NCBI GenBank assembly: GCA_017255395.1
Contig: JAFKDC010000013.1
Location: 62,001 to 126,000, forward strand
DNA length: 64,000 nucleotides
DNA from: Enemella evansiae
Lineage (GTDB): Bacteria > Pseudomonadota > Alphaproteobacteria > Rhodobacterales > Rhodobacteraceae
Direction: 5' to 3'
Shown one piece after another: positions 1 to 64,000 of the stretch. Position 1 is the stretch's first letter, and the number at the start of each line of letters is the position of its first letter. A model generated the notes under the pieces. That model did no database searches, was not told the DNA's origin, and saw only the letters and a program-made list of their open reading frames with translations. The position numbers and the translations under genes are program-made.

Positions 1-155
1 GCAAAGGGGAGGGATGGCACAGGAACGAAGGGCTTCGTTCTGGTGAATTCGGAAGCCGGGCGCGGTTTCGGCCCGCGCCAACACCGGACCGGACATGACA
101 CGCCGCCGCGCACCTCAAAAGAGCGTGCGGAAGCACTCCGCTGGATCACGCCCCC

Positions 156-677
156 TCAGAGGACATGCGCCGACAGGTTCTGGAACATCCCCCAGAGCGC
201 GGTCACGAAAATCGAAACCATTCCGATGCACTGCGTCAGCATCCGGTGGATGCGCAGCCGCCGCCAAAGCGCCTCGCCCTCGCTCTCGCCGCCCTGGATG
301 CGCCGCGCCGAGGCGATGCTCAGAAGGCCCACGAAGGCCATCGGGAAGGCAAGCAGGAACAGCGCCTGCGCCAGCTCGATCCGGTACCAGAACCCCAGCA
401 ACCCAAGCGCCACCAGGATGGCCGGCACGATGGCCGCCAGCCACAGGCCGGATTCCTCTGCGATGAACAGCACCCGGTTGCAGTTGATCCGCGCGAGGTC
501 TTCCAGATCGCGCGCCGCCTGACCGCCCGTCCGGCGCGCGCGGGCGACCATGTCGAAGGGCACGCCCAACACCCAATGGCTGGTCGAGGACCAGAAGACC
601 GCCAGTGCGATCCAGAACCACAGGTTCGAGAAGGATCGCATGTCGATCACTTCGAAAATGGTACTGTACCAATTCAC
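156..677 (-). CDS. Conserved integral membrane protein (label 'component of SufBCD complex' in relatives)
   Basis: A 173-residue protein with a GTG start and about four hydrophobic segments (roughly residues 15-35, 75-100, 103-122 and 150-168). The N-terminus reads MNWYSTIFEVIDMRSFSNLW, which I recall from Rhodobacteraceae proteins carrying the product name 'component of SufBCD complex'. Nothing in the sequence supports a role in Fe-S assembly: no cysteine motif, no ATPase, and no suf gene nearby. An internal ATG at residue 13 is possible, but the upstream residues look conserved from memory, so the GTG is kept. The gene diverges from ectD across 199 bases. Function unknown. Confidence 0.75.
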   Translation of the reverse strand: MNWYSTIFEVIDMRSFSNLWFWIALAVFWSSTSHWVLGVPFDMVARARRTGGQAARDLEDLARINCNRVLFIAEESGLWLAAIVPAILVALGLLGFWYRIELAQALFLLAFPMAFVGLLSIASARRIQGGESEGEALWRRLRIHRMLTQCIGMVSIFVTALWGMFQNLSAHVL

Positions 678-876
678 GTGCCCGGGCCCCTGTTATTTTC
701 CGGATTTCTAGCCTGCACTTGCGCGATTGCATAGGGGCCACGCGCCAGCACGTGCCGACCGTCGATAAACCCGCAATCAGTTTGATTGATTTTGGAACCA
801 AACCGCCCCCCATGCGTGGACCGGGTGCCGGGCCGTTTCCGGACCGGCGACACAATCAAAACCGAAGGAGACCGCA

Positions 877-1821
877 ATGCCGCTGGAATACGCGCAGGCC
901 GACGTGTGCGCCGATGCGTACCCCACCCGCACCCCTGAACCCGAACGCTGGATGGAACGCACCGACCCGGTGCTCTGGCCCTCCGACCGCAGCACCGCGC
1001 CGCTGACCCAGGCCCAGGCCCAGGCCTTCGACCGCGACGGCTATCTGGTGCTGCATGACCTGTTTTCCGCCGAAGAGCTGCGCGCCCTGATCGACAGCGC
1101 CACGGCGCTGCGCGAGGATCTCGCCGGCAGCGATGCCCGGGGCGTCGTCTGCGAGGCAGGCACCGACGCCGTGCGCACCGTCTTCGAGCTGGAACGCCAG
1201 AACGCCCTGATGGATCGCCTGTCCCGCGACCGCCGCCTTGCCGGTGCGGCGCGCGCCCTGCTGGGCGACGAGGTTTACATCCACCAGTCGCGCCTGAACT
1301 ACAAACCGGGCTTTACCGGCAAGGAGTTCTACTGGCATTCGGACTTCGAGACATGGCACGCCGAAGACGGCATGCCCCGGATGCGCGCCGTGTCGGCCTC
1401 GCTGCTGCTGACCGACAACCGCGCGCACAACGGCGCGCTGATGCTGATGCCCGGCTCGCACCGGACCTTCATCGCCTGCCAGGGTGAAACGCCCGAGGAC
1501 AACCACGAATCCTCTCTCGTCAGGCAGGACATCGGCACCCCCTCGCAGGAGTCGCTGCGCGACATGGCAGAGATCCACGGCATCGCCGATGCCGAAGGCC
1601 CGGCGGGCACGCTGATCCTCTTCGACTGCAACACCCTGCACGGGTCGAACGGCAATATCACGCCCGCGCCGCGGTCGAATGCCTTCTTCGTCTACAACGC
1701 GGTGTCAAACGCCTGTGTCGCACCATTCTCCGCCCCCGCGCCGCGCCCTGCTTTCCTTGGCCAACAGGGCACACCGCAACCGCTGGAGATTCGCGACGGC
1801 CCGCTCTTGCAAGAGACCTGA
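877..1821 (+). CDS. ectD: Ectoine hydroxylase (EctD), Fe(II)/2-oxoglutarate dioxygenase
   Basis: Converts the compatible solute ectoine to 5-hydroxyectoine in the cytoplasm, using Fe(II), O2 and 2-oxoglutarate. The 314-residue protein carries the EctD signature around residues 152-168 (YWHSDFETWHAEDGMP), with probable iron ligands H154, D156 and H255 (in LHGSNGN). That signature separates EctD from general phytanoyl-CoA dioxygenases. An AAGGAG-like ribosome site lies just before the ATG. No ectABC genes are in the window, so this is an orphan ectD here; the substrate must come from a distant cluster or be imported. hemB follows 67 bases downstream on the same strand. Confidence 0.9.
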   Translation: MPLEYAQADVCADAYPTRTPEPERWMERTDPVLWPSDRSTAPLTQAQAQAFDRDGYLVLHDLFSAEELRALIDSATALREDLAGSDARGVVCEAGTDAVRTVFELERQNALMDRLSRDRRLAGAARALLGDEVYIHQSRLNYKPGFTGKEFYWHSDFETWHAEDGMPRMRAVSASLLLTDNRAHNGALMLMPGSHRTFIACQGETPEDNHESSLVRQDIGTPSQESLRDMAEIHGIADAEGPAGTLILFDCNTLHGSNGNITPAPRSNAFFVYNAVSNACVAPFSAPAPRPAFLGQQGTPQPLEIRDGPLLQET

Positions 1822-1888
1822 CGGGGCGGCCTCTGGACTATCGGGGGCAAGGAAGGCATGTCTGATGCGCAATCCAAGGAGAGCGCCG

Positions 1889-2887
1889 ATGCGACCGACC
1901 CAAGCCCCCTTCCCCGCCACCCGCCTGCGCCGCACCCGCCGCACCCCGGCCCTGCGCGCGCTGGTGGCGGAAACCACGCTGACGCCCGGCGATTTCATCT
2001 GGCCGGTCTTCGTGCGCGACGGCGAGGGCGTGTCGGAACCGATCCACTCGATGCCCGGTGTCAACCGCCTGTCGGTCGACAAGGTGGTCGAGGCGGCGCG
2101 CGAGGCCCATGCCCTTGGCATCCCGGCGATCTGCCTCTTTCCCTATACCGACCCGGCGCTGAAGACCGAGGACTGCGCCGAGGCCTGGAACCCTGAGAAC
2201 CTGTCGAACAAGGCCACCCGCGCCATCAAGGCGGCAGTGCCCGAGCTTGCCGTGATGACCGATGTGGCGCTCGATCCCTACAATATCACCGGCCACGACG
2301 GCTATCTCGAAGACGGCCAGATCGTGAACGACCGCACCGTCGAGGCGCTGGTCAAGCAGGCGCTGAGCCAGGCCGATGCGGGCGCCGACATCATCGGGCC
2401 CTCTGACATGATGGACGGGCGCATCGGCGCGATCCGGTCGGAACTGGAATCCCGGGGCCACGAAAACGTCCTGCTGCTGAGCTATGCGGCGAAATTCGCA
2501 TCGGCCTTCTACGGCCCCTTCCGCGACGCCCTAGGCGCCTCCGGCGCGCTGAAGGGCGACAAGAAAAGCTATCAGCAGGACCCCGGCAATGCCAATGAGG
2601 CGATGCGCCTGATTGAACGCGATCTGTCCGAGGGCGCCGACATGGTCATGGTGAAACCCGGGATGCCCTATCTCGACATCTGCCGCCGCGCCAAGACAGA
2701 GTTCGGCGCGCCGACCTTCGCCTACCAGGTGTCCGGCGAATACGCGATGCTGGCGGGCGCCGGTGAACGTGGCTGGATCGATGGCGAAAAGGCCATGATG
2801 GAAAGCCTGACCGCCTTCAAGCGCGCGGGCTGCGACGGCGTGCTGACCTATTTCGCCCCCGCCGCGGCGCGCCTGCTGAACGGCTGA
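1889..2887 (+). CDS. hemB: Delta-aminolevulinic acid dehydratase (porphobilinogen synthase)
   Basis: Condenses two 5-aminolevulinate molecules into porphobilinogen, an early step of heme, siroheme and cobalamin synthesis. The protein is 332 residues, the usual length. Active-site lysines are visible at about K202 (SYAAKFASAFYGP) and K256 (MVMVKPGMPYLD). The segment DVALDPYNITGHDG lacks the cysteines of zinc-type enzymes, as in Rhodobacter relatives. The reading frame is open much further upstream; the ATG at 1889 was chosen because AAGGAG sits seven bases before it and the product then matches family length. Confidence 0.95.
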   Translation: MRPTQAPFPATRLRRTRRTPALRALVAETTLTPGDFIWPVFVRDGEGVSEPIHSMPGVNRLSVDKVVEAAREAHALGIPAICLFPYTDPALKTEDCAEAWNPENLSNKATRAIKAAVPELAVMTDVALDPYNITGHDGYLEDGQIVNDRTVEALVKQALSQADAGADIIGPSDMMDGRIGAIRSELESRGHENVLLLSYAAKFASAFYGPFRDALGASGALKGDKKSYQQDPGNANEAMRLIERDLSEGADMVMVKPGMPYLDICRRAKTEFGAPTFAYQVSGEYAMLAGAGERGWIDGEKAMMESLTAFKRAGCDGVLTYFAPAAARLLNG

Positions 2888-3156
2888 GGCGGGATCGCCC
2901 CGCGCCACGGGACGGCACCCCGGCCCAACGCGCCGGGGCGCCCCCATGCAGACCGAATCCCTGCGCGGGCTTTCGGCGGGCGTCCGGCCTCGGCGGCGGC
3001 AGGCGCACCTCCTGTCAAGCCCCATGGCCTCCCATCCTTAGCGGTTCGCTGCCGATCCTCCACAATCGGCGGTGACAAGCCTTGTCCACAGGCGTAAGAT
3101 CGCCACCAACCGGCGGCACAGCCGGAACCAGAGGCATCGGCAAGGACGAGCGGACA

Positions 3157-3711
3157 ATGACATTCAACAGACGAACTGTGGCCATGGGCCTTGGCGCCAC
3201 GCTGCTGACGGGCGCCTGCGTGAACGGCATCGGCGGATCGGGCGCGGCAAAGATCGACGCGCGCGTGGATTCGACGCTGTCGCAGATGTACAGCAACTAC
3301 CCCGGCACCCGCGATCTGGGCGCCAAGGCGGCGGGCCTTCTGGTCATGCCGCTGGTGACCGAGGCCGGGCTGGGGCTGGGCGGCGCCTATGGCAGCGGCG
3401 CATTGCGGGTCGGCGGTGCGACGGTCGACTACTACTCGATGGTCAAGGCCAGCGGCGGCCTGCAGATCGGCGCGCAGCAATACGCGCATGTCCTGTTCTT
3501 CATGACGCAGGACGCGCTGGAAACCTTCCGCCGCTCGGGCGGCTACGCGGCGGGCGCGAACATCCTTTACGCGACCCCGGAAAAGGGCGGCACCCTCTCG
3601 GCCGAGACCACGACCTCGCTGGCTCCGGTGATCGCGGTGATCTTCGGACAAAGCGGCCTGCGCGTCGGTGCGACCCTCGAAGGCGTGAAATACACCCGCA
3701 TCATTCCCTAA
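3157..3711 (+). CDS. SYLF/YSC84-domain lipoprotein
   Basis: A 184-residue predicted lipoprotein: a short basic N-terminus, a hydrophobic stretch and a lipobox LTGAC with the lipidated cysteine near residue 21. The mature part matches the SYLF (YSC84-like) domain: the run from DLGAKAAGLLVMPLVTEAG through GGAYGSGALRVGG is typical. In bacteria these are small envelope proteins of uncertain role; lipid binding is known for eukaryotic members. The ATG at 3157 is chosen because it puts the signal sequence at the N-terminus. A strong terminator follows at 3760-3788, so it is probably a single-gene unit. Confidence 0.8.
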   Translation: MTFNRRTVAMGLGATLLTGACVNGIGGSGAAKIDARVDSTLSQMYSNYPGTRDLGAKAAGLLVMPLVTEAGLGLGGAYGSGALRVGGATVDYYSMVKASGGLQIGAQQYAHVLFFMTQDALETFRRSGGYAAGANILYATPEKGGTLSAETTTSLAPVIAVIFGQSGLRVGATLEGVKYTRIIP

Positions 3712-3759
3712 GGGCGGTCGGGCGCCCCGGCCCATCGCTTCGGCCCCGAAGGCCCATGG

Positions 3760-3788
3760 AACGCCCCCGGACATCCCGGGGGCGTTTT
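3760..3788 (+). terminator. Intrinsic terminator after the SYLF lipoprotein gene
   Basis: An 11-base-pair GC-rich stem (AACGCCCCCGG / CCGGGGGCGTT) with a five-base loop, followed by TTTT. It sits about 50 bases after the stop codon. Confidence 0.75.
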
Positions 3789-3948
3789 CGCGTGCATCCC
3801 GCAAAGGCTTTGCGGCGCGCATTTGCCCCTTGAGCGGTGCATCTTGTGAAGAAAACACCCGCGACCGCGAGAAATTGTGATCGATCCGTGCCAAGGGCGG
3901 GAACAGGATCGGCCATGATGCATTGACCTTCCGACGAGGGAGACCCAC

Positions 3949-6219
3949 ATGCACAGCCACGACGCGCCGTCCTGCCAGCACAATCGCACCTCTGCCGCGA
4001 AGGCCCCCAGGGCCAAACGCCTTCAACAGGTGGCGCGCAGGCTGTTGGCCAACGCCACGGACCGCCTGTCGCGCTCTGGCTGGAAGGCGCGCGCCGCGCT
4101 GGCCGCGACCTCTGTCCTCGTCCTGAGCGCCGCCGCAGGCACCGTGGCGGTCGCCTCGCTGGACGACCTCGACGATCTCGAAGCGCTGCGCGCGCAACCG
4201 ATCCGGATGGAGGACAGCGGCGGCGCGCCGCTGTTCACCGGCGGCCAGCGCCACGCCGATCACGCCCCCCTCGACCGCATCCCGGACCATCTCGAACAAG
4301 CGGTCATCGCCATCGAGGACCAGCGCTTTCACAGCCACGGCGGGCTCGACTTCCGCTCGATCTCGCGCGCCCTGTGGGCCAATGCCGCGGCGGGCCGGAT
4401 CGTGCAGGGCGGCAGCACCATCAGCCAGCAGTTGGTCAAGATCACCTACCTCGCCCCCGAACGCACCTACAGCCGCAAGCTGCACGAGGCGCTTCTGACC
4501 CGCGAGATGGAGGCCAGTCACAGCAAGGACGAGATCCTCGAGATGTATCTCAACCGGATCTATCTGGGCAGCGGTGCCTATGGCGTGCAAAGCGCCGCGC
4601 GGATCTACTTCGGCAAATCCGTCGAAGCGCTGACGCTGGCGGAAAGCGCCATCCTCGCCGCCGGGATCAAGGCGCCTTCGGTCCTGAACCTGCGCAGCGA
4701 TGCCGAGGCCGTGCGCAGCCGCGCGCAGCTGGTGATCCGGTTGATGCACCGGGCGGGCATGATCGACGAGGCGCAGGCCAATGCAGCGCAGGCCGAGCTG
4801 ATGGTCCTGCGCCCCGCGAACGGCGAAAAGCCCTACGGCGGCTGGTTCGCCGACGTGGTCATGGCACAGGCCGACGCACTGGCCCAACGCTTCACCGATC
4901 CGCAGGCGCTGCGCACCACGCTGGACCCACAGTTGCAGCGTATGGCCGAAAACGCCGTACAGTCGCATCTTGCGGGCCTGCCGACCGAAGGCGCCCTCGT
5001 CGCGCTGCGCCCCGATGGCGGGGTCGTCGCATTGGTGGGCGGCAAGGATTACGACGCCAGCCAGTTCAACCGAGCGACACAGGCGCAGCGCCAGCCCGGG
5101 TCGACCTTCAAGACCTTCGCCTATCTCACCGCCCTCGCCGAAGGATACACGCCCGGCAGCCGCATTCCGGACCGTCCGGTCGATATCGACGGCTACGCGC
5201 CCGAGAATTTCGACGGTCGCTTCCACGGCGACATCACACTGGCGGAGGCCTTTGCCCGGTCTCTGAACGCCGCGACCGTGCACATGGCCATGGATATCGG
5301 TATCGACAAGGTGGCCGAGACGGCGCGCTTGCTGGGTGTGAACGAAGAACTGTCTGAGACACCCTCTCTGGCGCTTGGGGCCTCCGGCCTCTCGCTTCTC
5401 GATCTGACCGAGGCCTATGGTGCCATCGCCACGGGCCGCGCGCCCTTCAAGGCGCATTTCGTCGAGGGCATCACCGCCGGGGCCGACCAAGTGTACTATC
5501 CCTTCGACTGGGACCTGCCGCAACCCTCGGGCCGCGCCGCGGAACTGCTGTCGCACCGGGACGCCATGGCCGCCATGCTGCGGGGCGTCGTCACCGACGG
5601 CACCGGCAGTGCCGTGGCCGAGGTGCCGGGTGCCGTGGGCAAGACCGGCACCAGCCAGAACTTCCGCGATGCCCTGTTCGTGGGCTGGACCGAAGAGCTG
5701 ATCGTCGGCGTCTGGGTCGGCAATGACGACAACAGCCCGATGGACGAGGTCACGGGCGGCGCCCTGCCCGCGCAGATCTGGGCCTCGTTCCAGCTTGCGG
5801 CTTTGCAGGCGGCCCAAACGCCCGACACTGGCCTGGTCGCCGGAGCCGCCGATTTGCCGGAGGATCTTGCCGACATCCGGCCCGCACGGCACGAGGCCGG
5901 GGATGGCGCAATGGCCTTCGCAGAGTCCGGACAGCACGACGCGCTTGGGGCCGCGCTCGCCCGGCTGGAGGACAACGGCGTTCTCAGCGAAGGCGACATC
6001 GAGCCCCTGCGCGCCGCCCTGCAAGAGCGCCTGCGCAACAGTGACAACGCCTCGCTGAGGGAGGTTGTCATCCAGTCGATCGCCCAGCCCGCCGCGCAGG
6101 GGCAATGCAACGTCCGCGCCTGCGACCGGGCTTTCCGGTCGTTCCGCGCCTCGGACTGCACCTATCAGCCCTACGGCGGTGGCCCACGACGGCTGTGCAC
6201 CGAGGACCTGCTGCGCTGA
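3949..6219 (+). CDS. Class A penicillin-binding protein (glycosyltransferase/transpeptidase) with BA14K-like tail
   Basis: Bifunctional peptidoglycan synthase in the inner membrane: polymerises lipid II glycan and cross-links stem peptides. The 756 residues show an N-terminal membrane anchor (about 48-69), a GT51 domain with catalytic E123 in IEDQRFHSHGG, and a transpeptidase domain with S385-x-x-K388 (GSTFK), S438-L-N and K565-T-G. After about residue 640 there is a non-catalytic extension ending in a cysteine-rich segment (about 715-756, with CNVRACDRAFRSFRASDC and GGGPRRLC) resembling BA14K-type sequences of alphaproteobacteria. Likely a PBP1a-type enzyme by overall layout. The ATG at 3949 follows CGAGGGAG. 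It converges on usg. Confidence 0.92.
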   Translation: MHSHDAPSCQHNRTSAAKAPRAKRLQQVARRLLANATDRLSRSGWKARAALAATSVLVLSAAAGTVAVASLDDLDDLEALRAQPIRMEDSGGAPLFTGGQRHADHAPLDRIPDHLEQAVIAIEDQRFHSHGGLDFRSISRALWANAAAGRIVQGGSTISQQLVKITYLAPERTYSRKLHEALLTREMEASHSKDEILEMYLNRIYLGSGAYGVQSAARIYFGKSVEALTLAESAILAAGIKAPSVLNLRSDAEAVRSRAQLVIRLMHRAGMIDEAQANAAQAELMVLRPANGEKPYGGWFADVVMAQADALAQRFTDPQALRTTLDPQLQRMAENAVQSHLAGLPTEGALVALRPDGGVVALVGGKDYDASQFNRATQAQRQPGSTFKTFAYLTALAEGYTPGSRIPDRPVDIDGYAPENFDGRFHGDITLAEAFARSLNAATVHMAMDIGIDKVAETARLLGVNEELSETPSLALGASGLSLLDLTEAYGAIATGRAPFKAHFVEGITAGADQVYYPFDWDLPQPSGRAAELLSHRDAMAAMLRGVVTDGTGSAVAEVPGAVGKTGTSQNFRDALFVGWTEELIVGVWVGNDDNSPMDEVTGGALPAQIWASFQLAALQAAQTPDTGLVAGAADLPEDLADIRPARHEAGDGAMAFAESGQHDALGAALARLEDNGVLSEGDIEPLRAALQERLRNSDNASLREVVIQSIAQPAAQGQCNVRACDRAFRSFRASDCTYQPYGGGPRRLCTEDLLR

Positions 6220-6311
6220 CACCCCGGCCCGGAATTCCCCTGCGCCCTTTCGGTCGATGACCCAAGGCTGCCCCGCTGTACTGCGGGGCGCCCGAGGTCC
6301 GCGTCTTTCTG

Positions 6312-6581
6312 TCAATGATAGGTGAATTCACCCACCACGTTCTGCCATTCGCCGGGAGAGATCATCCTGCGGTGGGTGAAGCGGATCGAGTGCAGCGGCC
6401 CCTCGATCTCTTCCTTCCAGAAGTCGATGAACTTGAACAGCCGCGGATGGTCCGGTGCTATGTCATAGTCCTGCCAGACGAAGGTATTGAGAACATGGGC
6501 ATAATCCGGCATGCGATAGAAGAATTCCGCCGTGGTCAGCCCGTAGCCCTTCAGCATCATTTCCGTTTCCGACATCTGCAT
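6312..6581 (-). CDS. usg: Usg family protein
   Basis: An 89-residue soluble protein matching the alphaproteobacterial Usg family by the segments LKGYGLTTAEFFYRMPDY, FVWQDYDIAPDHPRL and FWKEEIEGPLHSIRFTH. The family was named from a position upstream of a tryptophan gene in Caulobacter; its function is unknown. Here it stands alone between a penicillin-binding protein gene and gyrA. The ATG at 6581 has AGAGGG about six bases upstream; a second ATG two codons later is possible. A TTGT-N7-TTAACC sequence upstream (about 6622-6638, minus strand) loosely resembles a CtrA site. Confidence 0.85.
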   Translation of the reverse strand: MQMSETEMMLKGYGLTTAEFFYRMPDYAHVLNTFVWQDYDIAPDHPRLFKFIDFWKEEIEGPLHSIRFTHRRMISPGEWQNVVGEFTYH

Positions 6582-6698
6582 CTTGTACCCTCTTGCAACC
6601 TGTCGTATCAGGCTGCCGCGCGCCGGTTAACTTTTCAACAAAAACAATGTGTTAGCCACCAATGGCGCTGGCTGCCAACCTGGCCGCCCGGGCCGCCA

Positions 6699-6728
6699 TT
6701 GCACCCCATATCCTGCATCTGATATAGT
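6699..6728 (+). promoter_or_regulatory. Probable sigma-70 promoter of gyrA
   Basis: TTGCAC (6699-6704) and TATAGT (6723-6728) are separated by 18 bases and lie 42 bases before the gyrA start codon. Both hexamers are close to consensus in an otherwise GC-rich region. Predicted by eye only. Confidence 0.55.
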
Positions 6729-6770
6729 CTCGCCAACAAGATATGGCAGAACAACAAACAGGCCCACGAC

Positions 6771-9515
6771 GTGAGCGATACGCCCGAACCCCCTGAAAAC
6801 GAAGACGAAATTCGCAAGCCCCCCGCAGGGCCACAGATCTCGATCGAAGACGAGATGAAGTCGAGCTATCTCGACTACGCGATGAGCGTCATCGTCAGCC
6901 GGGCGATTCCCGATCTGCGCGACGGCCTGAAACCCGTGCACCGGCGCATCCTTTATACGCTGTGGGAGAACGGCCAGACCCGGTCCAAGCCCTACCGCAA
7001 ATGCGCCACCGCCGTCGGTGACGTCATGGGCCGCTATCACCCGCATGGCGACTCCGCCGTCTACGACGCGCTGGTCCGAATGGCTCAGGATTTCTCGATG
7101 TCGCTGCCGCTGATCGACGGTCAGGGCAACTTCGGTTCTATGGACGGCGATCCGCCCGCCGCTTACCGGTACACCGAAAGCCGCCTTCAGAAGGTGGCCG
7201 AAAGCCTGCTGGAAGACATCGACAAGGAAACCGTGGATTTCGTTCCGAACTACGCGAACGAACGCATGGAACCCACTGTTCTGCCTGCCAGATACCCCAA
7301 CGTGCTGGTCAATGGCTCCGAGGGCATCGCGGTCGGCATGGCGACCCGCATCCCGCCGCATAACCTTGGCGAGGTGATCGACGCGACACTGGCGCTGATG
7401 GAAAACCCCGACCTGTCCTCCGAGGCGCTGATCGAATACATCCCGGCGCCGGACTTCCCCACCGGGGGCGTGATCCTTGGCCGCTCTGGCGCCTTCAAGG
7501 CCTACACGCAGGGCCGTGGCAGCGTCATCATTCGCGCCAAGACCCGCATCGAAGAGATCCGCAAGGACCGTTACGCAATCGTCATCGACGAGATCCCCTA
7601 CCAGGTGAACAAGGCGACGATGATCGAGCGCATCGCCGAGGCGGCGCGCGACAAGAAGATCGAGGGCATCGCGCACGTGCAGGACGAATCCGACCGCGAG
7701 GGCGTGCGGGTCGTCGTGGAACTGAAGCGCGACGCCACCGCCGAGGTGGTGCTGAACCAGCTGTTCCGCTTCACGCCCATGCAGACCTCCTTCGGCTGCA
7801 ACATGCTGGCACTGAACGGCGGCAAGCCGGAACAGCTGACCCTGCGCGCCTTCCTGACCGCCTTCCTCGACTTCCGCGAGGACGTCATCGCCCGGCGCAC
7901 CGCCTACCTGCTGCGCAAGGCGCGCGAGCGGGCGCATATCCTCTGCGGTCTGGCCGTGGCGGTCAGCAATGTCGATGAGGTGGTCCGAACCATCCGCGCC
8001 TCGGTCGATGCCGCCGAGGCGCGGGAAAAGCTGATGACCCGGCGCTGGCCCGCCGAGGAAATCCTGCCCTATATCGCGCTGATCGACGATCCGACCCACA
8101 AGGCCAACGACGACGGCACCTACAACCTGTCGGAAACGCAGGCCCGCGCGATCCTCGAACTGCGTCTGCAACGCCTGACGCAACTGGGCGTCAAGGAAGT
8201 CACCGACGAGCTCGAAGAGCTGGCGGCCAAGATCAAGGACTACCTCGACATCCTGTCCTCGCGCGACCGGATCATGGAGATCATCCGCAACGAGATGGTC
8301 GCCGTGCGCGACGAATTCGCCGTCCCCCGCCGGACCGAGATCGTCGACTGGGCCGGCGACATGGACGACGAGGATCTGATCGAGAGCGCGGATATGGTCG
8401 TCACCGTCACCGCGGGCGGCTATATCAAGCGCACCGCGCTGGCCGACTTCCGCGCGCAGAAGCGCGGCGGCAAGGGCCTGTCCGGTGGCGGCCTGAAAGA
8501 GGACGACGCGGTCACCACGCTGTTTGTCGCCAACACCCACACGCAGCTGCTGTTCTTCACCACCGACGGCATGGTCTACAAGCTGAAGACATGGCGCCTG
8601 CCGCTGGGTGGACGCACCTCCAAGGGCAAGGCCATCGTCAACATCCTGCCGATCCCGACCGGCGTTTCGATCGCGGCCATCATGCCGGTGGACCGGGACG
8701 AGAGCGATTGGGACGATCTTCAGATCGTCTTTGCCACCTCCAAGGGCTCTGTCCGCCGCAACCGGCTGTCGGATTTCACCAACGTCATGCGCAACGGCAA
8801 GATCGCGATGAAGTTCGAGGGCGAGGACGAGAACACCCGCCTGATCAACGCGCGCATCTGTTCCGAGGATGACGACGTGATGCTGGTGACGAATTCCGGC
8901 CGCGCGATCCGCTTCCCGGTGCCCGAGGTGCGGGTCTTCAACTCGCGCAACTCGACCGGGGTGCGGGGCATCCGCCTGACCAATGGCGACGAGGTCGTGT
9001 CCATGTCGGTGATCCGCCACTTCGAGGCGGACACGGACGAGCGCGCGTCCTACCTGAAGATGCGCCGCCTGATGGCGGGCGTGACAGAGGACGAGCCCGC
9101 CGACGAAGAGGGCAATGCCGACGCGCCCCTGCCGCAGGAACGCTATGCCGAGATGTCGGCGGTCGAGAACCTGATCCTGACGATCACCGCCAAGGGCCTT
9201 GGCAAGCTGTCCTCCTCGCACGACTACCCGGTGCGCGGACGCGGCGGTCAGGGCGTCACCGCCTGGGAAAAAAGCATGCGCGGCGGCGATATCGTCGCCT
9301 CCTTCCCGGTGGAACAGGGCGACCAGATCATGCTGGCGACTTCGAAGGGACAGTCGATCCGGGTGCCGGTGGACGGCATTTCCTTCCGCTCGCGCAGCGC
9401 GGGCGGCGTGAAGGTGTTCAACACCGGCGCCGGGGAGACCGTGGTCTCTGTCGCCTGGATCGCCGATCAGGGCGACGAGGACGGCGGAGAAGTCGAGGGT
9501 GAAAGCGCAGAATAA
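6771..9515 (+). CDS. gyrA: DNA gyrase subunit A
   Basis: The breakage-reunion subunit of DNA gyrase, which with GyrB introduces negative supercoils using ATP. The 914-residue protein has the winged-helix/tower core with catalytic Y134 in AAYRYTE. The C-terminal pinwheel carries the GyrA box QKRGGKG, which identifies it as GyrA and not ParC. The quinolone-resistance positions equivalent to E. coli S83 and D87 are S95 and D99, the wild-type sensitive residues. An acidic tail ([13 protein letters not shown]) ends the protein. The start is GTG. The stop codon lies in the loop of a long hairpin. Confidence 0.97.
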
Positions 9516-9528
9516 TCTGCGCTTTCAC
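9499..9528 (+). terminator. Hairpin spanning the gyrA stop codon
   Basis: A 13-base-pair perfect stem (9499-9511 with 9516-9528) and an ATAA loop that holds most of the TAA stop codon. No U-run follows, so it may be an mRNA-end or stability structure and not a classical terminator. A second hairpin (CTGCGGG / CCCGCAG, 9547-9565) lies just downstream. Confidence 0.5.
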
Positions 9529-9620
9529 GCACCAACCCTGTTTGGGCTGCGGGAATTCCCCGCAGTCAGCACAGTGATAAGTGTCCGGTCATCTTACCAT
9601 TCCATCAAGGAACCGATGAC

Positions 9621-10019
9621 ATGACACTTCAGAACTCCGGGCTTCTGGTTGCCCGTATCCTCCTTGGCCTGCTGTTTCTCGTGGCGGGCTGGGGCAAGCT
9701 GGCCGATGTGCAGGGCTTTGCCGGTTACATGGCCTCGGGCGGCGTGCCCGCCTTCCTCGCATGGCCGGTGGTGCTGTTCGAGATCCTTGGCGGGCTGGCC
9801 CTGATCCTTGGCCTGCTGACCCGACCGGCCGCGCTGGCGCTTGGCCTGTTCTCGGTGGCGACGGCGGTGATGTTTCACTCTCCCGCAGACCCGGCACAGA
9901 TGACCAATTTCCTGAAGAACATGGCGCTGGCGGGCGGCTACCTGGCAATCGCGATCACCGGCGCAGGCGCATGGTCGGTGGATCGACGCCTGGGCTGGGG
10001 CACAGCCGTTCCGGCCTGA
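9621..10019 (+). CDS. DoxX family membrane protein
   Basis: A 132-residue protein with four transmembrane segments (roughly 8-25, 48-67, 70-88 and 103-122). The opening GLLVARILLGLLFLVAGWGK and the FEILGGLALILGLLTRPAAL segment are characteristic of DoxX/YphA-type proteins. Bacterial members are inner-membrane proteins, often of unknown role; some have been linked to redox stress. It is likely transcribed alone: gyrA ends 105 bases upstream with hairpins between them, and a stem-loop at 10169-10198 separates it from the opposing peptidase gene. Confidence 0.85.
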   Translation: MTLQNSGLLVARILLGLLFLVAGWGKLADVQGFAGYMASGGVPAFLAWPVVLFEILGGLALILGLLTRPAALALGLFSVATAVMFHSPADPAQMTNFLKNMALAGGYLAIAITGAGAWSVDRRLGWGTAVPA

Positions 10020-10168
10020 TCCCCGATCCCGCTACCTGTTTTCAGAGAACGCCAGAAATCGGGAAACCTATTCTAACGCATAGCGGACCGCGCGCCGAAT
10101 TCGCGCTAGGCTGACCGGAACGAGACCGGTACTGCGTTCCATCACTCACGAACAGAACGACGCCCGGC

Positions 10169-10198
10169 GGGGGCAGGGTTTCGCACCCTGCCCCCTTT
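10169..10198 (+). terminator. Stem-loop between the doxX-like and peptidase genes
   Basis: An 11-base-pair perfect stem (GGGGGCAGGGT / ACCCTGCCCCC) with loop TTCGC and a short TTT tail. It lies between convergent genes and may serve the plus strand; the T-run is weak. Confidence 0.55.
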
Positions 10199-10246
10199 CG
10201 TTTGAAGATCCGCGTCACGGTCTGGGGCCGGGCGGTCCGTACGGCG

Positions 10247-11722
10247 CTACAGCCCGTAGAGGCCCGAGAACTTCTCTTCGAGATAGTCCAGCAGCGGCCC
10301 TTCCGAAGGCGTCTGACCCGCGGCGCGCTCGATCACCTCGCGCGGGCTGTAGAGCCCGCCGTGACGTTGCAGGTTCTCGCGCAGCCAGCCCGTTGCCGCC
10401 GAGGTGTCGCCGCGCGCCAGCCCCTCGTCGAGATCCTGCACCGCCTTGCGCAGCGCCGCATACAGACAGCCCGCATAGACATTGCCCAGCGAGTAGGTCG
10501 GGAAATAGCCGAACAGCCCCGCCGACCAGTGCACATCCTGCAGGACGCCATGGGCAGGCCGGTCAACGGCAAAGCCGAAGTCCGCCTCGAAGCGGTCGTT
10601 CCACGCGGTTTCAAGATCCTCCACGGCAAGATCGCCCGAGATCAGCGCGCGTTCCAGATCGAAGCGCAGAAGGACATGCAGGTTGTACTGCAACTCGTCC
10701 GCCTCGGTGCGGATATAGCCGTTCTGTACCCGGTTCACCGCTTTGTAGAAGGCATCCTCGTCCGCCACGCCGATGTCGCGCCCGAAGCTGTCGCAGACCT
10801 GCCCATAAAGCCATCCGCAAAAGGCACGGGAGCGGCCCAGCTGGTTCTCGAAGATGCGGCTCTGGCTTTCGTGAACGCCCATGGACACGCCCCCGCCCAG
10901 CGGGGTCAGCCGGTAGGCCGGGTCGATATTCTGCTCGTAGCTGGCGTGGCCGACCTCGTGGATCGTCGAGTAAAGGCAGTTGAAGGGGTCCAGTGGCACG
11001 GTGCGGGTGGTGATGCGCACGTCGTCGCCGCTGCCGGAACTGAAGGGGTGCACGGCCTTGTCCACCCGCCCGCGCTGCATATCGTAGCCGAAGGTCTTGG
11101 CCAGAAGGCGCGACAGTTTCATCTGCCCCTGTTCGTCGAAACTGCCGGTCAGGCCCGGCATCGGCGGCTTGGACAGAACCGCCTCGCGCAGGGCGACCAG
11201 CCGGGGACGCAGCGCGCCGAACATCTCGACAAGATCGGCGGCCTTCGCCCCCGGTTCGTAGTCGTCCAACAGCGCATCGTAGGTGTCGCCGCCATCCGCC
11301 AGAGCCTCGCCCTCGGCCCGGCGCAGGGCCACGACCTCTTTCAGGACCGGCGCGAAAGCGGCGAAATCGTCGTCGGCGCGGGCCTCGGCCCAGACCACAT
11401 GCGCCCGGCTGACCAGCCGCGCGATGTCGGAGGCCAGCTTTTCCGGCACCCGGGCCGCGCGTTCATAGCTGCGGCGGATATGGCGGATCTGGGCTGCGGC
11501 CACCGGATCCTCGGGCTGGCCCACCTGCGCCAGCCAGTCGCCGATGCGCGGGTCGGTGCGGCGCTGGTGCAGCACCGCCTCCATCGCCGCGCGCTCGTCG
11601 CTGCGCTGGTCCGCCGCGCCGCGCGGCATCATCGTCTCCTGATCCCAGCTGAGCCGCCCGGCGATCTGCGCCAGCGCCTCTGTGTCACGCTGGAAGGCCA
11701 TCAAGTTGTCGTATGCCGTCAT
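10247..11722 (-). CDS. Carboxypeptidase M32 (Taq family metallopeptidase)
   Basis: A cytoplasmic zinc carboxypeptidase releasing C-terminal residues from peptides. The 491-residue sequence has the M32 signature HEVGHASYEQN (HExxH zinc motif), and further family blocks HESQSR and LHVLLRFDLERALI. Length fits the family. The frame stays open far upstream through ctaA, but the true start is the ATG whose first base is 11722. It overlaps the ctaA stop by four bases (ATGA, 11719-11722), implying translational coupling. The pairing of a peptidase with heme A synthase has no obvious metabolic logic. Confidence 0.93.
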   Translation of the reverse strand: MTAYDNLMAFQRDTEALAQIAGRLSWDQETMMPRGAADQRSDERAAMEAVLHQRRTDPRIGDWLAQVGQPEDPVAAAQIRHIRRSYERAARVPEKLASDIARLVSRAHVVWAEARADDDFAAFAPVLKEVVALRRAEGEALADGGDTYDALLDDYEPGAKAADLVEMFGALRPRLVALREAVLSKPPMPGLTGSFDEQGQMKLSRLLAKTFGYDMQRGRVDKAVHPFSSGSGDDVRITTRTVPLDPFNCLYSTIHEVGHASYEQNIDPAYRLTPLGGGVSMGVHESQSRIFENQLGRSRAFCGWLYGQVCDSFGRDIGVADEDAFYKAVNRVQNGYIRTEADELQYNLHVLLRFDLERALISGDLAVEDLETAWNDRFEADFGFAVDRPAHGVLQDVHWSAGLFGYFPTYSLGNVYAGCLYAALRKAVQDLDEGLARGDTSAATGWLRENLQRHGGLYSPREVIERAAGQTPSEGPLLDYLEEKFSGLYGL

Positions 11723-12870
11723 GCCGTCTTTCGTCCCCTCACCGACTGTTCCACCGGATACCGCGCCGCGAAACGCGCCCGCAGGATCACCGCCCACAGC
11801 AGCACCGCGCCCAGCTGGTGCAGGATCGCGATATGCCACGGCGCCGCATAAACGACCGTGACGATACCCAGCACAACCTGCAGGAGCAATGCCGCAAGCA
11901 CGGCGTTGAACCGGAACCGCGTGTCGGTGTTTGGAGAGCGGCGCCCGCGCAGCCAGACGACCACGCCGAAGATGGCCAGCAGGTAGCCCGCCATCCGGTG
12001 CATGAACTGCACAAGACCCGCATTCTCGAAGAAGTTCCGCCAGAGCGGTTCCAGCACCAGCATGTCCGACGGCCAGAGCCCGCCTTCCATCAGCGGCCAG
12101 CTGGGATAGTTGCGGCCCGCGTCGATGCCCGCCACCAGCGCGCCCAGCAGGATCTGCAGGAAGGCGAAGTGCAAGAGGCCCGTGGACATGCTGAAGAGCT
12201 TCGGCTCCGCCAGCCTGCGGGCCTGCATCAGCACCCGTTCCTCGCGGCCCAGTGAATAGACGTACCACGCGATGAAGCCGAGGATCACGAAGGCAAGGCC
12301 AAGATGCGTGGCCAGCCGGTAAGAGGCGACGCTGACACGGTCGCCCACCAGCCCCGAGGACACCATCCACCAGCCAATCGCCCCCTGCGCACCGCCGAGA
12401 ACCCCCAGCAGAAGCAGGCGGGAATTCCAGCCCGTGGGGATCTTCTTCGTGGCGAGGAAGAACAGGAAGCCCGCCGCCCAGACAAGACCGATGACCCGGC
12501 CAAGCTGCCGGTGGCCCCATTCCCACCAGTAGATGAACTGGAACTCGGACAGGCTCATGCCCTGGTTCTGCAACTGGTATTGCGGCGACTGGCGGTACTT
12601 CTCCATCTCCGCGGCCCAGGCCTCGGCGCTCAGCGGCGGCAGGGCGCCGGTCACAGGCCGCCATTCGGTGATCGACAGGCCGGAATCCGTCAGCCGGGTC
12701 AGGCCGCCCACGGCAATCATGACCACGACCAGCGCGAACAGCACCCACAACCAGGCGCGGATGGCGCCCCGCGCCCCGCGCCGTCCGGCATCGATCATGC
12801 CGCCCGCCGGTGGCTGGGTCGGGCGCCCGCCCTCCCCGACTTCCTCGAAAAGCTTGCGATTTGTGGCCAT
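11719..12870 (-). CDS. ctaA: Heme A synthase (CtaA/COX15)
   Basis: An inner-membrane enzyme that oxidises the C8 methyl of heme O to a formyl group, giving heme A for aa3-type cytochrome oxidase. The 383-residue product has eight hydrophobic segments and conserved blocks GGLTRLTDSGLSITEW, WWEWGHRQLGRVIG, FMHRMAGYLLA and HQLGAVLLWA, which contain the heme-ligand histidines. The start MATNRKLFEE at 12870 has GGAGGG six to seven bases upstream, so the longer open frame is not used. It is coupled to the downstream M32 peptidase by an ATGA overlap. Confidence 0.95.
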   Translation of the reverse strand: MATNRKLFEEVGEGGRPTQPPAGGMIDAGRRGARGAIRAWLWVLFALVVVMIAVGGLTRLTDSGLSITEWRPVTGALPPLSAEAWAAEMEKYRQSPQYQLQNQGMSLSEFQFIYWWEWGHRQLGRVIGLVWAAGFLFFLATKKIPTGWNSRLLLLGVLGGAQGAIGWWMVSSGLVGDRVSVASYRLATHLGLAFVILGFIAWYVYSLGREERVLMQARRLAEPKLFSMSTGLLHFAFLQILLGALVAGIDAGRNYPSWPLMEGGLWPSDMLVLEPLWRNFFENAGLVQFMHRMAGYLLAIFGVVVWLRGRRSPNTDTRFRFNAVLAALLLQVVLGIVTVVYAAPWHIAILHQLGAVLLWAVILRARFAARYPVEQSVRGRKTA

Positions 12871-13125
12871 CGGTCCCTCCGGTTTCGCGCCGACAGTAGT
12901 GCCGGTGACGCGGGGCTTCAAGCGAGGCGGGATGCCGCGCCGAGCACGCGCAACCCGGTTCGAAGCCGCGCGACAGAGGGTCAGGAATACCGCAGTCAGG
13001 CTTTCCGGACTTATGGGACAGGGGCGCGGGCGGTAAATTGAGGGCACCAGATACGCAGACCAGTGCCAAGACAGACAGTTCCCAGGATCACATCACCAAA
13101 GACTTTGTCCAAAGGATCTCATCCC

Positions 13126-13431
13126 ATGAAAACCCTCATTGCTTCCGCCATCATCGCCGCCGCAACCCTGGGCGCCTCCGCCGCCTCCGCCACCCAGGCC
13201 TGGGTCGGCCACAGCGCCCTGAACGCCCGCTCGGGTCCCGGCACCCATTACCACGTTCTGGGCACCTTCAACCCCTGCACCCCGGTGCATGTGGTGGCCT
13301 ACAAGCACGGCTGGGCCAAGGTCGCCTACAAGCACAACTATTACTGGGTGTCCGCCAAGTACCTGCAGGGCAAGAGCTGCTACAAGAAGAACACCTACAA
13401 GAAGCACGGCGGCTACGGCTACGGCTACTGA
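13126..13431 (+). CDS. Small secreted SH3b-domain protein
   Basis: A 101-residue exported protein: signal peptide MKTLIASAIIAAATLGASAASA, then one bacterial SH3 domain with the pattern LNARSGPGTHYHVLGTF...VHVVAYKHGWAKV...YYWVSAKYL, and a basic Gly/Tyr/Lys-rich tail (KKHGGYGYGY). Two cysteines (about residues 50 and 85) could form a disulfide. SH3b domains often bind cell-wall peptides. The ATG at 13126 follows AAAGGATC. A strong terminator lies 134 bases downstream, so this is a single-gene unit. Confidence 0.82.
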   Translation: MKTLIASAIIAAATLGASAASATQAWVGHSALNARSGPGTHYHVLGTFNPCTPVHVVAYKHGWAKVAYKHNYYWVSAKYLQGKSCYKKNTYKKHGGYGYGY

Positions 13432-13564
13432 CCGTCGCGGGAATGCGGCGCCCGATCCTCCCGGCCGCCGATCTCCTCATCCATCGCTTCCGGCGCGGCC
13501 TTGTCCCATAGGCCCCGCCGGGGTCCCGACCGGGTCCTTCCTCCCTGCCCGGTCCGGCTGCCTC

Positions 13565-13597
13565 GCGGACTGAGTCCTCACTCAGTCCGCTTTTTTT
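13565..13597 (+). terminator. Strong intrinsic terminator
   Basis: A perfect 11-base-pair stem (GCGGACTGAGT / ACTCAGTCCGC) with a CCTC loop and seven T residues. It lies downstream of the SH3b gene and before the convergent trmJ. Confidence 0.9.
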
Positions 13598-13654
13598 GTC
13601 GCCCGTCCGCGTTTCTTCAGCCCGCGCCGTCGCCCTCAGGTCGCACCGTCGTCG

Positions 13655-14404
13655 CTAGTCCGCGCCTTTGTCTTTCCAGCGCACGATCTGACGCATCATC
13701 CCGTGCAGCATCTGCACGTCGGCGCGGGTCAGCGGCATCCGCGACCACATGTTGCGCAGGTTGAGCTTCATAGCCGGGGCCTTGGTGGCAGGAAAGAAGA
13801 AGCCCGCCTCTTCCATCCGCTCCTCGTAGTGCCGCGCAAGATGGTCGACCTCGTGCTGGGCGGCGAACTCGGTGCCCGCCAGCGCCTCGACCACCGGCGC
13901 GGCCTCCTGCGTGGCGCGCTGCCACTCGTAGGCGCAAAGCAGCACGCATTGCGCAAGGTTCAGCGACGCAAAGGCCGGGTTCACCGGGACCGAGACGATG
14001 GCATTGGCCTGCGCCACGTCCTCGTTCTCCAGCCCCGCGCGCTCCGGCCCGAAGAGCACGGCCACCTTCTCGCCCGCCGCGATCCGGCGCGCGGTCTCGG
14101 CCATGGCCGCCTCGGGGGTGTAGACGGTCTTGGTCATGTCGCGCGGGCGCGCGGTCGTGGCCAGAACCCACGAGCAATCCGCCACCGCGCCGGCGATATC
14201 CTCCGACAGCTGCGCCTCGTCCAGAAGCCGCCCCGCGCCCGAGGACATGGCCACGGCGGAGGGATTGGGCCAGCCGTCGCGCGGCGCCACCAATCGCATC
14301 CGGTCGAGGCCGAAGTTCCACATGGCGCGGGCCGCCGCGCCGATGTTCTCGCCCATTTGCGGGCGCACCAGCACGAAGGCCGGTTGGGGGGTGCCGGTTG
14401 CCAT
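13655..14404 (-). CDS. trmJ: tRNA (cytidine/uridine-2'-O-)-methyltransferase TrmJ-type
   Basis: A SPOUT-fold RNA methyltransferase; TrmJ methylates the ribose at position 32 of the tRNA anticodon loop using S-adenosylmethionine. The 249 residues show motif 1 (RPQMGENIGAAARAMWNFG), motif 2 (VLFGPERAGLENEDVAQANA) and motif 3 (VPVNPAFASLNLAQCVLLCAYEW), which together form the trefoil-knot cofactor site. A C-terminal helical extension of about 90 residues is normal for TrmJ. It diverges from the ThiE-like gene across 145 bases. Confidence 0.9.
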   Translation of the reverse strand: MATGTPQPAFVLVRPQMGENIGAAARAMWNFGLDRMRLVAPRDGWPNPSAVAMSSGAGRLLDEAQLSEDIAGAVADCSWVLATTARPRDMTKTVYTPEAAMAETARRIAAGEKVAVLFGPERAGLENEDVAQANAIVSVPVNPAFASLNLAQCVLLCAYEWQRATQEAAPVVEALAGTEFAAQHEVDHLARHYEERMEEAGFFFPATKAPAMKLNLRNMWSRMPLTRADVQMLHGMMRQIVRWKDKGAD

Positions 14405-14549
14405 GGAGTCCTCCGGGATCAGGGTCGCGCCTGCCTAGACAAGCGCAGGCCCGCGGGCAAGGCCCCGGGACAGGCCTGCACGCGACAAATCCCATGGTCA
14501 AAGGCGGTTGGAGCCGATATGAGACCCCCTGACCAGACGGGACCAGACG

Positions 14550-15167
14550 ATGACCGACACCGCCGCCGAGCCGCAGCTCTACCTCGTGACACCGCCCGAG
14601 TTCGACCTCGGCAGCTTTCCCGCCCAGCTGGCCCGGGTGCTGGAGGGCGAAGAGATCGCCTGCCTGCGCCTGTCTCTGGCGACCCGCGACGAGGATCGCC
14701 TGACGCGCGCCGCCGACGCCGTGCGCGAGGTCGCCCATGCGGCAGAGGTCGCGCTGGTGATCGACACCCATGTGGTGCTGGCCGACCGGCTGGGGCTGGA
14801 CGGGGTGCATCTGCTGGACGGCGCGCGCTCTGTCCGGGCGGCGCGCAAGGCGCTGGGGGCGGATGCCATCGTCGGCGCCTTCTGCGGGCAGTCGCGCCAC
14901 GACGGCATGAACGCCGGAGAGGCCGGGGCGGACTATGTCTCTTTCGGTCCCGTTTCGGGCGTGCTGGGGGACGGCGCGCTGGCGGAACGCGCCCTGTTCG
15001 AATGGTGGTCCGAGATGATCGAGGTACCGGTGGTGGCCGAGGGCGGGCTGACCGCCGACGCGGTGGCCGAGCTGTCGCAGGTCACGGACTTCCTGTCGGT
15101 CGGCGAAGAGATCTGGCAGGCCGGGGATCCGCTGGCGGCGCTGCGCGGCCTTCTGGGCCGCGGCTGA
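14550..15167 (+). CDS. ThiE-like protein (thiamine phosphate synthase family)
   Basis: A 205-residue TIM-barrel protein resembling thiamine-phosphate synthase: LYLVTPP at the start, a CLRLSL strand, DGVHLLDG, GADYVSFGPV, and PVVAEGGLTADAV near the end. Several residues usual in ThiE are altered: the ND of the pyrophosphate/metal site reads IDTH, the GQ after HL is LDG, and the T-T-K loop after GPV is replaced by VLGDG. It may not make thiamine phosphate. No other thi gene is nearby. It converges on olsA. Confidence 0.75.
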   Translation: MTDTAAEPQLYLVTPPEFDLGSFPAQLARVLEGEEIACLRLSLATRDEDRLTRAADAVREVAHAAEVALVIDTHVVLADRLGLDGVHLLDGARSVRAARKALGADAIVGAFCGQSRHDGMNAGEAGADYVSFGPVSGVLGDGALAERALFEWWSEMIEVPVVAEGGLTADAVAELSQVTDFLSVGEEIWQAGDPLAALRGLLGRG

Positions 15168-15177
15168 GACGGGCCGC

Positions 15178-15222
15178 GAATTTCCACGGGAAATTCGGTC
15201 CGGAATTTTCGGAAAATTCCGG
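15178..15222. repeat. Two adjacent palindromic hairpins
   Basis: GAATTTCC/GGAAATTC around a three-base spacer (15178-15196), then CCGGAATTTT/AAAATTCCGG around another (15200-15222). They fill the 60-base gap between the convergent ThiE-like and olsA genes. They could be a bidirectional terminator or members of a short palindromic repeat family; see also 57151-57194. Confidence 0.6.
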
Positions 15223-15227
15223 GGCGC

Positions 15228-16049
15228 TCAACCGGACCGATGGCCGTCGCGGACCTGTTGCTCCAGCCGTTGCGCAAGGCTCTTGCGGTCCGCCATCTCG
15301 GCCACGCGCAGCGTCGGGTGCCGCACGACCGACACGCGGCCCTGCCGCCCCTGCGCCAGCACCATCAGCAGCGACGGCCCGAAATCCATGTCCCCCCACC
15401 AGCCGTAGAACCGCGCGTCACGGCCTTCGGGGGCGTGGTAGCGCAGGCTCATGGCCTGCACCTGCAACCGGTCGCGCAGGGGGGCGGCGAGGAAGGCCGC
15501 GAAGAGCGTGGTCTTGAAGGGCAGGACCTGCATCCCGTCGGTCGAGGTGCCCTCGGGGAAGAACAGCAGCCGGTGCCCGGCGATCAGCCTGTCCTGAAAC
15601 ACCCGTGTCTGGGCCTGCGCCTCGCGGCGGTCGCGGTTGATGAAAACGGTCCCCGTGGCCCGCGCCAGCCAGCCGATGCCGGGCCAGCCCGCCACCTCGG
15701 CCTTCGATACGAAATAGACCGGCCCAAGGCTGTTCAGCACGAAAATATCCAACCAGGTCGTATGGTTGGCGACGATGGCGCCGGGGCCGACCATGCGCGG
15801 CCCGCTCCGCGCCACCCGAAGCCCGATGATCCGCAGCACCATCCGGCAGACCGCCACGGTCACATGCGGCGACAGCGGGCGGTGCAACCCGCAGAGCGGC
15901 CGCTCCAGCAGCCTCAGGCCCATCAGGACGATCATGCCCCCGGTCAGCACCAGCAGCATGGCGGGCGCACGCAGGGCGATCCGCAGCGCGCCCCCCAAGC
16001 CGCGCCGGGGCGCCGGTGGTGGCGCGCCGCCGTCCCACGTGGCGCTCAT
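15228..16049 (-). CDS. olsA: Lyso-ornithine lipid O-acyltransferase (PlsC family, OlsA)
   Basis: A PlsC-family acyltransferase that likely adds the second fatty acid to lyso-ornithine lipid, a phosphorus-free membrane lipid. The 273 residues hold an N-terminal hydrophobic anchor (about 28-48), the catalytic NHTTWLD motif (NHx4D) and FPEGTSTDG. The reading as OlsA and not the general glycerolipid PlsC rests on its start overlapping the olsB stop by four bases (16046-16049). It runs up to a pair of palindromes separating it from the convergent ThiE-like gene. Confidence 0.82.
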   Translation of the reverse strand: MSATWDGGAPPPAPRRGLGGALRIALRAPAMLLVLTGGMIVLMGLRLLERPLCGLHRPLSPHVTVAVCRMVLRIIGLRVARSGPRMVGPGAIVANHTTWLDIFVLNSLGPVYFVSKAEVAGWPGIGWLARATGTVFINRDRREAQAQTRVFQDRLIAGHRLLFFPEGTSTDGMQVLPFKTTLFAAFLAAPLRDRLQVQAMSLRYHAPEGRDARFYGWWGDMDFGPSLLMVLAQGRQGRVSVVRHPTLRVAEMADRKSLAQRLEQQVRDGHRSG

Positions 16050-16852
16050 TCCGCGCTGCCCCGGGTGTAAAGCGCCCGTTGGCGGCCATCCATGCGGGCG
16101 GTGTCCATGACAAGGCAGACATCCGTGGTGTTGAAGGCGTGGTCGATGAAGGCGCCCTCGCCAACGCAGCCGCCCAGCCGCAGGTAGGCCTTAATCAGTG
16201 CCGGGATCTCGCGCATCGCCTGCCGCCGGTCGATGGCCGCTTCGGGCACGAGGTCCATGGACTGGAAGGCCCGCGCGCGCACCCGCAGATCCGAGGGGGC
16301 GAGGTGGCGGTGGTGCAGGAAGGACAGCGGTCCGGCAAGGCCCTCCACATCCGTCCCGTGAAAGCTGGCGGTGCCGAAGAGGACCTCGATCCCATGCGCC
16401 AGAACATAGTCCGCCAGCCCCTGCCACAACTGGAACATCGCCGTGCCGCCGCGATAATCGCGATGCAGGCAGGACCGGCCCAGTTCCAGCAGGCGCCGCC
16501 CGCTGCGCCTGAGCGCGGTCAGGTCGTATTCGTCCTCGGAATAGAACTGGCCGGCGGCCTTTGCCTGATCCTCGCGCAGCAGCCGGTAGACTCCGATCAC
16601 CCGGTCGCCATCGAGCGCCAGAAGGTGGTCGAAGAAGGGATCGAAGCGATCCTTTTCCAGCCGCGCCACGTGGTCGACCAGCGGCCCGTCGCCGCCCAGT
16701 TCCTCGACGAAGACCTCGTAGCGCAACCGTTGTGCCGCCGCGATCTCTGCCGAGTCCCGCGCCAGCCGGACCGAGATCGCCTGCGTGCCCTCGCCCATGC
16801 CTTCGCTCCCTGTTGCGCCGCCGACCGCCTCGTAAAGAAGCGCGCGGGCCAT
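16046..16852 (-). CDS. olsB: Ornithine N-acyltransferase (OlsB)
   Basis: A GNAT-fold enzyme transferring a 3-hydroxyacyl group from acyl carrier protein to ornithine, the first step of ornithine lipid synthesis. The 268 residues include blocks typical of OlsB: LRYEVFVEELG near the start, DHLLALD, LELGRSCLHRDYRGGTAMFQLW, and LFGTASFHG. Coupled to olsA by an ATGA overlap. Two starts are possible, 16852 (AAGGG upstream) and 16798 (GGGAG upstream). About 60 bases upstream is TTAACTATTTTTCAACC, close to the CtrA consensus. Confidence 0.88.
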   Translation of the reverse strand: MARALLYEAVGGATGSEGMGEGTQAISVRLARDSAEIAAAQRLRYEVFVEELGGDGPLVDHVARLEKDRFDPFFDHLLALDGDRVIGVYRLLREDQAKAAGQFYSEDEYDLTALRRSGRRLLELGRSCLHRDYRGGTAMFQLWQGLADYVLAHGIEVLFGTASFHGTDVEGLAGPLSFLHHRHLAPSDLRVRARAFQSMDLVPEAAIDRRQAMREIPALIKAYLRLGGCVGEGAFIDHAFNTTDVCLVMDTARMDGRQRALYTRGSAE

Positions 16853-16911
16853 ATCAACCCTTGCCGCCAGAGCGCGCCGCCGCGCGATCTCCGACTTTCC
16901 CCTGTGTCGGC

Positions 16912-16928
16912 TTAACTATTTTTCAACC
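16912..16928. promoter_or_regulatory. Candidate CtrA-binding site upstream of olsBA
   Basis: TTAACTATTTTTCAACC fits TTAA-N7-TTAACC with one mismatch, 60 bases before the olsB start. A further half-site TTAACC lies at about 16943, overlapping the DUF3553 stop. Suggestive mainly because ChpT, a component of the CtrA phosphorelay, is encoded next door. Confidence 0.4.
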
Positions 16929-16942
16929 GGTGATACCATAGC

Positions 16943-17125
16943 TTAACCATCGTAGACCGGGACCAGCGTGACGCGGGCGCCATCGAGAACCACCTTGCCC
17001 TGCTCGCGGAAGTTCACGGTGATCCGGCCGCCGATGTTGGATTGCACCTGTCCCAGGCCCCAATCCGGTTGTCCCGGGTGCCGGACAAGCATGCCCGGTT
17101 CGAGTAAAGAATTGATGTCGTTCAT
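16943..17125 (-). CDS. DUF3553 family protein
   Basis: A 60-residue protein matching DUF3553: LLEPGMLVRHPGQPDWGLGQVQSNIGG...VNFREQGKVVLD. The fold is probably a small beta-barrel resembling the CarD/TRCF-type interaction module, judging from the WGLGQV pattern; this is inference. Function unknown. AAAGG lies seven to eight bases before the ATG. It is divergent from chpT with only 29 bases between start codons, so each gene's promoter must sit close to or inside the other. Confidence 0.85.
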   Translation of the reverse strand: MNDINSLLEPGMLVRHPGQPDWGLGQVQSNIGGRITVNFREQGKVVLDGARVTLVPVYDG

Positions 17126-17154
17126 GAAACTAACCTTTCAAGGCAAAGCAAACC

Positions 17155-17760
17155 ATGTCCCTCAGCACCGCCCATCTTGCGACCCTCGTGGGGTCCCGCC
17201 TGTGTCACGACCTTATCAGCCCGATCGGCGCAATCCAGAACGGGCTGGAGCTTCTGGCGCTTTCCGGCGGCGATGCCTCGGGGCCGGAGATGGAGCTGAT
17301 CCGCGAGAGCTGCGGCAATGCCACCGCCCGCATCCGCTTCTTCCGGGTCGCCTTCGGCAGCGCCGGGTCGACCCAGATGATGGGGCGGCGCGAGGTCCTG
17401 TCGATCTTCGAATCGCTTCTGAAGGACAGCCGGACCAGCGTCGACTGGCAGATCCAGGCCGATCTGCCCCGGGCCGAAGTGCAACTGGCCTTCCTTGCGT
17501 TCCTGTGCTGTGAAAGCGCCCTTCCGCAGGGCGGCAGCGTACGGTTCGACCGCGATGCCGCCGGGTGGTCGATCGGGGCCGAGGGACCGCGCCTGAAGGT
17601 CGAGCAGCCGCTGTGGGACCACCTGAACGGCGCCGCGCCGCTGGAAAAGCCCACCCCCGACCGGGTGCATTTCGTGCTGCTGGCCGTCCTCGCGGAGGAC
17701 CGCGACCAGAAGCTTCTGGCAAGGCTCCGCGACGAGACCCTGTCGATCAAAATCGCCTGA
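17155..17760 (+). CDS. chpT: Histidine phosphotransferase ChpT
   Basis: Relays phosphate from the hybrid kinase CckA to the response regulators CtrA and CpdR in alphaproteobacteria; in roseobacters this circuit governs motility, gene-transfer-agent production and related traits. The 201-residue protein has the DHp-like helix SRLCHDLISPIGAIQNGLELL with phospho-acceptor H18, and a degenerate CA-like C-terminal domain lacking ATP-binding boxes, as expected. Length fits. Close divergence from a DUF3553 gene and convergence with proA. Confidence 0.9.
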   Translation: MSLSTAHLATLVGSRLCHDLISPIGAIQNGLELLALSGGDASGPEMELIRESCGNATARIRFFRVAFGSAGSTQMMGRREVLSIFESLLKDSRTSVDWQIQADLPRAEVQLAFLAFLCCESALPQGGSVRFDRDAAGWSIGAEGPRLKVEQPLWDHLNGAAPLEKPTPDRVHFVLLAVLAEDRDQKLLARLRDETLSIKIA

Positions 17761-17798
17761 CGCGCCGGACCACGCGGGGCCCGGCACGCCTTGTGGCG

Positions 17799-19064
17799 TC
17801 AGCCGCGCACCGTGCCGTCGCCGGTCACGAGATACTTGAAGCTGGTCAGCTGTTCCGCGCCCACCGGGCCGCGCGCATGCATCTTGCCGGTGGCAATGCC
17901 GATCTCGGCGCCCATGCCGAACTCGCCGCCATCGGCGAACTGGGTCGAGGCGTTGCGCATCAGGATCGCCGAATCGAGCCGCTGGAAGAAGCGGTCGGCG
18001 GCGGCGTCATCCTCTGTCACGATGCAGTCGGTGTGGTTCGACCCGTAGCGGCGGATGTGCGCGATGGCCCCGTCGATGTCCTCGACGACCTTGGCCGCGA
18101 TGATCATGTCGAGATACTCGCAGCCCCAGTCGTCGGCGGTCGCCTCCTGCGTGCCCTCGATGGCGCGCAGGGTTTCGTCGGCGCGCACTTCGACCCCGGC
18201 CTCGAGCAGTGCGCGGATCACGCCCTGCCCGATGGTGTCGACCACGTCGCGGTGGATCAGCAGGCATTCGGCGGCGCCGCAGATGCCGGTGCGCCGGGTT
18301 TTGGCGTTGCGGACCACCGCCAGCGCCTTGACCGGGTCGGCCTCCTTGTCGAGGTAGATGTGAACGATGCCTTCGAGATGGGCAAAGACCGGCACCCGCG
18401 CCTCGCGCTGGACCAGCCCGACAAGGCCCTTGCCGCCGCGCGGCACGATGACGTCGATACAATCGGTCATGGTCAGCATCTCGGAGACGGCGGCCCGGTC
18501 GCGCGTCGGCACCAGCTGGATCGCGTCCTCGGGCAGACCCGCCGCCTTCAGCCCTTTCACAAGGCAGGCGTGGATGGCGCCGGAGGAATGGAAGCTTTCC
18601 GACCCGCCGCGCAGGATCACCGCATTGCCCGCCTTCAGGCACAGGGCGCCGGCATCCGCCGTCACGTTGGGCCGCGACTCGTAGATCACGCCGACAACGC
18701 CCAGCGGGGTGCGCACGCGCTGGATGTGCAGGCCCGAGGGCCGGTCCCATTCCGAGGTCACGGCACCGACCGGATCGTCCTGCGCCGCCACCGCGCGCAA
18801 GCTGTCGCAGATGCCCCTGATGCGGTCCTCGGTCAGGACCAGCCGGTCCATCATGGCATCGGTCAGGCCCTTTTCGCGGCCGAAGTCGAGATCCTTGGCA
18901 TTGGCCGCGACGATCTCGGCGCGGCGCGCCCAGACCGCATCGGCGGCGGCCTCCAGCGCCTTTTTCTTGGCCTCGGATGGGGCAAAGGCGAGATCCGCTG
19001 CTGCCGCTTTGGCACGCGCGCCGATGTCATGCATCAGAGCGGGGATGTCGGTGAGATCCTTCAT
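17799..19064 (-). CDS. proA: Gamma-glutamyl phosphate reductase (glutamate-5-semialdehyde dehydrogenase)
   Basis: The second step of proline synthesis: NADPH-dependent reduction of glutamyl-5-phosphate to the semialdehyde. The 421 residues carry the ALDH-like catalytic cysteine in [16 protein letters not shown] and family blocks [14 protein letters not shown] and GGSESFHS. Length is normal. Encoded downstream of proB across a 76-base gap that contains a dispersed repeat (19097-19126). It is the last gene of the rplU-to-proA block and converges on chpT. Confidence 0.96.
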
Positions 19065-19096
19065 GGGTCTGGCCTTTTTTGGAGGGTGTGCAGTTC

Positions 19097-19126
19097 GAGT
19101 ATTTTAACAGAGAAGAAGACAGGGGC
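19097..19126. repeat. Dispersed intergenic repeat copy (proB-proA gap)
   Basis: GAGTATTTTAACAGAGAAGA and following bases match the half-elements at 58992-59020 and 59055-59084 and, more loosely, the copies at 41435 and 54377. The shared core is a (G)AGTATTTT...AGAAGAAG pattern. Confidence 0.6.
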
Positions 19127-19140
19127 GCAAAGGGCTTCGG

Positions 19141-21296
<2,156 letters not shown>

Positions 21297-21350
21297 TCAG
21301 GGCTGGCCCGCGCTTAACGGGTTTTGGTCAGGGGAACAAGCGAGGCCGCA

Positions 21351-21875
21351 TCACGGCAGCGGCGCATCGGCGGGCAGATGGACCCGTTCGACCGGCACCG
21401 GACCGCCCCGGAAATGCGCATGGCGGCGCAGCGTTTCGGTCGGGCCGAGGAAACCCAGCTTGGCCAGCACCCGCGCGGAGCCTGCGTTTCCGGTGATCCA
21501 GCCGGAGTGGATCGTGGCCCGGTGGCGTGCGCGGTGATCGGTCAGCATGGCCCGCGCCGCCTCTGTCATCAGGCCGCAGCCCCAGGCATCGACGCGCAGC
21601 CAGTAGCCCAGTTCCCAGCCCTCGGACCGGTCATCGGCAAAGCTGTTCGCCGCCTCGATGGTGATCACGCCGCAGGACGCCCCGCCGGCATCGATGACGC
21701 GCGTGCCGGGGCTGGTGCCGAAGCGCGCGATGAAATCCCGGGCATGGGCCAGCCTGTAGGGGTGCGGCGGCGAGGTAAGCCATTGCTGCACCTCGGGCCG
21801 TGCGATTTCTGTCGCGATCCAGTCCGCGTCTCCGGCCCGAAGCGGCCGGAGGACCAGCCGCTTTGTCCGGAGCAT
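21351..21875 (-). CDS. GNAT family N-acetyltransferase (RimJ/RimL-like)
   Basis: A 174-residue acetyltransferase of the RimJ/RimL subgroup: TKRLVLRPLRAGDADWIA at the start, GYWLRVDAWGCGLMTEAARAML as the acetyl-CoA loop region, and NAGSARVLAKLGFLG near the end. Substrate unknown. The ATG at 21875 was chosen over an upstream frame-open start because family homology begins at MLRTKRL. It follows another GNAT gene by 10 bases, so the two are co-transcribed within the rpmA-obgE block. Confidence 0.85.
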   Translation of the reverse strand: MLRTKRLVLRPLRAGDADWIATEIARPEVQQWLTSPPHPYRLAHARDFIARFGTSPGTRVIDAGGASCGVITIEAANSFADDRSEGWELGYWLRVDAWGCGLMTEAARAMLTDHRARHRATIHSGWITGNAGSARVLAKLGFLGPTETLRRHAHFRGGPVPVERVHLPADAPLP

Positions 21876-21885
21876 GGGCGTATCC

Positions 21886-22422
21886 TCAGAGTTTGCGCAG
21901 GTAGGTCCAGGTTGGCACCTTGGCGGCGCGCGAGACGGAATAGGCTTCGGCATCGCCGATGTATTCGAAGCCGCAGTTCACCAGTACCCGGGCCGAGGCC
22001 GGGTTGTCCTGAAAGACACTGGCGAACATCGTGGCGTTCTTCATCGGGTTGGCCTCGACCAGCGCGCGCACCGCCTCGGAGGCGAGGCCGGTGTTCCAGA
22101 ACGGCGGTGCGACCCAGTAGCCGACTTCGGACTGGTTGCCCTCCATCCGTTCCAGCGCGATCACGCCCATCAGCTCGGCCCCGCCGGACTTGGTGGCGTC
22201 CATGGCCCAGATATCCTCGACCCGTTCCGGCGCGATGGCGCGGGTGACATAGGCCTCGGTCGCGCCGGGCGGCAGCGGATGCGGGATAGAGGTGGTCATG
22301 GTCGCCACGCGTTTGTCGCCGGAGTAATGCTCCAGCAGGCCCATGTCGGACCGGCGCAGCGGGCGCAGGTCGAAACGCTCGGTTTCGACGGTCGGTTGAT
22401 CTATGACGTTATGAAGGCCCAT
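21886..22422 (-). CDS. GNAT family N-acetyltransferase (RimJ/RimL-like)
   Basis: A 178-residue acetyltransferase with TERFDLRPLRRSDMGLLEHY, VGYWVAPPFWNTGLASEAVRALV and NPASARVLVNCGFEYIG, the standard RimJ/RimL layout. Substrate unknown. The ATG at 22422 has AGGAG seven bases upstream; a TTG start at 22443 is less likely. Weakly similar to the next gene, so the pair may descend from a duplication. It is transcribed between rpmA and obgE. Confidence 0.85.
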   Translation of the reverse strand: MGLHNVIDQPTVETERFDLRPLRRSDMGLLEHYSGDKRVATMTTSIPHPLPPGATEAYVTRAIAPERVEDIWAMDATKSGGAELMGVIALERMEGNQSEVGYWVAPPFWNTGLASEAVRALVEANPMKNATMFASVFQDNPASARVLVNCGFEYIGDAEAYSVSRAAKVPTWTYLRKL

Positions 22423-22585
22423 CTGCACTCTCCTCTCGTGCAATCGCCTGTAAAATCGGGCCCTGCGGACCCTGCGGATACAAGTCGTTTCTGTTCAGGA
22501 TGTGACCGATCCGTGCCGATGAAACGGCAAAGGGGACCGGTCGTCTGACCGATCCCCCGAATGTCCTGCGACGTCGTCGGTCGGC

Positions 22586-22855
22586 TTACTCCGCGGCCTC
22601 GGCCACCGGCAGCACCGAAATGAAGGTGCGGCCCTTGAGGCCCTTGCGGAAGTTCACGGCGCCTTCGGCGGTTGCAAAGATCGTGTGATCCTTGCCCATG
22701 CCAACGCCTTCGCCCGGCCAGAACTTCGTGCCGCGCTGGCGCACGATGATGTTGCCCGGAATCGCAGCCTGGCCACCGTACAGCTTCACGCCAAGACGGC
22801 GTCCGGCGGAGTCGCGACCGTTGCGGGAGGAACCGCCTGCCTTTTTATGTGCCAT
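22586..22855 (-). CDS. rpmA: 50S ribosomal protein L27
   Basis: An 89-residue ribosomal protein located near the peptidyl-transferase centre. It begins [20 protein letters not shown] and contains [20 protein letters not shown], the standard L27 sequence, with no cleavable N-terminal leader of the Firmicute kind. It follows rplU by 25 bases. Confidence 0.98.
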
Positions 22856-22880
22856 GTGTCTCTCTCCTTACTATCGCGGC

Positions 22881-23474
22881 TTACGCCAGCGTCTTTGCCT
22901 GCTCGACCCACTCGGCCTTCACCTTGGTGCCCTCGAAGGTCTCGGGGTCCACCGCGGCGAGGTCGGCATAGGTGTTGATGCCGGCTTCGTTCAGCTTCTT
23001 GGCGGCGGCGGGGCCGACACCGGTGATCTGCGTCAGGTCGTCGCCCTCGGATGCGGGGGCGGCTGCCTTGGAGGGCTTTGCCTTCGCCGGAGCGGCGTCA
23101 GCGGCAGCCTTCGGCGCGGAACCCGCACCCACGGCGGCCTTCACGCCGGTCTTGTCGCCGCCTTCGGACAGGATCTCGGTGATCCGCAGAAGGGTCAGCT
23201 GCTGGCGGTGGCCCTTGGTGCGCTGCGAGCTGTGCTTGCGGCGGCGCTTCACGAAGTGGATGAGCTTGTCACCCTTGACCTGATCCACGACCTCGGCCTG
23301 AACGGCAGCACCTGCCACGAGCGGCGCACCGACGACGGGGCTGTCGCCACCGATCATCAGGATGTCGTTGAACTGGACGGTTTCCCCGGCATCGGCTGCC
23401 AGCTTTTCCACCCGGAGCGTATCGCCGGCTGCAACCTTGTACTGCTTGCCACCGGTTTTCATCACCGCGAACAT
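22881..23474 (-). CDS. rplU: 50S ribosomal protein L21 with C-terminal extension
   Basis: The first about 103 residues are ordinary L21 (MFAVMKTGGKQYKV, IHFVKRRRKHSSQRTKGHRQ). A further about 95 residues follow: an Ala/Lys/Pro-rich linker and a helix-hairpin-helix-like segment (about 145-197) with LTQITGVGPAAAKKLNEAGI. Such HhH modules bind nucleic acid; the role on the ribosome is not established. L21 extensions occur in related alphaproteobacteria. It is first in the operon, with a GC-rich 110-base leader before a minus-strand terminator. Confidence 0.95.
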   Translation of the reverse strand: MFAVMKTGGKQYKVAAGDTLRVEKLAADAGETVQFNDILMIGGDSPVVGAPLVAGAAVQAEVVDQVKGDKLIHFVKRRRKHSSQRTKGHRQQLTLLRITEILSEGGDKTGVKAAVGAGSAPKAAADAAPAKAKPSKAAAPASEGDDLTQITGVGPAAAKKLNEAGINTYADLAAVDPETFEGTKVKAEWVEQAKTLA

Positions 23475-23583
23475 GCGCGTCTTCCTTTTCTCTCCCGCGT
23501 TCTGCGGCCCCCGGGGTTCCGGGCGTTTCGGGCCGGGCTACCGGCCGCCTCGAACAGCGTGCCCCATCGGGGCATCGATTGAC

Positions 23584-23614
23584 CAAAAACAAAAGGCGGG
23601 GCCGAAGCCCCGTC
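23584..23614 (-). terminator. Intrinsic terminator upstream of rplU (ends DUF2059 transcript)
   Basis: On the minus strand: a stem of six GC pairs (CGGGGC / GCCCCG) plus two flanking pairs, a stable TTCG tetraloop, and then CCTTTTGTTTTT. It separates the DUF2059 gene from the rplU promoter region. Confidence 0.8.
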
Positions 23615-23679
23615 TTGTGTGTGCCGTTCTCTACCCGCAGGGCGCTTGCATTGTCAAGCCCTTCGCCCCGCCGGTCCGC

Positions 23680-24546
23680 CTAGAGATCCTGCCCCTGCAT
23701 CTGCTGCGCTGCTACCAAGCCAAGCGCATAGGACAGGTCGTCGTACATGGCGTTGAAGGCCGAGAACAGGGCCCGGTTCAGCGCCCTGCCCTCCTCCGAG
23801 GCAGAGACCTCGATATAGGTGTCCAGCGTCTCGTCGTCGAGCGGGTCATAGGCCATCAGCAGGAAGGCGTGCAGCCATTCCTCGGTGTCGTAGCGGGTCT
23901 CTTCCTCCTGCGCCCAGACGTCGCTGATGATGTCGCCCTCGGACAGTTGCATCGCACCGCCGTCGACGAGGCCGCTGTAGAACTGGAACGAGGCGTTGAG
24001 CGCCCCCGCCACGTTCGCCTCCAGCAGGTCGTTGACCGCGATGAAGCGCCCCAGCTGGTCAAGCCGCGGGTCCTCGTCGACCTGCGCGGCACGGAACCCG
24101 TCGCGCGCAGCCTGCTCGACATCGTCGTCGATCAAGGCCCGGCGCGCCTCGAGTTCCAGCCCGACGATGCGCTGCCCGGTCTCGCCCTCGAAGAAGCTCA
24201 GCAGCGGGTCGAGATCGGTGCCCGCGATGGCCTCGGCAAAATCCTCGCGGACGGCGGCTTCCATCCGGGTGGTGTCGTAGACATCGTCCAGCATCCCGGT
24301 CCAGCGCGCCGAGGCGCTGCCGGCGAACATGTCGTGCCCCAGCTCGTCGCCGTATGCCATACCCTCTTCGCGCATGATTCCGATCATCTCGGGCAGCCGC
24401 AGGGCCTCGAACAGGTCGTCGACCGGTTCGGCCCCGGCGGGCATCGCCCAGAGGGCGGACAGTCCGAAGGACGCCAGTGCCCCCATCGCGAAGGGCCCGC
24501 CCTGCGTCCTGCCATTGTTCCGAAGCCTTGCCGACATATCCGTCAT
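23680..24546 (-). CDS. DUF2059 domain protein, exported
   Basis: A 288-residue protein with an N-terminal hydrophobic segment (about 17-38, ending AMPAGA) that looks like a signal peptide or anchor. The rest is acidic and helical. The region LDPLLSFFEGETGQRIVGLE matches the DUF2059 core, where a helix pair precedes FF.S..G. Function unknown; predicted periplasmic. A start at MSARL three codons later is equally possible. It is flanked by a terminator at 23584-23614 and lies divergent from tRNA-Ser. Confidence 0.75.
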   Translation of the reverse strand: MTDMSARLRNNGRTQGGPFAMGALASFGLSALWAMPAGAEPVDDLFEALRLPEMIGIMREEGMAYGDELGHDMFAGSASARWTGMLDDVYDTTRMEAAVREDFAEAIAGTDLDPLLSFFEGETGQRIVGLELEARRALIDDDVEQAARDGFRAAQVDEDPRLDQLGRFIAVNDLLEANVAGALNASFQFYSGLVDGGAMQLSEGDIISDVWAQEEETRYDTEEWLHAFLLMAYDPLDDETLDTYIEVSASEEGRALNRALFSAFNAMYDDLSYALGLVAAQQMQGQDL

Positions 24547-24759
24547 GCTCCTGCCTGTGCCTGCTGATATGCCGATGACCTAGAGCAGGCGGTGTCCGGC
24601 AACAAGCGCCCCTGTCGGTTTTGCGCAAGAGCACGCCCATCCCGGGCCGGTCGGCCCCGCTCCGGCAGGGGGCGCCCGGGGCTTCCGCAAACTTTCTTTG
24701 CGAATGCTGTTGCAAGCCGAATCCGAATTGGCTAAACGCCCCGCTACCAAGACCCCCGC

Positions 24760-24849
24760 GGAGAGGTGCCGGAGTGGTCGAACGGGGCGGTCTCGAAAAC
24801 CGTTGTCCCTTCACGGGGACCCAGGGTTCGAATCCCTGTCTCTCCGCCA
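24760..24849 (+). tRNA. tRNA-Ser (CGA)
   Basis: A 90-base class II tRNA with acceptor stem GGAGAGG/TCTCTCC, an anticodon loop CTCGAAA (anticodon CGA), a long variable arm (TGTCCCTTCACGGGGAC), a T-loop GTTCGAATC and an encoded CCA. An IS5-family remnant begins 63 bases downstream. Confidence 0.95.
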
Positions 24850-24912
24850 CTTGCCTTTGATTCCATTGAGAAATCTGGCAAGTCGTCAAACCTAATACCG
24901 CTCTGCTGCTAG

Positions 24913-25794
24913 GCTCATGACACGTTGCGGATCATATCCAGAACAGGACGATTGCGGCGAGGAGGTTGGCAGAGAAGAAGGCCTGTGGACAGCGGTCGTA
25001 TCGGGGTGGCGACATGCCCCCAATCCTTCAAGCGCCCGAACATGATCTCGATACGATTCCGCCGTTTGTGGAGGCGTTTGTCCACTGCCCGGCAGGACAT
25101 TCCGCAGGGATGTCCCGAGAGGGGTATTTCACCGCCGTCTTGCGAGACTTTCGGCCCGGGATGCAGACCTTTATCCCCTTGTCTTTCAACGCTTCTCTGA
25201 ACCAATCGGCATCATGGGCCCGGTCTCCCGGCAGCCACCCTGGCTTCGGCAGGCCGCCCAGCAGCGCCGTCGCGCCGGTGTGATCACTGACCTGGCCAGC
25301 GGGCATGAAGAACCCGATCGGCCGCCTTTCGGCATCGGCAACGGCGTGCAACTCGGTGTTCATGCTGCCTTTGGTGCGCCCGATCTGGCGCCCGCGCGCC
25401 CCTTTTTCACCCCAAGGCTTGATGTCGTGCGGTGCGCCTTGAGATCGGTCGCGTCGATCATGATCGTCTTGTGCTCGACGCTCTGGGCGGCCAGGCCGAC
25501 CATGATCCGGGCGAAGACGCCTTTATCGCTCCATCGTTTCCAGCGGTTGTAGAGGGTCCTGGCCGGGCCGTATTCCTTCGGCGCATCACACCGGCGCAAG
25601 TCATTGCGATCGATGAAGATTGTGTTGCTAAGAGTGCGGCGATCACCGACACGGGGCTTGCCATGGCGCTTGGGAAAAGAACGGCTTCAGGCGCTCCATC
25701 CGGGCGTCCGTCAGCCAGCAGAGATTGATCATCGATCAGCTCTCCTTGCGGGGCCTGAATCACGCCAAACGCCTGAAATCGATGGGTCTGGAGC
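24913..25794 (-). mobile_element. Decayed IS5-family insertion sequence with CTAG target duplication
   Basis: About 882 bases bounded by imperfect terminal repeats GCTCATGACAC (left) and GCTCCAGACCC (right, reverse complement). Both ends are flanked by CTAG (24909-24912 and 25795-25798), consistent with a four-base target duplication typical of IS5-group elements. The single transposase gene is broken by at least four lesions, so the element is immobile unless complemented. It lies between tRNA-Ser and icd and interrupts no recognisable gene. Confidence 0.8.
24932..25732 (-). pseudogene. IS5-family DDE transposase, multiply frameshifted
   Basis: Stitching frames gives a recognisable transposase: MINLCWLTDARMERLKPFF, then LYNRWKRWSDKGVFARIM, TIMIDATDLKAHRT (first Asp), WLPGDRAHDADWFREAL (second Asp), KRRNRIEIMFGRLKDW (Glu), ending at TGA 24932-24934. 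Lesions seen: one extra base in the GGGAAAAGA run at about 25672-25680; one missing base near 25400; a 41-base insertion at 25083-25123 between the codons for KY and DKR; and one extra base near 25001-25006. The catalytic D, D and E codons all survive. Confidence 0.8.
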
Positions 25795-25927
25795 CTAGGG
25801 GTCACCGGGCAGACTTGAGGCGCATGCTGCGCACATCGGCGGTATGCAACGGCATACGATATTCCCGATCTGCGGTTTTTGCGCTATGGCAGGAGCGGGC
25901 CAAACCAAGCAGAGCAAGGGAGTCTTC

Positions 25928-27142
25928 ATGACCCGCATCAAGGTGGACAACCCCATCGTCGAGATGGATGGCGACGAGATGACCCGCATCATGTGGGATT
26001 TCATCAAGCAGAAGCTGATCCTGCCCTATCTCGACATCGACCTGCTCTATTACGATCTCGGCATAGAAGAGCGGGACCGGACAGAGGACCAGATCACCAT
26101 CGACGCCGCCGAGAAGACCAAAGAGGTCGGCGTCGCGGTTAAGTGCGCGACCATCACGCCGGACGAACAGCGGGTCGAGGAATTCGGCCTCAAGAAGATG
26201 TGGAAGTCGCCCAACGGCACGATCCGAAACATCCTCGGCGGCGTGGTCTTCCGCCAGCCGATCATCTGCCGCAACGTGCCGCGCTTGGTGCCGGGCTGGA
26301 CCGCGCCCATCGTCGTCGGCCGCCACGCCTTCGGCGACCAGTACAAGGCCACCGATTTCCACTTCCCCTCGGCGGGCAAGCTGACGATGAAGTGGGAGGG
26401 CGCCAACGGCGAGGTGATCGAGCGCGAGGTCTACGATGCCCCCGACGCGGGCGTCTACATGGGCATGTACAATCAGGACGAGTCGATCCGCGACTTTGCC
26501 CGCGCCTCGCTGAACTACGGGCTGACCCTCGGCTGGCCGGTCTACCTGTCCACCAAGAACACCATCCTCAAGGCCTATGACGGGCGCTTCAAGGATCTCT
26601 TTCAGGAGGTCTTCGAGGCGGAGTTCGAAGCGCAGTTCAAGGAAAAGGGCATCTGGTACGAACACCGGCTGATCGACGACATGGTCGCCTGCGCGCTGAA
26701 GTGGAACGGCAAGTTCGTCTGGGCCTGCAAGAATTACGACGGCGACGTGCAGTCCGACACCGTGGCGCAGGGCTTCGGCAGCCTCGGCATGATGACCTCG
26801 CAGCTGATGACGCCCGACGGCAGGATAGTCGAGGCCGAGGCCGCCCACGGCACCGTCACCCGCCACTACCGCCAGCACCAGCGGGGCGAGTCCACCTCCA
26901 CGAACTCGGTGGCCTCGATCTATGCATGGACCGGCGGGCTGAAGCATCGCGCCAAGCTGGACGAGAACGTGGCCCTGCGCGCCTTTGCCGAAACGCTGGA
27001 ACGGGTGATCGTCGAGACGGTGGAATCGGGGCACATGACCAAGGATCTGGCGCTGCTGGTCGGCCCGGATCAGGGCTGGCTGACCACCATGGGCTTCCTC
27101 GAGAAGATCGACGAAAACCTGAACAAGGCGCTGAACGGCTAG
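25928..27142 (+). CDS. icd: NADP-dependent isocitrate dehydrogenase
   Basis: Oxidatively decarboxylates isocitrate to 2-oxoglutarate in the TCA cycle, yielding NADPH. The 404-residue protein is of the eukaryote-like homodimeric class: [18 protein letters not shown] at the N-terminus, [14 protein letters not shown] (substrate loop) and [15 protein letters not shown]. The nucleotide region includes [23 protein letters not shown]. The ATG at 25928 gives the standard start MTRIKVDNP; the open frame extends a further 28 codons upstream without homology. Confidence 0.97.
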
Positions 27143-27247
27143 GCAGGCACGCGCGGTGCCCGGGCGTCTTCTGTACCCCAGCGGTTTCAGGAGGGTCCGG
27201 GCGCCTGCGCCCTTGCGCCCCGGGCCGCTTGGCTGGATAGAGACGCC

Positions 27248-27868
27248 ATGACGCTGCTCTCTACCCCACCCGCCGACCGCCACAGCCTCTGGGAAGATGC
27301 GCTGGGGCTTGCCGTGGGCTGCGTGATCATGGCGCTGTCGGTGCAGTTCCTACGCACCGAAGACCTCATCACCGGCCAGATCGCGGGCCTGTCGCTGCTT
27401 GGCTCTTACGTGTCCGGCTGGTCCTTCGGCGCGGTCTTCTTCGTGCTGAACCTGCCCTTCTACCTGCTGGCGCTGAAGCAGATGGGCCTGCGCTTCACGC
27501 TGAAGAGCTTTGCCGCGGTCACCATCATGTCGGCCATGGCGGACGCCCTGCCCTCTGTCCTGACGCTGGACCCGCTGCACCCGGCCATCGCCGCGAGTCT
27601 CTTCGGCGTGCTGGGGGGCATCGGGCTGATCGTGCTGTTCCGGCACGGGGCGACGCTGGGCGGCGTCGGCGTGGTGGCGCTGTGGTTGCAGGACACGCGC
27701 GGCATCCGCGCGGGCAACGTGCAGCTTGTCTTCGATCTGGGCGTCTTCACACTCGCGGCCTTCCTCTTTGACTGGCAAACGGTGCTCTGGTCACTTCTGG
27801 GCGCGGTGATCCTGAACGTCATGATCACCGTGAACCACCGCCGCGACCGCTATATCGCCCGGTCCTGA
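27248..27868 (+). CDS. YitT family membrane protein
   Basis: A 206-residue inner-membrane protein with five or six hydrophobic segments. The segments GLAVGCVIMALSVQFL, GQIAGLSLLGSYVSGWSFG, FFVLNLPFYLLALKQMG and HGATLGGVGVVALW match the YitT (DUF161) family, whose function is unknown. It begins 105 bases after icd on the same strand; whether it is co-transcribed is unclear. It is convergent with nrdJ. Confidence 0.85.
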   Translation: MTLLSTPPADRHSLWEDALGLAVGCVIMALSVQFLRTEDLITGQIAGLSLLGSYVSGWSFGAVFFVLNLPFYLLALKQMGLRFTLKSFAAVTIMSAMADALPSVLTLDPLHPAIAASLFGVLGGIGLIVLFRHGATLGGVGVVALWLQDTRGIRAGNVQLVFDLGVFTLAAFLFDWQTVLWSLLGAVILNVMITVNHRRDRYIARS

Positions 27869-28239
27869 GGCCGCACCGCCAAGGCCCCGCCGCGTGACGC
27901 GGGCCGCTGCGCCCCTTGGCACGAAAAAGGGGCCCCCGGCGGGGACCCCGTAGTCTCGCTGACAAGGCTCGTGTGATTCACTGCCCGTGACGGTTGTCTG
28001 CCTGCGTCCTTGTCCGCGTCAGGGCCAGCGCACCGGCCCCGTGCGAGGATGGGCAAGGACAGGCCGTCCGCCCCCACCCTGTTCGTCGGGGGGCCGGTCC
28101 GGTCGGCCTCGGGCCGGACCCCCTGTTGCGCCACCTTCCGGCGCAAGTTCCACATGGGCGACGGTCAGGCCCGGTCGGGCCTGCGCCATGGGCATGGGCT
28201 TCGGCGCTTGGATCACCGCAGCCCATGCCCGATCCGGCC
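27869..28239. other. Intergenic region between YitT gene and nrdJ (371 bases)
   Basis: The stretch holds a minus-strand terminator at 27924-27949 and then about 290 very GC-rich bases up to the nrdJ stop. The open frames in it look like GC-skew artefacts (Pro/Arg/Gly-rich, no recognisable motif, no ribosome site). It is probably a long 3' untranslated region of nrdJ; I see nothing else. Confidence 0.5.
27924..27949 (-). terminator. Intrinsic terminator for nrdJ (minus strand)
   Basis: On the minus strand: GGGGTCCCC, loop GCC, GGGGGCCCC, then TTTTTCG. It is a nine-pair stem with one G-T wobble. It lies about 290 bases beyond the nrdJ stop codon. Confidence 0.65.
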
Positions 28240-31200
28240 TCAGCTACAGCCCGAGGTGCCGCCGCAGGTGTTGCACTTCATGCAGGTGCCGTTGCGCACC
28301 AGCGTGTAGTTGCCGCACTCGCCGCAGGCCTCGCCCTCGTAGCCCTGCATCTTGGCCTTGGTCACGGCGCTCATGGCCATGGCCGACGCACCCGAACCAC
28401 TGGACACCGAGACCGCTGCCGACGCCGTGGCGGGCACCAGCGTTTTCAGCACGCTGTCCGGGTCGGTGCCATTCTCGAAGGCCACCGCACCCTGAATGCC
28501 GCCCTGAAGCACCACCAGTTCCTGCGGCAGCCGCTTGCGCAGGTAGCCGGTCGAGCTGATCTGCTTCAGCACTTCCAACGAGCGGGTCGCGGCGCTTTCC
28601 GACAGTTCCTTGACGTTCGAAACGCCCTCTTCCTCGCCCCGGCCAAGATCGTCGAAGGACGCGCCTTCCGGTTTGACATGCGCGAGGTCGGTGCGGTCGA
28701 GATAGCTGACCGCCAGTTCGCGGAAGATGTAGTCGAGGATCGAGGTCGCGTTCTTGATCGAGTCGTTGCCCTGCACCATGCCCGCCGGTTCGAACTTGGT
28801 GAAGGTGAAGGCGTCGACGAACTCTTCCAGCGGCACGCCGTACTGAAGGCCCACCGACACCGCGATGGCGAAGTTGTTCATCATCGCGCGGAAGCCCGCG
28901 CCTTCCTTGTGCATGTCGATGAAGATCTCGCCAAGGCTGCCGTCCTGATATTCGCCGGTGCGCAGGTAGACCTTGTGACCACCGACAATCGCCTTCTGGG
29001 TGTAGCCCTTGCGGCGCTCGGGCATCTTGGTCCGCTCGGACTTGATGATCTCCTTCACGACGATCTTCTCGACGATCTTCTCCGCCAGCACCTGCGCCTT
29101 TTCCTGCGCATTGCCGGTTTCGAGGATCTCGGCGGCCTCTTCGTCGTCCTCGACCAGCGCGGCGGCCAGCGGCTGCGACAGCTTCGAGCCGTCACGATAC
29201 AGCGCGTTGGCCTTCACACCCAGCGACCACGACAGTTCGTAGGCCTTCTGGCAGTCCTCGATAGAGGCCGAGTTCGCCATGTTGATGGTCTTGGAGATCG
29301 CGCCCGAGATGAAGCTCTGCGCGGCGGCCATCATGGTGATGTGGCTGTTGACCGACAGGTAGCGTTTGCCCTTCTTGCCGCAGGGGTTGGCGCAGTCGAA
29401 GACCGTCAGGTGATCCTCGCGCAGGAAGGGCGCGCCCTCCAGCGTCATGGTCCCGCAGACATGGTCGTTGGCCGCGTCGATTTCCGCCTTGGTGAAGCCC
29501 AGGTGGCGCAGCAGGTCGAAGGTCGGGTCGTTCAGCTTGGCCGCCGGGATGCCCAGCGTGTCCTTGCAGAAGGTCTCGCCCAGCGTCCACTGATTGAACA
29601 CGAAGCGGATGTCGAAGGCGGTGGCCAGCGCGGCCTCGAGCTTTTCGATCTGCGCCGGGCCGAAGCCGTGGGCCATCAGGCGGGTGTGGTTGACGCCGGG
29701 CGCATTGCCCAGCGTCTGGTGACCGACGGCATAGGAGATGATCTCTTCGATCTGGGCGCTGCCATACCCCAGATTCTCCAGTGCCGCCGGAACCGAGCGG
29801 TTGATGATCTTGAAGTAGCCGCCGCCGGCGAGCTTCTTGAACTTCACCAGCGCGAAGTCGGGCTCGATGCCGGTGGTGTCACAGTCCATCACCAGACCGA
29901 TGGTGCCGGTGGGCGCGATGACGGAGACCTGCGCGTTGCGGTAGCCGTGCTTCTCCCCCAGCGCCAGCGCCTCGTCCCATGCGCCGGTGGCAAGGTCGAT
30001 CAGCGCGGGCACCGGGCAGTTGGCGTGGTCCAGCGCGACCGGCTTCACCGCGAGGCCCTCATAGCCCTCGGTCTTGCCATAGGCGGCGGTCCGATGGTTG
30101 CGGATGACCCGCAGCATGTCGGCGCGGTTCTTCTCGAACTTGGCGAAGGCACCGACCTCTCCGGCGATCTCGGCGGAGGTGGCGTAGGACACGCCCGTCA
30201 TGATGGCGGTCAGCGCACCGCAAAGCGCGCGGCCCGCGTCGCTGTCATAGCCCAGACCCATGTTCATCAAGAGGCCGCCGATGTTGGCGTAGCCAAGGCC
30301 CAGCGTGCGGAAATCATAGCTGAGCTGCGCGATTTCCTTCGAGGGAAACTGCGCCATGGTCACCGAGATTTCCAGCGTCAGCGTCCACAGGCGGGTCGCA
30401 TGCATGTAGCGCTCGGCGTCGAAGTGACCGTCCTTGAGGAAGGTCAGCAGGTTCATCGAGGCAAGGTTGCAGGCGGTGTCGTCGAGGAACATGTACTCGG
30501 AACAGGGGTTCGAGCCGCGGATCTCGCCGTCCTGCGGGCAGGTGTGCCATGCGTTCACGGTGTCGTGGAACTGGATGCCCGGATCGGCGCAGGCCCATGC
30601 GGCGTGGCCGATCTGCTCCCACAGCTCCTTGGCGTCGACGGTCTTGGCGACGGTGCCGTCGGTGCGGCGGATCAGCTCCCAAGGCTTGCCCTCGCGGACG
30701 GCCGTCAGGAAGGCGTCGGTGACGCGGATCGAGTTGTTGGAGTTCTGGCCCGAAACGGATGCGTAGGCCTCGGAGTCCCAATCGGTGTCATAGGTCGGGA
30801 ATTCGATCGAGGCATAGCCCTGTCGTGCGTAGTCGAGCACGCGCTTGATGTAGGTCTCGGGGATCATGGCACCCTTGGCGGCGCGCACGGCCCCCTTCAG
30901 CGCCTCGTTGATCTTGGGATCATAGGCGCCCTCTTCGGAACCATCGAAAGAGCGGATCGCCTGGAAGATGCCGTTGAGCATCTTCTCGTGCATCTTGGAG
31001 CCCGCGACGATCGACGCGACCTTCTGCTCTTCCTTGACCTTCCAGTTGATGAATTCCTCGATATCCGGGTGGTCGGCATCGCAGATCACCATCTTGGCCG
31101 CGCGGCGCGTGGTGCCGCCCGATTTGATCGCGCCCGCCGCGCGGTCGCCGATCTTGAGGAACCCCATCAGGCCGGACGACTTGCCGCCGCCGGACAGGCT

Positions 31201-31908
31201 TTCGCCCTCGGCGCGGAGCGACGAGAAATTGGTGCCGGTGCCGGAGCCGTATTTGAAAAGGCGCGCCTCGCGGACCCAGAGATCCATGATGCCGCCGTCG
31301 CCGACGAGATCGTCGGCAACCGACTGGATGAAGCAGGCGTGCGGCTGCGGGTGCTCGTAGGCGGACTTGGACCGGGTCAGCTTGCCGGTCTGGAAGTCGA
31401 CGTAGTAGTGGCCCTGACCGGGGCCGTCGATGCCATAGGCCCAATGCAGGCCGGTGTTGAACCACTGCGGGCTGTTGGGGGCTGCAACCTGCGAGGCCAG
31501 CATGTGGCGCATCTCGTCGTAATAGGCGCGGGCGTCGGCCTCGGTGGTGAAGTAGCCGCCCTTCCAGCCCCAGTAGGCCCAGGCGCCTGCGAGACGATCA
31601 AAGACCTGACGGGCCGAGGTCTCGCCAACGCGCGGCGTGTCCTTGGAGGCGGCGACAGAGCGCCAGAGGAACTCGGGCACATCCTTTTCGGGCACGCGCT
31701 TCAGCTCGGTCGGGACACCGGCCTTGCGGAAATACTTCTGGGCGATGACGTCGCTGGCGACCTGGCTCCAGCTTTTGGGCACTTCGAGGTTGTCGAGAGC
31801 GAAGACGGTCGAGCCGTCCGGGTTGCGGATTTCGGACCGCGTGGTGACGAAGGCGATGCCTGCATAAGCGTCCCGTCCGGCCTTCGTGTACTGTCTCTCG
31901 ATTTTCAT
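28240..31908 (-). CDS. nrdJ: Adenosylcobalamin-dependent (class II) ribonucleoside-diphosphate reductase
   Basis: Reduces ribonucleotides to deoxyribonucleotides using a B12-generated thiyl radical, with or without oxygen. The 1222-residue monomer has the N-terminal block [20 protein letters not shown], a catalytic barrel with [21 protein letters not shown] and [11 protein letters not shown]-type loops ([20 protein letters not shown]), and a C-terminal cysteine-rich tail ([23 protein letters not shown]) that probably serves as zinc site and redox relay. The start ATG has AGGGG upstream. It is the only RNR in the window; upstream DNA carries candidate DnaA and NrdR sites. Confidence 0.97.
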
Positions 31909-32142
31909 TGTGCTGCCCCTGAAGCGGTCTGTCGCTGATAGTCACCTGACGGTTTGGGGGTCCGCGCGGGGCAGAAAGACGATCGCATCGCGGAACTGCC
32001 CGTCCCCGTTGCTGGATATCGTGTCACTCTGTCCTTGGCGCCGCTCTTTGCCACAACATCTAGTGGCATCCCCAACCGGCCCGCACAACATGGCTAATCT
32101 GACCGCCAGAGGTCAACGAAGTTTTTTGGGAATTCTCCATAT

Positions 32143-32158
32143 ATTTTGTGTTGACCCT
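32143..32158 (-). promoter_or_regulatory. Candidate NrdR box
   Basis: The minus strand reads ACACAAAATATATGG, close to the ACACwATATaTwGtgT-type NrdR box. A TTGACC hexamer lies about 30 bases nearer to nrdJ. The usual second box is not clear. Confidence 0.4.
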
Positions 32159-32205
32159 TTCCGGCCCCACAAGAGGCAGTGGCGGCACCCGATTCACTCA
32201 CAGAC

Positions 32206-32214
32206 TGTGGATGA
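32206..32214 (-). promoter_or_regulatory. DnaA box, one mismatch
   Basis: The minus strand reads TCATCCACA against the consensus TTATCCACA. It lies 55 bases from the perfect box at 32261. Confidence 0.45.
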
Positions 32215-32260
32215 GTTCCGGCCCCGCAAAGCCAGCGAAAAGCCTTATTGATCCCGAGGT

Positions 32261-32269
32261 TTATCCACA
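32261..32269 (+). promoter_or_regulatory. DnaA box, perfect consensus
   Basis: TTATCCACA, an exact high-affinity DnaA box, about 355 bases upstream of the nrdJ start. DnaA control of ribonucleotide reductase is known for E. coli nrdAB. Confidence 0.55.
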
Positions 32270-32571
32270 GCCCCTGTTTGAAGGCCGGTCCTCCGCCAGC
32301 GCATCCGCGCCAGAGGCAATTGCGGCAGTCGTGCACCACATATAGCGGGAATGACACAGGCAACCGACATATCTCCCCAGATAGGCGATTCGAAAAACCC
32401 TGCCTGCATTAGAGGCAAACGCCTGTTGCTGTCGCAAAGCCGGATGCAGCGATCCCACGTCAGAAAACTGTACACAGCGTCGGCCCGGCATGACGCAGGG
32501 GGTGTCCGGCGCCCTGCCCGCTATCGGGGCCGGGTCAGGCCGGTGCCGGTCGCCTGCCTGTCTCTGGACAT

Positions 32572-32603
32572 GAAAACACCCCGGGCGCAGCGCGTCCGGG
32601 GTG
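32572..32603 (-). terminator. Intrinsic terminator of the autotransporter-like gene
   Basis: On the minus strand: CACCCCGG, an 11-base loop, CCGGGGTG, then TTTTCA. It starts 27 bases after the stop codon. Confidence 0.7.
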
Positions 32604-32629
32604 CCTTAGAAAGCGACTGTGGCCCGGGG

Positions 32630-34522
32630 TCAGAACACCATGCCGATGGTGAAGGAAACCGAATTCTCCGAGCGCCCGTTGCCGAAGATCCGCTGCCCTT
32701 CCAGGCGGCCCTGCAACCCGTTGTTGAAGTCGAAGCCGACCATGGCCGAAGCCTTGCCGAACATATCGTCCCGCCCGTCAACGGCGGTCTGGAAGCTCGC
32801 GCCGCCCGCGGTCGTCTGGGTCACCGAGAAATCCTTCGCCATGGTGTCCTTCATCGCAGAGAGGTCGAAGTAACCGTACAGCATGCCGTTCGACTTCGCG
32901 GCCTCGTAGGCATAGCGCGTGCCGATCCCGACAATGTTGCTGTCGATGTCGAAGGCGTCGGTGGTCACGCCGTTGTTGTCTTCGCTGAAGCTGTCGAAGC
33001 TGGTGTTGCTGCGGGTGATCTCGCCGTAGAACCCAAGCGATCCCGGCATCTTGATGACTTCGGGGCCGAAGTTGTAGCCCAGCCGGATGCGCGCGCCGCG
33101 CTGATCCGCATCGGGGTTCGACGAGAAGGTGTTCATCACGCCGATCCGGGTCTGGTCGATCTCGATATTGCCGTGGAACAGATGCACGTCGCCGAAGAGG
33201 CCACTGGGATTGTACCCTGCCGCATAGACCGAGGCGAACTTGATCGTCCCGTCAAGAGAGCCGAGGTCGTCCTTGCGGTCGGCGTCGAAGCTCTCTTTGC
33301 CGAAGCTGGCGCCGATCAGCGAGCGTTCGAAGCCCGCGGCGCGGCCCATGCTGTACTCGGCGTTCAGTCCGAAGTAGCGCGCCGTGTAATCCAGCCCGGT
33401 GTTGTTGGTGGTCGTGTCGAATTCACCGCTTGCGCCAAGCCCGGTCAGCGAGAATTTCAGCCCGCCAAGGGCCATCAGCGCGTCGCCCTGGGTCGAGACG
33501 CTGGCCGCGCTGAGCGACGAGAAGGACAGCGCGTCGAACCGCGTCGTCGCCATGTCGAGGTGGTGGTTGGTCCCCATCAGGACAAGATCGCCCAGCGGCG
33601 AGATCGCATGACCGACGGGACCGCCGATCGGCGTGCCGCCGACCCCGGCAAAGCCGAAGATGAAGGTGTTGGGAACACCCAGCGTGGCACCGTCCGCGCT
33701 GCTGGGCTGGCCCAGCGAGTAGACCTCGGCACCCACGTCCGACAGCGCCATCAGGGCGTCGTCCTCGGATGCGGCGGCACCGTAGAAGATGGTGAAATCC
33801 GCCTCGTCGCCGGCTGCAACCGTCCCGAAGGAGAAGTCGAAGGCCGCGCCATGGTCCGCCGGGCCGCTGTCGGTGAAGTTGCCGTTCAGAACGGCGTCGC
33901 CGGCGAGGGTGCTCAGCGGCACGTTCGGGTTGCCCGAGACGAAGCCGTCGTCAGAGCTTCCGATCAGGCGCGAGGCGGGCCAGCCCTGAAGCGTGACGAA
34001 TTCCGAAAATTCCGTGGGCGGCACGTCCCAGTCCATCGCGCGGCGATAAACCAGCTGGCCGATTTCGGCGGCACCCGCATTCAGCAGGGTCACGTCCACC
34101 TGGTACAGGTTGTCGGAGGCCGACGGAGAGAAGTCATGTTCGACATCCACGACAAAGGCGCCATCGGTCACCGTGACGGTGCTGATCGCCGAGTCGCCGC
34201 CCGAGGCAGCGTCGGTGCCGGTTCCAGAGGCGACGATCGTGCCCGTGCCGATGTTTTCGAAACCGAAGCTCTGCCCGGCCATGCCAAAGGCGCCGGAGGT
34301 CAGGTCGGCGATGCCCCAGCCTTCACAGGCGCAGCCCGGTGCCAGCGTCTCACCACTGGTCGGCAGGAAGGTCAGACCGATTCCGCCGGTGACGAGGTTG
34401 CCGCGCGGGTTGATGCCCAGCTGGACCGTGCCGTTGTCGATGATTTCCTGTGCTGCCGCGATGCCGGGGACGATTCCGCCCAGAGCCACCAAAAGAGCGA
34501 TGCGGGATACTGGCTGCTTCAT
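32630..34522 (-). CDS. Autotransporter-like outer-membrane protein
   Basis: A 630-residue protein with a clear signal peptide (MKQPVSRIALLVALGGIVPG, cleavage near AAA-Q). The C-terminal half (about 340-630) has alternating amphipathic strands and ends SFTIGMVF, with a terminal Phe as expected for a beta-barrel inserted by the Bam machinery. Barrel blocks include GLNAEYSMG, ARIRLGYNFG and GFDFNNGLQGRLEGQRIFG. The N-terminal half (about 26-330) is acidic, Gly/Ser/Asp-rich and predicted beta; it contains CACEGWGIAD and no repeats or protease triad I can recognise. It may be a surface-displayed domain. It is transcribed alone, ending at a terminator. Confidence 0.7.
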   Translation of the reverse strand: MKQPVSRIALLVALGGIVPGIAAAQEIIDNGTVQLGINPRGNLVTGGIGLTFLPTSGETLAPGCACEGWGIADLTSGAFGMAGQSFGFENIGTGTIVASGTGTDAASGGDSAISTVTVTDGAFVVDVEHDFSPSASDNLYQVDVTLLNAGAAEIGQLVYRRAMDWDVPPTEFSEFVTLQGWPASRLIGSSDDGFVSGNPNVPLSTLAGDAVLNGNFTDSGPADHGAAFDFSFGTVAAGDEADFTIFYGAAASEDDALMALSDVGAEVYSLGQPSSADGATLGVPNTFIFGFAGVGGTPIGGPVGHAISPLGDLVLMGTNHHLDMATTRFDALSFSSLSAASVSTQGDALMALGGLKFSLTGLGASGEFDTTTNNTGLDYTARYFGLNAEYSMGRAAGFERSLIGASFGKESFDADRKDDLGSLDGTIKFASVYAAGYNPSGLFGDVHLFHGNIEIDQTRIGVMNTFSSNPDADQRGARIRLGYNFGPEVIKMPGSLGFYGEITRSNTSFDSFSEDNNGVTTDAFDIDSNIVGIGTRYAYEAAKSNGMLYGYFDLSAMKDTMAKDFSVTQTTAGGASFQTAVDGRDDMFGKASAMVGFDFNNGLQGRLEGQRIFGNGRSENSVSFTIGMVF

Positions 34523-34633
34523 AAGAGAGCTCCCTCTTAAAATGGGTATCTTCGGCCGAGACGCTGAAAATGTGTTCGGCCACGCCTGAAAGATGCCCCT
34601 TGATATCCCGTCCGAAGGTTCCCCTGCGTAAGA

Positions 34634-34672
34634 TTCTTAAGAAAGCGTAAACGGCCGCTGCGACCTGTCGCA
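34634..34672 (-). promoter_or_regulatory. Palindromes upstream of the autotransporter-like gene
   Basis: TTCTTAAGAA (34634-34643) and TGCGACCTGTCGCA (34659-34672) lie 112-150 bases before the start codon, between it and tRNA-Pro. TTAA-N7-TAAA (34637-34651) also loosely resembles a CtrA site. Either palindrome could be an operator; untested. Confidence 0.35.
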
Positions 34673-34720
34673 AAAAGGTGACAATGTTGCGGCACGGGGC
34701 TGAGTGGAAGGTGCTGGAAA

Positions 34721-34797
34721 TGGTCGGGGCGGCGAGATTCGAACTCACGACCTTCTGTACCCAAAACAGACGCGCTACCAGGCTGCGCTACGCCCCG
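34721..34797 (-). tRNA. tRNA-Pro (TGG)
   Basis: A 77-base tRNA on the minus strand: acceptor CGGGGCG/CGCCCCG, D-arm AGCGCAGCCTGGTAGCGC, anticodon stem-loop TCTGT-TTTGGGT-ACAGA (anticodon TGG), T-arm with GTTCGAATC, discriminator A and encoded CCA. Confidence 0.95.
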
Positions 34798-34950
34798 ACA
34801 GGCCCGGCGTTTACCGCCCGTGGGCCACGAAGGAAAGACCAAAAGCGCCCGGCCCTCTGCATCGGACTGGAATAGCCTGCCCGGCGCGCCCTGGACCGTC
34901 TGGGCGCGCGCTGAGCCGCATGACGGGCCGGGTGCCTTGTCCGCCGCGCG

Positions 34951-35826
34951 TCAGTTGCAGCGCCAGGCCGGGTCGGAAATGGCGGGGTGGCGCATCTGGC
35001 TGCCGGGCTTGATCCCCAGCATGTTCGCCATCCCGCCGTTGATTTCCAGCACGTACTGGATGTTGTCGCCGCCCGGGATCGGCGTCAGATCGCGCGGTTG
35101 CGCCATGGCGTGAACGCGCTGAACCACGCCATGCTGGTCGGCGAAGATCATGTCGAGCGGAATGAGCGTGTTCTTCATCCAGAAAGAGACCGGCCGCGCC
35201 GAGGGATAGACGAAGAGCATGCCGAAACTGGGCGGCATCGATTTGACGTGCATCAGCCCCTGCGCGCGCTTGGGACCGTCGTCCGCCACCTCCACCGAGA
35301 ATCGCGCCTTGCCGAAGTCGCCCCGCAGCAGGATCGTGTCCTCGCGGCAGGCCGGCGCGGTCGGGTCGACCGGCGGGAAATCCCCGGCCAGAAGCGTGGC
35401 ATCGCCTTCCGGCGCGTCCAGAACCTCGTCGCCGATCGGCGCGATGATCATGTCTTCCGCCGGGGCGGCGGCAGGGTCTTCGCCTTCCGGCGCAGAGGAC
35501 GGCAGATCGGAGGCCGCAAGCGCATCGCCCGTGGACGGCGCATCGTCGGCGGCATCGCCAACCGCAGCCGGTTCCGTCGCCGCCAGATCGGCCGCTGCCG
35601 CGCCACTGTCCCCGGCGGCACTCTCTTCGGGATCGTCGGGCACTTCAGGCGCGGGGTCTGTCGCTTCGGCCGCCTGCCCGGCAGCCGGATCCTGCGCCTC
35701 GACGCCCGGGGCTTCGGCCGGTTCGGGTGGCACCGGAAGGCTCTCGGACCCGTTGTCGGCAGCGTAAAGCGCCGTTGCCAGACCCAGACAAAGAACCGAA
35801 CTCAACGCGACAAGGCGGTTTCCCAT
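34951..35826 (-). CDS. DUF192 domain protein, exported
   Basis: A 291-residue protein: signal peptide ([20 protein letters not shown], cleavage near YAA), a long Ala/Pro/Asp/Glu-rich disordered linker (about 25-165), then a DUF192 domain (about 180-285) with [48 protein letters not shown] and [17 protein letters not shown]. Function of DUF192 is unknown. The start at 35826 is chosen because it exposes the signal peptide. It overlaps the upstream cold-shock gene by 25 bases, so the two share a transcript. Confidence 0.85.
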
Positions 35827-36341
35827 GCGTGCACTTCCATCGCCATTCGCCCGCGCTTGCCGTCGACCACGCGGATTGCAAGGGCCTCGCCCGGTTGCAG
35901 ATCCGCCAGACCCGAGCGGCGCAGGACCTCGATATGAATGAACACATCTTCCGGCTTTCCGAAGACATTTGCAAACCCGAAACCCTTGGCCTTGTCGAAC
36001 CACTTCACCCGGGCGGGCTCCAGCGGTGCATTGGCCATGACCTCCGGGTCGATGTTTTCGAAATCCGCCAGCGGAACGCCCGCTTCGGGTTCGGGCGGTT
36101 CGATTTTCAGCACCTGCGTGGCCTGAACGCCGCGCTCCGTCTTCTGCACCGCGATCTCGATCCGCGCGCCGTCGGCGACAGAGCTCTGTCCGAAGTTCCG
36201 CAGGACATTGGCATGTAAAAGGATGTCCGGCCCGCCATCATCGGCGATCACGAATCCAAAGCCCTTGGAAGGGTCGAACCACTTCACCCTGCCGTATACC
36301 GGCGCCGCCTCGCTGCTGGTCGTCGTCAAATCCGAGTCCAC
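35802..36341 (-). CDS. Cold-shock protein with two CSD domains
   Basis: A 179-residue RNA/ssDNA-binding protein with two cold-shock domains: GRVKWFDPSKGFGFVIADDG with DILLHANVLR (about 17-80), and ARVKWFDKAKGFGFANVFG with DVFIHIEVLRR (about 109-175). RNP-1-type motifs KGFGF are intact in both. Two-domain Csp proteins are common in alphaproteobacteria. The start is GTG at 36341 with a weak ribosome site. The 148 bases upstream, between this gene and pdxH, contain its promoter and possibly a cold-responsive leader. Confidence 0.9.
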   Translation of the reverse strand: MDSDLTTTSSEAAPVYGRVKWFDPSKGFGFVIADDGGPDILLHANVLRNFGQSSVADGARIEIAVQKTERGVQATQVLKIEPPEPEAGVPLADFENIDPEVMANAPLEPARVKWFDKAKGFGFANVFGKPEDVFIHIEVLRRSGLADLQPGEALAIRVVDGKRGRMAMEVHAWETALSR

Positions 36342-36489
36342 TGTACCGACTTATCCCCATGCAAAGCTTGGAACAGAATGCTCCCCACGCGCAAGAGAGG
36401 TTTACCGTCTTTTTGTGTCAGAGGACATACCAAAGTCGCACCCACGCAATTGACGTGACATGAAAAGATCAAGCAACGTCAATCGATTG

Positions 36490-37095
36490 TCATGGACAAA
36501 GGCGCAATACACTCCAATCCGCCGTTATTGTTTCCCGGCTCCACCGGAAGCGGTCATGCAACCGAAAAGCCCCGTCTGCCCAAAATTCGATCTCTGTCGG
36601 GCGGATGCGGTAGCCGCCCCAGAACGGCGGGCGCGCGGGGTCGGTGCCTTCGCGGGCCGTCACCTTCGCCACCTCGGCCATCAGGGCGGTGCGCGACGAC
36701 AGCGGCTGGCTCTGGACCGAGGCCCAGGCCCCGAGGCGGCTCTTGAGCGAACGCGAGGCGTAGTAGGCATCGGCCTGCGGGCCATCCTCACGCTCGACCG
36801 TGCCGCGCACGCGGATCTGGCGGCGCAGGGATTTCCAGTGCATCACGAAAGCCGCCTTGCCAGAGCCCTCGATTTCCCGGGCCTTCACCGATCCGTAGTT
36901 GGTGTAGAAGACAAAGGCGTCGGCCTCGATCTCTTTCAGCAGCACCATGCGGGCGTTGGGCAGGCCGTCGGCGTCCACGGTGGACAAGGCAATGGCATTG
37001 GGATCGTTGGCTTCGCTGCGCTCGGCCTCTTTCAGCCAGGCACGGGCGATGGCAAAGGGGTCGTCTCCGGCGAAAATGCCTGTTCTGTCGCTCAT
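36490..37095 (-). CDS. pdxH: Pyridoxamine/pyridoxine 5'-phosphate oxidase
   Basis: An FMN enzyme oxidising pyridoxine- or pyridoxamine-phosphate to pyridoxal 5'-phosphate. The 201 residues contain [25 protein letters not shown] (FMN/substrate region), [26 protein letters not shown], and the C-terminal block [17 protein letters not shown] (usual ending ..W...RL.P). The ATG at 37095 has AGGAG eight bases upstream. It is divergent from fabI across 136 bases. Confidence 0.95.
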
Positions 37096-37231
37096 CTCGG
37101 GTCTCCTGCGCAGGCGGACGATGGGCCGCAGCGGGGCGGCGTGAATACCGCTTAACAGCAAAGCGGCCTTGAAGACCACGGGACCATCGCCTAAACGACG
37201 CAGAAATAAACCACAGGTGGAAGGGGTGGTC

Positions 37232-38038
37232 ATGTCGAACGGCTTGATGACGGGGAAACGCGGCCTGATCATGGGGCTGGCAAACGACAAGTCGATCGCC
37301 TGGGGCATCGCCAAGGCGCTTGGCGACGCGGGGGCAGAACTGGCCTTCTCCTATCAGGGCGAGGCGCTGAAGAAGCGGGTCGATCCGCTGGCGGCGCAGC
37401 TGGGGTCCTCGATCGTGCTGCCCTGCGATGTCGGTGACGAGGGCAGCATCGACATGCTGTTCAACGCGCTCGGCGAAGAGTGGGACAATCTCGACTTCAT
37501 CGTCCACGCCATCGGCTTTTCCGACAAGAACGAGCTGCGCGGCCGCTACGTCGACACCACGCGCGGCAACTTCCAGCTGACCATGGACATTTCCGTCTAC
37601 TCCTTCACCGCCGTCATGCAGCGGGCCGAAAAGATGATGAACCGCGGCGGCAGCGCCCTGACGCTGACCTACTACGGCGCCGAACGCATCATGCCGCATT
37701 ACAATGTCATGGGTGTGGCCAAGGCGGCGCTCGAGGCCTCGGTGCGCTATCTCGCCGAGGATCTGGGCAAGGACGGCATCCGGGTCAACGCCATTTCCGC
37801 CGGGCCGATCAAGACGCTGGCGGCCTCGGGCATCGGCGATTTCCGCTACATCATGAAGTGGAACGAGTACAACTCGCCGCTGCGCCGCAACGTGACGATC
37901 CAGGACGTCGGCAACTCGGCGCTCTACCTGCTGTCGGATCTGGGCAGCGGCGTGACCGGGGAAACCCACCACGTCGACGCCGGGTATCACGTCGTCGGGA
38001 TGAAGGCCGTGGACGCCCCCGACATCACCAAGGGCTGA
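37232..38038 (+). CDS. fabI: Enoyl-[acyl-carrier-protein] reductase (NADH), FabI
   Basis: Catalyses the last step of each fatty-acid elongation round. The 268-residue SDR-fold protein has the FabI cofactor loop [16 protein letters not shown], the catalytic pair in YNVMGVAK (Y-x6-K, not the Y-x3-K of ordinary SDRs), and [19 protein letters not shown]. The ATG at 37232 follows GGAAGGGG. FabI is the triclosan target. It is followed 97 bases later by two exporter genes. Confidence 0.96.
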
Positions 38039-38135
38039 GCGCGCGGCGGCGCGCCCTCTTGCGGCGCGCCCGCCTTCCGGCCACTCTGCCGGAACGCGCC
38101 GGGCCAAAGGGGCTGCGCGCGGCGGAGCAAGTTTC

Positions 38136-38738
38136 ATGACCCTGACCCATATGATCGCCTTCAACCTGACGCTGCTGGCCGCCATGGCCGCGCCCGGTCC
38201 AGCACTGCTCTATGCCCTGCGCCAGTCCATTGCCGGGGGCTTTCGCACCGGCGTGGTCACCGGCGCCGGGCTGGCCACCGTCGCGGCGCTCTGGACCGGC
38301 GCCGCGCTCCTGGGCCTGAACGCGGTTTTCGCGCTGGTGCCCTGGGCCTATCTCGCGCTGAAGATCACCGGCGCGCTCTACCTGATTTACGTGGCCTATA
38401 CGCTCTGGCGCGACGCCCGCCTGCCGGTGGCCGACAGCGCCCGTCCCGGCGCGCGCGCCTTTCTCGGCGGCATGCTGGTGAACCTCGCCAACCCGAAAAG
38501 CATCCTTTTCGCCGCCTCGGTGCTGATCGTGATCTTCCCGCCGGACCTCGCGCCCGCCGAAAAGGCCCTGATCGTCGCCAATCACCTGGCAGTGGAACTG
38601 ATCGTCTATACCGCTTTCGCGGCGCTGCTCTCGACTCCCGCCGCCCGGGCAGGTTATTTGCGTCTGAAACCCGTGATCGACCGTGTGGCCGGCGCCATCC
38701 TCGGCGCGCTCGGCCTGCGGCTCCTGCTGGACCGCTAG
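38136..38738 (+). CDS. LysE family amino-acid exporter
   Basis: A 200-residue inner-membrane protein with five or six hydrophobic segments. The N-terminal block AAPGPALLYALRQSIAGGFRTGVVTGAG and GGMLVNLANPKSILFAAS match LysE/RhtB-type exporters (PGP and NPK motifs). The substrate cannot be read from sequence; these proteins export amino acids or derivatives. Start preceded by GGAG. It ends one base before the next LysE gene, so the two form an operon, perhaps from an old duplication. Confidence 0.88.
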   Translation: MTLTHMIAFNLTLLAAMAAPGPALLYALRQSIAGGFRTGVVTGAGLATVAALWTGAALLGLNAVFALVPWAYLALKITGALYLIYVAYTLWRDARLPVADSARPGARAFLGGMLVNLANPKSILFAASVLIVIFPPDLAPAEKALIVANHLAVELIVYTAFAALLSTPAARAGYLRLKPVIDRVAGAILGALGLRLLLDR

Positions 38739-38739
38739 G

Positions 38740-39351
38740 ATGACCCCTGCCCTCTTTGCCTCTGTCGTGCTGGTGCACCTTCTGGCAGCCATGAGCCCCG
38801 GCCCCTCCTTCGTGGTCTGCGTCAGGACGGCGGCCTCGGAAGGGCTGCGCACGGCGCTGGCGCTTTCGGCGGGCTTCGGCCTTGGCGCCGGGCTCTGGGC
38901 GGCGGGCGCCATGGCCGGCCTCGCCCTGCTGTTCGAACTGATCCCGCCGCTCTTCACCGCGCTGAAGGTGGTCGGCGGCCTCTTCCTGATCTGGATCGCC
39001 ATCGGCATGTGGCGCCACGCCCCCGACCCGCTGCCGCAGCTGGGCGAGACCCGCCCCCGCAGCGCCTGGGCCGCCTTCCGCTTCGGTTTCCTGACCTATG
39101 CAACCAACCCGAAACCGGCGATCTTCTTCGGCGCCGTCTTCGTGGGCCTGGTGCCTGCCGAGACGCCGCTGGCGGCCCGCGCCGCACTGGTCGCCGCGAT
39201 CACCGTCAACGAAGCGCTCTGGTACGCCCTCGTGTCCCGCGTCTTCTCGTTGCCGAAGGCCCGCGCCGCCTACGCGCGCGTCAAGGCCCGCATCGACCGC
39301 GCCTTCGGATCGCTCATCGCCGCCTTCGGCCTCAAGATCGCCCTCACCTGA
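38740..39351 (+). CDS. LysE family amino-acid exporter
   Basis: A 203-residue membrane protein with the LysE pattern: [20 protein letters not shown] near the N-terminus and [20 protein letters not shown] in the middle. It has about six hydrophobic segments. It begins one base after the stop of the previous LysE gene (TAG-G-ATG), giving tight translational coupling. The paralogues are clearly diverged, so they could form different transporters or a heteromer. Substrate unknown. Confidence 0.88.
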
Positions 39352-39385
39352 CCCGCACCCAGCCGCCAAAGCCAAGGAGAGCCCC

Positions 39386-39889
39386 ATGGACAACCGCCTG
39401 CCCCACGAGAAGGGCTTTCACGTCAGCTGGGACCAGCTGCACCGCGACGCCCGCGCCCTGGCCTGGCGCCTGCAGGGACAGGGCCCGGACGGGGGCCAGT
39501 GGCGCGCCGTGGTCGCCATCACCCGCGGCGGCATGGCCCCCGCGATGATCGTCGCGCGCGAACTCGACATCCGCACCGTCGACACGATCAGCGTCAAAAG
39601 CTACAACCATCAGACCCAGTCCGCCCCCCAGATCATCAAGGCCCCCGATCCGCAGGTCATAGGCGACGGCACCGGCATCCTGGTGGTCGACGACCTCGTC
39701 GACACCGGCCGCACACTCGAGGTGGTGCGCGGCCACATGCCGAAGGCCCAGATCGCCACGGTCTACGCCAAACCGCAGGGCCGCCCGCAGGTCGATACCT
39801 TCATCACCGAGGTCAGCCAGGACACCTGGATCTTCTTCCCCTGGGACATGGCGCTGCAATACGTCAAACCCTACCGCGGCGCCGACTGA
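39386..39889 (+). CDS. gpt: Xanthine phosphoribosyltransferase
   Basis: Salvages xanthine (and guanine) to the monophosphate with PRPP. The 167 residues show a PRTase fold with [22 protein letters not shown] and the PRPP-binding loop [18 protein letters not shown]; the C-terminal [18 protein letters not shown] fits Gpt. The ATG at 39386 follows AAGGAG. It lies 34 bases after the second LysE gene and could be in the same transcript. Confidence 0.92.
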
Positions 39890-39933
39890 GCAGACAAAGC
39901 GTCCCATCCGCCAAATCCCGGGGACAGCCCGGC

Positions 39934-40008
39934 TCCTTTGGTCTGAAATTACCGCGGGCCCGGGGCAGTGCCCCGGACGGGGGTCTGGGGGCATAGCCCC
40001 CAGGGGGG
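39934..40008. repeat. Dispersed intergenic repeat copy with hairpins (after gpt)
   Basis: CTCCTTTGGTCTGAAATTACC is followed by three GC-rich stem-loops, including CCGGGGCAGTGCCCCGG and CTGGGGGCATAGCCCCCAG. The layout (an AT-richer head, then GGGGGCAnnGCCCCC) matches the copies at 41435-41492, 46177-46234 and 54377-54432. It lies between convergent genes and may act as a terminator. Confidence 0.6.
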
Positions 40009-40049
40009 AATGCGCCCCCGCAAAGGGGGCCCATCGCGGCAAACCCGCC

Positions 40050-40934
40050 TCAACCGGCGGCCACCTCCGGGCGCATCCCCGCCCGCAGCGTCTCGCGCCA
40101 GCCGGTGGTGGGGCGCCCGATCAGCCGCGACAGCGTCCGGTCCTCGCTGTAAAGCCCGCCCTCCGACGCACCGCGATCGCTGTCCGCCAGCATCGCGGCC
40201 ACCGGCCCCGGCAACCCCGCGCCCTCCAGCGCCGCCGCATAGCCCGCCTCGTCAAGCGCCACGTAGGGCACCGTCTTGCCGCTGATGGCGGACATCTCCG
40301 CCGCGAACTCCGTCAGGGTAAAGCTCTCGTCGCCCGCCAGCTCGAACACCCTCCCGCTCTCGGGCAACACGCCGCGCAGGACCGTGGCCGCCGCCTCGGC
40401 ATAGTCGCGCCGCGCAGCGCCGGAAATGCGCCCCTCACCCGCCGCACCGTAAAGCGCACCAAGACCCACGGCGGTCTCTGCGCCCATCACGTAGTTCTCC
40501 GTGTACCAGCCGTTGCGCAAGACGGCGTAACGCAGTCCCGACTCCGCCAGCGCGCGTTCCGTCGCCACATGCTCGGACGGCAGGATGGTCAGCGGCGACT
40601 CGGTGGCGCGCAGGATCGAGGTATAGGCGACGAAGCCCACCCCCGCCTCGACCGCCGACGCGATGGCCACCCTGTGCTGCGCCTCGCGGTCGCCCACCGC
40701 GTTCGACGAAATCAGCAGTAACCGTTCCACCCCCTCGAAGGCCGCGCGCAACGACGCCGCATCGGTGTAATCGCCCATCCGTACGGTGACGCCCCATGCC
40801 TCCAGCGCCGCCGCCGCCTCGGGCCGCCGGACCAGCGCACCGATGCTGCCGGGCGCCTCGGTCTTCAGAAGCGCCTCGATCACCAGCGCCCCCAGTTGCC
40901 CCGAGGCCCCTGTTACGAGATATTTCAAAGCCAT
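40050..40934 (-). CDS. NAD(P)H:quinone oxidoreductase-like protein (QorB/NmrA-type SDR)
   Basis: A 294-residue atypical SDR: Rossmann motif LVTGASGQLGALVIEAL at the N-terminus, VRMGDYTDAASLRAAFEGVERLLLIS, a VLRNGWYTEN block and DYAEAAATVL. This arrangement is typical of QorB-type NADPH-quinone oxidoreductases and NmrA-like proteins. The start at 40934 has AAAGGA upstream. It is divergent from an HxlR regulator (89-base gap with an inverted repeat), the classical arrangement for a repressor controlling a redox enzyme. Confidence 0.87.
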   Translation of the reverse strand: MALKYLVTGASGQLGALVIEALLKTEAPGSIGALVRRPEAAAALEAWGVTVRMGDYTDAASLRAAFEGVERLLLISSNAVGDREAQHRVAIASAVEAGVGFVAYTSILRATESPLTILPSEHVATERALAESGLRYAVLRNGWYTENYVMGAETAVGLGALYGAAGEGRISGAARRDYAEAAATVLRGVLPESGRVFELAGDESFTLTEFAAEMSAISGKTVPYVALDEAGYAAALEGAGLPGPVAAMLADSDRGASEGGLYSEDRTLSRLIGRPTTGWRETLRAGMRPEVAAG

Positions 40935-40974
40935 GAGTCTGTCCTTTCTCAACATCGGTCCCAAATCGGGATAT

Positions 40975-40991
40975 GGTCTCAAACGTAGACC
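40975..40991. promoter_or_regulatory. Candidate HxlR operator (inverted repeat)
   Basis: GGTCT-N7-AGACC lies midway between the divergent reductase and HxlR genes and overlaps the likely promoters of both. Inverted repeats in such gaps are typical binding sites of HxlR-type regulators. Confidence 0.5.
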
Positions 40992-41024
40992 TAAAGGCAA
41001 CATTCGTGAAGGAGGCACAAAATC

Positions 41025-41423
41025 ATGACCAGGGAACAGCCGGGGAACCTCCTCTTCGCCGACGCCTACCGCACCGCGCCGGATGTGCGCGACAAATGCC
41101 CGATCCGCGACGTGCTCGACCGGGTCGGCCAGAAGTGGACACTGCTCATCCTCATCAACCTCGAACCGGCGCCGCAGCGGTTTTCCGCGCTGCAACGGCA
41201 GGTCGGTGACATCTCCAAGCGGATGCTGACCCAGACCCTGCGCGACCTCGAACGCGATGGCCTGATCGCCCGCACGGTCTACCCGACGAAACCACCGGCG
41301 GTGGAATACGCGCTGACCGACCTCGGCCGCTCCGCCCTGCATCCGATCGCCGCCCTCAGCCACTGGGCAGAGGAAAATCACGCGACCATCCGCGCCGCCC
41401 GCGCCACCTTCGACGCGGTCTGA
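41025..41423 (+). CDS. HxlR family transcriptional regulator
   Basis: A 132-residue winged-helix DNA-binding protein: [20 protein letters not shown], then [30 protein letters not shown], and the wing [16 protein letters not shown]. These match HxlR. C25 sits at the position where redox- or quinone-sensing members (YodB/QorR type) have their sensor cysteine. GGAGG precedes the ATG. It most likely represses the divergent QorB-like gene in response to quinones or electrophiles; this is inference from context. Confidence 0.88.
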
Positions 41424-41434
41424 CCCCGCCAGAA

Positions 41435-41492
41435 TTTCTTCTGTCCGTAAATATCCCGGGGGGAGGCCGCAGGCCGGGGGGCAGCGCCCCCT
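41435..41492. repeat. Dispersed intergenic repeat copy (after HxlR gene)
   Basis: TTTCTTCTGTCCGTAAATAT followed by CCCGGGGGGAGGCCGCAGGC and the hairpin GGGGGGCAGCGCCCCC. It shares head and hairpin with the copy at 54377-54432. Confidence 0.7.
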
Positions 41493-41538
41493 CGTTCACC
41501 GCCCGCCCCTCGCCACATGTTCGATCCAAAGGGCCGCC

Positions 41539-42735
41539 ATGACCACACGCACCGACGCCACCTTCTTTCCGCCGATCCCCGAGGCACAACGCTGGCTGAA
41601 AGGCGTGACCTTTCCGCCCGACCGCCCGCTGATCAACCTCAGCCAGGCCGCCCCCGCCGAACCGCCGCCACCCGAAATGCTGCACGCCATGGCGGGCTTC
41701 CTGCAAGAGCCCGCGACACATCTCTACGGCCCCGTCCTCGGCCTGCCCGCCCTCCGCGCGGCTCTGGCCGAGGACTGGGCCCGGCACTACGGCGCCCCCG
41801 TCACGGCCGGGCAGATCGGCATCACCCAGGGCTGCAACCAGGCCTTTGCCGCGACCCTCTCGGCGCTCACCACCGAGGGTGACGAGGTCATTGTCCCGAC
41901 GCCCTGGTACTTCAACCACAAGATGTGGCTGGACATGAGCGGGCTGCGCGCCGTGCCCCTGCCCACCGGCGCCGACCTGATCCCCGAGGCCGATGCCGCG
42001 CGCCCGCTGATCAGCGCAAGAACCCGCGCCATCGTCCTGGTCACGCCGAACAATCCGACCGGCGCAGAATATCCGCCCGAGACCCTGCGCGCCTTCTTCG
42101 ACCTGGCCCGCGCGCATGGGCTGAAGCTGGTCGTCGACGAGACCTACCGCGATTTCCATTCCCGGCCCGGCGCCCCGCACGATCTTCTGACCACGCCCGG
42201 ATGGGACGACACGCTGATCCAGCTCTACAGCTTCTCCAAGGCCTACCGCCTGACCGGCCACCGTGTCGGCGCGGTGATCGCCAACCCGGACCTGCTGCAC
42301 CAGATCGAGAAGTTTCAGGACACCGTGGCGATCTGTGCGCCCACGCTGGGCCAGAAGGCCGCGCTCTGGGGCCTGCAGAACCTGGGCGACTGGAAAGACG
42401 CGCAGCGGCAGGAGATCCTGACCCGCCGCGCCGCCATCGCCGAGGGTTTCGGCCCCCTGCGGGATCGCGGCTGGCGGCTGCGCGGGCTCGGCGCCTATTT
42501 CGCCTATCTCGACCATCCCTTCGCGGAAGGCGCCGCGGCCCTCGCCCCGCGTCTGGTGCGCGAGGCAGGCGTTCTGACCCTGCCCGCCACCATGTTCACG
42601 CCACCCGGCGATGCCTCGGGCGAGCGCTGCCTGCGCGTGGCCTTCGCCAATACCGACAGCGCCGGTCTGGCCCGGGTCCTCGACCGGCTGGCAGGGGTGG
42701 AGGGCCCCCTTGCCACCCCTTCGGGCGCAGCGTAG
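41539..42735 (+). CDS. PLP-dependent aminotransferase (class I/II)
   Basis: A 398-residue fold-type I aminotransferase. The PLP lysine is K234 in LYSFSKAYRLTGHRVG; supporting motifs are GCNQAFAATLSAL, PTPWYFNHKMWLDMSG, VTPNNPTGAEYPP and VVDETYRDF. The substrate is not determined by sequence; aspartate/aromatic-type enzymes share these motifs. It precedes ppiD by 36 bases on the same strand, so it may lie in the ppiD-trpE transcript, and an aminotransferase next to trpE could suit aromatic metabolism, but that is only context. Confidence 0.88.
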   Translation: MTTRTDATFFPPIPEAQRWLKGVTFPPDRPLINLSQAAPAEPPPPEMLHAMAGFLQEPATHLYGPVLGLPALRAALAEDWARHYGAPVTAGQIGITQGCNQAFAATLSALTTEGDEVIVPTPWYFNHKMWLDMSGLRAVPLPTGADLIPEADAARPLISARTRAIVLVTPNNPTGAEYPPETLRAFFDLARAHGLKLVVDETYRDFHSRPGAPHDLLTTPGWDDTLIQLYSFSKAYRLTGHRVGAVIANPDLLHQIEKFQDTVAICAPTLGQKAALWGLQNLGDWKDAQRQEILTRRAAIAEGFGPLRDRGWRLRGLGAYFAYLDHPFAEGAAALAPRLVREAGVLTLPATMFTPPGDASGERCLRVAFANTDSAGLARVLDRLAGVEGPLATPSGAA

Positions 42736-42771
42736 ACAAGCCCGGAAAATTCGCGGGCAGAGGAGCGCAGC

Positions 42772-44625
42772 ATGGCACGCAAAACCGGGAAAGTCGGCGG
42801 TATGGCAGGCTGGCTGTTGCTGGGGCTTCTGCTGCTGGCGCTGGGGGGCTTCGGCGCGACCAGCTTCTCGGGCAATCTCCGCAGCATCGGCTCTGTCGGC
42901 GAGACCCCGATCCCGGTCTCGACCTACGCCCGCAGCCTGCAAAACGAGATCCGCGCCATCGAGGCCCAGCAGGGCGGCGCCATGACCTTCCAGCAGGCGC
43001 AGGCACGCAATATCCCGCAACAGGTGCTGTCGCAGATGGTGGTGACCGCCGCCCTGAAGGAAGAGGCCGACACGCTGGGCATCTCGGTCGGCGACGACAA
43101 GCTGGCGCAGGACCTGCGCGCGATCCAGGCCTTTCGCGGGACCGACGGCAGCTTCAACCGCGAAGCCTACCGCATGACGCTGGAAAACGCGGGCCTGTCG
43201 GAACGCGAGTTCGAGGAACAGCTGCGCGGCGAAAGCGCCTCGACCCTGCTGCAGGGCGCGGTTCTGGCCGGCATCAAGATGCCGCCGGCCTATCTGGACA
43301 CGCTCATCGCCTATACCGGCGAGCGTCGCAGCTTCAGCTGGGCCGAGGTCAGCGCCGACGCGGGCGATCTGGACACCGGCACCACCGAGGCCACCGAGGA
43401 CGACCTGCGCGCCTTCTACGAAGAGAACATCGGCGCCTTCACCCGGCCCCGGACCAAGGACATCACCTATGCCTGGCTGACGCCCGAGATGATCGTCGAG
43501 ACCGTAGAGGTCGACGAGGACTCGCTGCGCGCCGCCTATGAAGAGCGCTCGGCCCAGTACAACATGCCCGAGCGGCGGCTGGCCGAACGGCTCGTCTTCG
43601 CCAACGAGGCGGCGGCGCAGGACGCGGCAGAGCGCATCGCCGCCGGGGAAGTGACCTTCGAGGACCTCGTGGCGAAACGCGATCTCGACCTCGCCGACGT
43701 CGATCTGGGGGACGTCAGCCGCGCCGATCTGGGCGAGGCCGCCGAGACGGTCTTTGCCGCAGAGGTCGGCAGCGTCACCGGCCCCGCGCAAAGCGACCTC
43801 GGCGTCGCGCTTTACCGCGTCAACGCCGTGCTGCCCGCGCAGGAAACCAGCTTCGAGGACGCGCTGCCCGACCTGCGCGGCGAGCTTGCGCTGGACCGCG
43901 CGCGCCGCGTGGTGGAACAGCAGGCGCAGGGCTTCGACGATGAACTCGCCGGCGGTGTGACGTTGGAGGAACTGGCCGAGACAACCGACATGGAACTGGG
44001 GCAGATCGACTGGAATTCACGGGCCGAAGGCACGGTGACGGGCTACGAGGCCTTCCGCGCCGCCGCCGAAGCCGCCGAAGAAGGCGACTATCCCGAAATC
44101 GCCGAGCTGGGCGACGGCGGGGTCTTCGCGCTGCGTGTCGACGGCATCGCCGAGGCCGCGCCCTACACCTTCGACGAGGTCCGCGACGAGGTCCGCGCCG
44201 CCTACGATGCACAGGCCCGCGCCAATGCCGCGCTGGAACAGGCCGAGGCGCTGCTGGCGCCGCTGGCCGGGGATGCCAGCTTCGAGGAGATGGGGCTGGA
44301 GCAGCGCACCGAAACCGGGCTGTCGCGCACCTCTTTCGGCTCCGACCTGCCGCCCGAGGTGCTGGAACGCGTCTTTACCATGCGCCCCGCCGAAACCGCG
44401 GCCATCGCCACCGGCGACAGCGCGATCGTGGTGCGCCTCGACGACATCCTGCCCGCCGAGACCGAAAGCCCGCAGGCGCAGCAGCTGGCGCGGTTCTTCG
44501 GCGATCAGGCGGCGCAGGACGTGGCGCAGGATCTCTTCCGCGCGCTGGCGACCGACATTCAGGACCGCGCCGGTGTCAGCATCGATCAGGCGGCACTGAA
44601 CGCCGTACACGCGAACTTCCAGTAA
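42772..44625 (+). CDS. ppiD: PpiD-like peptidyl-prolyl isomerase / periplasmic chaperone
   Basis: A 617-residue membrane-anchored chaperone: one N-terminal transmembrane helix (about 13-30, AGWLLLGLLLLALGGFGATS), a SurA_N-like domain (VGETPIPVSTYARSLQNEI, VLSQMVVTAALKEEADTLGI), then a parvulin-like central region (about 245-365) and a long acidic C-terminus. Assists folding of exported proteins near the Sec translocon. The parvulin active site appears weakly conserved, as is common for PpiD. It is coupled to trpE by a 10-base gap, an arrangement seen in other Rhodobacteraceae. Confidence 0.87.
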   Translation: MARKTGKVGGMAGWLLLGLLLLALGGFGATSFSGNLRSIGSVGETPIPVSTYARSLQNEIRAIEAQQGGAMTFQQAQARNIPQQVLSQMVVTAALKEEADTLGISVGDDKLAQDLRAIQAFRGTDGSFNREAYRMTLENAGLSEREFEEQLRGESASTLLQGAVLAGIKMPPAYLDTLIAYTGERRSFSWAEVSADAGDLDTGTTEATEDDLRAFYEENIGAFTRPRTKDITYAWLTPEMIVETVEVDEDSLRAAYEERSAQYNMPERRLAERLVFANEAAAQDAAERIAAGEVTFEDLVAKRDLDLADVDLGDVSRADLGEAAETVFAAEVGSVTGPAQSDLGVALYRVNAVLPAQETSFEDALPDLRGELALDRARRVVEQQAQGFDDELAGGVTLEELAETTDMELGQIDWNSRAEGTVTGYEAFRAAAEAAEEGDYPEIAELGDGGVFALRVDGIAEAAPYTFDEVRDEVRAAYDAQARANAALEQAEALLAPLAGDASFEEMGLEQRTETGLSRTSFGSDLPPEVLERVFTMRPAETAAIATGDSAIVVRLDDILPAETESPQAQQLARFFGDQAAQDVAQDLFRALATDIQDRAGVSIDQAALNAVHANFQ

Positions 44626-44635
44626 GGTCCCGCCC

Positions 44636-46150
44636 ATGTCCGCTCTGACCCCCGGCTTCGATGCCTTTGCCAAGGCCTACGAGGCCGGGCAGAACCAGAT
44701 CGTCTACACCCGCCTCGCCGCCGACCTCGACACGCCGGTCTCGCTGATGCTGAAGCTGACCGGCGCGGCCAAGGACGCCTTCATGCTGGAATCGGTGACC
44801 GGCGGCGAAGTGCGCGGCCGCTACTCGATCATCGGCATGAAGCCCGACCTGATCTGGCAGTGCCACGACGGCACCAGCCGCCTGAACCGGCAGGCGCGCT
44901 TCGACCCCGAGGCCTTCGAGAACCAGTCCGACGACCCGCTGACCGCCCTGCGCGCGCTGCTGGCGGAATCGCGGATCGACCTGCCCGCCGACCTGCCGCA
45001 GGCCGCCGCGGGGCTCTTCGGATACCTCGGATACGACATGATCCGGCTGGTCGAGCGCCTGCCGGACGTGAACCCCGACCCGCTGGGACTGCCCGACGCC
45101 ATGATGATGCGCCCCTCGGTGGTGGCGGTCCTCGACGGCGTGAAGGGCGAGGTCACGGTTGTCTCGCCCGCATGGGTGCAGGACGGGCTGTCGGCGCGCG
45201 CTGCCTATGCACAGGCCGCCGAGCGCGTCATGGACGCGGTGCGCGACCTCGAACGGGCCATGCCGCAGGCCACCCGCGATCTGGGCGATGCCGCCGAACT
45301 GGGCGAGCCGGTGTCCAACTTCACGCGCGAAGGCTACAAGGCGGCGGTCGAGACGGCCAAGGACTACATCCGCGCCGGCGACATCTTTCAGGTGGTGCCG
45401 TCGCAGCGCTGGACGCAGGACTTCCCGCTGCCGCCCTTTGCGCTCTATCGCTCGCTCAGGCGGACGAACCCCTCGCCCTTCATGTTCTACTTCAACTTCG
45501 GCGGCTTCCAGGTGATCGGCGCCAGCCCCGAGATTCTCGTGCGGGTCTTCGGGCAAGAGGTCACGATCCGCCCCATCGCGGGCACCCGGCCCCGGGGCGC
45601 CACCCCCGAAGAGGACAAGGCGCTGGAGGAAGATCTGCTCGCCGACCAGAAGGAACTGGCCGAACACCTGATGCTTCTGGACCTCGGGCGCAACGACACC
45701 GGCAAGGTCTCGAAGATCGGCACCGTGCGCCCGACGGAACAGTTCATCATCGAACGCTACAGCCACGTCATGCACATCGTCTCGAACGTGGTGGGCGAAC
45801 TGGCAGAGGATCAGGACGCGCTCTCGGCCTTCTTCGCGGGCATGCCTGCCGGGACGGTCTCCGGCGCCCCCAAGGTCCGCGCGATGGAAATCATCGACGA
45901 GCTGGAACCGGAGAAGCGCGGCGTCTACGGCGGCGGCGTGGGCTATTTCTCGGCGGGCGGTGACATGGACATGTGCATCGCCCTGCGCACGGCCATCGTG
46001 AAGGACCGCAAGCTCTATATTCAGGCCGGTGGCGGCGTCGTCTACGACAGCGACCCCGAGGCCGAGTACATGGAGACGGTCCACAAGTCGAACGCCATCC
46101 GCCGCGCCGCCGCCGATGCCGCGCGCTTCACCGGCGACGGCAACCGCTAA
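44636..46150 (+). CDS. trpE: Anthranilate synthase component I
   Basis: Converts chorismate to anthranilate with TrpG-supplied ammonia, the first step of tryptophan synthesis. The 504 residues have the N-terminal feedback domain (FMLESVTGGEVRGRYSIIG; the LLES-type tryptophan site) and the chorismate-binding domain (GDIFQVVPSQRW, RPIAGTRPRGATPEEDKALEEDL, SHVMHIVSNVVG, GTVSGAPKVRAME, GGGVGYFSAGGDMD). trpG does not follow; the next gene is radA after a 215-base gap with a repeat. Confidence 0.96.
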   Translation: MSALTPGFDAFAKAYEAGQNQIVYTRLAADLDTPVSLMLKLTGAAKDAFMLESVTGGEVRGRYSIIGMKPDLIWQCHDGTSRLNRQARFDPEAFENQSDDPLTALRALLAESRIDLPADLPQAAAGLFGYLGYDMIRLVERLPDVNPDPLGLPDAMMMRPSVVAVLDGVKGEVTVVSPAWVQDGLSARAAYAQAAERVMDAVRDLERAMPQATRDLGDAAELGEPVSNFTREGYKAAVETAKDYIRAGDIFQVVPSQRWTQDFPLPPFALYRSLRRTNPSPFMFYFNFGGFQVIGASPEILVRVFGQEVTIRPIAGTRPRGATPEEDKALEEDLLADQKELAEHLMLLDLGRNDTGKVSKIGTVRPTEQFIIERYSHVMHIVSNVVGELAEDQDALSAFFAGMPAGTVSGAPKVRAMEIIDELEPEKRGVYGGGVGYFSAGGDMDMCIALRTAIVKDRKLYIQAGGGVVYDSDPEAEYMETVHKSNAIRRAAADAARFTGDGNR

Positions 46151-46176
46151 GGGCACATCCGGTGGCGGGGGCCAGA

Positions 46177-46234
46177 GGGGGCTCTGCCCCCGCGCTGCCC
46201 CCCAAAGGTGTCAGGAAAAACCAGAGAAGCAGGA
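46177..46234. repeat. Dispersed intergenic repeat copy, inverted (trpE-radA gap)
   Basis: GGGGGCTCTGCCCCC (46177-46191) is the reverse of the GGGGGCAGAGCCCCC hairpin at 54418-54432, and the following CCCCCCAAAGGTGTCAGG and CCAGAGAAGCAGGAGG correspond to the repeat head in reverse orientation. Confidence 0.6.
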
Positions 46235-46365
46235 GGCGGCTTTGCAGGCCTTGGGGCGTTAACCCGGGGGCATCGGCGGGCGGCGTGACACGGCAGTGCC
46301 GCTGGGCATTGGCCCCGGGGCGGGGATCGGGCATAAGCGGCGCGATCGCCGTTGAAGGAGGCCCG

Positions 46366-47733
46366 ATGGCCAAAGCCGCCGCCCGTTTCGTCTGTCAGTC
46401 CTGCGGGGCCGTGACCTCCAAGTGGTCGGGCCGCTGCGAGGCCTGTGGCGAGTGGAACTCCGTCGCCGAGGAAGCGCCGCTGTCGCAGGGACCGTCGGGC
46501 AAGACGCTCGGCCAGTCGCGCGGGCGGGCGCTGCCGCTGTCGGATCTCTCTGCCAAGGAAGCGCCGCCGCCGCGCACCGCCTGCCGCATAGACGAGCTGG
46601 ACCGGGTGCTGGGCGGAGGGCTGGTGCCCGCCTCGGCGGTGCTGGTGGGCGGCGATCCGGGCATCGGCAAGTCGACGCTTTTGTTGCAGGGGGCCGCGGC
46701 TTTTGCCCGCGCCGGGCTGAAGGTGGTCTATATCTCAGGCGAAGAGGCCAGCGCGCAGGTGCGCCTGCGCGCGCAGCGGCTGGGCTTGCAGGACGCGCCG
46801 GTGCAGCTGGCGACCGAGACCAACCTGCGCAACATCCTGACAACGCTGGACGAACACCGCCCCGACCTTGCCATCGTCGATTCGATCCAGACCATGTGGG
46901 CCGACAATGTCGACAGCGCGCCCGGTTCCGTTTCCCAGGTGCGGGCCTCGGCGCATGAGCTGACCACCTTCGCCAAGCGCACCGGGTCCTCGGTGGTGAT
47001 GGTGGGCCATGTCACCAAGGACGGTCAGATCGCCGGGCCGCGCGTGGTCGAGCACATGGTCGACACGGTGCTTTATTTCGAGGGCGAGCGCGGCCACCAG
47101 TTCCGCATCCTGCGCTCGGTCAAGAACCGCTTCGGCCCCGCCGACGAGATCGGCGTCTTCGAGATGACCGGCGGCGGGCTGGCCGAGGTCACCAACCCCT
47201 CTGCCCTGTTCCTGTCCGAGCGCGGAGAGCCCTCGCCCGGATCGGTGGTCTTCGCGGGCATCGAGGGCACGCGCCCGGTGCTGGTCGAGTTCCAGGCGCT
47301 GGTGGCGCCAACCCCCCATTCGCAGCCGCGCCGGTCGGTGGTGGGCTGGGACGGCTCGCGGCTGGCGATGATCCTCGCGGTCCTCGAATCGCGCTGCGGC
47401 ATCCCGTTTTCAGGCCTCGACGTCTATCTCAACGTCGCGGGCGGGTTGCGCGTCAGCGAACCCGCCGCCGATCTGGCGGTCGCCGCCGCCCTGCTTTCCG
47501 CGCGGGAAGACGTCAGCCTGCCGCCGGAAACCGTCGTTTTCGGAGAAATCTCGCTATCCGGCGCGCTCCGCCCGGTCAGCCAGTCCGAAAACAGGTTGAA
47601 AGAAGCGCAAAAACTTGGTTTCTCCACCGCGATCCTGCCGAAGGGCGGCAAACCCGGTTCCGCGGGCGACATGAAGCTGTCCCTGATGGGCGACCTGACC
47701 ACATTCGTGGGCGATGTCTTCGGCGCAGGCTGA
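46366..47733 (+). CDS. radA: DNA repair protein RadA/Sms
   Basis: A RecA-like helicase that extends D-loops during recombinational repair. The 455 residues have an N-terminal zinc finger (C10, C13, C24, C27), a Walker A GGDPGIGKST (about 95-104), the RadA-specific KNRFG motif (KNRFGPADEIG) and a C-terminal Lon-like domain (SRCGIPFSGLDVYLNVAGGL). The ATG at 46366 follows GAAGGAGG. It is followed closely by cvpA. Confidence 0.96.
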   Translation: MAKAAARFVCQSCGAVTSKWSGRCEACGEWNSVAEEAPLSQGPSGKTLGQSRGRALPLSDLSAKEAPPPRTACRIDELDRVLGGGLVPASAVLVGGDPGIGKSTLLLQGAAAFARAGLKVVYISGEEASAQVRLRAQRLGLQDAPVQLATETNLRNILTTLDEHRPDLAIVDSIQTMWADNVDSAPGSVSQVRASAHELTTFAKRTGSSVVMVGHVTKDGQIAGPRVVEHMVDTVLYFEGERGHQFRILRSVKNRFGPADEIGVFEMTGGGLAEVTNPSALFLSERGEPSPGSVVFAGIEGTRPVLVEFQALVAPTPHSQPRRSVVGWDGSRLAMILAVLESRCGIPFSGLDVYLNVAGGLRVSEPAADLAVAAALLSAREDVSLPPETVVFGEISLSGALRPVSQSENRLKEAQKLGFSTAILPKGGKPGSAGDMKLSLMGDLTTFVGDVFGAG

Positions 47734-47772
47734 GACGGCAGGCAAGGAAAAGAAGAAAGGCGAGCGAGGCTG

Positions 47773-48351
47773 ATGGAAGGCTTTACCGTTGTCGACGGCG
47801 CAGTGGGCGTCATCATCGTGCTATCGGCGCTGCTGGCCTATTCGCGCGGTCTGGTCCGGGAACTCATGGCGATCCTCGGCTGGGTCGCGGCGGCTGTCGT
47901 GGCTTTCATGTTCGCCGCGCAGGTGCAGCCGCTGGTCAAGGAAATCCCGGTCGTGGGCGAGTTCCTGTCGGACAGCTGCGAGCTGTCGGTGATCGCCGCC
48001 TTCGCCGCCGTCTTCACCGTGGCGCTGGTGCTGGTATCGCTGTTCACGCCGCTGTTCTCGTCGCTGATCCAGCGCTCGGCGCTTGGCGGGCTGGACCAGG
48101 CGCTGGGGTTCCTCTTTGGCGTGGCGCGCGGCATCCTTCTGGTGGCCATCGGCTTCTTCGTCTACCAGACGGTGATCACCGCGCAGGACATCCCCGCCAT
48201 CAACGACTCGCGCTCTGCCGCCGTCTTCTCGCGCTTCACCGGCCGCATCGAGGAACAGAACCCCGAGCAGGCGCTGGGGTGGATCACCACCCAGTACGAG
48301 GCGCTGGTGAGCGTCTGCGAAGCCCCCGACGCGCCCGTTTCCGGCAGCTGA
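47773..48351 (+). CDS. cvpA: CvpA family membrane protein
   Basis: A 192-residue inner-membrane protein with four hydrophobic segments; DGAVGVIIVLSALLAYSRGLVRELMAILGW at the start and GGLDQALGFLFGVARGILLV in the middle are CvpA hallmarks. In E. coli cvpA is needed for colicin V production and lies upstream of purF; here purF follows too, but a strong terminator (48376-48403) separates them. It lies 39 bases after radA. Confidence 0.92.
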   Translation: MEGFTVVDGAVGVIIVLSALLAYSRGLVRELMAILGWVAAAVVAFMFAAQVQPLVKEIPVVGEFLSDSCELSVIAAFAAVFTVALVLVSLFTPLFSSLIQRSALGGLDQALGFLFGVARGILLVAIGFFVYQTVITAQDIPAINDSRSAAVFSRFTGRIEEQNPEQALGWITTQYEALVSVCEAPDAPVSGS

Positions 48352-48375
48352 TCGCGATCAGACCGACTGCGCACC

Positions 48376-48403
48376 AGAGCCGGGCCCGCCCGGCTCTTTT
48401 TTT
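48376..48403 (+). terminator. Strong intrinsic terminator between cvpA and purF
   Basis: A nine-base-pair stem AGAGCCGGG / CCCGGCTCT with a four-base loop, then TTTTTTT. It indicates that purF has its own promoter in 48404-48536. Confidence 0.9.
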
Positions 48404-48536
48404 GTGCGGCACAGGCAGGCGGCAGAACGCTCCCTGACGGGAACCTATCCGAATGCGACCGGAACACGCGGATCACGTCTGTGATAGTTCCGTGACACGG
48501 GCGATCATACGGCCTAAGTAGGCTCCGTAAGCAGCC

Positions 48537-50030
48537 ATGGATTCGGAGCGCGCCTTGTCCGACCGCCACATGCCCCCAGCCCATCCCTTCGATGACGACA
48601 AGCTCCGCGAGGAGTGCGGCGTTTTCGGCGTCGTGGGTGTCACCGATGCCGCCAACTTCGTGGCGCTGGGGCTTCACGCCCTTCAGCACCGCGGACAGGA
48701 AGCCGGGGGGATCGTTTCGTATCACCCCGACAAGGGCGGCTTCAATTCCGCCAGACGCTTCGGCTACGTCCGCGACAACTTCACCAAACAATCGCTGATG
48801 GAGACCCTGCCCGGCAGCCTTGCCATCGGGCACGTCCGCTATTCGACCGCCGGGTCGAAGGGACAGACCGCGATCCGCGACGTGCAGCCCTTCTTTGGCG
48901 AGTTCTCCATGGGCGGCGCTGCGATTGCCCATAACGGCAATATCACCAATGCCAATGCCCTGCGGCGCGAGTTGATCGAGCGCGGCTCGATCTTTCAGTC
49001 GTCCAGCGACAGCGAATGCATCATCCACCTGATGGCGCGGTCCCTGCAACGCGACATCCCCAGCCGGATGGAAGACGCGCTGCGCCGGGTCGAGGGCGCT
49101 TTCAGCGTCGTCGCCATGACCCGGACCAAGCTGATCGGCGTGCGCGACCCGCTGGGCGTGCGCCCGCTGGTGCTGGGCAAGGTCGGCGACGGCTGGTGCC
49201 TCTCGTCTGAAACCTGCGCGCTGGACATCATCGGCGCCGAATACGTGCGCGAGATCGAGCCGGGCGAGATGGTCGTCATCACGCAGGAGAACGGCGTCGA
49301 ATCGCAGCATCCCTTCCGCCCCCAGAAGCCGCGCTTCTGCATCTTCGAGCACGTCTATTTCTCGCGCCCCGATTCGATCATCGGCGGGCGCAGCGTCTAC
49401 GAGACCCGCCGCCAGATCGGTGTAGAGCTGGCCCGCGAGGCGCCGGTCGAGGCCGATCTCGTCTGCCCCGTCCCGGACAGTGGCACCCCCGCCGCCATAG
49501 GCTATGCCGCCGAAAGCGGGATTCCCTTCGGCCTCGGGATCACGCGGAACCAGTACATGGGCCGCACCTTCATCGAACCGACCGAGCAGATCCGCAACAT
49601 GGGCGTGCGGCTGAAGCTGAACGTCAACCGTGCGCTGATCCGCGACAAGCGGGTGATCCTCGTCGACGACTCGGTGGTGCGCGGCACCACCTCGCGCAAG
49701 ATCAAGGAGATGATCCTCGACGCGGGCGCCGCCGAGGTGCACTTCCGCATCGCCTCGCCACCCACCGCCTGGCCCTGTTTCTACGGCGTCGACACCCCCC
49801 AGCGGGAAATGCTGCTGGCCGCCACCATGTCCGAGGACGAGATGTGCGCACATCTGGGCGTGGATTCGCTGAAGTTCATCTCGCTGGACGGTCTGTACCG
49901 CGCGGTGGGCGAAGCCGGCGGGCGCGACCCGGCGCGGCCGCAGTATTGCGACGCCTGTTTCTCGGGCGAGTACCCGGTCGAACCGGCGGACATGATCAAG
50001 CAGGGCTTCAAGCTGAAGGCCGCCGAGTAA
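48537..50030 (+). CDS. purF: Amidophosphoribosyltransferase
   Basis: The first committed step of purine synthesis: PRPP plus glutamine to phosphoribosylamine. The 497-residue protein has a glutaminase domain whose catalytic cysteine is C27 in REECGVFGVVG, so a propeptide of about 26 residues must be removed. It shows HVRYSTAGSKG and AHNGNITNA, and a PRTase domain with the PRPP loop RVILVDDSVVRGTTS. A start at the ATG of MPPAHPFDDDK (48570) would shorten the propeptide and cannot be excluded. A terminator follows at 50057. Confidence 0.96.
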   Translation: MDSERALSDRHMPPAHPFDDDKLREECGVFGVVGVTDAANFVALGLHALQHRGQEAGGIVSYHPDKGGFNSARRFGYVRDNFTKQSLMETLPGSLAIGHVRYSTAGSKGQTAIRDVQPFFGEFSMGGAAIAHNGNITNANALRRELIERGSIFQSSSDSECIIHLMARSLQRDIPSRMEDALRRVEGAFSVVAMTRTKLIGVRDPLGVRPLVLGKVGDGWCLSSETCALDIIGAEYVREIEPGEMVVITQENGVESQHPFRPQKPRFCIFEHVYFSRPDSIIGGRSVYETRRQIGVELAREAPVEADLVCPVPDSGTPAAIGYAAESGIPFGLGITRNQYMGRTFIEPTEQIRNMGVRLKLNVNRALIRDKRVILVDDSVVRGTTSRKIKEMILDAGAAEVHFRIASPPTAWPCFYGVDTPQREMLLAATMSEDEMCAHLGVDSLKFISLDGLYRAVGEAGGRDPARPQYCDACFSGEYPVEPADMIKQGFKLKAAE

Positions 50031-50056
50031 GGCCAGTCACCGCCAGGATTTTTCAG

Positions 50057-50084
50057 CGGCCGCCCCCCGGGGTGGCCGTTTTTT
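50057..50084 (+). terminator. Intrinsic terminator after purF
   Basis: Stem CGGCCGCCC / GGGTGGCCG (one G-T wobble) with a short loop and TTTTTT, starting 27 bases beyond the purF stop. Confidence 0.8.
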
Positions 50085-50359
50085 CATGCGTCGCTGGCAA
50101 TGCGTCCCGGGGGCGGCAGCGCCCGCCGATCCACGCGCCACCGTACCACGCCAACCGATCCCAACACGCGGCGCGGCCTTGCCAGACAGGGCCGCGCCTG
50201 CGGCACGCCGTCGCCCCACGCGGCCTTCTGCCGATGATTTTCCGGGCTTCGGCACCCCGGCGCCCATGCGCCGCGGGCTCTCTTTCGCACATGCAGCAAG
50301 GCCTGTATCAGCCCCCATCGCGCCGCGCACAGCGGCACCCTGAGACACCGGGACAGCCC
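50085..50359. other. Intergenic region after the purF terminator
   Basis: About 275 bases of GC-rich DNA before the small GspC/PilP-like gene (329 bases counting from the purF stop). Open frames cross it on both strands but none has a ribosome site or recognisable content. I see no repeat or RNA gene; a promoter for the small gene is expected here. Confidence 0.4.
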
Positions 50360-50689
50360 ATGATACTGACCAAATCCCTCCGCCCCCTTGCCCGTCCCGA
50401 CGGGTTCGATGCCCGCGCCGCGCAGGTCGTCCCCGCCGCCGCCAGCAACGACACCGTGGCCCGGGCCGCCACCACCAGCGCGCCGATCCCGCGCGCCGAA
50501 CCCATGCTCATCGGCATCTTCGGCAGTTCCGATGACGCCTCTGCGCTTGTCCGCCTGCCCTCCGGCAAAATCGCCGAGGTGTCCAAGGGCAGCCGCATCG
50601 GCCGCGATACCGTCGTGGCGGTGGCCGAGGACTCGATCATCCTTCAGCGGGGCAAGAAGGCGCACCGCCTCTCGATGCCGGACGCTTGA
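50360..50689 (+). CDS. Small protein with GspC/PilP-type HR-like domain
   Basis: A 109-residue protein with no transmembrane segment. The first about 45 residues look disordered (Ala/Thr/Pro-rich). The second half reads PMLIGIFGSSDDASALVRLPSGKIAEVSKGSRIGRDTVVAVAEDSIILQRGKKAHRL, a beta-rich pattern like the HR domain of type II secretion GspC and type IV pilus PilP (..GIFG....ALVRLP.G....V..G). No other secretion or pilus gene is nearby. Weak ribosome site (ACAG). It ends 31 bases before an SDR gene. Confidence 0.55.
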   Translation: MILTKSLRPLARPDGFDARAAQVVPAAASNDTVARAATTSAPIPRAEPMLIGIFGSSDDASALVRLPSGKIAEVSKGSRIGRDTVVAVAEDSIILQRGKKAHRLSMPDA

Positions 50690-50720
50690 CCTTGGCGCCA
50701 AAGCCGCTGAAAAGCGCCCC

Positions 50721-51356
50721 ATGACACGGATCGCTCTTATCACCGGCGCCTCGCGCGGACTGGGCTTCGCCCTCGCAGAGGCGCTTTCGCCCAAGTATCA
50801 CATCGTCGCCGTGGCCCGCACGGTCGGCGGTCTCGAGGACCTCGACGACCGCATCAAGGCCAAGGGCGGAGAGGCGACGCTGGCGCCGATGGACGTGTGC
50901 AACCGCGATGCCATGGCGCATCTGTGCCGGTCGATCCACGACCGCTGGGGCGGCATAGGCCTTTGGGCGCACACGGCTGTTCACGCGGCCCCCCTGACGC
51001 CCGCACCGCATATGGACGCCAAGGACTGGAAGAAGTCGGTGACCACCAATATCGATGCCATGGGCCACCTGATCCCCTTCGTCGCGCCGCTTCTGGGCGA
51101 TGACGGCACCGCGCTTTTCTTCGACGACCCGCATGGCGGAGAGAAGTTCTATGGCCACTACGGTACCACCAAGGCGGCGCAGATCGCGTTGGCCCGGTCC
51201 TGGGCGGCAGAGCAGGAAAACTTCGGCCCGCGCATCCGCATCCTGACGCCCCGGCCGATGGAAACACACACCCGCGCCCGGTTTCACCCCGGCGAGGACC
51301 GCACCCCGCTGGCGCAGCCCTCGGCAGAGGCCGCGCGCCTGCTGGCCCAACTCTAA
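50721..51356 (+). CDS. Short-chain dehydrogenase/reductase family protein, atypical active site
   Basis: A 211-residue SDR: nucleotide motif TGASRGLGFALAEAL, DV at the D60 position (APMDVCNRD), an active-site Asn in TTNIDAMGHLI and Y-x3-K in YGTTKAAQIAL. The catalytic serine expected about 13 residues before the tyrosine is missing: the segment reads LFFDDPHGGEKFYGHYGTTK. The NNAG turn is also replaced by AHTAV. Substrate unknown; it may be non-enzymatic or use a different mechanism. Confidence 0.8.
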   Translation: MTRIALITGASRGLGFALAEALSPKYHIVAVARTVGGLEDLDDRIKAKGGEATLAPMDVCNRDAMAHLCRSIHDRWGGIGLWAHTAVHAAPLTPAPHMDAKDWKKSVTTNIDAMGHLIPFVAPLLGDDGTALFFDDPHGGEKFYGHYGTTKAAQIALARSWAAEQENFGPRIRILTPRPMETHTRARFHPGEDRTPLAQPSAEAARLLAQL

Positions 51357-51563
51357 CGGCAGGGGCCGCGCCGCTCAGGTTCAGCCCTCGGAAGAGGCCA
51401 AGCGCCTGCGGCCCGGTCTGTAATGGCGGGACAGCGCCAATCCACGCCGCGCGGACCCCACATCTTGCAGCGGTCCCGCCACTGATTCCCTACAGTTGGT
51501 ACGCGCCGCTTGCCCCGGCGCGCCCCTTCGCCTAGGAAGGTGCCAGGCAAAACGAGCGGTTTC

Positions 51564-52346
51564 ATGCGCATTCTGATTACCAATGACGACGGCATCAACG
51601 CGCCCGGCCTCGCGGTCCTGACCGAGATCGCCACGGAACTGGCCGGCCCCGACGGCGCGGTCTGGACCGTCGCCCCGGCCTTCGAACAATCGGGCGTCGG
51701 ACACTGCATTTCGTATACCCACCCCACGATGATCGCGCAGATGGGCGAGCGCCGCTTTGCCGCCGAAGGCAGCCCCGCGGACTGCGTTCTGGCCGGTCTT
51801 CACGATGTCCTTGCGGACAATCCGCCCGACCTGATCCTGTCCGGTGTAAACCGTGGAAACAACTCTGCCGAGAACGCGCTGTATTCCGGCACGCTGGGCG
51901 GCGCCATGGAAGGCGCGCTTCAGGGCATCCTGTCCATCGCGCTGTCGCAATACCTTGGCCCCGACAATGTCGGAGAGCCAGACCCCTTCGAGTCCGCGCG
52001 CCTGAACGGTGCCCGCGTGGTGCGTCAGATCCTCGAACACGACCGCGCTGACCCGGGATATCGGCTTTTCTACAACGTAAACTTCCCCCCGGTCCCGGCG
52101 GCGCAGGTCAAGGGCACCCGCGTCGCACCGCAGGGCTATCGCCACGAGACACGCTTCAGCGTAGAGCCGCACAAGTCCCCGTCAGGACGGCGTTTTCTGT
52201 GGATCAGGGGCGGCGACCAACGGGCCGCCACCGACGCGGGCACCGATGCGGACCTCAACCTGAAGGGCTATATCAGCGTCACGCCGATGCGCGCCGACCT
52301 GACCTGCCACGCCACGCTGGACGCCTTGAGGGACCGCCTGACATGA
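51564..52346 (+). CDS. surE: 5'/3'-nucleotidase SurE
   Basis: A metal-dependent phosphatase acting on nucleoside monophosphates, linked to stationary-phase survival. The 260-residue protein begins [16 protein letters not shown] (metal ligands D8 and D9), and contains [24 protein letters not shown] and [13 protein letters not shown]. The ATG at 51564 gives the standard N-terminus. Its stop overlaps the pcm start by four bases (52343-52346), part of the conserved surE-pcm-nlpD order also found in E. coli. Confidence 0.96.
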
Positions 52347-52984
52347 GCTTCGATGCCGAAGCCAAGATGCAGTTCCTCTTTGCCCTCCGCTCCAAGGGTG
52401 TGACAGACACCACGGTGCTGTCGGCCATGGAAAAGGTCGACCGCGGCGCTTTCATCCGCGGCTATTTCGCCGAACGCGCCTATGAGGACATGCCCCTGCC
52501 GATCGCCTGCGGCCAGACCATATCGCAACCCTCAGTTGTGGCGCTGATGACGCAGGCCCTGCGGGTCGGCCCCCGCGACAAGGTTCTGGAGGTCGGCACC
52601 GGCTCTGGCTACCAGGCGGCGATCCTGTCGCACCTCGCCCGGCGGGTCTATACCGTCGACCGGCACCGCAGGCTGGTGGCCGCCGCCCGCGCGGTCTTCG
52701 ATACGCTGGAACTGACCAATATCACCGCCTTCACCGCCGACGGCTCTTTCGGGCTGCCGGATCAGGCGCCCTTCGACCGCATTATCGTGACCGCCGCGGC
52801 CGAGGATCCGCCCGGGCCGCTCTTGGCCCAGCTCAAGATTGGCGGTATCATGGTGCTGCCGGTGGGACAGTCCGACACCGTCCAGCACCTGATCCGGGTG
52901 ACGCGGCACGAGGGCGGCTTCGAATACGATGAATTGCGCCCCGTGCGTTTCGTGCCCCTCGTCGAGGGGCTGGGCAAAGATTAG
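52343..52984 (+). CDS. pcm: Protein-L-isoaspartate O-methyltransferase
   Basis: Methylates isoaspartyl residues in damaged proteins, starting their repair. The 213-residue protein has the PCMT signature: [18 protein letters not shown], then motif [19 protein letters not shown], and the C-terminal [14 protein letters not shown]. Coupled to surE by an ATGA overlap. nlpD follows 62 bases later. Confidence 0.96.
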
Positions 52985-53046
52985 ACCGCCCTCGGCGCGG
53001 TGCAGTGACGTCCCGGCACAAGGGGCGCATATGAGGAAATCGAGTG

Positions 53047-54252
53047 ATGACAACCCCGACCCGTTCCTTCACGGCCCTTGGCCTGCTGATCGCCCTTGGC
53101 GCCTGCGATGGCGGCCTCGATCTGGATATGCGCGGACGCATGGGCGGGGCGGTCGATACCTCTCAGGCTGCCCTGCAGGCCGTGGACAATCGCCCGCAGC
53201 CGGATGACCGGGGCGTGATCTCCTACCCGAACTACCAGGTCGCCGTGGCCCGGCGCGGCGATACGCTGAATTCCGTCGCCACCCGCATCGGCCTGCCGGC
53301 GCCGGAACTGGCGCGCTACAACGGCGTGCAGGTGAACGACCCGCTGCGCGCGGGCGAGATCGTCGCCCTGCCCCGTCGTGTGGCCGAACCCTCGCCCGCC
53401 ACCGGCGCGGCGACGACCGGCCCGATCCAGCCGCCCGCCTCGGTGGATGTGGCAACCCTGGCCGGCAGCGCCATCGAGCGCGCGCCCTCTGCCATCAGCC
53501 CCGCGCAGGCGCCGCAGACCGGCACCGAGCCGGTGCGCCACAAGGTCGCGCGCGGCGAGACCGCCTTTACCATCGCGCGCCTCTATCAGGTCACCCCGCG
53601 CGCGCTGGCCGAATGGAACGGGCTCGACAGCAACTTCTCGCTGCGCGAAGGCCAGTTTCTGCTGATCCCGACGGCAAAGGGCACGCCGCAAACGCAGCAG
53701 AGCGCGCGGGTAACGGTGCCCGGCGCAGGCACGGCCACGCCGCAACCGCCCTCCGCCTCCAAGCCGCTGCCGACAGAGGTCCTGCCCCCCGCCAACCAGA
53801 CCGCCGCCGCGGCCCCTGCGGCGACGGCAAACAAGCCCGCGCCGAAACCGGCGGAACCGGTGGCTGATATCGGCCAGAAAAAGGCCGCCAGCAGCAGCGG
53901 CGGTGGCGCCATGTCCATGCCGGTCAGCGGCTCGATCATCCGCGAATACGCCAAGGGCCGGAACGAGGGCATCGACATCTCCGCCGCGCCGGGCACCCCG
54001 GTCAAGGCCGCCGCCTCGGGCCAGGTCGCTGCGATCTCGGCCACCGACGAAGGTGTCAAGTTCATGCTGATCCGCCACCCGGACGACCTGATCTCGGTCT
54101 ACACCTATGTCGACGACATCTCGGTCAAGAAGGGCGACGCGGTCAGCAAGGGCCAGTCCATCGCCCGCGTGCGCTCCGGCGACCCCTCCTTCCTGCATTT
54201 CGAGGTCCGCAAGGGCTTCGAATCCACCGATCCGATGCCCTATCTGCGCTGA
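53047..54252 (+). CDS. nlpD: NlpD/EnvC-like murein hydrolase activator lipoprotein (degenerate LytM)
   Basis: A 401-residue outer-membrane lipoprotein (lipobox LGAC). It has two LysM domains (about 60-112, with ARRGDTLNSVATRIGL, and about 160-215, with VARGETAFTIARLY), an Ala/Pro linker, and a C-terminal M23/LytM domain (about 290-401). Zinc ligands are partly lost: the first His is Asn in GRNEGIDIS, and the H-x-H pair reads FLHFEVR. It therefore most likely activates amidases at division, as NlpD does. Start uncertain: GTG 53044 or ATG 53047, both served by GAGGAA. Confidence 0.9.
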   Translation: MTTPTRSFTALGLLIALGACDGGLDLDMRGRMGGAVDTSQAALQAVDNRPQPDDRGVISYPNYQVAVARRGDTLNSVATRIGLPAPELARYNGVQVNDPLRAGEIVALPRRVAEPSPATGAATTGPIQPPASVDVATLAGSAIERAPSAISPAQAPQTGTEPVRHKVARGETAFTIARLYQVTPRALAEWNGLDSNFSLREGQFLLIPTAKGTPQTQQSARVTVPGAGTATPQPPSASKPLPTEVLPPANQTAAAAPAATANKPAPKPAEPVADIGQKKAASSSGGGAMSMPVSGSIIREYAKGRNEGIDISAAPGTPVKAAASGQVAAISATDEGVKFMLIRHPDDLISVYTYVDDISVKKGDAVSKGQSIARVRSGDPSFLHFEVRKGFESTDPMPYLR

Positions 54253-54376
54253 CGCACCCGACCTTTTCCAGAAGCCCGCCATGCCCCTTGCACGCGGGCG
54301 GATGGGAACCACGGCATAAGCGCCATCAAGGTCCGAACGCCGTTAACCCCCGCCCGCGGCCAGCCCCGGCACGGCC

Positions 54377-54432
54377 TTCTGCTTCTTCTTGGTCAAAATA
54401 CCTCGGGGGAGCGCAGCGGGGGCAGAGCCCCC
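54377..54432. repeat. Dispersed intergenic repeat, most complete copy
   Basis: TTCTGCTTCTTCTTGGTCAA, AATACCTCGGGGGAG, then the perfect hairpin GGGGGCAGAGCCCCC (54418-54432). It lies between the convergent nlpD and DUF815 ATPase genes. Used here as the reference for the family. Confidence 0.75.
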
Positions 54433-54496
54433 TCCACGCTCTCCTGCTGGGGCTCCGGACGACAGAACCGCCGTCGCCCCCGGGGCAACACGGCGC

Positions 54497-55333
54497 TCAG
54501 CTCAGCGCCACGCCTTTGCGACCGGCAAGGTCGGTGAAATACTGCCAGGCCACCCGGCCAGAGCGCGACCCGCGCGTGGCCTGCCATTCGATCGCCTCCG
54601 CCCGCAGGGTCTCGTCGTCGATCGCCACGCCGTGGCGGTCGCAATAGCCCCGGATCATCGCAAGGTATTCGTCCTGCGAACAGGGGTGGAAGCCCAGCCA
54701 CAGCCCGAAGCGATCCGACAGCGAAACCTTCTCTTCCACTGCCTCCGAGGGGTTGATCGACGACGAGCGTTCGTTCTCGATCATGTCGCGCGGCATCAGG
54801 TGGCGGCGGTTCGAGGTGGCGTAGAGCACCACGTTGTCCGGGCGCCCCTCGACCCCGCCGTCCAGCACCGCCTTCAGCGATTTGTAGTGCTGGTCGTCAT
54901 GGCTGAAGCTGAGGTCGTCGCAAAACAGCACAAAGCGATAGGGCGCGTCGCGCAGCAGCGCCAGCAGGCGCCCGACGGACGGCAGGTCCTCGCGTTGCAG
55001 CTCCACCAGCTTGAGGTCCGGGCCTTCCGCGCGCACGGCGGCATGGACCGCCTTGACGACGCTGGATTTGCCCATCCCCCGCGCGCCCCAGAGGAGCGCG
55101 TTGTTGGCGGGCAGGCCTCGGGCGAATTGCAGCGTATTGGCATAAAGCGTGTCGCGCGCCCGGTCGATGCCCACCAGCAGATCCAGATCCACGCGGCTGA
55201 CCTGCGGCACCGGCACCAGCGCATCGGGCGCCACGTGCCAGACAAAGGCCTCTGCATCGAAATCCGGGGCGTCCAGGGGCGGCGGCGCCATGCGTTCCAG
55301 CGCCGCCGCGATCCGTTTCAGGGTCTTGCTCAC
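54497..55333 (-). CDS. AAA+ ATPase, DUF815 family
   Basis: A 278-residue P-loop ATPase: Walker A LLWGARGMGKSSVVKAV, Walker B FVLFCDDLSF, sensor VVLYATSNRRHLM, and RFGLWLGFHPCSQDEYLAMI. These are DUF815 hallmarks; function is unknown. It starts with GTG at 55333, overlapping the tatC stop (GTGA), so it is translated with the tat operon. That suggests, but does not show, a link with Tat export. It converges on nlpD across a dispersed repeat. Confidence 0.88.
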   Translation of the reverse strand: MSKTLKRIAAALERMAPPPLDAPDFDAEAFVWHVAPDALVPVPQVSRVDLDLLVGIDRARDTLYANTLQFARGLPANNALLWGARGMGKSSVVKAVHAAVRAEGPDLKLVELQREDLPSVGRLLALLRDAPYRFVLFCDDLSFSHDDQHYKSLKAVLDGGVEGRPDNVVLYATSNRRHLMPRDMIENERSSSINPSEAVEEKVSLSDRFGLWLGFHPCSQDEYLAMIRGYCDRHGVAIDDETLRAEAIEWQATRGSRSGRVAWQYFTDLAGRKGVALS

Positions 55334-56259
55334 TTCTCGTCCTCGTCGAATTCCCTGGCCAGCGGGTCCTCTTCGCCGTTCTCGTCCTCGAACCACAGAC
55401 CCTGTGCCCGCAGGTCGGCCTCGCGCTTCTTCTCGACGCGGGCCACTAGGAAGATCGAGATCTCGTACAGGCCGTAGACGACGGTAAAGAGGATCATCTG
55501 CGTGATCACGTCGGGCGGCGTCACAAGCGCGGCCAGCAGCAGGATGCCGACCACGGCGTATTTGCGCACGTTGCCCAGCCCCTCGGCAGAGACCAGCCCG
55601 GCCTTGCCCATCAGCGTCAGCAGCACCGGAAGCTGAAAACACAGGCCGAAGGCGATGATGAACTTCAGCGTGATGTCGAGCGACTCGTTGACCTTGCCGA
55701 AGAAGGTGATCCGCAGCCCGTCCTCGGTGGCGGGCACCACGGCGGCGGCATCGGGCACCGCGTCGGTGGTCTGCGCCAGCAGGTTGGCGAAGATCGAACT
55801 GACATCTGCGAAGCCCAGGAAGAAGGCCATCGCCAGCGGCGTCACCACGAAATGCGCAAAGGAGGCGCCCAGCAGGAACATGATCGGCGAGGCGATGGTG
55901 AACGGCAGGAAGGCCGCCTTCTCCGAACGGTACAGACCCGGCGCCACGAAGCGCCACATCTGGTGCGCGATCACCGGGAAGGCCAGCGCGAAGCCGAAGA
56001 CCATCGAGATCCGGAACAGAGTGAACAGGTATTCCTGCGGCGAAGTATATTGCAGCGTCGGCGAGGGGTCGCCGAGGTCGCGCAGGGTCGCCTCGATCGG
56101 TTTCAGCAGGAATTGCAGGATCGGTTCGGCCACGACGAAGGCCAGAACGATCCCGATGATGAAGGCGATAACCGACCGGATCAGCCGCGTGCGCAGCTCG
56201 GCCAGATGTTCGATCAGCGGCGCGGCGCTGTCCTCGATGTCGTCTTCGATGTGGCTCAT
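55330..56259 (-). CDS. tatC: Twin-arginine translocase subunit TatC
   Basis: The receptor core of the Tat pathway, which moves folded proteins with RR signal peptides across the inner membrane. The 309 residues have six transmembrane segments and family blocks [48 protein letters not shown] and [12 protein letters not shown] charged C-terminal tail ([20 protein letters not shown]) follows. Its start overlaps the tatB stop by four bases. Confidence 0.97.
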
Positions 56260-56738
56260 GCGTCGGTCCCCTTCGGGGTGTCCTCACCCGGCGCCGTCAG
56301 GTCCGCCTCCAGCGCCTCGGCCTTCTTCATGGCCTCATCCGCCTCGCGCTTCTTGCGGTCGGCAGCGGCGCGGGCGGCACTGGCTTCGATCTTGCGGCGC
56401 GCCTCGTCGCGCTCCTGCGACAGCTTGGCGGTTTCGCCCCCGGGTTTCGGCGCGGCCTTCTCCGGGTCGATGTCGGTCAGCGATTTGGCCGCGTCCTTGA
56501 CGCCGTCCATGGCGCTGCTCATCGGGTTGGTCGCGGTCTTGAAGGTCTTGGCCACGTCGCGCACGCCGGATTCGTCCGCCGCATCGTTCATGGCCCGGCT
56601 GAACTCGCGCGCCATGCCGCGGGCCTTGCCCATGAAGCGGCCCACGTTGCGGAACAGCATCGGCAGGTCCTTGGGGCCGACGACGATCAACGCCACGACC
56701 CCGATGACCATGAGTTCGGTCCAGCCAAGATCGAACAT
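56256..56738 (-). CDS. tatB: Sec-independent translocase protein TatB
   Basis: A 160-residue single-span membrane protein working with TatC in recognising twin-arginine signals. It opens [26 protein letters not shown] (the E, then GP hinge of TatB), followed by an amphipathic helix ([20 protein letters not shown]) and a charged, coiled-coil-like tail. Six bases after tatA; overlaps tatC. Confidence 0.94.
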
Positions 56739-56744
56739 GGCGGG

Positions 56745-56984
56745 TTACACCTTGTCCTTCTCGTCGGCGGGATTGTGCACCGGCGCCTGCGGGGTCACGT
56801 CGCGCGCCTCCTCCGCCTTTTGCTGGTCTTCAAGTTCCTGGCCGCCTTCGCTCACGCCCTTCTTGAAGGCGGTGATGCCCTTGCCGACCTCGCCCATCAG
56901 CGAGGAAATCTTGCCCCGCCCAAACAGAACGAGCACGACGACGGCGATCAGCAGAAGGCCCGGAAGGCCGATATTGTTCAACAT
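56745..56984 (-). CDS. tatA: Sec-independent translocase protein TatA
   Basis: A 79-residue pore-forming Tat subunit: transmembrane segment about 4-20 ([18 protein letters not shown]), the [15 protein letters not shown] amphipathic helix with the FGRGKI hinge, and an acidic/polar tail. First gene of tatA-tatB-tatC-DUF815. The AAGGAG ribosome site lies just upstream. Confidence 0.94.
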
Positions 56985-57109
56985 GGCGGTCTCCTTGTCC
57001 GGCGCCGCAGCCCTTGCGACGCGTGAAATCCGAGACCGGGTTCTAACGGCTCCCGGCGCCCGACAAAAGCGCCAAAGCGCCGCTTTGCCCGACCACGTGT
57101 GTCATGACC

Positions 57110-57134
57110 TTGTCAGTTGTCAGAATTTTGTCAG
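57110..57134 (+). repeat. Three direct TTGTCAG repeats
   Basis: TTGTCAG at 57110-57116, 57117-57123 and 57128-57134, in the gap between tatA and the divergent WYL-type regulator. Spacing is 7 then 11 bases (about one helical turn). Possible regulator binding sites. Confidence 0.5.
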
Positions 57135-57150
57135 TATTGCAGCGCGGCGC

Positions 57151-57194
57151 GGAAGGATTTTGCAAAATCCTTCCAAATTCCTTGCAAGGAATTT
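57151..57194. repeat. Two abutting perfect palindromes
   Basis: A 24-base perfect palindrome centred on TTTTGCAAAA (57151-57174) directly followed by the 20-base palindrome AAATTCCTTGCAAGGAATTT (57175-57194). They end 23 bases before the regulator's start codon. Compare the pair at 15178-15222. Confidence 0.75.
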
Positions 57195-57217
57195 GCCCCC
57201 GGCACAGAGGTTGGCGC

Positions 57218-57880
57218 ATGAACAGGAAAGACCGGCTATACGCCCTGATGCAGCGGCTGCGCGACGGCAGGCTGCACACGGCAGAGGCCATGGCACAGGA
57301 TCTCAAGGTCTCGGTCCGCACGATCTACCGCGACATGGAGGTGCTCGCCGCCTCCGGCGTTCCGGTCGAGGGCGCGCGGGGCTACGGCTACACGGTGCAG
57401 GCCGCCATCACCCTGCCGCCGCTCAACCTGACAGAGGCGGAACTCGAGGCGCTGCACCTCGCGCTCGCCGCGCTCGGCGCCTCCGAGATGGCCGAGCAGG
57501 CCGCCGCCGCCCGCAGCCTTGCCCGCAAAATCGATACGGTCCTGCCCGAAGACGCGGGCAGCGCGCCGGCGCCCTTCGGCTTTGCCACCGATGCCTTTGC
57601 GGAAGCGGCGCGCGGCTTCACCCATATGCCCGCCATCCGCGCCGCCATCCGCGCCCGGCAGAAGCTGCGAGTCACGCTCGACGGCCAGATCCGGGATATC
57701 CGGCCCCTGCATATCGACTACTGGGGGCGGGTCTGGACCTGCGTGGCGTGGGATGAGACGACGGGCGATTTCGCCACCCTGCGCATCGACCGGATCGGGG
57801 CGCTGACGCCCCTGCCCGGCCTCTTCGTCGATGAACCGGGCAAACGGCTGGCGGATTTCCGGGCGCGGCCCGCGCCGTGA
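57218..57880 (+). CDS. YafY/DeoR-like transcriptional regulator (HTH plus WYL-type domain)
   Basis: A 220-residue regulator: N-terminal winged helix (about 3-55; RLYALMQRLRDGRLHTAEAMAQ, SVRTIYRDMEVLAASGVPVEG), then a WYL-type ligand/effector domain whose signature is altered (DYWGRVWTCVAWDETTGDF, and LRIDRIGAL matching the ..RI.. end). The ATG at 57218 gives the standard N-terminus MNRKDRLYALM. Direct repeats and two palindromes lie just upstream and may be its operator. It is convergent with the aldolase gene. Confidence 0.85.
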   Translation: MNRKDRLYALMQRLRDGRLHTAEAMAQDLKVSVRTIYRDMEVLAASGVPVEGARGYGYTVQAAITLPPLNLTEAELEALHLALAALGASEMAEQAAAARSLARKIDTVLPEDAGSAPAPFGFATDAFAEAARGFTHMPAIRAAIRARQKLRVTLDGQIRDIRPLHIDYWGRVWTCVAWDETTGDFATLRIDRIGALTPLPGLFVDEPGKRLADFRARPAP

Positions 57881-57888
57881 CGACACAT

Positions 57889-57927
57889 AAAAAAAGACCC
57901 GGCCGCGCGGGCAGGCGCGGCTGGGTC
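57889..57927 (-). terminator. Strong intrinsic terminator of the aldolase gene
   Basis: On the minus strand: GACCC-A-GCCGCGC, loop CTGCCC, GCGCGGC-C-GGGTC, then TTTTTTT. It starts about 20 bases after the aldolase stop. Confidence 0.88.
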
Positions 57928-57948
57928 AGACGATACCGGGAAGCCCGC

Positions 57949-58845
57949 TTACAGCGAGGCCTGGTAGATCTTGTCGATGTTCGCTCCGAGGGCGGCGTTG
58001 AATTCGGCATCGGACTGCTGCTTCGACAGGCCCTCGGCCAGCGCGCGGCTGAAAGAGGCGATCATCTTCGGCTGCCGCGCCAGACGCGCGCAGGCCTCGT
58101 CGGTGGAATAGCCCCCCGACAGGGCCACCACGCGCACCACGCGCGGGTGGTCAGCCAGATCGTCGTAAAGCCCGTCCTCGCTGGGGATCGTCAGCTTGAG
58201 CATTACGTCATGCCCCTCGGGCAGCGCGTCGAGGCCGGCCTTGAGCGCGTCCTTCAGGATCGCCTCGGCCTTGGCCTTGGTGGCGGATTTGATCGAGACC
58301 TCGGGCTCGAGGATCGGCACCAGCCCGCAGGACACCACCGTGGCGCCCACCTCGAACTGCTGCGCCACGACGGCCTTGATCCCCTCGGCATCGGCCTCGT
58401 GGATGACCGAGCGTTCCTTGGTGCCGAAAACGCCGAGGCCTGCGGCCTCTTTCAGCCTGTCTTCCAGACCGGGGATCGGCTTCATCATCTGCACGCCATT
58501 GGCCTCGTCCTCGAGCCCCTTGTCGATCTTCAGAAAGGGCACGACGGACAGGCTATTCCACAGGTACTCCGCCACCGGGGTGCCATCCACGGCCCCGCGC
58601 ATGGTGCGCTCGAACAGGATCGCGCCGATCACCTTGTCGCCGGTGAAGTCGGGCGCCTTGATGATCCGGGTGCGCATCTCGTGGATCTGGCCGAACATGG
58701 CCTCTTCGCCGTCGTACATGTCCTCGGTGACGCCGTAGAGCCCCAGCGCCTTGGGGGTCGAGCCGCCCGACTGGTCGAGCGCGGCGATGAACCCCTTGCC
58801 ATCCGCCATCTGCGCCTTCATCTTCGCGAAATCGTCCTGTGTCAT
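57949..58845 (-). CDS. Fructose-bisphosphate aldolase class I
   Basis: Cleaves fructose 1,6-bisphosphate to two triose phosphates through a lysine Schiff base, in glycolysis and gluconeogenesis. The 298-residue sequence resembles the bacterial class I aldolase (Fda type): KGFIAALDQSGGSTPKALGLYG, PFLKIDKGL, GLVPILEPEV, DVMLKLTIPSEDGLY (with the Schiff-base lysine) and ALSGGYSTDEAC. Ends at a strong terminator. Confidence 0.94.
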   Translation of the reverse strand: MTQDDFAKMKAQMADGKGFIAALDQSGGSTPKALGLYGVTEDMYDGEEAMFGQIHEMRTRIIKAPDFTGDKVIGAILFERTMRGAVDGTPVAEYLWNSLSVVPFLKIDKGLEDEANGVQMMKPIPGLEDRLKEAAGLGVFGTKERSVIHEADAEGIKAVVAQQFEVGATVVSCGLVPILEPEVSIKSATKAKAEAILKDALKAGLDALPEGHDVMLKLTIPSEDGLYDDLADHPRVVRVVALSGGYSTDEACARLARQPKMIASFSRALAEGLSKQQSDAEFNAALGANIDKIYQASL

Positions 58846-58991
58846 GTGCTCTCCCTCGCCACGGTGAAATCTCTAGAAATGGTCGATACCCCGTCCCGCG
58901 AAGCGGGTATAGGGGCGCGGATGACTGTTAACGCTAAACATGGCAGGGGTTTCCTGCCAGATTGGCCGATTGGCGAATGGCGGCCGGGATA

Positions 58992-59020
58992 GTGAGTATT
59001 TGGACAGAGAAGAAACGAGG
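58992..59020. repeat. Dispersed repeat half-element, left arm of inverted pair
   Basis: GTGAGTATTTGGACAGAGAA and following bases pair imperfectly with 59055-59084 in inverted orientation, giving arms of about 28 bases around a 34-base spacer. Also similar to 19097-19126. Confidence 0.65.
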
Positions 59021-59054
59021 TGCGTGCGATCGGGACCCGCAGCCTCTCGGGTGT

Positions 59055-59084
59055 TCGTTTCTTCTTCTCTGTGAAAATACTCAC
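59055..59084. repeat. Dispersed repeat half-element, right arm of inverted pair
   Basis: TCGTTTCTTCTTCTCTGTGA and following bases up to ATACTCAC are the reverse complement of the left arm with small differences. It overlaps the last codon and stop of the P450 gene (59081-59084), so it probably acts as that gene's terminator. Confidence 0.65.
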
Positions 59085-60466
59085 AGGCTCGATTTGCCTG
59101 AGGCGTCATCTTTCCGGTTGGAGACCCTCAGCCAGATGCCGTTACGCGCGCGGACGGTCAGGTGCGCTTCGGGGATCGGGGTGCGGTTCGAGACGGGCGT
59201 CACGCGGAAGTCGCGCAGCAACAGGGCCAGCAGCAGGACGCCCTCGACCATGGCAAAGCCCGCGCCGGTGCAGACACGCGGGCCGGCGCTGAAGGGGATA
59301 TAGGCCTCGCGCCCGCAGGTTCTGCCGTTCTCGGTTTGCCAGCGGGCGGGGTCGAAGCCATCGGGGTTGTCCCACAGGCGTTCGTGACGGTGCAGGTGCC
59401 ATGGGCTGAGCACCATCTGTGCCGCCGTGGGGATGGCGCGGTCGCGGAAGCGCTCGGGCCGGGTTGTCTCGCGCACCATCATCGGAACCGGCGGGTAGAG
59501 CCGCAGGGTCTCGCGGAAGACGTCTCGGGTCACGCGCAGTTTCGAGACGCTGGCGAAGTTGGCGCTGGCCGCGCGACCCTCTGCGGCCACGCGGTCCTGC
59601 CATTCGGGATGTGTGGCCAAGAGGTAGAGTGCCCAGCCAAGCGCAGAGGCCGAGGTTTCATGCCCGGCCAGGAAGAAGATCGCCACCTGATCGACCATCT
59701 CGGCTGCGGAGAAGGTCTGCCCGGTCTCGGGGTCGCGGGTGGTCATGATCTTGGTGGCGAGGTCGTCGGGCGCGGTGCCTGCGGCGATGGCCGTCTGGCG
59801 CGCCTCTGTCAGTTGCGTGATGAGGTTTCGGATGCGGGTGGCCGCGGCGCGTGTGTCGCGCCGGAAGAAGCGCGGCATCCAGCGCGGGCCGGGGATGAAG
59901 GCGGCGAGGTTCAGGATCGGCTGGCTGCGCTGGTAGGCGCGGAATTCGTGGAAGACCTCCTGCGCCAGCGCGTCCTCGATGGGGATCGAGAAGAGCGTGC
60001 GAAAGATCACATCGGCGGCGGCGTGGCTGGCCTGCTCCTCGACCTCCACCTCTGCGCTCCCGGCGCCCAGCTGCCCCGCCAACCGGTCGCGCGCCGCAAG
60101 CGCCGCCTGCCACATGGCCGGGTAGGTCTCGCGCAGGCGTCCGCCTTCGAAGGCGGGGTCGATGATGCGGCGCTGGCGCTGCCAGTCCGCGCCGTTGGTC
60201 AGGAAAACCGAATTGCCGAGCAAGGGGCGCAGGCCCGCGCCGATGCGGTCGGACTTGGGGAACTCCATCGGGCGCTCCTTCAGCACCGTCTTCACCAGGT
60301 CGGGCTGGTTCAGCAGGTAGGATCGGAAGAAGGGCGTCCTGAACTCTGCCATCCAGGCCCGGTAGAGCCGCGCGGGCTGGGCCGAGAGGATGTCCTGCCG
60401 GAAGAGTTTCACGTAGCGCCAGAGCGAGACCCGGTCGGGCCGCGCCGCCGGTTTCGGGGGGATCAT
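59081..60466 (-). CDS. Cytochrome P450
   Basis: A 461-residue heme monooxygenase. The I-helix oxygen site reads FFLAGHETSA, the K-helix ExxR is ETLR (FRETLRLYPPVP), and the heme-binding loop is FSAGPRVCTG with proximal Cys at about 399. There is no N-terminal membrane anchor. The LYPPVP and AIPTAAQMVLSPWHLHR blocks suggest a class resembling the CYP4/CYP102-like fatty-acid group, but substrate cannot be assigned. Its start overlaps the stop of the upstream hydrolase gene by four bases. No ferredoxin or reductase is adjacent. Confidence 0.93.
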   Translation of the reverse strand: MIPPKPAARPDRVSLWRYVKLFRQDILSAQPARLYRAWMAEFRTPFFRSYLLNQPDLVKTVLKERPMEFPKSDRIGAGLRPLLGNSVFLTNGADWQRQRRIIDPAFEGGRLRETYPAMWQAALAARDRLAGQLGAGSAEVEVEEQASHAAADVIFRTLFSIPIEDALAQEVFHEFRAYQRSQPILNLAAFIPGPRWMPRFFRRDTRAAATRIRNLITQLTEARQTAIAAGTAPDDLATKIMTTRDPETGQTFSAAEMVDQVAIFFLAGHETSASALGWALYLLATHPEWQDRVAAEGRAASANFASVSKLRVTRDVFRETLRLYPPVPMMVRETTRPERFRDRAIPTAAQMVLSPWHLHRHERLWDNPDGFDPARWQTENGRTCGREAYIPFSAGPRVCTGAGFAMVEGVLLLALLLRDFRVTPVSNRTPIPEAHLTVRARNGIWLRVSNRKDDASGKSSL

Positions 60467-61701
60467 GCGGCGACGCTCGTATACTTGGACACCGCGTGGT
60501 CGATGCGGCTGGCCGAGGGCGGGCGCCCGGCGTAGCGGCTGGCCAGCGACAGGGGGCCGGCGGTGATGCGGAAATAGTCGTAGTCGCGGGGCCGATCGAA
60601 GGCGCAGAGATACTGGAAATGCAGGCGGAAGAAGCGCCAGCGCAGTTCCTTCCAGCGTTCGGGGCTGAGCGACCGGGTGAACTGTGCCGAGAAGACCAGC
60701 GGCCAGCGCTTGTCCTTTGGCGCCACCCCCGAGACGCTGACCGGATCGCAAAGCGCGAAGGCGCAGCCGTCCCCGGGCGCGGTCACGTCGACCCATGTCA
60801 GCGCTTCGCTGGCCGAGAGGAACCGCAGGTCGGCCCGCAGCCGGTGGGCCTCGCGCAGGAAGGACACCATGGGCACCACCTGTCCGAGGCTGAGGAAGGC
60901 CAGACGCGGCCCGTTGGCGGGCACCCGCCCCGCGCGGATCAGGTCGGCGAGGATCGAAACCGCGAGATGCGCACCCGAGGAATGGCCGACCACCAGAACC
61001 TCGTCGACGTCTTCGGTCAGGGCGGCGCCGATGGTGGCGGCGAACTCTGACATGCGCGCCTCCAGCGCGGGCGGGTTGGCGCCCCGGTAGAAGGCCGAGA
61101 AGGCGTAGTCGTGCATCAGGTAATAGGCGAAGAATTTGCCGTCTCTGGCCCTGAACCAGTGCAGCGCCACATAGGCGATGCCGCCCCATGCCACAAGGCC
61201 GGCCAGCGTGGCGGCAATGCCCAGCCAGGGCGTCAGCAGGCCGATCAGCGCGAATCCCGCCCAGCCAAGCAGCAGCGCAAGACCGAGTTGCACCAACAGC
61301 GCCCCGACGGGATAGAGCGCGGCGATCACCGGCCCCTTGCGCAGCCGCATCAGGCGCCGCAGCGCGCCGGTGGCGATGTATTCCCACGAGGTGCGGACAA
61401 GCTGCGCGTAGGTTGCCGGGATGCTGTTCGACATGCTGTCGCGAACGATGTCGGACCAGACCAGCACCTCGATATCCGCGCGGGTTTCGGCGCCCTCCAT
61501 GACCGTCTGCACGTGCCAGCCATAGGCGCCGCCGCCCTTCTTGGGACTCAGCGTCAGCGCGTAGCCCGAGATTGCGGCCTGCGCCGCGCCCTCCTTGCGG
61601 TAGAGCTCGCGGTAGCGGCGCGGGTGAATCGGGTCGTAGCCGGGAATGTAGAAGACCCGGCGCCGGGTCACTTCCTGTGGGGTGTCTTGCTGCTCTGCCA
61701 T
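60463..61701 (-). CDS. Membrane-anchored alpha/beta-hydrolase-like protein
   Basis: A 412-residue protein with an alpha/beta-hydrolase nucleophile elbow VVGHSSGAHL (S241) and an N-terminal RRVFYIPGYDPIH that could form the oxyanion loop. Between them are two or three transmembrane segments (about 125-181), splitting the hydrolase fold. It was not matched to a named family. It is translationally coupled to the downstream P450 gene, so the two may act on the same hydrophobic substrate, for example a lipid or ester. That pairing is inference. Confidence 0.7.
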   Translation of the reverse strand: MAEQQDTPQEVTRRRVFYIPGYDPIHPRRYRELYRKEGAAQAAISGYALTLSPKKGGGAYGWHVQTVMEGAETRADIEVLVWSDIVRDSMSNSIPATYAQLVRTSWEYIATGALRRLMRLRKGPVIAALYPVGALLVQLGLALLLGWAGFALIGLLTPWLGIAATLAGLVAWGGIAYVALHWFRARDGKFFAYYLMHDYAFSAFYRGANPPALEARMSEFAATIGAALTEDVDEVLVVGHSSGAHLAVSILADLIRAGRVPANGPRLAFLSLGQVVPMVSFLREAHRLRADLRFLSASEALTWVDVTAPGDGCAFALCDPVSVSGVAPKDKRWPLVFSAQFTRSLSPERWKELRWRFFRLHFQYLCAFDRPRDYDYFRITAGPLSLASRYAGRPPSASRIDHAVSKYTSVAA

Positions 61702-61807
61702 GGCGCGCCCTCGTTTTGCCGGTCAGCCTAGCCTGGCAATCCGGCAGGAGTATGGCGCGCGCCCCGCCCCGCGCGCAACCGGACTTCGCGCCTCTGGCGG
61801 GCGCCGC

Positions 61808-62551
61808 CTAGCCCAGTGTCGCGAGCGCCGGGAAGGTTTCGAGCAGCCAGAAGGACAGCGCCGAGAAACCGCCCGTAAGCATCATCAGCCCGATGGTCCA
61901 CAGAAGCAGCCCCATGGCGCGCTCGATCTGCTGCATGTGGCGCTTCATCCAGGCCATGGCGCCGGTCAGGCGCGGCAGGAAGGCCGCGACCAGCAGGAAG
62001 GGGATGCCCAGGCCCGCCGCGTAGACGCCCAGCAGCGCCGTCCCGCGCGAGACAGAGGCCTCGGACGCGGCCAGCGACAGGATCGCCCCCAGCTGCGGGC
62101 CGATGCAGGGCGTCCAGCCGAAGGCGAAGGCCAGCCCCAGCACATAGGCGCCGAAGGCGCTGCCGCCGCGGTCGCCCGCGTCCATGCGCGCTTCGCGGTC
62201 GAGAAAGCCGATGCGGTAGACCCCGACGAAATGCGCGCCGAAGATCATCACCGTTACGCCCGCCGCCGCGTTCAGATACCCTTGGTACTGCAACAGCGCC
62301 CGCCCCGCCGCAGAAGCCGCCGCCCCCAGCAGCAGGAAAACGGTGGACAGCCCCAGCACGAAGAACAGCGCCGACAGCAGCGCCTTGCGGCGCGAGGCCC
62401 CCAGTTCCGTCATCGAAACACCGCTCATGTAGGCGAGGTAGGGCGGCACGACCGGCAGCACGCAGGGCGAGAGGAAAGAAATGAATCCCGCCGCCAGCGC
62501 CACAAGCATGGCGGGCAAGAGGGATGCGTCGATGATCTCGATTCCGAACAT
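61808..62551 (-). CDS. ccdA: Cytochrome c biogenesis protein CcdA
   Basis: A 247-residue inner-membrane protein with six transmembrane segments that passes electrons from cytoplasmic thioredoxin to the periplasm for cytochrome c maturation. Redox cysteines are C30 (SFLSPCVLPVVPPYLAYMSG) and C149 (GWTPCIGPQLGAIL). Length and topology are typical. It is transcribed alone, 106 bases before the hydrolase gene on the same strand. Confidence 0.95.
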   Translation of the reverse strand: MFGIEIIDASLLPAMLVALAAGFISFLSPCVLPVVPPYLAYMSGVSMTELGASRRKALLSALFFVLGLSTVFLLLGAAASAAGRALLQYQGYLNAAAGVTVMIFGAHFVGVYRIGFLDREARMDAGDRGGSAFGAYVLGLAFAFGWTPCIGPQLGAILSLAASEASVSRGTALLGVYAAGLGIPFLLVAAFLPRLTGAMAWMKRHMQQIERAMGLLLWTIGLMMLTGGFSALSFWLLETFPALATLG

Positions 62552-62744
62552 GTCTCAGGGCTTAGGCCATCCGGGCGGGCGCGTCACGCTCCGCCCGGGT
62601 CACATCCGCGTGGCGTCGTTGAAACATCCCCGGGGGTACGGCCCTGGCGCGCGGTCCCGGCCCCGCAGGCCGCCTGTCACGGGCCGGTGGAAAAACCGCG
62701 CAGAGCCGCTTCTACGCCCGGTCGAAACGCTCTATGTCTGCGCC

Positions 62745-62966
62745 ATGACCCATGAACTCGACGCCACCGGCCTGCTTTGTCCCCTGCCCGTCCTGAAGGC
62801 CCGCAAACGCCTGCGGGCGCTGGAACCGGGAGGCCTGCTGGTGCTGCGCACCGACGATCCGGCGGCGATCATCGACGTCCCGCATTTCTGCGCCGAGGCC
62901 GGGCATCATCTGGAAACACAGGCCGAAGACGGCGCCGTGATGATCTGGACGATCCGCCGGGGCTGA
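62745..62966 (+). CDS. TusA-like sulfurtransferase
   Basis: A 73-residue protein with the SirA/TusA fold: LDATGLLCPLPVLKARKRLR with the sulfur-carrying C12 and CPxP motif, then VLRTDDPAAIIDVPHFCAEAGH. TusA-family members relay sulfur for tRNA thiolation, molybdenum cofactor or sulfur oxidation; which applies here is not known. The ATG at 62745 gives a normal-length product. A tandem repeat follows downstream. Confidence 0.9.
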   Translation: MTHELDATGLLCPLPVLKARKRLRALEPGGLLVLRTDDPAAIIDVPHFCAEAGHHLETQAEDGAVMIWTIRRG

Positions 62967-62987
62967 TGTGAATCCGGCAGGCCCTGC

Positions 62988-63059
62988 GTCCGCCGGGTCC
63001 GCCGGGTCCGCCGGGTCCGCCGGGTCCGCCGGGTCCGCCGGGTCCGCCGGGTCCGCCGA
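62988..63059. repeat. 9-base tandem repeat (GTCCGCCGG), eight units
   Basis: Seven perfect copies and one near-copy (GTCCGCCGA, 63051-63059) of GTCCGCCGG, in the gap between the TusA-like gene and the RNase E terminator. It is read as PAD repeats in one minus-strand frame, but that frame shows no sign of being a gene. Confidence 0.9.
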
Positions 63060-63113
63060 CAGAGAGCCGATGCTCGACACGACATCAAGATCGCTTCACA
63101 ATTACCTGACCTG

Positions 63114-63150
63114 AAAAGAAAAAGCCCCGGCGTCGCGCCGGGGCTTTTCT
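63114..63150. terminator. Bidirectional intrinsic terminator
   Basis: Stem AGCCCCGGCG / CGCCGGGGCT (63123-63132 with 63136-63145), loop TCG, with an A-rich run on the left and TTTTC on the right. It can serve both the RNase E gene (minus) and the TusA-like gene (plus). Confidence 0.85.
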
Positions 63151-63166
63151 TGTCTGTCCTGGCAGA

Positions 63167-64000
63167 TCAGCGGCCCAGAGACCACCAGCCGCGGCGTTTC
63201 GGCTTGTCGTCCTCGCCAGCCGGTTCGGTGGCCTCGGGCGCTTCTGCGGCGGGCGCTTCTTCAGCCTCGGCAGGCTCGGGCGCCGCCTCGGTCTGCGTCT
63301 CCTCCGCCGCCGGAGCAACCGGCGCTTCGTCTTGGGCTTCGGCGGGCGCGTCCGACTCTGCCGGGGCGCCGACGACCGACGCGATGACATCAGAGGCCTT
63401 GGCCCGCGTGCGCCTGCGCTTCGGCCCTTCCTGCGAAGCCTCTGCGGTTTCGGCCTGCGCCTCGGGCGCCGGAGCCTCGGACGGGGTCACCGCCTCGACG
63501 GTCTGGCCCGCGTCGGTTGCGGCAGGCGCCGCCTCGGACACAGTCTCCGTCACAGCCTCCGGGGCCGCCTCGGCGGGCGCCGCATCATCGCTGGCTTCGG
63601 CAGCGGGCGCGGCGGGCTCTTCCGTCACGACCTTGGGCTTGCGCGTCCGGCTGCGGGTGCGCTTCGGCTTTTCCTTCACCGGCTCGGCAACCTCGGCCTC
63701 GGGCGCGGTTTCGGGCGCGGCCTCGGCGGTTTCAGCTTCGGCCACGGCACCATCCGATGCCTCTGCCGCGACAGGCTCTGCCGGGGCGGCGGGCGCTTCG
63801 GCGGCGGGGCTCTGCGCGGGCTGGCCGTCGTCCGACGCAGCGCCCGTGCCAACCTCGGCCCTGTCGCCCTCGGGCTTGTCAGAGGCCTCTGCCCCATCCT
63901 GCCCCTCGCCGTTGTCGCGGGACTTGGACTTGCGGCGGCGGCGACGACGACGCTTCTTCGGCTTGCCGTCGTCCTCCCCGTCCTCGTCGGAAGAGGTCGC
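63167..64000 (-). CDS. rne: Ribonuclease E, C-terminal region (partial)
   Basis: The last 277 codons of a gene running off the window. The visible part is low-complexity: a Lys/Arg block (KPKKRRRRRRRKSKSR) near the window edge, two further basic patches (PKRTRSRTRKPK, PKRRRTRAKASD) separated by long Ala/Glu/Pro stretches, and the ending KPKRRGWWSLGR. This fits the disordered, RNA-binding scaffold tail of alphaproteobacterial RNase E, the platform of the RNA degradosome; the catalytic half lies outside. Identity rests on composition and the terminal motif, so another basic protein is possible. Confidence 0.72.
   Translation of the reverse strand, partial: ATSSDEDGEDDGKPKKRRRRRRRKSKSRDNGEGQDGAEASDKPEGDRAEVGTGAASDDGQPAQSPAAEAPAAPAEPVAAEASDGAVAEAETAEAAPETAPEAEVAEPVKEKPKRTRSRTRKPKVVTEEPAAPAAEASDDAAPAEAAPEAVTETVSEAAPAATDAGQTVEAVTPSEAPAPEAQAETAEASQEGPKRRRTRAKASDVIASVVGAPAESDAPAEAQDEAPVAPAAEETQTEAAPEPAEAEEAPAAEAPEATEPAGEDDKPKRRGWWSLGR

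Follow-up and report, generated by a model that had tools for sequence, protein, structure and literature searches.

In eukaryotes, the phospholipase A2 to CYP4 eicosanoid route combines a lipase that frees an acyl chain with a P450 that hydroxylates it. Among individual P450s, CYP175A1, CYP102A1, and CYP97 act on long hydrophobic substrates. LCAT and lysosomal phospholipase A2 are secreted or lysosomal enzymes that do not have a membrane hairpin, and the GPI inositol deacylase PGAP1/Bst1 is an alpha/beta hydrolase that is bound to the membrane and works on a lipid anchor. Within the same bacterial family as the DNA described here, UfaO of Rhodobacter sphaeroides carries out an O2-dependent fatty-acyl modification; it is a DUF1365 protein rather than a P450 and has UfaM and UfaD as partners (PMC7380195). 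For this reason, the furan fatty acid route was rejected as an identity for the gene pair reported below.

In this work, we found a hydrolase gene and a cytochrome P450 gene next to each other in the window (the whole 64,000-nucleotide stretch of DNA analyzed), which is located on contig C13 of a 4.83-Mb genome. According to the best named contig loci (Pseudoponticoccus, Antarctobacter, Thetidibacter, Salipiger, and others, among the best 80 of 569), this genome belongs to the Rhodobacteraceae/Roseobacter group. The coordinates and strands of both genes proved exact on re-checking, as did the ATGA overlap given in a preliminary description of this DNA. The features are as follows:

60463..61701, minus strand: hydrolase P0001, a predicted membrane-anchored alpha/beta serine hydrolase of 412 aa (open reading frame with translation, AlphaFold2 model)
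59081..60466, minus strand: cytochrome P450 P0002, 461 aa (translation; PF00067, 248 bits)
60463..60466, minus strand: ATGA overlap of the hydrolase stop and the P450 start (sequence)
61147..61335, minus strand: predicted two-helix membrane hairpin, hydrolase residues 123-185 (model helices and hydropathy)
60979..60981, minus strand: nucleophile Ser241 (GHSSG) of the hydrolase (76/76 close homologs; 40/41 diverse hydrolases)
60769..60771, minus strand: acid Asp311 of the hydrolase, assigned by conservation (76/76; 41/41)
60619..60621, minus strand: His361 of the hydrolase, assigned by conservation (76/76; 40/41)
59654..59668, minus strand: I-helix oxygen-activation motif AGHET, P450 residues 267-271 (motif; invariant columns in alignment A3, 71 rows)
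59270..59272, minus strand: heme-ligand Cys399 of the P450 (FSAGPRVCTG; invariant in A3, 71 rows)
61724..61756, minus strand: promoter-like element of the pair, degenerate in the window (window sequence compared with the consensus)

The hydrolase gene thus ends in the four bases ATGA, within which the P450 start codon lies. The phospholipase A2-CYP4 route may offer a functional analogy to this pair; as a system, it is not homologous. We put the chances at about even that the two genes make up a lipid tailoring module of two enzymes at the inner membrane, with the hydrolase acting first and the P450 second.

P0002 is a member of the cytochrome P450 superfamily, with the cysteine motif, the ExxR motif (residues 319-322), the AGxET motif, and the P450 fold. 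The PF00067 match covers the full protein, the AlphaFold2 model has a pLDDT of 85.2, and the mean column identity in A3 is 77% across 71 sequences. The structures nearest to the model are those of CYP175A1 (Z 37.9), CYP102A1 (Z 37.3), and CYP97C1 (Z 36.3), with CYP97A3, CYP184A1, and CYP46A1 also close and the whole group at Z 35.8-37.9. Identity to CYP175A1, CYP102A1, CYP97, and CYP184A1 is 20-28%, and what sets P0002 apart from these enzymes of similar fold is that its gene adjoins a membrane hydrolase gene. CYP102A1 (BM3-type) has a fused reductase, whereas the 461 residues of P0002 comprise the P450 domain only, which places it outside CYP102. As for potential electron donors, none of the 15 Fer2 ferredoxin matches in the genome lies in the window; the earlier statement that no redox partner is near is thus borne out within the scope of this Fer2 scan. 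The P450 at 59081-60466 may belong to CYP289A. According to a survey of alphaproteobacterial P450s, CYP289A has 33 members and no P450 family is common to the whole class (PMC8197338).

The hydrolase P0001 has no match above the curated cut-offs of Pfam and NCBIfam. Its best Pfam scores are 13.2 bits for Abhydrolase_3 (cut-off 25) and 12.3 for Lipase_3 (cut-off 22), and its best NCBIfam score is 11.6 against a cut-off of 307. Because all scores were below the cut-offs, assignment to a known esterase family was rejected. Among 12 members of the hydrolase family, the best Pfam match, ranked by E value rather than against the curated cut-off, is Abhydrolase_6 (E 3.8e-5). PF02450 (LCAT/LPLA2) does not match P0001 at E<=1 and reaches E 0.28 in one of the 12 members, and the Pfam PGAP1 profile gives E 0.19 in one of them. 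A profile of the 12 members searched against PDB sequences has a best E of 0.006, mostly round the nucleophile elbow.

Structure prediction of the hydrolase, a check suggested in the preliminary description, gave an alpha/beta fold with a mean pLDDT of 86.8 and a pTM of 0.88. In this model, Ser241 directly follows strand 234-240, and two long helices (residues 123-154 and 162-185) are located between strand 71-79 and strand 234-240. The hydropathy peaks coincide with these helices, in agreement with membrane helices, such that the earlier proposal of a fold interrupted by membrane segments finds its counterpart in a two-helix hairpin inside the fold. By the positive-inside rule, basic residues flank the cytosolic ends of membrane helices. 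Since basic residues are found at both outer ends of the hairpin (RLMRLRKG and HWFRARDGK), both halves of the catalytic domain are predicted to face the cytosol.

Ser241, Asp311, and His361 are all invariant in the 76 close hydrolases, the one in the window included; Asp311 and His361 were assigned by conservation and the Ser-Asp-His order rather than by geometry. Absence of the triad in orthologs had been named beforehand as a finding that would speak against the proposed system. The triad is instead retained: among 41 diverse hydrolases, the alignment has Ser in 40, Asp in 41, and His in 40. The sole non-Ser nucleophile is a Cys in a hydrolase without a P450, and the sole missing His is that of a gene split by an insertion (G598, from another class). 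A plain G-x-S-x-G pattern missed five unlinked hydrolases of the 41; in the alignment, Ser is present in four of them and Cys in the fifth. Judging from the predicted fold, the nucleophile elbow, and the Ser-Asp-His order, P0001 is a member of the alpha/beta hydrolase superfamily.

A Foldseek comparison of the hydrolase model with the PDB gave no match at E<=0.001. Structural realignment returned LCAT (Z 10.5 and 10.3), a thermoalkalophilic lipase (10.0), lysosomal phospholipase A2 (9.9), Nir2 (9.8), PGAP1 (9.7), and TesA (9.7), all of them essentially tied. The alpha/beta fold and Ser-Asp-His order are shared with LCAT over 193 residues and with lysosomal phospholipase A2 over 184 residues; the identity to these two is only 12-14%, and they are tied with other esterases. 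PGAP1/Bst1 differs in being eukaryotic, with 961 residues in the matched chain. Because LCAT, lipases, esterases, a thioesterase, PGAP1, and Nir2 all fall within about 1 Z, the structural similarity leaves the reaction undecided. These neighbors bear on the possibility that the order of steps is reversed: the P450 would hydroxylate an intact membrane lipid, or an acyl chain bound to a carrier, after which the hydrolase would remove, transfer, or esterify the oxidized chain as an LCAT-like acyltransferase or TesA-like thioesterase. The lipid remodeling would be the same in either order. That LCAT, an acyltransferase, tops the list with TesA within 1 Z is in line with this alternative, as are the weak matches of Pfam Thioesterase to five of the 12 family members, none of which was shown to reach the cut-off; P0001 itself has no such match. 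The hydrolase-first order was taken from gene order and analogy, and the sequence offers nothing to tell the two orders apart. Overall, we regard the reversed order as rather unlikely.

Regarding conservation, we compared 80 contig loci (uncultured and MAG contigs included), the top-ranked among 569 that similarity confirmed, and hence all at 65-80% identity. The P450 gene directly follows the hydrolase gene in all of these best 80 of 569 loci, and the frame is broken by an apparent frameshift or stop in two (L069 and L094). The alignments used for structure cover 75/80 loci (A2) and 70/80 loci (A3). A start codon in the P450 frame is present at position -4 relative to the hydrolase stop in 69 of these best 80 loci; this count took the in-frame start nearest to the stop and refers to the existence of a start rather than its use. 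The two genes are probably translationally coupled. A less biased count came from the order sample (n = 244), in which all genomes other than the window's own are labeled as the same family, and which gives presence for all genomes and adjacency for fewer than the 233 with both genes. The hydrolase was matched in 234 of these genomes, including the window's genome, and an orthologous P450 (E<=1e-120) in 233; both were present in 233, neither in 10, the hydrolase alone in one (G094), and the P450 alone in none. The preliminary description had proposed such a check and had named unlinked genes in most relatives as evidence against a system, and linkage was found instead. Since nearly every sampled genome of the family either retains both the hydrolase and the P450 or has lost both, they probably form a small undescribed lipid-processing pathway.

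With a view to a possible secondary-metabolite cluster around the P450, the neighbors of the pair that were identified among the profile-scanned open reading frames comprise rne, tusA, ccdA, and fba together with tatB, tatC, and genes for a WYL regulator and a DUF815 protein. Across 74 long loci, the genes usually run rne, tusA (on the opposite strand), ccdA, hydrolase, P450, and fba; of the four flanking genes, all named by Pfam, ccdA was recognized in 69 loci, rne in 64, tusA in 60, and fba in 43. The genes rne, tusA, ccdA, and fba that stand beside the pair in this family are not lipid genes. An anti-phage defense system was also considered and was rejected because neither protein of the pair matched the PADLOC models at E<=0.01.

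The gap between ccdA and the hydrolase gene has a median of 78 nt (n = 75) and contains a conserved element, CTTACTCTTGCC, with a TA-box at a fixed distance. At least 11 of 16 positions of the element were matched in 55/81 upstream regions compared with 54/1620 simple shuffled controls, a contrast that is somewhat inflated because the consensus was drawn from the same sequences. In 61 genomes, the exact pattern occurred at two places, both upstream of the hydrolase gene of the pair. The genome of the window itself has only a degenerate form of the element and no exact match, so the pattern is too strict to exclude a regulon. Based on the conserved upstream element and the exact-pattern sites, the pair probably has its own promoter.

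The losses are also informative. Among the 11 genomes without the P450, 10 retain ccdA. In G085, fba starts about 90 nt after ccdA and the pair is absent, and in G075 the stretch from ccdA to fba still contains a leftover of the P450 C-terminus (residues 414-448). The pair is absent while rne and ccdA are kept in G156, G174, and G081, and only ccdA was recognized in G232. In G060 ccdA is missing together with the pair, which may reflect an assembly gap, such that the other nine joint absences are on firmer ground. Missing from 10/244 genomes, the pair is dispensable in those ten. Two further genomes show decay: G094, with a fast-evolving hydrolase (branch 1.16) and no such P450, and G042, one of the 233, in which a 208-aa hydrolase without the nucleophile region and middle part is still beside a P450 that reads ACHET instead of AGHET. 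With one case each, these patterns fit a mutual dependence of the pair. G198, also of this family, carries two pairs plus one additional P450.

In the class sample, hydrolase matches were found in 10/289 genomes (six of them outside the family of the window's genome, with two of these six weak), and the phylum search gave at least 44/398, with at most four candidates per genome scored. Among plasmids, seven records match the P450 at E<=1e-60, and all seven match the hydrolase as well. In genus g142, LpxR (PF09982) and patatin (PF01734) genes precede the hydrolase and P450 genes in 3/3 genomes, and in G284 glycosyltransferase and GST genes follow the pair. A Polaromonas plasmid has the order capsule gene, GT28-like transferase, hydrolase, P450, a gene for a 114-aa protein, and a second hydrolase. 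The split hydrolase of G598 has its main part by Capsule_synth genes and its last stretch next to the P450, with a transposase gene in between, and in G866, which represents a different family within the class, the hydrolase gene beside a P450 is interrupted by an internal stop codon. The lipid reading draws on such distant gene context, from few distant genomes, together with the fold neighbors and the hairpin.

The hydrolase family also occurs without the P450, as found in the phylum search and the 41-row tree. Outside the P450-linked clade, an ICMT/PEMT-type methyltransferase gene adjoins the hydrolase gene in L176, L177, L215, L217, L220, and L222 (with a 4-nt overlap in L176 and L222), and a GT28/EryCIII-like glycosyltransferase gene does so in L174 (4-nt overlap) and L216. 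ICMT/PEMT-type, GT28-like, and P450 families modify lipids or other hydrophobic molecules. Because the partners differ among P450, methyltransferase, and glycosyltransferase, at least part of the hydrolase family seems to supply a shared first component to which different second components can be joined. Other neighbors are a HAD-type phosphatase gene (L218 and L224) and exonuclease VII and histone-deacetylase-type genes (L213), and no tailoring-enzyme gene stands beside the hydrolase of L223. Several of these P450-free hydrolases have neighbors unrelated to lipids, which we counted against a lipid module.

The capsule and glycosyltransferase neighbors raise an alternative in which the hydrolase would make a lysolipid or acceptor lipid for envelope glycans and the P450 or another partner would decorate this glycolipid anchor. 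In support of this alternative, the Polaromonas and G598 pairs are close to Capsule_synth genes, a GT28-like transferase stands beside the Polaromonas pair, and a P450-free hydrolase shows the 4-nt overlap with a GT28-like gene in L174. As reported in one study, Kdo is added to (lyso-)PG by KpsS/KpsC (PMC7694667), which we also counted in its favor. We nevertheless give this explanation little credence, as capsule neighbors occur in two loci only and none such is among the identified neighbors in the family of the window's genome.

In the careful P450 tree (39 rows), a single clade unites all 16 hydrolase-linked P450s (bootstrap 100, SH-aLRT 97), and in the hydrolase tree (41 rows) all 15 P450-linked hydrolases form one clade together with G094 (100/98). 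Both trees place the family of the window's genome in one group, with g142, Polaromonas, and G598 outside it; the deep pair G198b and G866 are not firmly placed. Nine rows of a quick 48-row P450 tree were dropped, namely, two long branches (one being G198c) and seven near-duplicate unlinked rows. The G198c P450 is labeled as unlinked and yet is part of the G198a locus and falls inside the linked clade of the quick tree. For the hydrolase tree, the broken G866 and G042 genes were left out and the split G598 gene was included in shortened form. Since the linked P450s form one clade and the linked hydrolases another, the pairing appears to be old. The simplest history would be a single old pairing that was inherited as a unit and perhaps also transferred as a unit.

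These patterns bear on whether the pair could be two housekeeping genes with unrelated substrates, joined by synteny and shared expression. The rne-tusA-ccdA-pair-fba neighborhood is stable across the 74 long loci, which fits that view. However, the pair recurs beside different neighbors in other lineages, it is lost jointly while ccdA (and fba in two genomes) stay, and both trees show one pairing, all of which make this explanation quite improbable.

The P450 tree also has a sister clade of five P450s. No such hydrolase was found in G141 and G227 of the order sample, and G347, G338, and G370 are not among the class-sample hydrolase matches. In G347 and G338, the gene preceding the P450 is one that we take to be crtA-like (in Pfam, DUF3291 below the cut-off), and the P450 of G370 is beside a ChlI/BchI-type gene. 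Together with CYP175A1 and CYP97 among the structures nearest to the P450 model, this context could suggest tailoring of isoprenoids or carotenoids, in which the P450 would hydroxylate a carotenoid-like molecule and the hydrolase would act on its esters. Yet these sister-clade P450s have no such hydrolase, and the pair is found in about 95% of the sampled family. The Rhodobacteraceae include many unpigmented members, and we find carotenoid tailoring very doubtful.

Returning to the hydrolase-first lipid module, the hairpin would hold the hydrolase in the inner membrane with its catalytic domain in the cytosol, where it may cleave off or transfer an acyl group, or a similar ester-linked group, from a membrane lipid. 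A long hydrophobic chain would be handed from the hydrolase to the P450, which, with its CYP175/CYP102/CYP97-like fold, may hydroxylate it using electrons from a ferredoxin encoded elsewhere. The ATGA coupling would keep the two enzymes in a fixed ratio. The lipid substrate, the cytosolic topology, the order of steps, the translational coupling, and the redox partner are what we infer from the evidence above. The preliminary description had suggested a minimal two-gene pathway acting on a membrane-derived substrate. What stands of this is a conserved, probably translationally coupled unit without an assigned function, for which a lipid substrate is supported indirectly by fold neighbors and distant gene context. 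A broader version is possible, and we hold it with less confidence: the pair may be the bacterial, near-core equivalent of the oxylipin route that leads from a lipase to a P450, in which a specific freed acyl chain becomes a hydroxylated lipid that serves this bacterial family as a regular envelope component or signal, and the hydrolase may represent a new membrane lipase family with interchangeable tailoring partners.

We found no description of the hydrolase-P450 pair in the open papers searched. The term "P450" is absent from the main text of a Tn-seq paper on R. sphaeroides (PMC5513736), in which we looked for essentiality, and from that of a paper on lipid-production mutants (PMC5442454). 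A published table of Rhodobacterales signature proteins gives its entries as locus tags (PMC2241609). Both superfamilies are known; the hydrolase family is unnamed, and the conserved coupling was not found described in the open papers searched. The strong conservation of the P450 in about 95% of the sampled family points to a widely made oxidized molecule, probably a lipid, for which we found no description. With this pair, an orphan P450 acquires a partner and a substrate class that can be tested, and an unnamed family of membrane hydrolases is defined, seemingly with exchangeable partners.

Broken or remnant genes of the pair were found at several loci. At L158 (genome G042; 7784-8410), the hydrolase ORF is shortened to 208 aa, without the hairpin and the nucleophile, and the adjoining P450 reads ACHET as a variant of the I-helix motif AGHET. 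The hydrolase of genome G598 (L211, 3290-8922) is interrupted by a stretch that carries a transposase gene, and its final portion adjoins the P450. In genome G075 (L293, 5456-5560), a scar of the P450 C-terminus lies with ccdA on one side and fba on the other. The P450 reading frame is also disrupted at L069 (7224-8593) and L094 (7272-8594), of which one belongs to Roseobacter sp. GAI101 and the other to a metagenome bin; sequencing errors may be the cause.

Additional genes accompany some of the pairs. A protein of 110-114 aa immediately follows the P450 at L175, a Polaromonas plasmid (10600-10944), and at L211 (1444-1776). The two proteins are alike by eye, have a hydrophobic N-terminus, and have no match in Pfam. 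The Polaromonas cluster ends with a second hydrolase (10956-12158) of the same family as the first. In genome G198 (L159, 6107-7954), the genes immediately before the pair are a SnoaL-like one (PF07366) and one for an extra, divergent P450. P450-less family hydrolases overlap an ICMT/PEMT-type methyltransferase or GT28-like transferase gene by 4 nt (L176, L222, and L174). In the window itself, a DUF815 ATPase gene (54497-55333) adjoins tatC.

The sister-clade P450s of L247, L248, and L249 are 35-36% identical and have no hydrolase. Their neighbors are as follows:

L247 705-1487, L248 704-1474, and L249 302-1324: crtA-like gene before, or ChlI/BchI-type gene beside, the sister-clade P450

The gene preceding some of these P450s, which we take to be crtA-like, scores below the cut-off for Pfam DUF3291. 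In genome G227, a CDP-alcohol phosphatidyltransferase gene (PF01066; L234, 5143-5925) follows the sister-clade P450. For the P450s of L247, L248, and L249, the neighboring genes suggest a photosynthesis or carotenoid context.
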